39,149 nucleotides of DNA from Bacteroidales bacterium (GTDB lineage Bacteria; Bacteroidota; Bacteroidia; Bacteroidales; UBA12481), in NCBI GenBank assembly GCA_023145515.1, contig JAGLDP010000102.1:1-39149 (forward strand), written 5' to 3'. The stretch's first letter is position 1. Each line of letters opens with the position of its first letter. The notes under the pieces are model-generated. The model ran no database searches. It saw nothing but the letters and a program-made list of their open reading frames with translations, and had not been told where the DNA came from. This document shows, one piece after another, positions 1-39,149 of this stretch. A program made the position numbers and the translations under genes.

Positions 1-915
1 GCCCAAAACTAAATCCTTGACTGGCATTGTACTAAAAACTAAATCAGCTGAAAACAAACGTCTCTCTTGGTTAGCCTGATTCACAGCCCAAGCTCCGGTA
101 ATCTTACCTTCACTTTTATCTAATTGCACTACTTTATGACTCATGTGTATCTCAGCACCATCGTCAAGCACTGTATCCCGAACCTCCTGCCATAATTGTC
201 CCGGACCAAACTTAGGATACAAAAAGCGATCAATAAGACTAGTTTCCACTCCTTTTTGATCAATTGATCCATCCTTGGATACTATAGATTTAAAAGCATG
301 CCATATAGCCTTGGAAATAGATAAACCCTTGATTCTCTGAGCTCCCCATTCCGGTTTGATCTGACTACATGGAACACCCCACACTTTTTCTGTGTAATCT
401 TTGAAAAAGGTATTGTATAAAACCCGACCAAAACGATTAATGAAAAAATCTTCAAGACTTTTCTCCTGTCTAATTGGAAAAAGCCGTATCAGGATGTATG
501 AGATTCCGATACCAGCCATTCTAAATAAACCCAGATTAGATATTGTTCTACCATTCAAACGTACCGGGTAGTCAAAAAATCTTCTCAGGTAAAAAATTCT
601 TGATAAGCGATTTCGAACCAGCATGACCTTATCAGATTCATCAGGATCGACTTCTGATAACCCTCCCGTCAGATCCTGAAGTGGCAGGAATTTTAACCAC
701 CAATCCATAACACGATCCGATTTGGAGAAAAATCTATGTCCGCCGATATCCATTCGATTGCCTTTGTAGTTAACAGTTCTGGATATCCCTCCAACTACAT
801 CCGACTCTTCCAGAATAACTGGCATGTAATCAGTTCTTGAAAGCAATTCATAGGCTGCAGTGAGTCCTGCCGGACCCGCGCCAATAATCAGAGCTATTTT
901 TTTCTTATCCGACAT
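1..915 (-). CDS. NAD(P)/FAD-dependent oxidoreductase, 3'-truncated by window edge
   Basis: This gene is missing from the ORF track because its stop lies outside the window. Reading the minus strand from the ATG at 915 gives 305 uninterrupted codons. The N-terminus [17 protein letters not shown] has a GxGxxG dinucleotide-binding fold, followed by a GGISRTV stretch and MDIGGHRFF, the FAD-contact pattern of the amine oxidase / protoporphyrinogen oxidase / UDP-galactopyranose mutase-like superfamily. Bacteroidota carry such proteins, often near polysaccharide genes, and their substrate is generally unknown. A region near residue 180 ([13 protein letters not shown]) matches this group as I recall it. 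A well-spaced promoter sits just upstream, leaving almost no leader. The family is firm; the substrate is not known. Confidence 0.85.
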
Positions 916-923
916 AGGAGTCA

Positions 924-954
924 CAAAGATGGAAAAAGTAAATCTACCATCAAA
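924..954 (-). promoter_or_regulatory. Bacteroidota-type promoter for the FAD oxidoreductase
   Basis: On the minus strand TTTG (954-951) is followed after 19 bases by CATCTTTG (931-924), one mismatch from the -7 consensus TAnnTTTG and with near-ideal spacing. Transcription would start a few bases before the ATG at 915. The box overlaps the alternative upstream ATG (929) of mqnE. Confidence 0.55.
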
Positions 955-968
955 AGGCAGAATTTATC

Positions 969-976
969 TATTTTTG
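969..976 (+). promoter_or_regulatory. -7 box of the mqnE promoter
   Basis: TATTTTTG is an exact TAnnTTTG match placed 22 bases before the ATG at 998. I see no clear -33 TTTG. It supports the 998 start over the ATG at 929, which would lie upstream of the predicted transcript start. Confidence 0.4.
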
Positions 977-997
977 CCATTCAAGAAAATAGATATC

Positions 998-2086
998 ATG
1001 ACCGAAGAGATATTGAAAAGAATTGAAGAGAAGGTAGTTGCATCAAAAAGGATAAGTGATGATGACGCTCTTGCTCTTTTTGAAAGAGCTGAATTGGGGT
1101 TTTTAGGACGACTTGCCAGTATTTCCAGAACAAAAATTAATGGCAATAAAGTATATTTCAACAGGAACTTCCATCTTGAGCCAACTAATATTTGTGTTCA
1201 CAACTGCGTGTTCTGTTCATATCGAAGAAGAGTTAACCAGGAAGGTGCGTGGGAAATGGATAAAGCAGCTATTCTAAAAGAGATTGACAGATTTACAGAT
1301 CGAAATATCACTGAAGTCCACATTGTTGGTGGTGTTCATCCACAACGCGACTTAGAATACTATGCAGATATTTTGAGGACCATAAAAGCAAAACGCCCCG
1401 AGCTGCATATTAAAGCATTTACGGCTGTTGAGCTTGACTTCATGATACGTAAAAACAAAAAAAGCTTTAAAGAGGGTTTACTGATCCTGAAAGAGGCCGG
1501 ATTAGGATCCATACCAGGAGGAGGAGCCGAAATCTTTGACGAAGAACTTCGCAAACAACTTTGTCCAGATAAAACCGATACTAAAACCTGGCTTGAAATT
1601 CATCAAACTGCACATGAAATAGGTTTATCAACTAATGTTACTATTCTATATGGGCATATAGAAAGTTATCATCACCGGATAGACCACATGAAAAGGATTA
1701 GAAATCTTCAGGATAAAACTCATGGATTTCAGGTTTTCATACCTCTGAAATACAAACACATGAACAATGCTCTCTCTTCTATAGGTGAAGTTTCATCAAT
1801 TGAAGATCTCAAAAACTATGCTGTTTCAAGGTTATACCTCGATAATATTCCACATTTAAAGGCATACTGGCCAATGATAGGGAAAGATATGGCAGCTCTA
1901 TCTTTAGATTTTGGGGTGGATGATCTGGATGGAACTATTGACGACACTACAAAAATCTATTCCATGGCAGGAGCAAAAGATCAGAACCCATCATTCAACA
2001 CCAACAAGCTGGTCAAGCTAATCAAAGATGCTGGTCGCCAAGCGGTAGAACGCGACACTCTTTATAATACTATTAAAGCCTATTAA
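998..2086 (+). CDS. mqnE: Aminofutalosine synthase (radical SAM), menaquinone biosynthesis
   Basis: MqnE adds an adenosyl radical to 3-[(1-carboxyvinyl)oxy]benzoate to give 6-amino-6-deoxyfutalosine, an early step of the futalosine route to menaquinone. The 362-residue protein has the radical-SAM cluster CVHNCVFC (Cys66, Cys70, Cys73), preceded by FHLEPTN, and the family stretch PGGGAEIFD, which separates MqnE from the related cyclase MqnC. Length fits the family. The track begins at 860 and an in-frame ATG at 929 has an AGGAG upstream, but 998 matches the homologue N-terminus as I recall it and leaves room for the divergent promoters. No other mqn gene is in the window. Confidence 0.93.
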   Translation: MTEEILKRIEEKVVASKRISDDDALALFERAELGFLGRLASISRTKINGNKVYFNRNFHLEPTNICVHNCVFCSYRRRVNQEGAWEMDKAAILKEIDRFTDRNITEVHIVGGVHPQRDLEYYADILRTIKAKRPELHIKAFTAVELDFMIRKNKKSFKEGLLILKEAGLGSIPGGGAEIFDEELRKQLCPDKTDTKTWLEIHQTAHEIGLSTNVTILYGHIESYHHRIDHMKRIRNLQDKTHGFQVFIPLKYKHMNNALSSIGEVSSIEDLKNYAVSRLYLDNIPHLKAYWPMIGKDMAALSLDFGVDDLDGTIDDTTKIYSMAGAKDQNPSFNTNKLVKLIKDAGRQAVERDTLYNTIKAY

Positions 2087-2095
2087 TCTATCTCT

Positions 2096-2114
2096 AAAGA
2101 TAATTTTATCTTTG
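2096..2114 (+). promoter_or_regulatory. -7 box TATCTTTG within an AAAGATAA/TTATCTTT palindrome
   Basis: TATCTTTG (2107-2114) is an exact -7 match 29 bases before the PASTA gene ATG. It forms one arm of a perfect 8-bp inverted repeat with a 2-base centre (2096-2113). This could be an operator or a weak AT-rich hairpin after mqnE. No -33 box is evident. Confidence 0.4.
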
Positions 2115-2143
2115 TTGAAGCGTTCATACAAAGCAAAAGGGTT

Positions 2144-3004
2144 ATGCCTAAAAAGAAAATATCATTCTGGCGGTTTCTTATCACTTGGGTTTTTTGGAAA
2201 AATTTCCTGATAGCCTCTGCTATTACTTTTGGATTAATCCTGGCAATTCAGCTTAGCCTGAATATTTATACCGGACATGGAAAAGAGATTCAGGTTCCAA
2301 ATTTCACAGGATTTACTCTGCAGGAAGTTGATCAGCTGTGCTTAGAAAAAGAACTCACCTGGCTGGTTCAAGATAGTATCTATGTAAAAGATCAGCCCGG
2401 AGGATCTGTTCTGGATCAATACCCTGCAGCAGGATTCATTGTCAAGAAAAACCGAAAAATCTTTCTAACAACAAACTGCTGGTATCCTGAAATGACACTC
2501 ATGCCAAAAGCCTTCGACATGTCTTATCGCCAGGCAAAACGAGTACTGGAAAGCCAGAGTTTCTTTATTGACAGCATTGAATACGAGCCCTATTTTGCCA
2601 GAACCTACGTTTTAAACCAGAAGTATCAAGGAGAAATCATCGAACAGGGAACTCCCATCGAGAAAGGATCTGGTATTGTTTTGGTTCTGGGACAAGGACT
2701 AAGTAATGAAACAGATTTTATTCCCGAGCTTACTCTCATGACGCATGATTCTGCAGCATCCTTATTATTAGACCTCCATTTCAACATTGGTGCTGTTGTT
2801 TTTGACGACAGTATTCTAAGTGCAGAAGACAGCATGAATGCACTGATTTACAAACAGTTTCCAGACCACAACAGCACCAAGGCACAATTAGGATCGCCAA
2901 TTGATATCTGGTTAAGCCTTGATTCATTAAAGCTATTTATGACTGACTCAAGTCTTTTTATGCTGGATTCATTGAAGACTGATGAAATTATCCCTTTGAA
3001 TTAA
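2144..3004 (+). CDS. Stand-alone PASTA-domain membrane protein (no kinase)
   Basis: The protein has a short basic cytoplasmic N-terminus, one membrane anchor at about residues 17-40 (FLIASAITFGLILAIQLSL), then three successive PASTA-like repeats at roughly 47-110, 115-185 and 190-262, and a Ser/Asp-rich tail. PASTA domains bind peptidoglycan stem peptides or muropeptides in Ser/Thr kinases and PBPs. Here there is neither a kinase nor a transpeptidase domain, so it is probably an envelope-anchored binding or scaffold protein. It lies 57 bp after mqnE with its own -7 box and is 6 bp upstream of a T9SS cargo gene; ddl is in the same run, consistent with a cell-wall role (inference). Confidence 0.85.
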   Translation: MPKKKISFWRFLITWVFWKNFLIASAITFGLILAIQLSLNIYTGHGKEIQVPNFTGFTLQEVDQLCLEKELTWLVQDSIYVKDQPGGSVLDQYPAAGFIVKKNRKIFLTTNCWYPEMTLMPKAFDMSYRQAKRVLESQSFFIDSIEYEPYFARTYVLNQKYQGEIIEQGTPIEKGSGIVLVLGQGLSNETDFIPELTLMTHDSAASLLLDLHFNIGAVVFDDSILSAEDSMNALIYKQFPDHNSTKAQLGSPIDIWLSLDSLKLFMTDSSLFMLDSLKTDEIIPLN

Positions 3005-3010
3005 ACCGAT

Positions 3011-4858
3011 ATGAGTATAAAAAAAGTCACCCTTTTCTTTTTAATCAGTTTTTGGGTAGCCCTCACCGGATTCTCTCAAGAGAAATTAAGCTCGGTATTG
3101 CGCAATCCTGATCAAAAAGGAATCATTCAAGTCTTAAAAACAGGATTCTCCGATCTGGAGCTACCTTTTGTTGATGATTTCTCAACAGACAACACCTACC
3201 CAGATCAGGAAAAATGGATTAACTCATTTGCCTATATCAATAATAATTTTGGGATAAACTCTCCGGGAATAGGCGTTGCCACACTCGATGCACTAGATTC
3301 ACTTGGTGCAATTTATGATCATGCTAATATTAATAGCTTTCAGGCTGATTATCTAACATCCAAGCCGATTAATCTGGATATTGGAGGAGACACCACACTA
3401 TATCTCAGTTTTTACTACCAAGCTCAGGGACTTGGAGATGCTCCTGAGGCCAGAGATTCATTAATTCTGGAGTTTTTTACCCCTGTTGATAACAAATGGC
3501 TATGGATATGGGGCTCAGCCGGATCAGAATCAGAAGAATTCAAGCAGGTGATGATTCCAGTCAGAGGAGCTATTTTTCTAAAAGCTGGATTTCAATTCCG
3601 GTTCAGAAACCTGGCCTCCCTGGCTAATGCCTTTGAACCCAGCCTGATTGCCAATGCAGATCATTGGCACTTAGATTATATTTATCTCAACAAGAACAGG
3701 CATTATCAGGATACTATTGTAAATGACCTGAGTCTTAAAAGAGGAACCGGCTCTCTCTTGCTTAACTACTCTGCTTTGCCATGGGAACATTTCAAACAAG
3801 CAGGACTAAATGAGGTGAAAACGATTTTTCCTCTTCATCTTCAAAACCTATCTTCAAGCAAAAAATACTATGAACCTGTATTCAAAATAGTTGATGAATT
3901 TGGAAGCAGTCAGGGTTTTGAAAAAATACTGGAAGCAGATGAAGTGCGAGGATTACAGGAGCTACAATATGATGCCACTTTTAATTATGGCTTCACTTCA
4001 GATGCTACAGATTCTGCACGATTTACGATAGAATTAGATCTGAACCCTACTGAAGATGACCTTATTCCCACAAATACTAAAATAAAATATACTCAGGAGT
4101 TTTCAAACTATTATGCCTATGATGACGGAAGTGCTGAAGCAGGTTATGGATTAACCGGAGATGGTAGCAGTAACGGAATGGTAGCAGTTCAATTTCATAA
4201 TTTCAATCAAGGTGATTCATTAGTTGGCATATCTATTTTCTTCAATCGTAGCTTTGAAGATGCAAACAGAAAATACCTGAGATTAGCTGTATGGAATGAA
4301 ATTGACGGACAGCCAGGTGATCTGATCCACATCCAGGAGGGGGCCCGTGCAAGTTTGGATAATGGGTTCAACGGGTTTGATCTTTTCATGCTTGACACGG
4401 CCAGAGTTGTACCTGAAAACTATTATATCGGATGGCAACAAGTCACCAATGATTTCCTAAATGTCGGATTTGATAGAAATACTAATAATCAGGATAAGAC
4501 TTTCTATAAACTAACTCAATTATGGAAAAACACTTCTTATGAAGGCAGTATCATGGTGCGACCAGTTTTTGCCAATAAATCAAAAAAATCAGGTGTCAGA
4601 ACAGAATTCCCGGATCAGGCATTACCCGATTTTAATGTCTATCCAAATCCTGTTCTCAATCAACTCCATCTTGACTTCCCTGATGAGCTGTCTAATGCCA
4701 GCCTTACTATTATTGATATCAATGGCAGAGAAGTAATGAAAAAGAATAGAATCTCTCACCAAATTGACCTAAGCTCATTATCAGATGGCACCTTCTTTAT
4801 TATAGTTCAAAGTGGGCATCTAATTATTAGCAGAAAAATAATCAAGCTTTATGACTGA
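3011..4858 (+). CDS. T9SS type A sorting-domain protein, secreted, function unknown
   Basis: The 615-residue product starts with a signal peptide (cleavage likely after LTGFSQ) and ends in a T9SS type A sorting domain: FNVYPNPVLNQLHLDFP begins the about 75-residue module, with DINGREV and a terminal SRKIIKLYD. Such cargo crosses the inner membrane by Sec and the outer membrane by the type IX system. The body looks beta-rich (FVDDFSTDN near the mature N-terminus, YYAYDDGSAEAGYGL near the middle) with no catalytic motif that I recognise. It begins 6 bp after the PASTA gene and its last 8 bases overlap the start of the pseudouridine synthase, so the three are probably cotranscribed. Confidence 0.85.
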   Translation: MSIKKVTLFFLISFWVALTGFSQEKLSSVLRNPDQKGIIQVLKTGFSDLELPFVDDFSTDNTYPDQEKWINSFAYINNNFGINSPGIGVATLDALDSLGAIYDHANINSFQADYLTSKPINLDIGGDTTLYLSFYYQAQGLGDAPEARDSLILEFFTPVDNKWLWIWGSAGSESEEFKQVMIPVRGAIFLKAGFQFRFRNLASLANAFEPSLIANADHWHLDYIYLNKNRHYQDTIVNDLSLKRGTGSLLLNYSALPWEHFKQAGLNEVKTIFPLHLQNLSSSKKYYEPVFKIVDEFGSSQGFEKILEADEVRGLQELQYDATFNYGFTSDATDSARFTIELDLNPTEDDLIPTNTKIKYTQEFSNYYAYDDGSAEAGYGLTGDGSSNGMVAVQFHNFNQGDSLVGISIFFNRSFEDANRKYLRLAVWNEIDGQPGDLIHIQEGARASLDNGFNGFDLFMLDTARVVPENYYIGWQQVTNDFLNVGFDRNTNNQDKTFYKLTQLWKNTSYEGSIMVRPVFANKSKKSGVRTEFPDQALPDFNVYPNPVLNQLHLDFPDELSNASLTIIDINGREVMKKNRISHQIDLSSLSDGTFFIIVQSGHLIISRKIIKLYD

Positions 4859-5888
4859 ATCCCTTATTGATTCTGAAGAAACTGAAGAGCAGTCCGACCT
4901 GTTTGAGCACTTTAGATATGTAGCTGACAAGGGGCAAGGACTTCTTCGGGTAGATAAATTTCTACATCAGAAAATGGAGGCGACTTCAAGGTCAAAAATC
5001 CAGACAGCTGCAGACTCAGGGTGTGTCTTTGTTAATGAGAAACCAGTAAAATCAAATTACAAAGTTAAGCCTGATGATGTGATTGTGGTGAAACTCAGTT
5101 ATCCACGCAGAGAACTCGTACTCATTCCTGAAGATCTCCCCTTGAATATTGTCTATGAAGATGACCAGGTTATTGTGATTAATAAGCAGCCGGGAATGGT
5201 TGTTCATCCCGGACATGGAAATTACACCGGTACTCTTCTTAATGCACTTGCATGGTATTTCAAAGACCTCGAACTTTTTCAGGGAAAAGACACTCGGGCA
5301 GGATTAGTACATCGCATTGACAAAAACACTAGTGGACTACTGGTGGTTGCAAAAACTGATCATGCAAAAACTCACCTTGGAAAACAGTTCTTTGATAAAA
5401 CAACACATAGAATCTATCATGCTATAGTCTGGGGCAGACCAAAAGAAGAAGCAGGAACCATTGTTGGTAATATTGGTCGCAACCCTAAAGATCGCACAGT
5501 CATGTATGTTTTTAAAGATGAAAATCTTGGCAAACATGCTGTTACGCATTACAAGCTCCTTGAAGACTTTTCCTACCTCTCTCTGCTTGAGTGCAAATTA
5601 GAAACCGGACGAACACATCAGATTAGGATTCACATGAAATCTATTGGTCATCCTCTTTTCAATGACGGAGAATACGGCGGAGATATTATATTAAAAGGTA
5701 CAACCTTTACCAAATACAAGCAATTTGTTCAAAACTGCTTCAAGGTGCTGCCCAGACAAGCCCTTCACGCCAAAGAACTTGGATTTGAACACCCCACTAC
5801 TGGCAAATGGATGCTCTTTAAATCAGATACACCGGATGATATGTCTGAACTTATGCAAAAATGGCGTATTTATTTAGGCGGCAGGTAA
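4851..5888 (+). CDS. rluD: RluA-family (RluD-like) 23S rRNA pseudouridine synthase
   Basis: The enzyme isomerises specific uridines to pseudouridine; RluD-type members act on helix 69 of 23S rRNA. An S4 RNA-binding domain occupies about residues 32-90 (LLRVDKFLHQKM, VFVNEKPVK), and the catalytic core contains GLVHRIDKNTSGLLV with Asp157 as the expected catalytic residue, then GRTHQIRIHMKSIGHPL. At 345 residues it is normal for the family. It overlaps the upstream T9SS gene by 8 bp in another frame and lies 25 bp before ddl. The RluD symbol is by domain order; RluA/RluC paralogy cannot be excluded by reading alone. Confidence 0.92.
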   Translation: MTESLIDSEETEEQSDLFEHFRYVADKGQGLLRVDKFLHQKMEATSRSKIQTAADSGCVFVNEKPVKSNYKVKPDDVIVVKLSYPRRELVLIPEDLPLNIVYEDDQVIVINKQPGMVVHPGHGNYTGTLLNALAWYFKDLELFQGKDTRAGLVHRIDKNTSGLLVVAKTDHAKTHLGKQFFDKTTHRIYHAIVWGRPKEEAGTIVGNIGRNPKDRTVMYVFKDENLGKHAVTHYKLLEDFSYLSLLECKLETGRTHQIRIHMKSIGHPLFNDGEYGGDIILKGTTFTKYKQFVQNCFKVLPRQALHAKELGFEHPTTGKWMLFKSDTPDDMSELMQKWRIYLGGR

Positions 5889-5908
5889 CAATCAGACGCT
5901 TTTTTACG

Positions 5909-5916
5909 TAACTTTG
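5909..5916 (+). promoter_or_regulatory. -7 box overlapping the ddl start region
   Basis: TAACTTTG is an exact TAnnTTTG match preceded by a T-rich run. Its last three bases are the TTG used by the ORF track as the ddl start. If used, transcription would begin near 5922-5924, on the GTG at 5923. No -33 box is obvious. Confidence 0.35.
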
Positions 5917-6912
5917 GGTAAGGTGTCTATTGCAAAAAAACATATCGCAGTTCTTGCCGGTGGCTTTTCCTCTGAATACTCCATTTCTATTCAAAGTGCA
6001 AAAGAAATTCTTCGTACTCTCGACAAGAATAAGTATGATGCACTACTGGTTGAAATCAGCCATCAGGGATGGTTTGTCAGATCTGAAACCGGAGAGCAAT
6101 TGCCAATAAACAAAAATGATTTTTCCTATCAGGAGAATGGGACACCTAAATACTTCGATGCAGTTTATAATTCTATTCATGGAGATCCGGGTGAGAATGG
6201 AAAACTGCAGGCATATTTCGAACTATTAAATCAGGCTTTTACAGGTTGTGATTCTTTCTGTAGTAGCTTGACATTTAATAAATATGTATGCAACAGCCTA
6301 CTAAGAAATTATGGAATTGCCGTTGCAGATTCTATCAGACTCAGAAAAGGAGATAGCCTGAATGAGGAAGATATTATTCTGAAACTAAAACTTCCCTGCT
6401 TTGTAAAACCCAATAGCGGTGGATCAAGCTGCGGCATTTCAAGAGTGAATACTACGTCTCAATTAATTCCTGCTATTAATGTAGCACTTAATGAAGACCC
6501 TGAAGTTATAATTGAATCTTTGCTTCAGGGACGCGAACTGACCTGTGGATTGGTCAAAACCGGGGATGAAATCCTGGTACTACCCATTACTGAAATTGTT
6601 AGCAAAAAAGAGTTCTTTGATTACGAGGCAAAATACACTACTGGAGCAGCTGATGAAATCACACCTGCTGACATTCCAGAGAGTATAGCTACCGCTTGTG
6701 GAGATTTATCCAAACGGATATATCAAATCCTCGGCTGCAGAGGTCTGGTAAGAATAGATTACATTCTTACTGATGACCAATTGTGGTTTCTTGAGGTAAA
6801 TACCATTCCCGGAATGAGCAAAAACAGCATCGTTCCACAGCAAATCCAGGCAATGGGTAGCACCAACACTAAAGTATTCAACCTCATTCTTGAAGAAGTA
6901 TTGAAAGATTAA
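5914..6912 (+). CDS. ddl: D-alanine--D-alanine ligase
   Basis: Ddl joins two D-Ala with ATP to make the dipeptide used in peptidoglycan precursor synthesis. The N-terminus has HIAVLAGGFSSEYSISIQSA (pre-ATP-grasp domain), followed by IHGDPGENGKLQAYFELL, the glycine-rich ATP loop KPNSGGSSCGISRV and the metal-binding end WFLEVNTIPGMSKNSIVPQ. At 332 residues it is typical. There is no ATG near the N-terminus: the options are TTG at 5914 or GTG at 5923, and the latter sits where the transcript may begin. It follows the pseudouridine synthase by 25 bp and precedes a lipoprotein by 24 bp. Confidence 0.94.
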   Translation: MGKVSIAKKHIAVLAGGFSSEYSISIQSAKEILRTLDKNKYDALLVEISHQGWFVRSETGEQLPINKNDFSYQENGTPKYFDAVYNSIHGDPGENGKLQAYFELLNQAFTGCDSFCSSLTFNKYVCNSLLRNYGIAVADSIRLRKGDSLNEEDIILKLKLPCFVKPNSGGSSCGISRVNTTSQLIPAINVALNEDPEVIIESLLQGRELTCGLVKTGDEILVLPITEIVSKKEFFDYEAKYTTGAADEITPADIPESIATACGDLSKRIYQILGCRGLVRIDYILTDDQLWFLEVNTIPGMSKNSIVPQQIQAMGSTNTKVFNLILEEVLKD

Positions 6913-6936
6913 TCATCACTTAAATCCATATATACC

Positions 6937-7656
6937 ATGAAACGAAGGTTTATTACACTGGCCCTCGCCCTGGTAGTAGGAGGAGGTTTCCTTTCTTCCT
7001 GTCAAAAGGAAGAAGTATTGTCCAGCAAGAAGGAAGTTCTTTCCTTCATTTTTGAGGCCAGCAAAAATGTTGAACTGGACCAAAACATCTTAGGTATTAT
7101 CAGCGGAAATACAATTTCTGCTAACGTTCCGTTTGGAACGTCTATTTCAAATCTGATCCCTTCCATTGAAGTATCTCCTGATGCACAGTTGAACCCCATT
7201 GGGGGAATAGCAACTGATTTTTCCTCTCCGGTATCCTTTACCGTAACTGCTGAAGACGGCACTATTCAAGTCTTTACTACAAACATGGCGGTAGAAGCCG
7301 CACCTTACATCGGCACTTGGAGAAGTGGCACTATTGATTTCGGATTAGGTCTGATGCATGTTTCTGTATGCATCAGTGTCGAAGGAAATATTTGCATCGA
7401 ATTCCAGGAGATGTTAACTGGTGAGCTTAATTCTCACTCATTAAAAGGATCTTTTGATCCCTTAGCAAAACCAAACGCAGAAGTTGAATTAGACCAGACC
7501 CATCAGTGGGAAAGGAATCAATGGAGTGAAGCTGCAGACCAACGAACTGTTATGTACTATTTCAAGTCTAACATAAGTTCAACAATGCATTTTTACTACT
7601 GCTATTGTTATCCTATGCAAGAATGGGCTTTCGAGGTTGACCTGAATAAAATTTAG
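6937..7656 (+). CDS. DUF5018-like lipoprotein
   Basis: The N-terminus is a lipoprotein signal with lipobox LSSC (Cys22), followed by QKEE. Residues about 34-117 form a bacterial Ig-like module of the DUF5018 kind: FIFEASKN, GNTISANVPFGTSISNLIPSIEVSPDA, FSSPVSFTVTAEDG. In Bacteroidota these modules recur in surface lipoproteins. The C-terminal half (about 120-239) starts YIGTWRSG and is cysteine-containing (CISVEGNICIEF, YYCYCYP); I do not recognise it. It is probably anchored to the outer membrane, with binding partner unknown. It is the last gene of the forward block, followed by a clear terminator. Confidence 0.8.
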   Translation: MKRRFITLALALVVGGGFLSSCQKEEVLSSKKEVLSFIFEASKNVELDQNILGIISGNTISANVPFGTSISNLIPSIEVSPDAQLNPIGGIATDFSSPVSFTVTAEDGTIQVFTTNMAVEAAPYIGTWRSGTIDFGLGLMHVSVCISVEGNICIEFQEMLTGELNSHSLKGSFDPLAKPNAEVELDQTHQWERNQWSEAADQRTVMYYFKSNISSTMHFYYCYCYPMQEWAFEVDLNKI

Positions 7657-7695
7657 TTTTGAATAAGAAAACATACAGACTATCTTAATTTCCAG

Positions 7696-7724
7696 AAGCC
7701 GGACTCCTAATTGAAGTCCGGCTT
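7696..7724 (+). terminator. Rho-independent terminator after the DUF5018-like lipoprotein gene
   Basis: A perfect 10-bp stem (AAGCCGGACT / AGTCCGGCTT) with a 9-base loop is followed by TTTCTTTTTC on the plus strand. It lies between convergent genes. On the minus strand the hairpin lacks a good U-tract, so it mainly serves the forward transcript. Confidence 0.85.
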
Positions 7725-7732
7725 TTTCTTTT

Positions 7733-10597
7733 TCATTCATATTCGTCTATGCCTTTACAACTACACATCAGGTTGCGATCGCCATAGCCATTGTCAATCT
7801 TACCAACAATTGGCCAAAACTTATTCTCCACTACCCAAGGAAGCGGGAATGCAGCCTTCTGTCTTCCATAAGGATGACTCCAGGTATCGTCACCAATATT
7901 CATAGCAGTATGTGGTGCATTGATCAGAACGTTATTATCCTTATCAGCAATTCCATCAGCAATATCGGCAATCTCAAAACGGATAGCAATCATAGTTTCT
8001 ATAAAACGGTCAAGCTCTTGTTTCGACTCGCTCTCAGTAGGCTCAACCATAAGAGTTTCATGAACCGGAAATGATAGCGTGGGAGCATGAAAGCCATAAT
8101 CCATGAGCCGTCTGGCAATATCCGAAGTCTCAATACCAGCTTCTTGCTTGAATGATCTGCAATCAAGTATCATTTCATGTGCCACCCGTCCGTTCTCACC
8201 TGTAAACAAAATTCCGAAATGATCCTTCAATAATGTCGCCAAATAGTTTGCATTCAGCATAGCAAGCTCAGTAGACCTGGTCAGTCCTTTGCCTCCAAGC
8301 ATCTGTATATAAGCATGTGTGATAGTAAGAACCATCGCACTGCCATAAGGAGCTGCAGAGATTGCTCCACCCATTTTTCCACCAGTTGAAACTACTGGAT
8401 GATTGGGAAGATACTCCTTAAGAAATTCAGCAACACCAATTGGTCCAACTCCGGGACCACCACCACCATGGGGAATTCCAAAGGTCTTATGCAAGTTAAG
8501 ATGGCAAACATCTGCTCCAATAATCGCAGGATTTGTCAAACCAACCTGAGCATTCATATTTGCTCCATCCATATAAACCAAGCCCCCGTGAGCATGAATA
8601 ATATTGGTCATCTCTCTTATTCCAGACTCGAAAACACCATGTGTTGACGGGTAGGTAACCATGAAAGCCATAAGCTTATCCTCATGCTCTTTGGCTTTAG
8701 CTCTTAAATCATCAAGATCCACATTCCCTTTTTCATCACACTTAACAACAATCACTTTCCCTCCTGCCATAACAGCACTCGCAGGATTTGTTCCATGTGC
8801 AGAAGCAGGAATTAAAACAACATCTCTGTGCATATCACCGTGATCCTCATGATATTTCTTTATAACCATAAGACCTGCATATTCACCTGCAGCTCCAGAG
8901 TTTGGCTGGAATGAAATTGCTGGAAATCCGGTAATCACAGATAAATCGCGTTGTAGTTCATCAATCAATTGGGCATATCCTTCAGCCTGGTTTTCAGGAA
9001 CAAAAGGATGAATATTTGCAAATTCATCCCAACTGAGGGCAAACATAGAATTTGCCGAATTCAGCTTCATCGTACAGGATCCCAGAGACATCATCGATTG
9101 AGTGAGACTGATATCTCTTCTCTCCAGTTTTTTCATATAACGCATCATTTCTGTTTCAGAATGACACGTATTAAAAATAGGCATTTGCAGATAAGAACCC
9201 TTTCTCAAAAAATCAGGATTAAAACCCATACCCTTCTCAAGTTCCTTCAAAGCAGGGATCTCTTTTCCAACAGCTTCAGCAAACATAACCAGCAGAGCAT
9301 TAACATCCTCAAGGTTACTAAGTTCATCCATTGAAATCCCAATAGTATCATCATCAAAAAACCTCAGGTTAATCTGATGCTGGTGAGCTGTACGTTTCAA
9401 TTTCTTTGTATCCAACTCATCAGGAAGAACCACCCGCAGAGTATCGAAATAGTCCTTATTCTCCTGAATATAACCAAGTTTACGTAGCTCAACCTCAATT
9501 GTCTTCGCTGCATGATGCATTCTCGAGGCAATCTCAAATAAGCCCTTTGGTCCGTGGTAAGTTCCATAAAACCCAGCCATAATAGCAAGAAGAGCCTGAG
9601 CTGTACAGATATTTGAAGTGGCCTTCTCCCTTTTTATATGTTGTTCACGAGTTTGCAAAGCCATTCTCAAAGCCTTATTTCCATGCTGATCAACAGAAAC
9701 CCCGATAATCCGTCCCGGAATACTTCTTTTAAGTTCCTCTCTTGTCGCAAAGTATGCTGCATGTGGACCACCAAAACCCATCGGAACACCAAAGCGTTGA
9801 GTGCTTCCCACAACAATATCAGCACCCCATTCACCAGGAGGCGTAATAAGAACTAACGACATTAAATCAGCAGCCACTGCAACCAATCCTCCCTGGCTAT
9901 GGATTTTTTCCACATAAGATTTATAATCCAGGATTTTTCCATCACCTGCAGGATACTGAATAATGACTCCAAATATTTTATCATCAGAGGGATGAGAGCT
10001 AATGTCTCCTACCTGAACCTCAATACCCAGGGGAATAGCCCTGTTTTGAATTACACTTAAGGTTTGAGGAAAAATATTCCGGTCAACATACAACACATTG
10101 GCTTCACGTTTAACCAAATCTCTTTTCCGCTTATTGAACATCATAATCATAGCTTCAGCAGCAGCCGTTGACTCGTCCAATAATGAGGCATTTGCAATTT
10201 TCATGCTGGTTAACTCCATGACCATAGTCTGGAAGTTAAGCAAGGCCTCCAATCTACCCTGAGATATTTCTGCCTGATAAGGCGTATAGGATGTATACCA
10301 GGAGGGATTTTCAAGAACATTCCTCTTAACTACAGCTGGCAACACAGTTCCATAATAACCCATTCCTATGTAGGAACGGAAAACTTTATTCTTTTGACCA
10401 ATTGCTTTGATCTTTGCTGCATATTCTTGCTCAGTTAAACCATCTGGCAAATCAAGAGATTGCTTCATCCTAATATCAGCTGGCACAATAGAGTCAATAA
10501 AATCATCCATTGAGGCTACTCCTGTTTTCTCAAGCATTTCTGCTATTTCTTGATCTCTGGGACCAATATGTCTTTTTATAAACTGATCGTAACTCAT
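7733..10597 (-). CDS. gcvP: Glycine dehydrogenase (decarboxylating), P-protein
   Basis: P-protein is the PLP-dependent glycine decarboxylase of the glycine cleavage system; it passes the aminomethyl group to lipoylated H-protein. The 954-residue polypeptide is the fused single-chain form, with N-terminal half (MSYDQFIKRHIGPRD, YTPYQAEISQGRLEALLNFQ) and catalytic C-terminal half (SANSMFALSW, AHGTNPASAVMAG). NLHKTFGIPHGGGGPG contains the PLP lysine. The gcvT and gcvH genes are not in the window. It follows an MBL-hydrolase gene by 81 bp on the same strand; that gap has TTCCGGAA but no clear promoter or glycine riboswitch. It is convergent with the lipoprotein gene, 76 bp away. Confidence 0.97.
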   Translation of the reverse strand: MSYDQFIKRHIGPRDQEIAEMLEKTGVASMDDFIDSIVPADIRMKQSLDLPDGLTEQEYAAKIKAIGQKNKVFRSYIGMGYYGTVLPAVVKRNVLENPSWYTSYTPYQAEISQGRLEALLNFQTMVMELTSMKIANASLLDESTAAAEAMIMMFNKRKRDLVKREANVLYVDRNIFPQTLSVIQNRAIPLGIEVQVGDISSHPSDDKIFGVIIQYPAGDGKILDYKSYVEKIHSQGGLVAVAADLMSLVLITPPGEWGADIVVGSTQRFGVPMGFGGPHAAYFATREELKRSIPGRIIGVSVDQHGNKALRMALQTREQHIKREKATSNICTAQALLAIMAGFYGTYHGPKGLFEIASRMHHAAKTIEVELRKLGYIQENKDYFDTLRVVLPDELDTKKLKRTAHQHQINLRFFDDDTIGISMDELSNLEDVNALLVMFAEAVGKEIPALKELEKGMGFNPDFLRKGSYLQMPIFNTCHSETEMMRYMKKLERRDISLTQSMMSLGSCTMKLNSANSMFALSWDEFANIHPFVPENQAEGYAQLIDELQRDLSVITGFPAISFQPNSGAAGEYAGLMVIKKYHEDHGDMHRDVVLIPASAHGTNPASAVMAGGKVIVVKCDEKGNVDLDDLRAKAKEHEDKLMAFMVTYPSTHGVFESGIREMTNIIHAHGGLVYMDGANMNAQVGLTNPAIIGADVCHLNLHKTFGIPHGGGGPGVGPIGVAEFLKEYLPNHPVVSTGGKMGGAISAAPYGSAMVLTITHAYIQMLGGKGLTRSTELAMLNANYLATLLKDHFGILFTGENGRVAHEMILDCRSFKQEAGIETSDIARRLMDYGFHAPTLSFPVHETLMVEPTESESKQELDRFIETMIAIRFEIADIADGIADKDNNVLINAPHTAMNIGDDTWSHPYGRQKAAFPLPWVVENKFWPIVGKIDNGYGDRNLMCSCKGIDEYE

Positions 10598-10678
10598 TAC
10601 TTGTTTGGGTTAAAACTGGGGATAAAATAAGGCAACATAATTAATTTCCGGAATGATTAATCACATGTTTTTAGCTTT

Positions 10679-11320
10679 CTAAAGTAAAAATGGATTTGTG
10701 GTTTTCTCAAGACCAATGCTTGTTTCGAAACCATGACCTGGCATAACAACAGTTTCATCTGGCAAGGTCATCAATTTGTCTTTAATGCTCTTGATTAAAG
10801 TTTCATAATCTCCACCTGGCAAATCTGTTCTTCCTATAGATCCTTTAAACAAAACATCTCCAACTACAACAAATCTACTATCTGGCGAATAAAAAGCAAG
10901 GCTTCCTGCCGAATGGCCAGGCACATGCATTACATCCAATTGGATTCCACCAATCTGCAAGCATTCTCCATCTTCAACCAAACGATCAAATACCAATGGT
11001 TTCGCATCAAAGCTGAACCCGAATAAACTTCCCTGCTCCGGAGCATGATTTATGAGTACCTGATCCTTTTCATTGCCCAAAAACGGACAATCATATCTAC
11101 TCGTCACAAAACTAACTCCAGGAATGTGATCAAAATGGCCGTGAGTAGCTATAGCTGCAAGTGGCTTTAAGCCCTCTTCTGAAATATACCTACTCAACTC
11201 TTTTTGCTCTCTTTCGTCAGAACAACCAGGATCAAAGATCACACAATCACCTGACGAGTTGTAAACTACCCAGGTATTGACCTGTATTGGATTAAATATG
11301 AAACGTTTATATTGTAACAT
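10679..11320 (-). CDS. MBL-fold metallo-hydrolase, glyoxalase II-like
   Basis: The 213-residue protein has all the metallo-beta-lactamase fold metal ligands: THGHFDH (about residues 59-65), the His of MHVPGHSAGS, the bridging Asp in VVVGDVLF and the final His in VMPGHGFET. KGSIGRTDLPGGD is a signature of the glyoxalase II-like / hydroxyacylglutathione hydrolase-like branch, which acts on thioesters; the short length lacks the usual C-terminal substrate domain of true glyoxalase II, so the substrate is uncertain. It starts 11 bp after the metalloprotease gene and is probably cotranscribed with it and pcm. Confidence 0.88.
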   Translation of the reverse strand: MLQYKRFIFNPIQVNTWVVYNSSGDCVIFDPGCSDEREQKELSRYISEEGLKPLAAIATHGHFDHIPGVSFVTSRYDCPFLGNEKDQVLINHAPEQGSLFGFSFDAKPLVFDRLVEDGECLQIGGIQLDVMHVPGHSAGSLAFYSPDSRFVVVGDVLFKGSIGRTDLPGGDYETLIKSIKDKLMTLPDETVVMPGHGFETSIGLEKTTNPFLL

Positions 11321-11331
11321 GGAAATCTTAT

Positions 11332-14136
11332 TTAAGGATGCAAGATAATGAACTTACGCATGCCATAAAACCTTTTAACATCCCTTAAACAAATAGAATA
11401 TATTCCAGCAGGAATACTGGATACAGGAATGACAAAATCCATTATGGATTGTATATTTCCAGACTTAATCAATTTCCCTTCCACTGAATATATCTCATAA
11501 GTAACATCCATAGACTTACTGAGTCCGGATAATCCATCCGGATGCACAAACAAGCTCTCCTGAACAGGGTTTGGATAAATACTGAATCCAATATCACCTC
11601 CAATACTCGCCTCTGGAAGCCTGGGAATGAACATATTATCAGGAAGACTAAGCTGATTATAATCAACGATGCTATCTCTTATCCCATTTCTTAATCCTGG
11701 ATATAAGACTTCAGACTTTTCTGCTATGTGAGTAAATTGACGATCTGCAAGATTTCTTACAAGGTAAACCAAGGGCTCATCAAACTTATCTGATTGAGAG
11801 CTTATGTCAATTATGCGAATTAAAGCCCATACGGGCCATGAATCCAGCCCTTTGAGATACTCATCTCTGAAAGCAGAGCTCCTGAGAAGAAAAGGCTTTT
11901 CTATAAGAAGCTCTTCAGCCAGCGCCCATTCCTGAATATTAGAATTTGGCGACAAAACCGTAAAATCCACACCTGTCCATATCTCTTGCAATGAAACTGA
12001 GTCTACATTCAGATTTTGCAATTCCAGACTATTTGAAGACCGGTTGAGGAAAAAATTATGGTCAAGATATGATGGAGCAGATTTCTCTGCATTTGTCTGG
12101 ATTAAAGCCGGCGAATTGAACTGATTAAATACAGCCAGTCCTCCCATGGGCCAAGCCAGAGCCTCTTCAGTTCTAGTAAGCCGCTGAACAAGCTCAATCC
12201 CAATATCCACTAGTCCTTGTCCACCCTCCTCCATCAAAGTATAATTCTTATCAACCAGCCAAAACTGATTTGTATTTAAAACCAAACCCATACCAGAAGT
12301 ATTCATCTGACTATATGCATGATTCCAAAGCATATCGGGCCATACAGGCTCATTGTCTCCAGCTAATTGAATTATGCCCCAACCCAAAAGATCAAATCGA
12401 TTACCACTCAGATACTGTGTTCCTCCACGTCCTTCAATCTGCAAATATCCAACCAAATCTCCTCCTCCATAATCAGAAGAGAAAGTGCAATCGTGAATAT
12501 TAACCCATCCAGGCTCTTCAGCTAAAACCCCTATTGAATAGAGCTCAGAAAAACGATTAATGGTGAAGGAACTATGCTCAATATTTATGAAAGGAGCCTG
12601 AAAATCATGTATCCCTACTAAGCAAAAATCAAACTGGCAATTCGACACATTGCTTTGGCAAGAGTCCTCTGTATTGCGAACAATCAACCCGGTACTCAGA
12701 AATTGAAAAACATTTCCGAAGCAATTAAGATTTGAGGTAACGCTGCTTATACCTGTTCCACTATTTGTTGGCGACAATGATCTGTACTGATCATTATTAG
12801 TAAATAAACACCCATGTATCTGCAGTCGACTATCCTCAAGCTCAAGAAAATTAATAAGTCCAAACCCTTCTTCTGAATGATGATACTTGTTATCTGCCAC
12901 AAATGAAATTCCGGATAAAGCCAACTGCTCCTGAGAATGATTTTCAATAACAATTGAACGAATACAATTATGAAATTCAGCATTTGAAACAGAAATACTT
13001 GAAAATCCTAGTATCCTCAGTCCTACATGGGCATGAGCAATCTGTGCATCGTTTTCCATTCTTACTTCTGCCGGAGTTCCCATGTCACTATTTCCAATGA
13101 GCTCAATACCTCGCCACAAATCACCACACAGATTTGTAATCAGTCCGCCATCAATCACTAGCTTACCCCCCGGCATAACTCGAATAAATCGATTATCGGG
13201 TACTGATAAACAAGCTGTTACTTCAAGCACACCGCCAGCTTCAATAATTAATGACTCATGCAAATACCGCGTGTCAGAAATAAGCAGATAATCAGTGAGA
13301 GTTGAAAATCCACCTTCAGAATCCAAGTAACAAGAATCATTGATCAGTACATCTGAAATATCTCCCAGCTCACCAGCTAAATGAGTGTTGATTATCTCAA
13401 GCTGACATTCTGAAATTGCCCTTCCGTAAGTTGGCCAATAATCCATCAGATTATTAGATGTTCCTTCAAGCGGACAACCATTATCATTACAAATATCACA
13501 TTGATCACCACTTGGTCCGCCCTGAAAATTATGCTCCAATCCAAGTGCATGCCCTATTTCGTGGAATAGATTTCTGCCACACTGAAAAATAGCCCTGTCA
13601 GATCCAAGATGTTGAAAGTTTGAAAAGACACCTCTCATTGCAATCAATCTTTTGGTGCCCGGCAAACTTACATGTCCACCAAGAATTGGATAATTACCAC
13701 CAAAAAATATATGCAAAGTCTGATGCTTTTGACGGTATGTCATATTAGTATCCATATCTACATATACTCTGCGCATATATTCAGAATCTAAACTATCTGA
13801 ACAATCCCAGGCATAAGTATCATTATGGTAAATAGTTGTATCGACATGAATCTGAAGATTCATTGACTTCACATATCCCGAAGACACTTCTGGTTTCAAA
13901 GTGTCAAGATTTTCCATTTTATGGTTAATCCAAAGTGGTAGTCTTTCAAGGAAAGCTTGATGAGAGCTTGAATCAGACTGGAAATTACCTTGGCCACCAT
14001 CATCATTAAAGACATGAAAAGCCAATCGCAGAGTACGTATGGATTTCTGATTTGATTGTCCATTTACTCCTGATACACATAAGGCCAAGAATAAAATGCC
14101 AAATACTAGCCGATAGTGTATTATTATTCTGATCAT
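11332..14136 (-). CDS. Secreted pappalysin-like metzincin with beta-helix region and T9SS sorting domain
   Basis: The signal peptide (cleavage near GVNG-Q) is followed by a zinc-protease domain to about residue 260. HEIGHALGLEH gives HExxHxxGxxH with His192, Glu193, His196 and His202, and NNLMDYW provides a Met-turn candidate (Met231), a layout closest to the M43 pappalysins. A Cys cluster (CDICNDNGC) lies between them. Residues about 270-600 hold repeated short beta strands like a right-handed parallel beta-helix (SISVSNAEFHNC, NIHDCTFSS). The C-terminus is a T9SS type A sorting domain (FSIYPNPVQESLFV). At 934 residues it is a large exported protease. Its ATG overlaps the pcm stop as TGATG, implying translational coupling. 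Confidence 0.82.
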   Translation of the reverse strand: MIRIIIHYRLVFGILFLALCVSGVNGQSNQKSIRTLRLAFHVFNDDGGQGNFQSDSSSHQAFLERLPLWINHKMENLDTLKPEVSSGYVKSMNLQIHVDTTIYHNDTYAWDCSDSLDSEYMRRVYVDMDTNMTYRQKHQTLHIFFGGNYPILGGHVSLPGTKRLIAMRGVFSNFQHLGSDRAIFQCGRNLFHEIGHALGLEHNFQGGPSGDQCDICNDNGCPLEGTSNNLMDYWPTYGRAISECQLEIINTHLAGELGDISDVLINDSCYLDSEGGFSTLTDYLLISDTRYLHESLIIEAGGVLEVTACLSVPDNRFIRVMPGGKLVIDGGLITNLCGDLWRGIELIGNSDMGTPAEVRMENDAQIAHAHVGLRILGFSSISVSNAEFHNCIRSIVIENHSQEQLALSGISFVADNKYHHSEEGFGLINFLELEDSRLQIHGCLFTNNDQYRSLSPTNSGTGISSVTSNLNCFGNVFQFLSTGLIVRNTEDSCQSNVSNCQFDFCLVGIHDFQAPFINIEHSSFTINRFSELYSIGVLAEEPGWVNIHDCTFSSDYGGGDLVGYLQIEGRGGTQYLSGNRFDLLGWGIIQLAGDNEPVWPDMLWNHAYSQMNTSGMGLVLNTNQFWLVDKNYTLMEEGGQGLVDIGIELVQRLTRTEEALAWPMGGLAVFNQFNSPALIQTNAEKSAPSYLDHNFFLNRSSNSLELQNLNVDSVSLQEIWTGVDFTVLSPNSNIQEWALAEELLIEKPFLLRSSAFRDEYLKGLDSWPVWALIRIIDISSQSDKFDEPLVYLVRNLADRQFTHIAEKSEVLYPGLRNGIRDSIVDYNQLSLPDNMFIPRLPEASIGGDIGFSIYPNPVQESLFVHPDGLSGLSKSMDVTYEIYSVEGKLIKSGNIQSIMDFVIPVSSIPAGIYSICLRDVKRFYGMRKFIILHP

Positions 14137-14801
14137 CAGGAATCTGATTTCCCTTTCAATAAAGGAACAAATACAAATCCACCATGCTCTGAAAAGACAA
14201 ATTCATCCTCACTAATCCTTTGGCATTTAATCATTGTCTGATGATCTTTTTCACCAATCGGAGCAACCAGGATTCCACCGATTGTCAGTTGATTCTTTAA
14301 GTCTTCAGGAATACCAGGTGCTCCGGCCGTAATCAATATACGATCAAAAGGCCCATAAGTTGGCAAACCTTTATATCCATCTCCAAACATAAAATATGCC
14401 TGATAATCAAGCTTTTTAAGAAGAGTTTCAGCAGAATTACTTAGTAATCGAATTCGTTCAACTGTAAAAACCCGCATTCCCATTTCAACCAATACAGCTG
14501 TTTGATAGCCTGACCCTGTTCCAAGCTCCAGAACCTTCTGATGCTCACTCAATTCCAATAATTCAGTTTGAAATGCGACAGTATATGGTTGCGAAATGGT
14601 TTGCCCTGCTGCTATAGGAAAAGCCTGATCCTGATATGCAAAACGGATAAATCCGGATTCCATAAATAGATGTCGGGGTACAACAGACATTGCCTCGAGC
14701 ACCCGCTCGTCACGTATACCTTTCTTTATCAGTCCGTTAATCAGCTTTCTTCTCTGACCCTGATGCTGAAAATGATCTCCTTCAAAACGAGATAGAATCA
14801 T
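14136..14801 (-). CDS. pcm: Protein-L-isoaspartate O-methyltransferase
   Basis: Pcm methylates L-isoaspartyl residues in aged proteins with SAM so that they can return to aspartate. Visible features are PRHLFM, GQTISQPYTVAFQTELL and SAM motif I VLELGTGSGYQTAVL, followed by VFTVER (motif II) and FDRILITAGAP. At 221 residues it is usual. It is the first gene of the minus-strand group pcm / metzincin / MBL hydrolase and overlaps the next gene by one base. Its -7 box is half of a palindrome shared with the divergent lipoprotein gene. Confidence 0.95.
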   Translation of the reverse strand: MILSRFEGDHFQHQGQRRKLINGLIKKGIRDERVLEAMSVVPRHLFMESGFIRFAYQDQAFPIAAGQTISQPYTVAFQTELLELSEHQKVLELGTGSGYQTAVLVEMGMRVFTVERIRLLSNSAETLLKKLDYQAYFMFGDGYKGLPTYGPFDRILITAGAPGIPEDLKNQLTIGGILVAPIGEKDHQTMIKCQRISEDEFVFSEHGGFVFVPLLKGKSDS

Positions 14802-14817
14802 AGCCCTTTGCTTTGCT

Positions 14818-14834
14818 CAAAATTACTAATTTTG
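14818..14834. promoter_or_regulatory. Palindromic divergent -7 boxes (pcm / lipoprotein)
   Basis: CAAAATTACTAATTTTG is a perfect 8+1+8 inverted repeat. Each arm read outward is TAATTTTG, an exact TAnnTTTG. The plus arm (14827-14834) precedes the lipoprotein ATG by 42 bases; the minus arm (14825-14818) precedes the pcm ATG by 16. Candidate -33 TTTG elements exist but at short spacing (16 and 13). Confidence 0.45.
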
Positions 14835-14876
14835 ATCCCAAATATTGTCTTATAAAATTCAGGAATTCCAGAATCT

Positions 14877-15743
14877 ATGAAAACAACAGGATTGTATGCT
14901 GCTATTGCCCTTTTCTCTATTGTATATTTATCCTCATGCGATATAATAAATCCACCTGAGGAAATACCTGCGTATATCCGAATCGATACTTTTCAGGTTA
15001 CCGTTGATGATTTTGACAAAGGTTCTGCCTCTCATATGATCACAGATATCTGGATGAGTGTAGGAGGCAGCAATATGGGTGCATTTACGATGCCATTTAC
15101 CATCCCAACTCTAAAAACAGGGTCGCAGTCGGTTTTTATTAAACCGGGAATCAAACTCAACGGGATTTCGGCCAGTAGAATAGCTTATCCATTTTTTAAG
15201 CCTTTGACAATAGATTTGGATTTGAAAAAAGGTGAAATACATTTGATTCAGCCGGTATCTGAATACAAAGAAGAGTGTATTTTTCGATTTGTCGAGAATT
15301 TTGAGGACCCGGGAGTTAGCTTTATTCATCAGGATTATTCTGACACAGCCTTTATAACACAAAAAAATGTAGTTAAAGAAGGGCGTTCCAGTGGCGCCAT
15401 ATATCTCACGGAGGAAAACAGCAATTTTGAAGCATATATTGATGAAGATTTTGATTTACCTGAGAATGGCTCTTTTGCTTTACTTGAATTTGATTATAAA
15501 ACCAATAATGGATTTCAGGTTGGAATGTACCTGATTGAAGATGGAGCTCTTTCATGGTACGGACTTGTATATGTAAGGCCATCTGATGTTTGGAAACGCA
15601 TGTATGTAGACTTAGGCACAGTGGCTACATACCATAATTCAACAGAACTCTACCGGATATCATTTCTGGCCGCACATGAGCAAAAAGATGCTGAAACAAT
15701 GGGTGAAATCTATCTTGACAACATTAAAATCATTCATTATTAA
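14877..15743 (+). CDS. Lipoprotein of unknown function, coupled to a sugar transferase
   Basis: A lipoprotein signal ends in lipobox YLSSC (Cys21). The mature part begins with a carboxypeptidase-regulatory-like or beta-sandwich segment (IRIDTFQVT, IKPGIKLNGISASR), and residues about 140-288 look like a concanavalin/jelly-roll module (FEDPGVSF, AFITQKNVVKEGRSSGAIYL, YLDNIKI). I do not recognise a named family. Its stop overlaps the start of the sugar transferase by one base (TAATG), so the two are cotranslated; a role at the envelope in polysaccharide assembly or attachment is an inference from that coupling only. Confidence 0.75.
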   Translation: MKTTGLYAAIALFSIVYLSSCDIINPPEEIPAYIRIDTFQVTVDDFDKGSASHMITDIWMSVGGSNMGAFTMPFTIPTLKTGSQSVFIKPGIKLNGISASRIAYPFFKPLTIDLDLKKGEIHLIQPVSEYKEECIFRFVENFEDPGVSFIHQDYSDTAFITQKNVVKEGRSSGAIYLTEENSNFEAYIDEDFDLPENGSFALLEFDYKTNNGFQVGMYLIEDGALSWYGLVYVRPSDVWKRMYVDLGTVATYHNSTELYRISFLAAHEQKDAETMGEIYLDNIKIIHY

Positions 15744-17158
15744 TGAACTACAAAAGGCAAGTTGCAAAATATTTACTAAGTGATTTTTTAAGTGCCGGAG
15801 CAAGCTGGACTCTATTCTTTGTGTTCAGAAAAGTATATATTGAATCTAATAAATTTGGATACCCTATTCCTGTTGAATTAAATGACTCTTACTTTCTTGG
15901 ATTAGTACTTCTTCCTCTTCTTTGGCTGCTATTATACTATGCCTTAGGATATTACAAAGATGTATATCGAAAGTCGAGATTGAGTGAGCTCGGACAAACA
16001 ATCGGCACTACTTTCATTGGTGTATTACTAATATTCTTTGCTTTGATTCTGGATGATACGATAAAAGTATACACCAACTATTACTTGTCGTTTTTAGTGC
16101 TTTTCGGTTTACACTTTATCCTGACATATATCCCGAGAGTGATTTTCACTACTACTTCTGCGCATAAGATTCACAAGCGGATTATTGGATTTCCAACCAT
16201 ATTATTGGGTTCAGATAAGAAGGCTATTGAACTCTATGAAGAAATGGAATCTCAGCCCAAATCAACAGGAAATAAGTTTATCGGCTTCATTAATGTCAGA
16301 GAGTACAAACAATACCTGATGGCAAAACATATCCCACATTTAGGTAATCTTGATGATATTCACCGCATAATTCAGGAGAATGAGGTTACAGAAATTATAA
16401 TTGCCATTGAAAGTCATGAGCATGAATTGCTGAAGAAGATTATCAACAGACTTGAGTCAGGCAAGTTAGTTGTTAAGGTCATACCAGATATGTATGATAT
16501 CCTAACCGGCATGGTTAAGATGACTACAATTATAGAGACTCCACTGATACAGATCAGCCATGATTTAATGCCAACGTGGGAAGAGAGTCTCAAACGAATT
16601 ATGGATGTAGTACTGGCTATCATTGCACTATTGATTCTATTACCGGGCTTGCTTGTCTTGGCCCTGGGAGTTAAACTGTCATCTCCTGGTCCGATATTTT
16701 ATAGCCATGAACGAATAGGAAGATACGGAAAGCCATTCATCATTTACAAGTTCAGGTCAATGGTCAGGAATGCTGAAGCAAACGGTCCTGCTCTTAGCTC
16801 TGTCTCTGACTCAAGAATAACAAGATTTGGGCTATTCATGCGCAAAATGCGTTTCGATGAAATACCGCAGTTCTATAACGTACTCATTGGAGATATGTCG
16901 TTGGTTGGTCCCAGACCGGAAAGACAATTTTTCATTGACCAGATTGTTAAACAAGCTCCACACTTTCATCATCTTCAGAAAGTCAGACCAGGCATCACTT
17001 CTTGGGGACAGGTAAAATTCGGGTATGCATCGAATGTGGATGAAATGATACAGCGACTTAAATATGACATCCTATATATTGAAAATATGTCGCTTCTGGT
17101 AGATTTTAAGATAATGATCTACACTATCAAAACTGTTCTTCAGGGTTCCGGAAAATAA
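15743..17158 (+). CDS. Polyprenyl-phosphate sugar phosphotransferase (WbaP/WcaJ type)
   Basis: These integral membrane enzymes move a sugar-1-phosphate from a UDP-sugar to undecaprenyl phosphate, the first step of exopolysaccharide or O-antigen assembly. The N-terminal half has about four membrane helices (residues about 10-135) and a CoA-binding-like domain (ILLGSDKKAIELYEEM). The catalytic bacterial sugar transferase domain begins KRIMDVVLAIIALLILLPG and contains SPGPIFYSHERIG, IYKFRSM, RFDEIPQFYNVL, GDMSLVGPRPER and RPGITSWGQV. At 471 residues it has full length. There is no glycosyltransferase cluster around it, so the polymer cannot be named. Confidence 0.92.
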   Translation: MNYKRQVAKYLLSDFLSAGASWTLFFVFRKVYIESNKFGYPIPVELNDSYFLGLVLLPLLWLLLYYALGYYKDVYRKSRLSELGQTIGTTFIGVLLIFFALILDDTIKVYTNYYLSFLVLFGLHFILTYIPRVIFTTTSAHKIHKRIIGFPTILLGSDKKAIELYEEMESQPKSTGNKFIGFINVREYKQYLMAKHIPHLGNLDDIHRIIQENEVTEIIIAIESHEHELLKKIINRLESGKLVVKVIPDMYDILTGMVKMTTIIETPLIQISHDLMPTWEESLKRIMDVVLAIIALLILLPGLLVLALGVKLSSPGPIFYSHERIGRYGKPFIIYKFRSMVRNAEANGPALSSVSDSRITRFGLFMRKMRFDEIPQFYNVLIGDMSLVGPRPERQFFIDQIVKQAPHFHHLQKVRPGITSWGQVKFGYASNVDEMIQRLKYDILYIENMSLLVDFKIMIYTIKTVLQGSGK

Positions 17159-17175
17159 ACTAAAAAGAAAAAATC

Positions 17176-17826
17176 ATGTCTAAAAAAAGTTTTGCCGTAA
17201 TTCTGTCAGGCAACGGAGTGTATGATGGAGCAGAAATCCATGAAGCTGTTATGTGTCTGTATGCAATCCAGCTGTATGGTGGACAATATCAAATATTTGC
17301 ACCAGACATCCGGCAATATCATGTGATTAATCATCTGACAGGCGAAGAGATGGATGAGGAACGCAACGTACTGGTAGAAGGAGCCCGTATAGCCAGAGGC
17401 AAAATCATGCCATTATCAGATTTTGATGCTAATGATTATGATATTCTCATCATGCCTGGTGGCTTTGGTGCTGCAAAAAATCTATCAACTTTCGCTTTTG
17501 ATGGTCCGGATTGCACCATTAATACTGAAGTAGAAAGGGCAATCATCAGCATGCATAAAGCAGGCAAAGCTATTGGAGCTTTATGCATTTCTCCGGTTAT
17601 TGTGGCCAAAGTTTTAAAAGATGTGGAAGTCACTATCGGACAAGATGAAGAAACATCAGCAGCTATTGAAACTATGGGAGCCAAGGCAACGAAAACAAAT
17701 CAACAAGAGATTACAATTGATTACAAAAATAAAGTTGTCACTAATCCTTGTTATATGCTTGACAGCTCTATTGTTGATATTGCCGAAGGTGCTAAGAATA
17801 CAGTAAAGGCTCTTATTGAACTATAG
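17176..17826 (+). CDS. elbB: ElbB-type glyoxalase, DJ-1/PfpI family
   Basis: The 216-residue protein has strong ElbB features: AVILSGNGVYDGAEIHEA at the N-terminus, APD, VINHLTGEEMDE, MPGGFGAAKNLSTFA and the nucleophile elbow GALCISPV with the catalytic Cys. E. coli ElbB has glyoxalase activity and was linked by genetics to isoprenoid synthesis; the physiological substrate is unclear. It begins 17 bp after the sugar transferase. Its TAG is separated by only two bases from the stop of the convergent DUF4294 gene, with no terminator between. Confidence 0.93.
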   Translation: MSKKSFAVILSGNGVYDGAEIHEAVMCLYAIQLYGGQYQIFAPDIRQYHVINHLTGEEMDEERNVLVEGARIARGKIMPLSDFDANDYDILIMPGGFGAAKNLSTFAFDGPDCTINTEVERAIISMHKAGKAIGALCISPVIVAKVLKDVEVTIGQDEETSAAIETMGAKATKTNQQEITIDYKNKVVTNPCYMLDSSIVDIAEGAKNTVKALIEL

Positions 17827-17828
17827 GG

Positions 17829-18419
17829 CTATATATATCCCAGGTTAATGTATCCTATCAACTGTTCAATAAGCTTATCTTCACCTTCCGGATCGTAATC
17901 AACTTTCAGGTCGGAGCTAAATAACCGGGCAATACCCTGCCAAAAAAATGCTGGTACAGAACCTCTATATAACTCAATCCAGTTATATGTTGTGGCAGAA
18001 GTTTCACGGTCTACCAATTTGAATAGCAACCTGCCCTGACTAACAGTCATTTTCCTCATATCAGTTTCATATTGATCCCAAAGAGAATCTTCAACCGATC
18101 GCACAAGCTTTCGCCTATCCCTTGGTGACTCCACTTCTTCGAGTTCCTTATCTATCTGAATTACCATGTCAGCTATAATTTCTGAATAAGGCAGAACCTT
18201 TTTGAGATTATAAACTAAACGCCAATATCTGCGGGCATCTCTTCTATTTTTAAAAACAGGTTTTGAAATAACTGCAATTTCCGGAAGATCAATATGCGGA
18301 ATAGAATCACCAGCTAGTATCTGTGCATTAAGAATTGAATCCACACGAGCCTGGCTTATTACCTGCGACTGCACCCTTAAGTTCATTCCCAGAATCAAAA
18401 ATAATATGAGTAATCTCAT
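17829..18419 (-). CDS. DUF4294 exported protein
   Basis: The protein has an N-terminal signal peptide (MRLLILFLILGMNLRVQSQ) and then the conserved block of Bacteroidota DUF4294: KNRRDARRYWRLVYNLKKVLPYS, followed by DRRKLVRSVEDSLWDQYETD, MTVSQGRLLFKLVDRETSATTYN and RGSVPAFFWQGIARLF. It is rich in basic and aromatic residues. No function is established for this family. The track start at 18440 is a TTG lying upstream of the -7 box; the ATG at 18419 gives a proper signal peptide of 196 residues total, so I moved the start. Confidence 0.85.
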   Translation of the reverse strand: MRLLILFLILGMNLRVQSQVISQARVDSILNAQILAGDSIPHIDLPEIAVISKPVFKNRRDARRYWRLVYNLKKVLPYSEIIADMVIQIDKELEEVESPRDRRKLVRSVEDSLWDQYETDMRKMTVSQGRLLFKLVDRETSATTYNWIELYRGSVPAFFWQGIARLFSSDLKVDYDPEGEDKLIEQLIGYINLGYI

Positions 18420-18428
18420 TTGCACATT

Positions 18429-18436
18429 CAAAAATA
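18429..18436 (-). promoter_or_regulatory. -7 box of the DUF4294 gene
   Basis: TATTTTTG on the minus strand is an exact TAnnTTTG match, 9 bases before the ATG at 18419. The transcript would have a leader of only a few bases and could not include the TTG at 18440. Confidence 0.45.
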
Positions 18437-18464
18437 ACAAGAATTGTACCGTTTAAACAGTTTG

Positions 18465-18498
18465 TTGACATATATGTTTTAGGTATTCCTTATCTTCG
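18465..18498 (+). promoter_or_regulatory. arcA promoter with palindromic spacer
   Basis: TTG (18465-18467) is followed by TATCTTCG (18491-18498; one mismatch from TAnnTTTG) after 23 bases. The spacer contains the palindrome ACATATATGT (18468-18477), and GTTTAAAC (18451-18458) lies just upstream. These may be operator sites; no regulator can be named. Confidence 0.4.
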
Positions 18499-18520
18499 CA
18501 GATCAAAAAATCTATATTGT

Positions 18521-19765
18521 ATGAACACTCATTTTCAGGCAGATATAAACTCCGAAACAGATAAACTGAAGGCAGTTATCCTTCACACACCCGGGAGTGA
18601 AGTTGAAAATATGACTCCGGGAAACGCAGAAAGGGCTCTTTATTCAGATATTTTGAATCTTGTTATTGCAAAAAAAGAATACTCTCAGATTAATGATGTA
18701 TTGCATAAACTGACTAAAGTATTTCAGGTTCATGATCTTTTGGCAGAAATCCTTGACAATCCGGTTGCAAGAGCATTCCTTCTTACAAATATTTGCGCCG
18801 ACAGAAATGATTGTAACCTGCAATCTGAGCTGAGTGATCTGGATTCTAAAACTCTAGCAACCCTGTTAATCGAAGGAATTCCTATGAAAAAAGATAATCT
18901 ATCAAGATTTCTGAACCCTGATAGATTTGAGTTACAACCTTTGCACAACTTTTTTTTCACAAGAGATGCTGCCATAACAATAGGTAATGAAGTTCTGATT
19001 GGGAATATGGCTAATACTGTTAGAGTCAGAGAATCTCAGATTATGGAAGCTATTTTCAGATTCCACCCTGAGCTTAAAAGCCCTATCATTAAGCCACTCG
19101 ATAGTCATCGTAAAAATGGAATGATACATATTGAAGGAGGAGACATTCAAGTTGCTCGTCATGACATCCTACTTGCCGGCATTGGTGCACGAACCAGCAC
19201 CGGAGGTATTGACTTCATTATTGATCATTTCAAAAAGAAAAAAACCAAGCAACACATAATTGTTCAGGAATTACCCAATAAGCCAGAGTCTTTCATTCAC
19301 CTGGATATGGTTTTTACTTTTTTGAGCCAAGAGGAGTGTCTGGTATATGAACCTCTTATTTTACAACCAAATAAATACCAAACTATTCATATTGAAGTTG
19401 ACAAAGGTAAAGTGACTATTAAGCCAGCCAAAAATATAGTTCAAGCTCTTAGTAAGCTCGATATGAACCTGAATCCTATTCATTGTGGTGGAACTGCTGA
19501 TCAGTATACCCAAGAACGAGAACAGTGGCATAGTGGAGCAAATTTCTTCAGTTTTGCACCTGGCAAATCCATTGGATATAACCGAAACGTGTACACATTA
19601 GAAGAACTTAATAAACAAGGATTTGATATTATTAAGGCCAGCGATGTAATTTCAAATCAGGATCATCCCGATAATTACAAAAAGTGTATCGTAACAATTG
19701 ACGGGTCTGAACTGGCTCGCGGTGGTGGTGGAGCCAGATGCATGACCATGCCTGTTCAAAGATAA
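18521..19765 (+). CDS. arcA: Arginine deiminase
   Basis: ADI hydrolyses L-arginine to citrulline and ammonia. The 414-residue protein begins with the family pattern DKLKAVILHTPGSEVENMTP and has FFFTRDAAITIGN, the substrate-binding IHIEGGDIQV, FIHLDMVFTFL with the catalytic His, and GGGGARCMTMPVQR with catalytic Cys407. All key residues appear intact. No ornithine carbamoyltransferase, carbamate kinase or arginine/ornithine antiporter is nearby, so energy-yielding use of the ADI pathway cannot be assumed; the role could be nitrogen supply, acid resistance or arginine removal. Its stop abuts that of sucC (TAATTA). Confidence 0.94.
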   Translation: MNTHFQADINSETDKLKAVILHTPGSEVENMTPGNAERALYSDILNLVIAKKEYSQINDVLHKLTKVFQVHDLLAEILDNPVARAFLLTNICADRNDCNLQSELSDLDSKTLATLLIEGIPMKKDNLSRFLNPDRFELQPLHNFFFTRDAAITIGNEVLIGNMANTVRVRESQIMEAIFRFHPELKSPIIKPLDSHRKNGMIHIEGGDIQVARHDILLAGIGARTSTGGIDFIIDHFKKKKTKQHIIVQELPNKPESFIHLDMVFTFLSQEECLVYEPLILQPNKYQTIHIEVDKGKVTIKPAKNIVQALSKLDMNLNPIHCGGTADQYTQEREQWHSGANFFSFAPGKSIGYNRNVYTLEELNKQGFDIIKASDVISNQDHPDNYKKCIVTIDGSELARGGGGARCMTMPVQR

Positions 19766-20965
19766 TTAACTCATTACCTCTTTCACAAGAACAGCCGCTT
19801 CGCCAAGTGTTATAGCAGAACTAACCTCTAGTCCGGAATCATCAATTAATTTCTTTCCTTCAACAGCATTAGTCCCCTGAAGACGAACAATAACAGGCAC
19901 AGGTATTTTTCCAAAAGTGCGATAAGCATCCACAACTCCTTGTGCTACACGATCACATCTCACTATGCCTCCAAAGATATTGATCAATATTGCTTTGACA
20001 TTGGGGTCCTTAAGAATGATTCTGAATCCGGCTTCAACTGTTACTGCATTTGCAGCACCTCCAACATCCAGAAAGTTAGCTGGTTCACCGCCAGAAAGCT
20101 TGATCATATCCATAGTAGCCATAGCAAGTCCTGCACCATTAACCATGCAACCAACATTCCCATCCAGCTTAACAAAATTCAGATCGTATTTGGAAGCTTC
20201 TACTTCAGAAGGGTCTTCTTCATGGATATCTCTTAATTCAGCAATTTGAGGATGACGAAATAGAGCACTATCATCCAAATTAACTTTTGCATCAGCTGCA
20301 AGAATCAAATCATCTGAAGTTTTCGCAACCGGATTAATCTCAATAAGAGAAGCATCAATGCCTGAATAAGCTTTATAGAGGGCTGCAACAAACTTTACCA
20401 TGTTTTTGAACGCAGTTCCTTTCACTTTTAGATTACTGGCAACTTTGCGAGCCTGGAATGCCTGAAGTCCTAATCCGGGATCCACTTCCTCAGTAAATAT
20501 CAGATGTGGCGTGTTTTGAGCTACAGCTTCTATATCCATCCCTCCTTCAGTTGAATACATTATAATGTTCTTCCCAGACTTCCTATTCAGTAGAATACTC
20601 ATATAGTACTCCTTAACATCAACTACACCATCTGCATTTGGATAAAACATTCCCCTCTCTACCAACAACTTACGAACATATTTTCCTTCCGGACCAGTTT
20701 GATGTGTTACCAGAGTCATTCCCAGGATATCTGTAGCATACTGCTTCACTTCTTCAAAAGATTTGGCAATTTTTACTCCACCACCTTTTCCACGTCCTCC
20801 TGCATGTATCTGAGCCTTAACAGCCCACGCATCTGAACCTGTTGATTTTTGTATTTCTTTTGCTACTTCAACTGCCTGATCAACAGTTTCAGCCATTTTA
20901 CCTTCAATAATAGGTACACCAAACTCTTTTAGTATACTTTTTGCCTGATATTCGTGCAGATTCAT
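19766..20965 (-). CDS. sucC: Succinyl-CoA ligase [ADP/GDP-forming] subunit beta
   Basis: SucC is the nucleotide-binding subunit of succinyl-CoA synthetase in the TCA cycle. [35 protein letters not shown] (ATP-grasp), [38 protein letters not shown] and [16 protein letters not shown] are all present. At 399 residues it has full length. The alpha subunit gene sucD is not adjacent. A CATCTTTG box lies 80 bases upstream of the start. It converges on arcA with no intergenic bases. Confidence 0.97.
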
Positions 20966-21044
20966 TATTCTTTGTTTTGTTAGTTTGCTATTTGTTCACT
21001 CCTCTGAAGAAAGAGACGAAATTGTGAACTTTTTTTGACATTAG

Positions 21045-21052
21045 CAAAGATG
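21045..21052 (-). promoter_or_regulatory. Candidate -7 box of sucC
   Basis: CATCTTTG on the minus strand has one mismatch from TAnnTTTG and would give a leader of about 70 bases. A correctly spaced -33 box is not obvious. The same 138-bp gap must also hold the divergent RNA methyltransferase promoter, which I cannot place. Confidence 0.3.
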
Positions 21053-21103
21053 TATTCAATTAGTTCATTTCCTTTGCGTGACAAACCTATTTTGTGAAGA
21101 CTC

Positions 21104-21640
21104 ATGAGGAAACTATTAAACGATGAACTTAACAGAATGGGCCAGGAAGATTATGCTGGTTCAGAAAAGAAACCCATTATTATTATTCTTGATAATGTCA
21201 GAAGTTTAAATAATATTGGCAGCGTTTTCAGAACAGGAGACGCTTTTAGAATCGAAAAAATTATCCTTTGTGGTATTAGTACTTGTCCGCCTCATCGCGA
21301 CATTCACAAAACGGCCCTCGGTGCAGAGATGTCGGTTCCCTGGGAGTATTTTGATGATACCCTAAAAGCCGTTTTAAGCCTGCGGGAAAAGGGATACCAT
21401 ATTGCTTCTATCGAACAGACTGAAGGTAGCACCATGCTGCAAAATTTATCACTTGAGAATAAAACTCCTTTGGCATTAATCTTTGGACATGAGATTAAAG
21501 GTGTTAACCAGGCTGTTGTGGATATTAGCGATGAATGCATAGAAATTCCTCAATTTGGCACAAAACACTCATTCAATATCTCTGTAAGCGCTGGCATAGT
21601 TTTGTGGGAAGTAGCTGCAAAACTCAGAGCACTGAATTAA
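21104..21640 (+). CDS. TrmH/SpoU-family RNA methyltransferase
   Basis: The 178-residue SPOUT enzyme consists of the catalytic knot only. The three SpoU motifs are in order: LDNVRSLNNIGSVFRTGDAF (motif 1), ALIFGHEIKGVNQ (motif 2) and IPQFGTKHSFNISVSAGI (motif 3). The family 2'-O-methylates ribose in tRNA or rRNA using SAM. The target is not predictable from the sequence; the short form without a substrate-binding domain is common in Bacteroidota. It starts 138 bp from divergent sucC. Confidence 0.9.
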   Translation: MRKLLNDELNRMGQEDYAGSEKKPIIIILDNVRSLNNIGSVFRTGDAFRIEKIILCGISTCPPHRDIHKTALGAEMSVPWEYFDDTLKAVLSLREKGYHIASIEQTEGSTMLQNLSLENKTPLALIFGHEIKGVNQAVVDISDECIEIPQFGTKHSFNISVSAGIVLWEVAAKLRALN

Positions 21641-21704
21641 TTAGCAAAACAATCTTTTCTCGTTCACCTCCCCATTCCGCACATTTATCAAATAAATCTA
21701 CTCG

Positions 21705-21720
21705 AACTAAGACATTAGTT
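21705..21720. promoter_or_regulatory. Operator candidate 1 for BlaI-type repressor
   Basis: AACTAAGACATTAGTT is a perfect inverted repeat with 6-base arms and a 4-base centre. It overlaps the -33 TTG of the blaI promoter and shares its core CTAA-N4-TTAG with a second site exactly 20 bp downstream. Confidence 0.55.
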
Positions 21721-21749
21721 GCGTATCTAATTAATTAGTTATACATTCG
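21719..21749 (+). promoter_or_regulatory. Promoter of the blaI / M56-TonB operon
   Basis: TTG (21719-21721), 20-base spacer, then TACATTCG (21742-21749), one mismatch from TAnnTTTG. The predicted transcript start is near 21756, and the ATG is at 21770. The two palindromes overlay the -33 box and the spacer. Confidence 0.5.
21727..21738. promoter_or_regulatory. Operator candidate 2 for BlaI-type repressor
   Basis: CTAATTAATTAG is a perfect 12-base palindrome within the promoter spacer. It has the same CTAA-N4-TTAG core as operator candidate 1; the centres lie 20 bp apart, about two helical turns. Confidence 0.55.
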
Positions 21750-21769
21750 TATTAGCAATACTGACTATA

Positions 21770-22132
21770 ATGAGAGATTTGACAAAAGCAGAAGAACAGA
21801 TTATGCAAGTGCTATGGCAAAAGGGCCCTAGCTTTGTAAAGGAGATCATTCCCGAACTTCCTGACCCCAGACCAGCATATAGTACGATATCAACGATTGT
21901 AAGGATTTTACAGGAGAAAGGCTTTGTTGGTCATAAAGCTTATGGACCAACACACCAGTATTTTCCGATTGTTACTAAGGAGGATTATTCTCATTTCACT
22001 ATGAAAAAAATGCTCAACAACTATTTTGATGGCTCCATGAAGAAAATGGTCAGCTTTTTTTCAAAAAAAGAAAAGATGGATACCAAAGAAGTAGAAGAAA
22101 TTCTTGAACTACTAAAAAAGATGCAGAAATAA
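21770..22132 (+). CDS. blaI: BlaI/MecI/CopY-family transcriptional repressor
   Basis: The 120-residue protein has the BlaI winged helix at about residues 1-75 (LTKAEEQIMQVLWQKGPSFVKEII, PAYSTISTIVRILQEKGFVGHKAYG) and a C-terminal dimerisation/cleavage part (MKKMVSFFSKKEKMDTKEVEEILELLKKM). Members bind palindromic operators as dimers and are inactivated by cleavage started by the partner M56 sensor. The gene is 3 bp upstream of such a partner, and two matching palindromes sit in its promoter, so autoregulation is likely. There is no beta-lactamase nearby, so the regulon need not concern antibiotics. Confidence 0.93.
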   Translation: MRDLTKAEEQIMQVLWQKGPSFVKEIIPELPDPRPAYSTISTIVRILQEKGFVGHKAYGPTHQYFPIVTKEDYSHFTMKKMLNNYFDGSMKKMVSFFSKKEKMDTKEVEEILELLKKMQK

Positions 22133-22135
22133 ATT

Positions 22136-23503
22136 ATGGCTGAATTGATAAGATACCTGCTATTAGTCAATATCTTTCTGGTATTGTTAACCTTATTCTT
22201 TCGACTTGTTTTATCGAGAGAAAACTGGTTAAAGACCAACCGGATAGTAATATTAGCAGGTATTACTTTATCGTTAATCATTCCACTTATTCGTTTCGAT
22301 ATCCTTCCATCGCCTGAACAAGCTCTTATTGTTATTCCTGAAGTCTTGGGTAATATCAACTCTTTCAATCCAGACTTTATACTGAATGAGATACAAATTT
22401 ATGGTACAGCACCAATAGTCTTTCCATGGCTATCATTATTACAAGGTCTGTACCTATTGGGCATTACTATCATGCTCATGATGTTTCTGACTCGCATCTC
22501 CAACATTCGTATGCTCCAGAAATCTTATCCTATGAAGTGGTTTAATGAACTGTTTATTACAATACTACCACCAAATTACTCCAGTTTCAGCTTTTTAGGC
22601 ACCGTTTACCACCCTAGTCCATTTTCACCAGATGATAAGATAACCAGACTTATTTTGGAGCATGAGAGAGTTCATATTAGTCAAAAACACAGCTGGGATC
22701 TTATATTTATCGAAATCATCCAATTGGTCTTTTTTTATAACCCGGCAGTTTATACTCTCAGGAAACAATTAGTACTAACCCACGAATTCTTAGCTGATCA
22801 GGTTGTTGCAAAAGTAGACAGGAAACAATACTCCCTAGCTCTTTTCCAGAACTTTTTTAATGTCCCACATTTTACATTGAATCATGCATTTAATCAATCA
22901 ACATTTCTAAAAAGAAGAATTACTATGTTACAAAAAAACACACAAAACAGATGGGCAGCATTTAGGTATTTCATGGTCATTCCAATGATCGGAACTTTCA
23001 TGCTCCTATCAGCATTTACAACCGTAAACGCACAGGAAAAAAAGACCAAGGAGGAAGTTGCAAAGGAAGTAGTTGCAATAAAGCTTAAAGAAGCTGGCTT
23101 TGACAAAAAGGACATTGAGGAAATTCAAAGAAGAATTGACAAAACCGAGAAGGTTGGAACCAAGGAAGTGATCAAATTAAATAATGATGTTTTCTTTGTT
23201 GTTGAAGATATGCCAACCTTCAGGGGCGGTGATCTCGAAAGCTTCCGGAATTATATCCAGAAAACAATCAAGTATCCCCAAATTGCTAAGGAGAACGGGA
23301 TTAGAGGTACTGTATACGTTACCTTTGTTGTTAACAAAAAGGGAGAAATTACCAGTATCAAAATTGAGCGTGGAGTTGACCCCTCACTGGATAACGAAGT
23401 AATCCGTGCACTCAAATCTGCTCCAAAATGGTCGCCAGGTAAACAGAGAGGTGAAATGGTCAATGTTGCAATGGCTATACCTGTTAAGTTCAATCTGAAG
23501 TAA
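22136..23503 (+). CDS. BlaR1-like M56 metallopeptidase fused to TonB C-terminal domain
   Basis: The protein has membrane helices at about residues 5-25, 36-53 and 93-118, then the M56 zinc motif HERVH (His176, Glu177, His180) with downstream THEFLAD (Glu217 a candidate third ligand), a fourth helix at about 282-298 (PMIGTFMLLSAFT), and a periplasmic linker. Residues about 362-455 form a TonB C-terminal domain (FRNYIQKTIKYPQIAKENGIRG, APKWSPGKQRG). The penicillin-sensor domain of true BlaR1 is absent. Signals may come instead from contact with TonB-dependent outer-membrane receptors; this is inference, though M56-TonB fusions are common in Bacteroidota. It is translationally close to blaI. Confidence 0.9.
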   Translation: MAELIRYLLLVNIFLVLLTLFFRLVLSRENWLKTNRIVILAGITLSLIIPLIRFDILPSPEQALIVIPEVLGNINSFNPDFILNEIQIYGTAPIVFPWLSLLQGLYLLGITIMLMMFLTRISNIRMLQKSYPMKWFNELFITILPPNYSSFSFLGTVYHPSPFSPDDKITRLILEHERVHISQKHSWDLIFIEIIQLVFFYNPAVYTLRKQLVLTHEFLADQVVAKVDRKQYSLALFQNFFNVPHFTLNHAFNQSTFLKRRITMLQKNTQNRWAAFRYFMVIPMIGTFMLLSAFTTVNAQEKKTKEEVAKEVVAIKLKEAGFDKKDIEEIQRRIDKTEKVGTKEVIKLNNDVFFVVEDMPTFRGGDLESFRNYIQKTIKYPQIAKENGIRGTVYVTFVVNKKGEITSIKIERGVDPSLDNEVIRALKSAPKWSPGKQRGEMVNVAMAIPVKFNLK

Positions 23504-23539
23504 TCAGTCAGGAAGCAATTCCGATTAGAATCCAAAAAG

Positions 23540-23569
23540 AATAGGGTGCCCCGCAAGGGACACCCTATT
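23540..23569. terminator. Bidirectional terminator with GCAA loop
   Basis: The 13-bp stem (AATAGGGTGCCCC / GGGACACCCTATT, one C-A mismatch) closes a GCAA tetraloop. On the plus strand it is followed by TTATATT; on the minus strand by TCTTTTTGG. It sits between the convergent M56-TonB and TPR-lipoprotein genes and can serve both. Confidence 0.85.
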
Positions 23570-23591
23570 TTATATTAACCTTAGGGTTTTA

Positions 23592-25316
23592 TTACTTAAT
23601 AATACTCTTGAATTTAGAATCAGCAAAATACTTTCCAAACTCAACATCGGTAGCAGCTAGTTTTTTCAGCTCAGGCTTTGCACTAACAGCAGCCTCAAGA
23701 GCTTTAAACATATTATCAGCCTTACCTTGGCGAGCAAATACAACAGCCTTAAGATAGTCTGTCATTACGCATCCACTTTCGATACAATCAAGAGTCTTGA
23801 GAGCTTTTGAATAATTTTTATTCAGTGTTTGAGCAAGGGCAGCATTGAATAAGCAAGAAGATCCAAAATTATTTACGGCTTGTGAATAATTACCTTTCTT
23901 CACATTCACGATTCCCATATTGTAATCAACCTCTTTACCAGCTCCTGCAGCACTGCGGAATAGACCTTCAGCTTTATCGAAATCACCATTAGCCAGAGCA
24001 ATTACTCCTTGGTTATTCAGTACGATAGGACTCTTTCCATACAGAGAAGCTGCTTTTTCAATAGCTTTCTTTGCATCATCAAATTGTCCTAACTGAGCGT
24101 AAGTCATTCCCAAATCGTTCCATCCACGATAGCACTTAGCATATTTTTCAGTAGCAGCTTTATAAATTGCATTCTGTGCTTTTACATCTTCAGTAAGTGT
24201 AGCAGCATATAGAATCTCCTCTAGTCCTAATGCACCAGGATTACCAGCGGCCAATTTTGAAATCTCTGCATCAGATTTTCCAATAACGTCAACATCAACT
24301 ACAAATTGTGAACGACGCAATTGAGGAAGAATATGCTCAGCTAACTCAGTAAAAGCAGCAGAAATATTTTTAATCTCCTTCTCGCGAACAGCAGGATCAT
24401 TGTACATAGACAATACACGCAGAATTAATTCTTTGTCCTCAATACTTGATTTTGAAACCAGCTCCTTAAAACCTGCCCAGTCTTCAGCAGTACTCATCAG
24501 GCTAAAGAAAGAATCTTGATCAGCTTGAGCGACCTCTAGTTTCTGCAATTCAGATTTGAAAAACTTAGAAGCTGTTGTGGAGCGATCTCCAGCAAGTTTT
24601 TGGTTAAAATCCAACTCTCCATCAGGTGATGCAAAAGCAGAAACTTTAACTCCGCGAATCTTGTAGTTTTCTTTAGCGTTTGCTGCTTCAACCTTAGTTT
24701 TAAGGTCAGCAATCTGATCAGAAGTTTTCTCAGATTTCACAACTGTGGCAGAATTGATTTTATAATGCACATCAGCTTTATATGATTCAGGAATTATTCT
24801 TTGGAATTTATCAGAAGCAATAATTGGCTGAGCCTCCTTACCTACAACGAGTGATGGTGTTGAAACAACTCCATCAGCAAGTTTGATTGGATCAAAAACA
24901 ACAGACTTTGCGCCTTGTGAAGCTTTCATTCTAATCTGGAGTTCAGACAAACGCATGCCTTCAGTATAAGGAACAACTCCCTTATAAACTAATTTTCCAC
25001 CTGACTTATAGTTAATCACTTTGTTATTTGCAGTAACCTTTTCACCCTGCATTGTAACTGGCTTAAACTCGATTACACCGTCTGGAGTTTTCATTACCGG
25101 AGTAGCCACGATAACAGCTTTCTTACTGAAATACTTTTCAGGAAAGCGTGCATCAATGCTGATATCAACGTTACCACCGTGCATCTCAGCAACCTCAGGA
25201 GTAACACTGAATTTAATGTCAGCTGCATTCTTTTTCATCTTATTCAAACCGCTGCAACCTGACATCAGGAACATGACAGCAACTGCGATAAGAACACTAG
25301 AGTTGAATTTTTTCAT
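23592..25316 (-). CDS. TPR-repeat lipoprotein with OmpA-like segment
   Basis: The lipobox is MSGC (Cys21). Residues about 30-185 look beta-rich (GGNVDISIDARFPEKYF, GKLVYKGVVPYTEGM). Residues about 190-260 resemble an OmpA C-terminal peptidoglycan-binding fold (VHYKINSATV, VKVSAFASPDGELDFNQKLAGDRS), interrupted by an insert. From about 375 to 540 there are tetratricopeptide-like repeats (AKCYRGWNDLGMTYAQLGQFDDAKKAIEKA and following). The likely role is an outer-membrane lipoprotein that touches peptidoglycan and scaffolds partners; no specific function is established. A -7 box TAAATTTG lies 46 bases before the ATG, and the gene ends at a bidirectional terminator. Confidence 0.83.
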   Translation of the reverse strand: MKKFNSSVLIAVAVMFLMSGCSGLNKMKKNAADIKFSVTPEVAEMHGGNVDISIDARFPEKYFSKKAVIVATPVMKTPDGVIEFKPVTMQGEKVTANNKVINYKSGGKLVYKGVVPYTEGMRLSELQIRMKASQGAKSVVFDPIKLADGVVSTPSLVVGKEAQPIIASDKFQRIIPESYKADVHYKINSATVVKSEKTSDQIADLKTKVEAANAKENYKIRGVKVSAFASPDGELDFNQKLAGDRSTTASKFFKSELQKLEVAQADQDSFFSLMSTAEDWAGFKELVSKSSIEDKELILRVLSMYNDPAVREKEIKNISAAFTELAEHILPQLRRSQFVVDVDVIGKSDAEISKLAAGNPGALGLEEILYAATLTEDVKAQNAIYKAATEKYAKCYRGWNDLGMTYAQLGQFDDAKKAIEKAASLYGKSPIVLNNQGVIALANGDFDKAEGLFRSAAGAGKEVDYNMGIVNVKKGNYSQAVNNFGSSCLFNAALAQTLNKNYSKALKTLDCIESGCVMTDYLKAVVFARQGKADNMFKALEAAVSAKPELKKLAATDVEFGKYFADSKFKSIIK

Positions 25317-25361
25317 AATAAACCCGTTTATATGTTTTGATTCTGGTTTTTCAAATTATTG

Positions 25362-25369
25362 CAAATTTA
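25362..25369 (-). promoter_or_regulatory. -7 box of the TPR-lipoprotein gene
   Basis: TAAATTTG on the minus strand is an exact TAnnTTTG match, giving a leader of about 40 bases. The rest of the 129-bp gap to the kinase gene holds no other feature that I can support. Confidence 0.4.
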
Positions 25370-25445
25370 GCACTATTTTCTTGAAAAAAAAGGTGATTTG
25401 CATACTCATATTCTGCTTCAAACGTATCGCCTGCACTTCACTTCG

Positions 25446-26108
25446 CTATTTACACCTAACAAACTCAATTCCAGGACTATACCTTTTTGAGAAAAGCAGT
25501 TTTATTATTGCATCAAAATCTTGTCTATTATTTACAAAATCAGTTCCATTCATATCAATCACAACAATAGGCAAATCAGGCTCCTGCTTAAAAAAATCGA
25601 AATATCCCTTTTGAATATTCTGCAAGTACTCTCCAGATATCTTGGCTTCATAATCTCTCCCCCGTTGCTTTATGTTTTCCAGCAGGTTAGAAGAATCCCT
25701 GTGCAGATACACGTACAAGTCGGGCTTTGGCAAAGCCTGGTAAATAATTTGGAAGACCTGTGAATAAAGGTTGTATTCATCAGTAGCAAGTGTATTCTTA
25801 GCAAATATCAATGATTTCATGAAGTAATAATCTGCAATAGTAAAAGATGCAAATAAGTCTTTTGACTGCAGATCATTTTTCAATTGATTATACCGATCGG
25901 CCAAAAAGGACATTTCAACCGGAAAGGCATATCGCTCCTGATCCTGGTAGAACTTTGGCAAGAACGGATTATCAGCAAATCTTTCCAGTATTAGTTTTGC
26001 CTTATACACTTCACTAATCCTTGCAGCCAGAGAAGTTTTTCCAGCACCTATATTTCCCTCAATTACAACGAATTGATAAGGACAAGGATAGTTTTCGATC
26101 AAGCTCAT
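25446..26108 (-). CDS. Deoxynucleoside kinase (dNK/dGK-dAK family)
   Basis: The enzyme phosphorylates a deoxynucleoside with ATP for salvage. Visible are the P-loop FVVIEGNIGAGKTSLA, the family pattern LERFADNPFLPKFYQD, SFLADRYNQLKNDL, the DR-type region ending FTIADYYFMKS, and YVYLHRDSSNLLENIKQRGRDYE, with the LID arginines. At 220 residues it fits the deoxyadenosine/deoxyguanosine kinase branch, but the base preference cannot be read. The track start at 26156 would run through the pnp terminator hairpin; the ATG at 26108 (MSLIENYPCPYQFVVIEGN) matches the family N-terminus. Confidence 0.9.
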   Translation of the reverse strand: MSLIENYPCPYQFVVIEGNIGAGKTSLAARISEVYKAKLILERFADNPFLPKFYQDQERYAFPVEMSFLADRYNQLKNDLQSKDLFASFTIADYYFMKSLIFAKNTLATDEYNLYSQVFQIIYQALPKPDLYVYLHRDSSNLLENIKQRGRDYEAKISGEYLQNIQKGYFDFFKQEPDLPIVVIDMNGTDFVNNRQDFDAIIKLLFSKRYSPGIEFVRCK

Positions 26109-26124
26109 CAGGCAAAGATAAAAA

Positions 26125-26153
26125 AAAGAGGCGGTAACAATTACCGCCTCTTT
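26125..26153 (-). terminator. Strong terminator after pnp
   Basis: A perfect 13-bp stem (AAAGAGGCGGTAA / TTACCGCCTCTTT) with a 3-base loop is followed on the minus strand by eight T residues. It lies 7 bases beyond the pnp stop and ends transcription before the deoxynucleoside kinase, which therefore needs its own promoter or read-through. Confidence 0.92.
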
Positions 26154-26159
26154 CAATTT

Positions 26160-28355
26160 CTATTCTCTTTCTCTAGGTGGACGCTGGGGGCGTCTGTCTT
26201 GCGACCGACGATCACCTGATCCTCCTTGTCCTTGCTCTCTTGGAGGTCTTTCCAATAAAGCTTTTCGAGATAGTCTTAATTTATTTGTTTTCGGATCAAC
26301 CTCTATCAGTTTGACTTCGATCTCCTGGCCTTCTTTTAGAACATCCTCGACCTTCTCAATTCGTTTCCAGTCAATTTCTGAGATATGCAGCAATCCATCT
26401 TTCCCAGGAAGAATTTCCACAAAGGCACCAAAGGCAACTATTGATTTCACCTTACCTTTATATATTGTTCCAACTTCTGGCACTGCAACTATGGCATTAA
26501 TCATATCCAGAGCAGCATTAACAGATTCTTTATTATTTGAAGCAATCTCTACGATACCTACGCCATCAGCCTCTTCAATTGAGATTGTAGTTTCTGTCTC
26601 AGCCTGCATCTCCTGAATAATTTTTCCACCAGGTCCGATAACAGCACCAATCATATCTTTAGGAATAGTTATCTTAACAATTCTTGGAACATGAGATTTG
26701 TAATCTTCTCTTGGCTCAGAAATAGTTTCCATCATCTTATCCATGATATGAAAACGTCCATCTTTTGCCTGATTTAATGCCTCGCCCAAAATTTCATATG
26801 ACAATCCATCAACCTTGATATCCATCTGGCAAGCAGTGATACCATCACGCGTTCCGGTAACCTTAAAGTCCATGTCGCCAAGATGATCTTCATCACCCAG
26901 GATATCAGACAATACGGCATACTTGCCTTCTTTATTTATCACCAATCCCATGGCAATACCTGAAACAGGCTTCTTAATTTTAATCCCGGCATCCATCAGA
27001 GCCAGAGTTCCTGCACATACTGTTGCCATTGAACTTGAACCATTAGATTCAAGAATATCGGAAACGATACGAATAACATAAGGATTTTCTTCACCAGTTG
27101 GGATCATAGGCTTCAGAGCTCTTAGAGCCAGATTTCCATGACCAATTTCTCTACGACTAGTACCTCGCATTGGGCGAGCATCACCAGTTGCGAAAGGAGG
27201 GAAGTTATAATGCAGTAAAAGTCGATCTCTTCCTTGCAGCATTACCTCGTCGATGATTTTCTCATCCATCTTGGTTCCCAGAGTTACAGTAGTTAGAGAC
27301 TGAGTCTCTCCTCTGGTAAAAATAGCTGATCCATGTGGAGATGCAAGATAATCGATTTCGCACCAAATCGGACGAATCTCATCAGGTTTTCTGCCATCCA
27401 AACGAACTCTCTCATTTATCAGCAAGGTACGAACAGCTTCCTTCTCAACATCATGGAAGTAGCGCTTAGACATATTAACAACAGCATCTTCAACTTCTTC
27501 ACCCAGAGACTCAATAAACTCATCTCTAACAAGCTTAAAGGCATCAGATCTTTCATGCTTAGGCTTCTGAGCCTTCGCAATGCTATATACCTTTTCGTAG
27601 GTTGCATCCATAACCTTCGCTTTGAGCTCATCATCATTGGTTTCATGAGAATACTCTCTAAAACCTTCAACTCCCAGCTCAGCTTTCAAATCAAGCTGTG
27701 CCTGACACTGCTTCTTGATTTCCTCATGTCCGAACTTAATAGCCTCCAGCATTTCTGCCTCAGAAACCTCAAGCATCTCACCCTCAACCATCATGATGTT
27801 TTCAAGAGTAGCTCCAATCATCATATCCAGATCAGCTTTCTCAAGTTCCTCGGTAGTTGGATTAACCTTCAACTCCCCATCAATACGGGCAACGCGACAC
27901 TCAGAAATTGGTCCGCCAAACGGAATATCAGTCAAAGACATCGCAGCCGAAGCAGCTAATCCTGCCAATGCATCTGGTCGAGCATCAGGATCTGCAGAAA
28001 GCAGATTAATGGTTACAAAAACATCCGCATGGTAATCATCCGGAAATAACGGACGAAGCACACGGTCAACTAACCTGGAAATGAGGATCTCGTTATCGTT
28101 CGGACGAGCCTCACGTCTTAAGAATCCGCCAGGAAAACGACCGTTAGCCGCAAATTTCTCTTTGTATTCAACACTTAAAGGCATAAAGTCAACATCGTTT
28201 CTAGCCTCTTTCGCCGCACATACTGCAGCGAGAATTTTTGTTTTTCCCATGGATACCACAACAGATCCATCAGCCTGTTTAGCTAATTTTCCTGTTTCAA
28301 TGGTAATCTCACGGCCATCATGTAAAGTGATGGTCTTTTGAAATAATTTATACAT
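26160..28355 (-). CDS. pnp: Polynucleotide phosphorylase
   Basis: PNPase degrades RNA 3' to 5' by phosphorolysis. The 731-residue protein has two RNase PH-like domains (about 10-230 and 320-540; RRGEARPND-like [40 protein letters not shown]), a KH domain ([20 protein letters not shown]), an S1 domain ([33 protein letters not shown], quoted here only as [17 protein letters not shown]) and a basic Arg/Pro/Gln-rich tail. It is downstream of rpsO, the classical order, but separated from it by a terminator hairpin. Confidence 0.97.
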
Positions 28356-28386
28356 ACTTTAATTTGTGATACAATCTATGCAATAA

Positions 28387-28412
28387 AAAAAGGCAACCAA
28401 AATTGCCCTTTT
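28387..28412 (-). terminator. Terminator between rpsO and pnp
   Basis: On the minus strand AAAAGGGCAA and TTGCCTTTTT form a 10-bp stem with one G-U pair and a 6-base loop, running into further Ts. It lies 15 bases after the rpsO stop and probably acts as a partial terminator or as an mRNA-processing hairpin ahead of pnp. Confidence 0.75.
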
Positions 28413-28426
28413 CTAATACATGATAG

Positions 28427-28696
28427 TTATTTACGAAGCTCAAGGGCCTTGACAATAGCACGATAACGCTCAATATCACGATCCTTAAGGTAATTCAACA
28501 ATCTACGACGCTTACCAACCAACCTGATCAGTGCACGCTGAGTGCTGAAATCTTTCTTATTCTTTTTTAAATGTTCTGTCAAATGAGCTATACGGTAGGA
28601 AAATAAAGCTACCTGGCCCTCAGAAGAACCGGTATCAGTATTAGACTTTCCGTACTTCTCGAAAAACTCTTGTTTCTTTTCCGGTGATAAGTACAT
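28427..28696 (-). CDS. rpsO: 30S ribosomal protein S15
   Basis: The 89-residue protein is a full-length S15, a primary 16S rRNA-binding protein of the small-subunit platform. NTDTGSSEGQVALFSYRIAHLTEHLK and the SxRxLxxLVGKRRRLLNYL region (here STQRALIRLVGKRRRLL) are diagnostic. A consensus -7 box lies 50 bases upstream of the ATG. In many bacteria S15 represses its own mRNA through the leader; whether this leader does so cannot be seen here. Confidence 0.98.
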   Translation of the reverse strand: MYLSPEKKQEFFEKYGKSNTDTGSSEGQVALFSYRIAHLTEHLKKNKKDFSTQRALIRLVGKRRRLLNYLKDRDIERYRAIVKALELRK

Positions 28697-28746
28697 TGCT
28701 TACTAAGTTTACTGTAAAATAATTATTTATAATTCTATTCGAGCCG

Positions 28747-28754
28747 CAAAGATA
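28747..28754 (-). promoter_or_regulatory. -7 box of the rpsO promoter
   Basis: TATCTTTG on the minus strand, followed by CGGC, is the classic Bacteroidota -7 form. It predicts a leader of about 44 bases before rpsO. The same 117-bp gap holds a weaker TATCTTTA (28790-28797) on the plus strand for the TIM-barrel gene. Confidence 0.6.
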
Positions 28755-28813
28755 CACAATATAAGTAACATGAGAGAAGGAAGTTTGACTATCTTTATAC
28801 AAAATTTCACTTT

Positions 28814-29677
28814 ATGAAAACACCAGCTACGACTATATTATTAGTGCTAATACTGAGTAGTAATTGCTTTGCTCAGGAATATCTTGGTTTTACCCCAGAG
28901 CTTGGGGTATGCACATCAATCAAAAATCATGAAATTGTGGCCGCTGCTGGCTTTGATTATATTGAAGAATCAGTTGGCAGATTTCTGATTCCCGGAGAGT
29001 CTGAGGAAGCATTTGAAAAAAATCTTGCTATCCTGAAAGAATCCAGCATTCCAATTCGTGCTTGTAATGGATTTCTACCAGGATCCCTGAAAACTACTGG
29101 TCCGGAAACACATCATCCCCAAATTCTGGAATATGCCGAAACAGCTTTCAGAAGAGCTCAGATTGCCGGAATAAAACGAATTGTTTATGGCAGCGGTGGA
29201 TCACGGAATTATCCAGATGGATTTGATCATGAAACAGCCTGGAATCAATTTGCTGAGCTCTTAATTCAAATGGGACCAATTGCTGAAAAGTATGATGTTA
29301 TTATTGCAATCGAACCATTAAGAAAAGGAGAATCAAATCTGATAAACCGTGTGGATGAAGGATTGGAATTAGTTCTGAAGGTTAATCATCCGAATATCCA
29401 GGTTCTGGGAGATATCTTTCACATGATGCGTGAGGATGAAGAACCAGAATCTTTTATCGAAGCTAGAAAATATCTAAAGCATACTCATATTGCTGAAATT
29501 GAGAACAGAACAGCTCCCGGACTAGCTGGCGATGACCTATCTCCATACCTACAGGCCTTAAAGCAAGCTAATTATGAAGGTGGTATTTCTATCGAAGGAG
29601 GTTGGGGTGATAATTTTGAGAAAAACCTGATCATATCAAGGGCATATTTGCAAGGACAGATAAATGCACTTAACTAA
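28814..29677 (+). CDS. Exported sugar phosphate isomerase/epimerase-like TIM-barrel protein
   Basis: A signal peptide (ILLVLILSSNCFAQEY, cleavage near FAQ) precedes a TIM barrel of the AP endonuclease 2 / xylose isomerase-like superfamily. Metal-ligand positions are visible at the expected strand ends: the Glu of IIAIEPL, VLGDIFHM, KHTHIAE and SIEGGWGD. Related proteins isomerise or epimerise sugars or inositols. Export to the periplasm suggests processing of imported oligosaccharide products, but no transport or PUL genes adjoin it. SNC in the signal could also be read as a poor lipobox. Its stop overlaps that of the convergent lipoprotein gene. Confidence 0.85.
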   Translation: MKTPATTILLVLILSSNCFAQEYLGFTPELGVCTSIKNHEIVAAAGFDYIEESVGRFLIPGESEEAFEKNLAILKESSIPIRACNGFLPGSLKTTGPETHHPQILEYAETAFRRAQIAGIKRIVYGSGGSRNYPDGFDHETAWNQFAELLIQMGPIAEKYDVIIAIEPLRKGESNLINRVDEGLELVLKVNHPNIQVLGDIFHMMREDEEPESFIEARKYLKHTHIAEIENRTAPGLAGDDLSPYLQALKQANYEGGISIEGGWGDNFEKNLIISRAYLQGQINALN

Positions 29678-30336
29678 TATTTATAGATAAACTCTCCGAA
29701 CAACATTGACATTACCGGACTACCTCTGAGCCAAAACTTAACTTCATTCTTGTCTGTTTCACGGACAGGTATCAGACTAAAGGCCAACCATTCGTGCAGA
29801 TAAGCTTCGCACATATCTCCATTTCCAATATGCTCGAGCATCAGGTGCAAATCCTCATCTCCTCCCTTATCCATAGCCCACAGATTAAACTGATGAATTG
29901 CACACCCACCTGAATACCCAACATGTAATCGTAATGAATCTCCATCCACATAAACAGTATCTATAGAAAACCCATCAACTGAAGTAGTTCGATCTTTATA
30001 ATCACTCAAATATCTGACATGCCACGGCTTCTTAATGACGTCATTGATTTCTAATATTTTTAATTGCCCCCCTACCAGACCACAATTCAGATATTCTCTT
30101 AATACCTTTGCCTTATACCAAATATCTAATCCCTCTTTCAGAAACTCTTCAGGCAAACTAACTGCAGAATATGAAACACCCTCAGAAATAATAAGCCAAC
30201 CACAACCATCAGCCGCAACCTGTCCGGAAAAAGTAACCACTCCCTCTTCCCAATCTGTCCCCAGTAACTCCTTATCCTTCTCACAAGAAACCACCAAGAA
30301 TGACAAAACCAATAACAATGAACTAAATACTCTCAT
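29674..30336 (-). CDS. Lipoprotein of unknown function
   Basis: The lipobox is VVSC (Cys18 from the ATG at 30336). The mature protein starts with an OB-like beta segment (EEGVVTFSGQVAADGCGWLII), and later contains YSGGCAIHQFNLWAMD and MCEAYLHEWLAFSL, a spaced Cys/His pattern seen in unnamed Bacteroidota lipoproteins. I do not recognise a Pfam family. The track start at 30411 reads through a 7-base microsatellite and into the neighbouring gene; the ATG at 30336 gives a normal lipoprotein signal. It is the last gene of the minus-strand block and its stop overlaps the convergent TIM-barrel gene by three bases. Confidence 0.8.
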   Translation of the reverse strand: MRVFSSLLLVLSFLVVSCEKDKELLGTDWEEGVVTFSGQVAADGCGWLIISEGVSYSAVSLPEEFLKEGLDIWYKAKVLREYLNCGLVGGQLKILEINDVIKKPWHVRYLSDYKDRTTSVDGFSIDTVYVDGDSLRLHVGYSGGCAIHQFNLWAMDKGGDEDLHLMLEHIGNGDMCEAYLHEWLAFSLIPVRETDKNEVKFWLRGSPVMSMLFGEFIYKY

Positions 30337-30350
30337 AAAATAAATATTAA

Positions 30351-30396
30351 CGACCGACAAACGACGAATAACGAATAACGAACGACGAATAATGAT
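30351..30396. repeat. 7-bp microsatellite upstream of the 29674 lipoprotein gene
   Basis: Heptamers CGACGAA, TAACGAA, TAACGAA, CGACGAA and a degenerate TAATGAT run in tandem from 30362, preceded by CGACCGA. The array fills the 59-bp gap between two minus-strand lipoprotein genes and lies 15-60 bases upstream of the downstream gene's ATG. Confidence 0.8.
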
Positions 30397-30908
30397 TACC
30401 TCTCCCCCCAAGGATAATAATCACGATCCTGACAAATCTCTCCAGACAAATCCTCCTCCAGATCAATCTCAAAAACCAAAGGCAGATTAGGTTCAATTAC
30501 ATATCTCTCAAGAAATTTCACAACATATTTTTGAGCTCTGAGATTATGAACTACAAAATCAATATCATATAAACAATTACACCTGCATAATTGCATAGAG
30601 TCGCGTTCTGTTACATACAAAGTATCTCCACTAATATTCATGGAAGTAAGGATTGCTTCAGGACAACAATTAAACCCGGCATTATAGTGAGTCATCATAA
30701 GAGTGCTATCTCCATCATACTCCCAAACCACACAACTCTGATCCTTGCCAGGCTTATCAGACTTCAAAGGATCAAAGCCCTTACATACCATATCATAAGA
30801 AGCTGACAGTGCAGGGTCTGGAAGAATCGGATCTCCCTTATTACAAGAAACAAATAAGCCGATAACTCCTATTAATAAAAAAAGAATGATAGATTTCAGA
30901 TTATTCAT
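30396..30908 (-). CDS. Cysteine-patterned lipoprotein, copy 1 (downstream of serpin)
   Basis: Lipobox FVSC (Cys22), then a mature domain with DGDSTLMMTHYNAGFNCCPE, LCRCNCLYDIDF and a C-terminal GEIC...YYPWGER. It is a clear paralogue of the gene at 32237: the cysteine spacing is C-x16-C-x21-CC-x25-C-x-C-x-C-x46-C against x47 in the last interval of the other. Eight cysteines in an exported protein suggest four disulfides or a metal site. I do not recognise a named domain; function is unknown. It starts 34 bp after the serpin stop and is likely cotranscribed with it. Confidence 0.8.
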   Translation of the reverse strand: MNNLKSIILFLLIGVIGLFVSCNKGDPILPDPALSASYDMVCKGFDPLKSDKPGKDQSCVVWEYDGDSTLMMTHYNAGFNCCPEAILTSMNISGDTLYVTERDSMQLCRCNCLYDIDFVVHNLRAQKYVVKFLERYVIEPNLPLVFEIDLEEDLSGEICQDRDYYPWGER

Positions 30909-30942
30909 GATTGTGTATATAGTTGATCTAAAGCAAAGTTAA

Positions 30943-32160
30943 TCAATTTTCTTCTGCCGGATTCATTACACGACCAGCAAAAAGTATTGTACCAGATGAT
31001 TTCTCAGCAATGGCAAAAAGGAAAGGTCGGTTAGCAGAAAAGAAATTGCCGATACTGGTAAGCACTATTTCAACAGATGTAACGGCTGCAGCTTCTGTTC
31101 CTTCCTCATTCACCTCTATAAACGACTTGTGTTTAACATCACTAATCATCAACTGTCCACTCTCAAGTATACCCGAAAAATCAGCTGCAGATGTAAATGC
31201 CACTTCCATACCCATAGCCTTCAAAACCTTTGAAAGACTAGTTTCATAAGCATATTTGAAGCGAGGTATCTGAACAGTAACATCAGTCATCTCAGCAAAG
31301 CCTGACATCCAGGTATTCCAGTTATCTGATGTAAATGCCTCAGACACTTCTTTCAGAGTTCTATCTTGATTTGGCAAAAACAGAAACATACTCCAGTTTC
31401 CTTTACCGTAGGGCAACTCCAGGGCTGTGAACAAGTTGTTTTGCAGCATATTTGCATCGAGATCCATTGTCATCATAGGAATCTCAACTGACTGATTTTC
31501 ATTGATATAAAACATGGATTCATGTGTCAGCTTATCATCAAACTCATAACGCCAGGCCCCTTTAAAATAGATAGCATTAATCAGGAACATGAAAGAATCA
31601 GGACTAATCTCATCAACAATCTTATCGATTTTTTCATGTGTCTTTTCAGACACCCAATCATTGATTACATCAACAGTTTCAGGGTCGCTAAAATCCATTG
31701 CCCGGACTACTGCATTATAATAATTCTGATTTCTGTCAATGAAGTCTGATTTAACATCAAACCCATCTTTGTACCAGATTGAATTGGCAATTTCTAAGAT
31801 TACCTGAGGGTCATGTGCTAACAAGGCAGCAACTAATTGCTTATTCAATTCATTAATCTCCTCGCGTGATAGTCCGGTCATCTCCATAACCTCCTCCATG
31901 GCAAATTTGGTATCACCCTCAGCCCCGTTATAAGTCATTGATAAAGCAAGCGAAACACTGAGAGGAGAAATCATCACATTTTCATCTGCCTCTTCAGCCT
32001 CCAGCACTGCCCTAAAAAGATTCAATCCGAAAGCATTACTAGAACCTATTAGTTCTTGCGATTTCAAAGGCAGATTCAAAGGCCTTGGCTCCTCTCCCTT
32101 GTCACAAGAAACTATAATCGAAGTAAGAAAAACAATTATTATTGTTAAAAAATATTTCAT
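30943..32160 (-). CDS. Serpin-family protease inhibitor lipoprotein
   Basis: Serpins trap serine or cysteine proteases by a cleaved reactive loop. The protein has a lipobox (IVSC, Cys19) followed by DKGEE, compatible with surface display in Bacteroidota, and a complete serpin fold: NVMISPLSVSLALSMTYNGA, FLINAIYFKGAWRYEF and the C-terminal RPFLFAIAEKSSGTILFAGRVMNP. The hinge EEGTEAAAVT (residues 352-361) has the small-residue pattern of inhibitory serpins. Counting as in alpha-1-antitrypsin puts P1-P1' at Thr368-Ser369. It is flanked on both sides by paralogous Cys-rich lipoproteins, and a 7-bp repeat precedes the gene. Confidence 0.93.
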   Translation of the reverse strand: MKYFLTIIIVFLTSIIVSCDKGEEPRPLNLPLKSQELIGSSNAFGLNLFRAVLEAEEADENVMISPLSVSLALSMTYNGAEGDTKFAMEEVMEMTGLSREEINELNKQLVAALLAHDPQVILEIANSIWYKDGFDVKSDFIDRNQNYYNAVVRAMDFSDPETVDVINDWVSEKTHEKIDKIVDEISPDSFMFLINAIYFKGAWRYEFDDKLTHESMFYINENQSVEIPMMTMDLDANMLQNNLFTALELPYGKGNWSMFLFLPNQDRTLKEVSEAFTSDNWNTWMSGFAEMTDVTVQIPRFKYAYETSLSKVLKAMGMEVAFTSAADFSGILESGQLMISDVKHKSFIEVNEEGTEAAAVTSVEIVLTSIGNFFSANRPFLFAIAEKSSGTILFAGRVMNPAEEN

Positions 32161-32190
32161 GCTATTGTAATAAAACGATTAATAATTAAA

Positions 32191-32230
32191 CCTTGCGCCT
32201 TGTGCCTTGTGCCTTGTGCCTTGCGCCTTC
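32191..32230. repeat. 7-bp microsatellite upstream of the serpin gene
   Basis: Units CCTTGCG, CCTTGTG x3, CCTTGCG and a partial CCTTC run in perfect register. On the coding strand of the serpin the unit is CACAAGG. The array ends 30 bases before the serpin ATG and lies between two minus-strand genes. Confidence 0.9.
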
Positions 32231-32236
32231 TACCAA

Positions 32237-32743
32237 TCATATCCCCCAGGGATAATGTGAGCGACTCACACAAAATTCGCCAGATCCGGCCTTTGTCAGA
32301 TCGATCTGATCTTCTAATCGTGGATCATCTGATTGTCTGACATAAGGCTCATCTACCGTAATGTGATAGATTCCCGGAGGAAGAGGTTGAATTGTGAAAT
32401 GCAAATCATACAAGCAATTACAATCACATAAACCATCTCGTTCAGACTCCGTTATATAAATGGTATCATTCCGTATGTCCACTTTCACAATAAACTCTTC
32501 AGGACAACAATTGAACCCGGCATTTATGTGAGTCATGGTCAGTATACTATCTCCGTCGAACTCAAACGAAAGACAATCTGTATCATTGGGATAATCTGAA
32601 TCTGTTTTTGGAGTAAAATCTTTACACCCACCCACTTTTTCCAGAGATACTTCTGGGTCTTGCCATTCTCTTGGCTGCTCTTTAGTGCAGGCATACAGTA
32701 GAAAGAAAAACACCAGGATTGTTGTGCTCGCTACTAGTTTCAT
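32237..32743 (-). CDS. Cysteine-patterned lipoprotein, copy 2 (upstream of serpin)
   Basis: Lipobox LYAC (Cys19). The mature domain has DGDSILTMTHINAGFNCCPE, LCDCNCLYDLHF and GEFC...HYPWGI, paralogous to the 30396 gene with identical cysteine spacing apart from one residue in the last interval. Outside the motif blocks the two are clearly diverged (for instance LEKVGGCKDFTP against YDMVCKGFDP), so this is not a recent duplication. Function is unknown; an envelope role beside the serpin is inferred from synteny only. It follows the RmlD-like gene by 12 bp. Confidence 0.8.
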   Translation of the reverse strand: MKLVASTTILVFFFLLYACTKEQPREWQDPEVSLEKVGGCKDFTPKTDSDYPNDTDCLSFEFDGDSILTMTHINAGFNCCPEEFIVKVDIRNDTIYITESERDGLCDCNCLYDLHFTIQPLPPGIYHITVDEPYVRQSDDPRLEDQIDLTKAGSGEFCVSRSHYPWGI

Positions 32744-32755
32744 ATTAAGGAATTG

Positions 32756-33664
32756 CTATTTCATCTCTTCAAGCAAATTCTGTACCACAGTTAGGCCCTG
32801 GTTGAAGTTTTTTGGCTGGTAACCCAGTTCGGTGCGTGCCTTATCAAGAATAAATCCTGTATTTGGCGGACGTTTACCTGGCTGATTTAGCTCTGAAGAA
32901 TGAATAGGGCTAATCAAACTGGTATCCAAATCAAAAAACTGTGCTATTTCGATTGCCAGTTCCAGGATACTTCTGTAATCAGACCCTGACAAGTGATAAA
33001 TACCCTGTTTCTCCAAATCCATAATCCTAATAACACCCCAAACCAAATCATTAACAAGAGTTGGCATTCTGAACTGATCCTCCACTACTCTGATTGCCTG
33101 TTTCTTTTCAAGAGATTCCTTAACCCATAAAACAAGGTTTGAGCGACTCATGGCAGGAGTTAATCCATAAACCAGAATTGTTCTGACGATAGCCCATGGA
33201 ACATTAATGCTTTGAGTAATCTTTTCGCCCTCAAGTTTTGACCATCCGTAATGACTAACCGGATTAAGAATATCATCCTCCTTGTAAGGACCGCCCTCAC
33301 CATCAAACACAAAATCGGTAGAGATATAAATAAATTTCGCTCCACAACTTGCAGACAGATCCGCCATATTACGGGTTCCTTCTACATTCACCTTTGTACA
33401 AAGATCAGGATTCAGCTCACAGGGATCAACCTGAGTCATGGCAGCACCATGAATTACTATATCAGGACAAAAATACTCAGGAATATCCAGTACGTTCTGT
33501 CTTTGTGACAAATCAATTTGCTTGAAGCTGTAGCCTGATTGGCATGGATAGAGGTCAGGTGATTTTGATATCGCCAGAATCTGACAATCGTGCCTTGGGA
33601 TTAACTGATCCAGAAGATTTTGTCCTAATAATCCATTAGATCCGCTTATCAAAATTTTCTTCAT
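32756..33664 (-). CDS. RmlD-like SDR sugar nucleotide reductase
   Basis: The protein is an extended short-chain dehydrogenase of the dTDP-4-dehydrorhamnose reductase (RmlD) type: Rossmann motif ILISGSNGLLGQNLLDQL, IVIHGAAMTQVDPCE, FIYISTDFVFDGEGGPYKE and the catalytic YGWSK (Tyr and Lys present). Typical RmlD reduces dTDP-4-keto-rhamnose with NAD(P)H. No rmlA, rmlB or rmlC is nearby, so the substrate could be another nucleotide sugar. At 302 residues it is normal length. It is 6 bp downstream of the potassium channel gene. Confidence 0.87.
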   Translation of the reverse strand: MKKILISGSNGLLGQNLLDQLIPRHDCQILAISKSPDLYPCQSGYSFKQIDLSQRQNVLDIPEYFCPDIVIHGAAMTQVDPCELNPDLCTKVNVEGTRNMADLSASCGAKFIYISTDFVFDGEGGPYKEDDILNPVSHYGWSKLEGEKITQSINVPWAIVRTILVYGLTPAMSRSNLVLWVKESLEKKQAIRVVEDQFRMPTLVNDLVWGVIRIMDLEKQGIYHLSGSDYRSILELAIEIAQFFDLDTSLISPIHSSELNQPGKRPPNTGFILDKARTELGYQPKNFNQGLTVVQNLLEEMK

Positions 33665-33670
33665 AGAACA

Positions 33671-34708
33671 TTATGCTTTGCCTTCCACAGCAGATTGCAA
33701 TTTCGCAATTTGAGAAGGAGAACCTAAAACAAATAGTTTATCATCGCATGAGAGCTGAACATCTGGAGCAGGATTAAAAATGTATTCTCCACTTTTAGCC
33801 TTTATTCCCACAATTGCAGCACCAGAATTGGTTCTTACCTGCAAATCTCTTATTGTTCCTTCAAGGAAGCAGCTATCAATCTTTCTGCCATCGATTTCCT
33901 CGAGCTTAACCTTGCTATCACTCTGAAGAAGTATATTATCAATAAACTCAACCACATCAGGCTGGGCCACAAGTTTGGCCATCCTCACTCCTCCAATCCG
34001 ATCAGGCATGATAACATTATCTGCTCCAGCCATTTTGATTTTTTCATCAGCACGATCCTCTGAGGCTCTTGAAATGATCCTGAGCTTTTCACTCATACTT
34101 CGAGCAGTAATCACCACAAAAGTATTATCAGCATCATTCGGAAGAGTAGTAATAAGAGCTTCAGCAGTTCTGACACCTGCACTTTCAAGAATATCATCAC
34201 GCGTTGCATCTCCCAGAATATAATTCTTGATCCCATCATCACGAATTTTCCGAATAATATCCTCATCAGACTCGATAATAATGAAAGTACGTTTATGACT
34301 TGAAAGCTCTATTGAAACCTGCTTTCCGTTACGACCATATCCACAAATAATCACATGTCCATTCATACGTTTTATCCTCCTGCCAAGTTTTCTATTAAAA
34401 TTATACTCTCGAAATCCCCCATCAATTAAAAATCTAGAAAAGGTACCTAATACATATGCGAATATCCCAATTGAGGCAAAAATCAAAAACACCGTGAACA
34501 AATGCCCGGAAGAGCTAAGTGCTCTAACTTCAGTAAACCCAACGGTTGACATGGTGATGACCGTCATGTACAAAGCCTCCTCAAATGTATAACCTTCAAT
34601 TATCTGATAACCAACGATACCGATAACAATAACAACAATTAAAAATATTACAGCCAGCAGAGTGCTATTTAAACTGCGATATTGATTTTTCACTTTATTA
34701 TTGGCCAT
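33671..34708 (-). CDS. Two-TM potassium channel with RCK (TrkA-N/TrkA-C) domain
   Basis: TM1 at about residues 14-36, a pore loop with TVITMSTVGFTEV (filter at 55-60) and TM2 at about 69-92 are followed by an RCK-N domain (GHVIICGYGRNGKQ, then IIIESDED as the end of the second strand) and an RCK-C domain at about 260-345. This is the MthK-like layout, in which ligand binding to a gating ring opens the pore. The filter is TVGFTE rather than TVGYGD. The track start at 34741 is a TTG; the ATG at 34708 (MANNKVKNQYRSL) is preferred. Confidence 0.9.
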   Translation of the reverse strand: MANNKVKNQYRSLNSTLLAVIFLIVVIVIGIVGYQIIEGYTFEEALYMTVITMSTVGFTEVRALSSSGHLFTVFLIFASIGIFAYVLGTFSRFLIDGGFREYNFNRKLGRRIKRMNGHVIICGYGRNGKQVSIELSSHKRTFIIIESDEDIIRKIRDDGIKNYILGDATRDDILESAGVRTAEALITTLPNDADNTFVVITARSMSEKLRIISRASEDRADEKIKMAGADNVIMPDRIGGVRMAKLVAQPDVVEFIDNILLQSDSKVKLEEIDGRKIDSCFLEGTIRDLQVRTNSGAAIVGIKAKSGEYIFNPAPDVQLSCDDKLFVLGSPSQIAKLQSAVEGKA

Positions 34709-34756
34709 ATAAGCATATTTCGGATGCTCATAAAAATACAAAATCCAACTGACTTT

Positions 34757-36019
34757 TCAACTTTTAAGAATTAGCTGTCCAAGGCGACAGTTAAGACATT
34801 TACGATCCACACAATAATTCTTGTACATATATAGAAATGCCTGAGAATAAAACGCATTTGGGATTCTAAAACCAGCATCCTTCCATATTCGCATAACAAA
34901 GTTTCTCTCAGCAGGCAATTGCTCCAGAACTTCAAGCCACTTAGCGACAGAGCTTCCAGATTCATGCTGTTTCTGGTATATTGCATTTAGAGGCAAAACT
35001 GCATTAATATGTAAAAGTTGAATAGCCGACTCACCCAGTAGCGGAACCGGCTCGGAAGCAGTCTGTCCAAATCCATAATGAGTTTTCCAATAGGATGATA
35101 CGAATGAATCCATAGGCAGCAAAGTGGCATCAAGGCCATTCTTCAGAATCAGTTGAAAAAACTCATCAGACTGATGAAACCAGGCTGCCAATTGTGCCAA
35201 TCGCGGTATTGGCTGATTGGCAGGTCTGGTTTTCATGTACTTCCACATTATAGAGGGGTTGATCTTTAGCTTGTATTTATTTCTAAGAAAAGTATATTCA
35301 GTTTTCAAAGCCCTGGGATAAGGATCTGAATCTCTCTCAGGAAGCAAACCCGATTGTCCGAAAAAGAGGCTCTCTAACTGGAACAAATTATGCCGGTGCT
35401 TTTCGATCACAGTGTAAGGAATAGACTGCGCCAAATAATCAAAATTATCCTGGTTTTTGCCAAAACCATAAGCTCTGAAAAACACTTGTAGAAAAAGATC
35501 TTTCCACCCACCCTTATTACGAGCCAATTTGTCTTTGAGCCAGTTGAAGCGAGCCTCCATCCTTTCTACGCCCATACCTAAGATCGCATTCTCTACCTGA
35601 ATGATTGGCAAGTTTTTCCAGTTTTCACCACATGGCAAGGGTGCTATATTGTTAACCATCGTTTGGTAATTCTGATAATACTTATCTGGAATATCAAGGC
35701 AAACAGCAGGTATGTGAGAACCCTGTGTAGTAGATACCGGCCTGTCATTAGTATATACTACATGCAAAACCACCTGATCATAAGCCTTATCGGTATGATG
35801 ATTATGATGATACCAATCTGAAGACTTGATATGAATTTCAACGTGTCCTACCCATAAAGAACTACCTATCTGGATTCTGGCATTAAGGAAATCTGGACCT
35901 GAATCACGATTATACAAGCCTGATCTTATTATAGAGACCGGTAATCCTTCATCTGTCTGTAGAGAATTCTGACGAAAAAGTCCATATCGCCAGATGTAAT
36001 GTAAAAAATCTTCTGTCAT
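34757..36019 (-). CDS. DUF2851 family protein
   Basis: The 420-residue protein matches the Bacteroidota DUF2851 family: MTEDFLHYIWRYGLF at the N-terminus, SGPDFLNARIQIGSSLWVGHVEIHIKSSDW and YDQVVLHVVYTND, which resemble a nuclease-like core, and a C-terminal CVDRKCLNCRLGQ with closely spaced cysteines. No reaction is established for this family. There is no signal peptide, so it is probably cytoplasmic. It lies between pyrF (56 bp upstream) and the channel gene (48 bp downstream). Confidence 0.88.
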   Translation of the reverse strand: MTEDFLHYIWRYGLFRQNSLQTDEGLPVSIIRSGLYNRDSGPDFLNARIQIGSSLWVGHVEIHIKSSDWYHHNHHTDKAYDQVVLHVVYTNDRPVSTTQGSHIPAVCLDIPDKYYQNYQTMVNNIAPLPCGENWKNLPIIQVENAILGMGVERMEARFNWLKDKLARNKGGWKDLFLQVFFRAYGFGKNQDNFDYLAQSIPYTVIEKHRHNLFQLESLFFGQSGLLPERDSDPYPRALKTEYTFLRNKYKLKINPSIMWKYMKTRPANQPIPRLAQLAAWFHQSDEFFQLILKNGLDATLLPMDSFVSSYWKTHYGFGQTASEPVPLLGESAIQLLHINAVLPLNAIYQKQHESGSSVAKWLEVLEQLPAERNFVMRIWKDAGFRIPNAFYSQAFLYMYKNYCVDRKCLNCRLGQLILKS

Positions 36020-36075
36020 ACCAATAAATCTTTATTAGTATAGACGAGAATCAGAGTGGAAAATGGAAAAAAAAC

Positions 36076-36888
36076 TTAGAAATATTTAGACATACTTTTT
36101 TGCAGGCTTGCAGCAGCTAATCCGGCTTTTTCACTAAAATCAGCTTCGTCAGATGCAAAGATAATACCCCTGGAGCTGTTTATAAGTAAGCCACCTGTAG
36201 AATTTTGTCCTGATTCAATCACAGACTCTAAATCTCCTCCCTGGGCACCAACTCCAGGCACAAGGAAAAAATTATCAGGAGCAAGCTCCCGAATACTCTG
36301 AAGATATTCAGATTGGGTAGCTCCAACTACAAACATCAGATTATCAGGATTACCCCAACTCATACTTGATTGAATAACCTCCTCATACAAGAACGTTGAT
36401 CCAATTAATTGCTTTTTCTCAAAATCTTCAGCTCCCCTGTTTGACGTTAAAGCCAGGATAATAACCCATTTATCAGGATAATCCAGGAAAGGTTCAATAG
36501 AATCACGCCCCATATATGGCGATAGGGTTATGGCATCAAAATCAAAATGCACAAAAAAAGCACGGGCATATTGATTGGCTGTATTACCAATATCTCCACG
36601 CTTGGCATCAGCAATAATAAAAAGAGAGGGATCAACTGATCTAATATAATCAACAGTCTTTTCAAGGCTTATCAAGCCTTTAGAACCAAGAGCCTCGTAG
36701 AATGCCAGGTTAGGCTTATAGGCAACAGCATATTCATGAGTGGCATCAACTATTTCTTTGTTAAACCTGAAAATAGGATCAGGATCATTTTTAACAACAG
36801 CAGGAAGCTTCTGGATATCTGAATCTAATCCGACGCATAGGAAGGATTTTTTCTTGTGTATCTCCTGATAGATTTCTCTTCTGTTCAT
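36076..36888 (-). CDS. pyrF: Orotidine-5'-phosphate decarboxylase
   Basis: PyrF decarboxylates OMP to UMP, the last step of de novo pyrimidine synthesis. The 270-residue protein is the longer type with FLCVGLDSDIQKLP at the start, the catalytic loop IADAKRGDIGNTA (Lys and Asp residues present), DAITLSPYMGRDS and the phosphate-binding end FLVPGVGAQGG, then INSSRGIIFA. It begins 7 bp after prfA on the same strand, so the two are very likely cotranscribed. Confidence 0.96.
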   Translation of the reverse strand: MNRREIYQEIHKKKSFLCVGLDSDIQKLPAVVKNDPDPIFRFNKEIVDATHEYAVAYKPNLAFYEALGSKGLISLEKTVDYIRSVDPSLFIIADAKRGDIGNTANQYARAFFVHFDFDAITLSPYMGRDSIEPFLDYPDKWVIILALTSNRGAEDFEKKQLIGSTFLYEEVIQSSMSWGNPDNLMFVVGATQSEYLQSIRELAPDNFFLVPGVGAQGGDLESVIESGQNSTGGLLINSSRGIIFASDEADFSEKAGLAAASLQKSMSKYF

Positions 36889-36895
36889 TACCTTT

Positions 36896-37969
36896 TTATA
36901 TGCCCGAAGCCTTCAAACGTTCAATATTTTCAGCAATGGTCAATTTATCAATAATTTCCTGAATATTACCATCTAAAATCGAAGGGAGATTATACAGAGT
37001 AAAAGTAATTCTATGGTCTGTCATTCTTCCCTGAGGGTAATTGTATGTACGAATCTTAGCTGAACGATCTCCTGTTGAAACCATAGTCTTCCTTTTTGAA
37101 GTAATATCATCCATATACTTCTGATACTCAAGATTATACAATCTAGTCCGGAGTTCCACCATGGCTTTATCTTTATTCTTAATCTGAGATTTCTGATCCT
37201 GACAAGTAACTACAATACCAGAAGGCTCATGCGTCAGACGTATAGCAGAATATGTTGTATTCACAGATTGGCCTCCCGGACCGGATGAGCAGTAAGTATC
37301 TACTCTAATATCACTTGGAATAAGCTGAATATCAAACTCCTCAGCTTCTGGCAATACAGCTACACTGGCAGCAGAAGTGTGTACTCTGCCCTGTGTTTCT
37401 GTTTGCGGAACTCTTTGTACGCGATGCACTCCTGATTCATACTTCATTACTCCATAAACTCCTGCTCCGGATACTTTAAAGATAATTTCCTTGAACCCAC
37501 CTGAGGTTCCTTCTGTTTGATTATTCAAGCTAATTTTCCACCCCTTGATATCACAATACTTTGTGTACATACGAAAAAGATCTCCGGCAAAAATACTGGC
37601 TTCATCACCACCTGCACCTGCCCTGATCTCAACTATCGCATTTTTTCCATCCTCTGGATCTACAGGCAATAGTAAGAACTTAATCTCTTCTTCCATATCC
37701 TTCCTTTTGGTAGTCAGCTGATCAAGTTCTTCTTTAGCCATCTCACGGAGCTCACCATCTTTTTCCTCATCCAGAATCTGCTTAGAAGAGCTGATATTAC
37801 TTAAGATATTGCTGTATTCATGATACGCTTTTACCACTTTTTCAAGTCCTTTATACTCTTTACTTAACTTGACATAGCGCTTCATGTCTTTGATAATATC
37901 AGGCTCTGTTATCAATCTGCCCACTTCTTCAAAGCGATCGGCTACGCCTTTTAGTTTTTCTAGTAACAT
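36896..37969 (-). CDS. prfA: Peptide chain release factor 1
   Basis: RF1 recognises UAA and UAG and triggers peptide release. The 357-residue protein has the decoding PxT element in HRVQRVPQTETQGRVHTSA (Pro188-Thr190) and the catalytic GGQ at 232-234 within SGPGGQSVNTTYSAIRL, a loop form usual in Bacteroidota. It is not RF2, since RF2 has SPF. An 8-bp microsatellite (CACAGAAT on the coding strand) runs up to within one base of its ATG. It is followed 7 bp later by pyrF. Confidence 0.96.
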   Translation of the reverse strand: MLLEKLKGVADRFEEVGRLITEPDIIKDMKRYVKLSKEYKGLEKVVKAYHEYSNILSNISSSKQILDEEKDGELREMAKEELDQLTTKRKDMEEEIKFLLLPVDPEDGKNAIVEIRAGAGGDEASIFAGDLFRMYTKYCDIKGWKISLNNQTEGTSGGFKEIIFKVSGAGVYGVMKYESGVHRVQRVPQTETQGRVHTSAASVAVLPEAEEFDIQLIPSDIRVDTYCSSGPGGQSVNTTYSAIRLTHEPSGIVVTCQDQKSQIKNKDKAMVELRTRLYNLEYQKYMDDITSKRKTMVSTGDRSAKIRTYNYPQGRMTDHRITFTLYNLPSILDGNIQEIIDKLTIAENIERLKASGI

Positions 37970-37970
37970 T

Positions 37971-37998
37971 ATTCTGTGATTCTGTGATTCTGTGATTC
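37971..37998. repeat. 8-bp microsatellite directly upstream of prfA
   Basis: ATTCTGTG occurs three times in perfect tandem with a final ATTC. The repeat starts one base upstream of the prfA ATG, occupying the position where ribosome contacts would be. Confidence 0.9.
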
Positions 37999-38021
37999 GA
38001 CGTTATACCTCAGGAAAAGAG

Positions 38022-39149
38022 CTAATAAAAGAAATCGTCGTTTTCAGTTCTTATTGTCAGCTTCTTCCCTTCTGCTTCTTCACAGTACCCAACAATTCGG
38101 GCCTCCATATTAAACGTTGCAGCAATATCAATAATATCCTGTGCTCGTTCTGATGGCAGATACACTTCAAATCGGTGTCCCATATTAAAAACCTTGTACA
38201 TTTCCTGCCAGCTTGTTCCTGACTGCTCCTGAATTATTTTGAACAGGGGCGGAATAGGAAACAGGTTGTCTTTAACAATATGTAGGTTCTCAACAAAATT
38301 CAGCACTTTGGTTTGAGCACCACCAGAGCAATGAATCAGACCATGTATATCTTGTCTGAACTGATTCAAAACCTGCCTGATTACAGGAGCATAAGTACGA
38401 GTAGGAGATAAAACCAATTGTCCTGCATCAATTCCCAGTTCACTTATAGCGTCGGTTAGCTTCAAACTCCCTGAATAAACTAACTCTTCTGGTACATCAG
38501 GATCAAATGATTCAGAATATTTTTCAGCCAGATAATGATGAAAAACATCATGACGAGCGGAGGTCAGCCCATTACTGCCCATTCCACCATTATACACATC
38601 TTCATAACTTGCCTGTCCAAAAGAAGACAGTCCTACGATAACATCTCCAGCCTGAATTTTTTCATTACTAATCACATCTTTACGGGGCATGCGAGCAGTT
38701 ACTGTAGAGTCGACAATTACTGTACGCACCAGGTCACCAACATCAGCTGTTTCGCCACCGGTAAAGACCATATTCATTCCCCAGGAATTAAACTGTTCAA
38801 TCACCTCTGCTGTACCATTAATAATTGCAGAAATCACCTCTCCCGGAATAAGATTTTTATTTCTTCCGATGGTTGATGATACCAGGATATTATCCGTAGC
38901 TCCAACACAAATCAAATCATCGGTATTCATCACAATAGCATCCTGTGCTATTCCTTTCCACACTTTCAGATCACCAGTTTCTTTCCAATACAAATATGCC
39001 AAAGCTGATTTTGTACCAGCACCGTCAGCATGCATAATATTACAGTAGTCAGCATCGCCTGCTAAAATATCGGGAATAACTTTACAGAATGCATTCGGAA
39101 AAATTCCTTTATCGATGTTTTTTATTGCGTTATGTACATCTTCTTTAGA
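38022..39149 (-). CDS. purM: Phosphoribosylformylglycinamidine cyclo-ligase (AIR synthetase), 5'-truncated
   Basis: PurM closes the imidazole ring of AIR in purine synthesis, using ATP. The frame is open beyond the track's ATG at 39035 to the window edge, adding 38 codons (SKEDVHNAIKNIDKG, then FCKVIPDILAGDADYCNI), which are genuine N-terminal sequence, so the true start is outside. MHADGAGTKSALAYLYWKETGD, FTGGETADVGD, VIVGLSSFGQASYE and FNMGHRFEVYL fit the Bacteroidota-type PurM, more divergent than the E. coli form. It lies 52 bp upstream of prfA. Confidence 0.93.
   Translation of the reverse strand, partial: SKEDVHNAIKNIDKGIFPNAFCKVIPDILAGDADYCNIMHADGAGTKSALAYLYWKETGDLKVWKGIAQDAIVMNTDDLICVGATDNILVSSTIGRNKNLIPGEVISAIINGTAEVIEQFNSWGMNMVFTGGETADVGDLVRTVIVDSTVTARMPRKDVISNEKIQAGDVIVGLSSFGQASYEDVYNGGMGSNGLTSARHDVFHHYLAEKYSESFDPDVPEELVYSGSLKLTDAISELGIDAGQLVLSPTRTYAPVIRQVLNQFRQDIHGLIHCSGGAQTKVLNFVENLHIVKDNLFPIPPLFKIIQEQSGTSWQEMYKVFNMGHRFEVYLPSERAQDIIDIAATFNMEARIVGYCEEAEGKKLTIRTENDDFFY

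Follow-up and report, generated by a model that had tools for sequence, protein, structure and literature searches.

A serpin between two eight-cysteine lipoproteins in Bacteroidales: a candidate envelope-stress set of surface lipoproteins

Introduction

Why would a bacterium keep the gene for a serpin between two genes for paralogous, cysteine-rich lipoproteins? The question is raised by a 39,149-nucleotide stretch of DNA (referred to here as the window) that lies on contig C5 of a Bacteroidales genome (G000) which is 63% complete. A preliminary description of this locus had cast the flanking proteins as cofactors, docking partners or protected clients of the serpin. We consider it reasonably probable that the island is, instead, an envelope-stress set of surface lipoproteins, whose members form an ECF sigma factor regulon in other Bacteroidales and an operon-like run here.

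Layout of the lipoprotein island

32756..33664, minus strand: RmlD-like sugar-nucleotide reductase directly upstream of A (ORF; flank kept in most loci of the window's family)
32237..32743, minus strand: lipoprotein A, 168 aa, with signal peptide, lipobox C19, eight-cysteine beta domain and YPWGI end (ORF, translation, cysteine spacing, AF2 model)
32191..32229, no strand assigned: CCTTGTG heptamer repeat between A and the serpin gene (sequence repeat)
30943..32160, minus strand: inhibitory-type serpin lipoprotein, 405 aa, reactive loop ...VEIVLTSIGNFF (PF00079; nearest solved structure miropin 5ncs)
30396..30908, minus strand: lipoprotein B, 170 aa, paralogue of A, with lipobox C22 and YPWGER end (identity to A, B clade support)
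29674..30336, minus strand: NigD-like lipoprotein, 220 aa, N-terminal OB-like domain with DGCGW motif (sub-cutoff NF051862 match, fold matches)
28427..28696, minus strand: rpsO, flank at the other side of the island (ORF; syntenic in family loci)
26160-28355: pnp, after rpsO

The island genes are co-directional. Read in the direction of transcription, A comes first and is followed by the serpin gene, B and the NigD-like gene, the successive gaps being 76, 34 and 59 bp; the RmlD-like gene precedes the four, and rpsO-pnp comes after them. All four encoded proteins possess a signal peptide and a lipobox cysteine, and the original report of four consecutive small lipoprotein genes, three of them arranged as paralogue-serpin-paralogue, is thus borne out. 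The fourth gene starts at the ATG at position 30336 and not at an upstream TTG. Lipoprotein A begins 12 bp downstream of the end of the RmlD-like gene, which is probably carried on the same transcript. Another intergenic space of the island contains an ACGAATA-type short tandem repeat (window 30348-30392), and a gene for a secreted TIM-barrel, sugar-isomerase-like protein, present in only some relatives, runs convergent with the island (window 28814-29677, plus strand). A plasmid search gave no match, and PADLOC reported nothing.

The serpin

The serpin matches PF00079 across residues 41-401 (E 3.5e-116, 388.9 bits), that is, over the full-length fold. Prokaryotic serpins have been reviewed, and inhibitory members share the hinge consensus ExGTEAAAA (PMC8233489); the P17-P9 stretch of the window protein, EEGTEAAAV (residues 352-360), comes close to this consensus within the hinge EEGTEAAAVT (residues 352-361). 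Judged by hinge and loop length, the protein is predicted to be of the inhibitory type. Its closest solved structure is miropin from Tannerella forsythia (PDB 5ncs; E 1.3e-84), which has the same EEGTEAAAVT hinge, and whose loop segment VEMVKTS aligns to VEIVLTS of the window serpin. Miropin carries a Lys in its loop, presumably cleaved at Lys-Thr, where the window serpin has a Leu, and a different protease preference is therefore expected. Unlike miropin, the window serpin is found in an apparent operon with A, B and the NigD-like gene. We considered the conserved Thr-Ser of the loop as the mark of a family-specific target and rejected it, since the same residues occur across a large clade of serpins from the entire order. 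Bacterial serpins had been portrayed as sporadic; this does not apply to the order studied here, in which 169 of 386 genomes encode one. A second, diverged serpin with a different reactive loop accompanies the first at family loci L029, L031, L024, L026 and L291.

The eight-cysteine lipoproteins A and B

The cysteine spacing attributed to both paralogues was found exactly as claimed: C40-x16-C57-x21-CC-x25-CxCxC-x47-C158 in A, and the same pattern with x46 in B. The two proteins are 41% identical (E 8e-40), and the pattern is conserved far beyond chance, since 124 of 131 complete domains of relatives retain all eight cysteines. The AF2 model of A is confident (pLDDT 91.5) and all-beta. Assignment of the disulfides is partial: in complete domains C80 and C106 are lost together in three of three cases, and C57 and C158 in three of five, so that co-losses point to a C80-C106 bond and, less firmly, to a C57-C158 bond. 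An aligned group of relatives (f11) retains only C80 and C106 of the eight.

Searches of Pfam and NCBIfam placed A and B in no family, PDB sequences held no relative, and a fold search of the PDB and viral libraries returned nothing significant. In agreement with the preliminary description, the eight-cysteine family is apparently without a published account. Of 393 genomes of the order searched with a profile, 46 contain it, and a scan of a genome collection confirmed 156 relatives, 80 of which were kept. Homologues occur in Bacteroidota, Ignavibacteria, Zixibacteria, Latescibacterota, Krumholzibacteriota, Acidobacteriota, Aminicenantes and a Desulfamplus, either as single domains with a lipobox, as tandem copies, or behind dockerin-like repeats; the last arrangement, with dockerin-type repeats preceding the eight-cysteine domain, is seen in Zixibacteria (L091, L140, L155).

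In the phylogenetic tree A falls into a clade of its own (support 0.65), as does B (0.998), and the two are joined in one clade (0.96). Judged by this tree, A and B are the products of one duplication that preceded the diversification of the window's family.

The NigD-like lipoprotein and the possibility of an inhibitor battery

The fourth lipoprotein matches NF051862 with an E-value of 8e-7 and 29 bits, below the curated cutoff of 60 bits, which its homologues in L151 and L187 do exceed (62.7 and 62.6 bits). It shares its fold with the NigD1/NigD2 lipoproteins (NF051862; PDB 4pqx, 3qwn), from which it differs by this score; the fold matches to 3k6o and 4pqx reach an E-value of 2.7e-8, with a TM score of only about 0.4 and a model pLDDT of 77.5.

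The OB-like N-terminal domain may also resemble potempins A and D in fold; the potempins of T. forsythia are small lipoproteins described as inhibitors of a neighboring protease (PMC7296668). The island might accordingly be viewed as an inhibitor battery in the manner of miropin and the potempins, with A and B as protease inhibitors in their own right: these are small, disulfide-rich, secreted beta domains that share a locus with a serpin, and one relative, a Zixibacteria protein with a C25-peptidase-like region (L095:5486-7768; a single case), carries the domain at its C-terminus. Yet A and B match no inhibitor family or fold, and the potempin resemblance, despite a match probability of 1.0, has E-values of 0.025 and worse, involves a common fold, was obtained with the pLDDT 77.5 model and has no counterpart in sequence. 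Moreover, no protease gene adjoining the island was found among the ORFs of the window or at the family loci. We therefore regard an inhibitor battery as unlikely.

Conservation of the arrangement and linkage to serpins

Synteny of the locus extends over four genera of the window's family, and the claim that the arrangement has long been kept is upheld by this synteny and by the tree of A and B, with the proviso that the arrangement is not invariant. The syntenic site of G010 holds two serpins and the NigD-like gene and neither A nor B; A is missing in G008 and at the G002 locus, the NigD-like gene is missing in G003, and several family genomes have an additional serpin. The housekeeping flanks are as syntenic as the island itself, so that the arrangement by itself says little about function.

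Outside the family, a serpin lies within 10 kb at only 1 of 74 A/B loci (from the kept relatives, some on short contigs), and among 60 sampled serpin loci A/B genes turned up in one genome only (G351). The finding that homologues would be mostly orphans, named beforehand as the one that would count against a partnership, has thus largely materialized. No clear recurrent neighbors of orphan A/B genes emerged. Linkage to serpins nevertheless recurs: G154 encodes a fused double-domain A/B protein, G351 has two A/B and three serpin genes on one contig, and JANTGF010000052.1 provides a further case. Neither the A/B tree nor the serpin tree places any of the three as a sister group of the window's family, and the linked serpins scatter in the latter tree; the linkages therefore look independent, and the serpin tree was rejected as evidence of co-inheritance. 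About 0.09 chance linkages were expected in the sample of the order and two were observed (P 0.004). A serpin is present in 14 of 19 A/B genomes against a background of 43% (p 0.005, kinship ignored). L151, G185 and G268 each have a NigD-like gene linked to a serpin, and in G257 (L263:9340-10150) an A/B homologue directly adjoins a NigD-like OB-domain lipoprotein with no serpin nearby.

These data bear directly on the idea that A and B serve the adjoining serpin as dedicated cofactors, docking partners or clients. It draws on the synteny of A-serpin-B through most of the family, on the retention of both copies since a single duplication, and on the above-chance linkage in the three other lineages. 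We deem it improbable, since serpins persist without A and B (G010) or without A (G008), no serpin comes within 10 kb of A/B at 73 of the 74 loci outside the family, and tandem and multidomain forms exist in phyla with no serpin near. Linkage alone as proof of partnership was likewise rejected, given the equally syntenic flanks and the many orphans. What survives of the proposal is a looser functional association, indicated by the recurrent linkage and by a common ECF-type promoter motif. Defense against host proteases, also envisaged at the outset, is not favored: no record title of a named A/B family member mentions a host, although such titles are weak evidence of habitat.

ECF sigma/anti-sigma pairs and a shared promoter motif

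When the neighbors of serpins were clustered, many serpins turned out to lie beside an ECF sigma factor and a large protein resembling an anti-sigma factor. The sigma factor, whose identity was confirmed by Pfam, directly adjoins the serpin in 10 of 62 loci, with two more in a further sample, compared with 1 of 318 control genes (Fisher 1.5e-5). Nearly all of these pairs are divergent, and in most the anti-sigma gene follows that of the sigma factor. The anti-sigma proteins run from a cytosolic end through a single membrane helix and a long tether to an outer-membrane barrel; the C-terminus is OMP_b-brl_2 in three of five examined. By this layout they fit the published description of Dma (PMC13088901), and a number of serpin loci outside the window's family thus carry the Dma/Das-type arrangement of an ECF sigma factor followed by a barrel-ended anti-sigma with a membrane helix.

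With a loose pattern, the motif GCAACC-N16-CATCT was found on both strands and sides of 11 of the 14 intergenic regions; the strict motif has two matches in 718 kb of control windows, both strands counted. A matrix trained on the sigma-side sites only was run over every gene of the fetched loci, the cutoff being the 99.5% threshold of the other genes. It matched upstream of 11 of 20 A/B genes (12 of 21 entries, one gene being double-counted) and of 11 of 2119 other genes (p 2e-20), where the controls stem from the same fetched loci in which the motif was found post hoc and the counts ignore phylogeny. G351 is among the training sites; without it the motif precedes 9 of 18 A/B genes. The A/B genes that possess it are mostly unlinked to serpins. 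Of 85 serpins, 21 pass the matrix, and 13 of these have no sigma pair as a neighbor (p 4e-14). G351 holds six strict matches in 5.1 Mb, both A/B genes being among the sites, and in G162 the motif precedes the sigma gene, the serpin gene and, on a separate contig, an A/B gene. A NigD-like gene of G276 has it 33 bp upstream, and a NigD-like lipoprotein with a DGCG motif (G207) is among the few other genes that pass the matrix. The motif is absent at about half of the A/B genes of the order and at nearly all outside Bacteroidota. It also precedes genes for small lipoproteins at L066:12633-13157, L069:2230-2745 and L072:13660-14142, possibly further regulon members.

NigD lipoproteins are known members of envelope-stress regulons controlled by an ECF sigma factor and an outer-membrane-spanning anti-sigma (PMC9308784, PMC13088901, PMC13114119). 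The Dma/Das and EcfO/Reo systems described in these papers share with the serpin loci the ECF sigma factor, the barrel-ended anti-sigma and NigD-like surface lipoproteins in the regulon. They differ in that serpins have no occurrence in the main texts and the eight-cysteine family is undescribed, and the window's own family lacks the pair. A search of open-licence papers found none that ties serpins to such sigma systems.

The possibility that the cluster is a chance-inherited run of lipoprotein genes, with an adjacency devoid of functional meaning, agrees with the equally syntenic flanks and with the coming and going of A, B, the NigD-like gene and the second serpin, but is rendered rather improbable by the relinking of the same families in unrelated lineages and by their common promoter motif when unlinked.

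Apparent absence of the sigma circuit from the window's family

Neither the sigma pair nor the promoter motif that characterizes a Dma/Das regulon is found at the window locus: GCAACC-N16-CATCT has no match in the whole window, nor upstream of the operon genes in the scanned relatives. In six of seven family genomes searched no Dma-like protein was found, and the seventh, G004, gives weak partial hits only. The absence of Dma from G000 is in itself weak evidence because this genome is only 63% complete, but, apart from the weak hits in G004, the same picture is given by the other six family genomes, of which five are at least 94% complete. With neither the motif nor a strong Dma-like protein, the regulon reading therefore extends to the window by homology only. 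The simplest reading of these sequences is that the lineage of the window lost the circuit, or never had it, and kept the members as one operon.

A proposed envelope-stress function

An envelope-stress set is favored by the promoter motif common to unlinked families, by the pairing of serpins with sigma factors, and by the repeated relinking of the genes. That one stress-type promoter motif recurs in these families even when their genes are far apart suggests a common response to surface damage. A single ECF sigma regulon would, in many Bacteroidales of this order, include the serpin, the eight-cysteine lipoprotein and some NigD-like proteins as separate members, with the sigma gene divergent from that of the serpin or A/B and followed by that of a Dma-type anti-sigma. 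Damage to the outer membrane would release the sigma factor, and the induced lipoproteins would be displayed on the cell surface. There a serine or cysteine protease, attacking or misdirected, may take the loop of the serpin as bait and be trapped, while A/B, as a rigid, disulfide-braced beta domain, would act in parallel as a binding or protective surface protein rather than as a required partner of the serpin. In the window's family an operon would have replaced the regulon, and A/B was duplicated. More tentatively, and with considerable doubt, we suggest that the barrel-ended anti-sigma itself senses the damage and induces the serpin together with an eight-cysteine protective effector, and that the window's lineage lost this sensor and gathered the effectors in an operon.

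If a promoter and a sensor pair beside bacterial serpins are indeed what they seem, these serpins would respond to envelope damage. Such a response would bear on the question of why free-living bacteria keep serpins at all, for which the proposals made so far center on hosts. For the widespread and strongly conserved eight-cysteine family, the shared motif would provide a first functional context.
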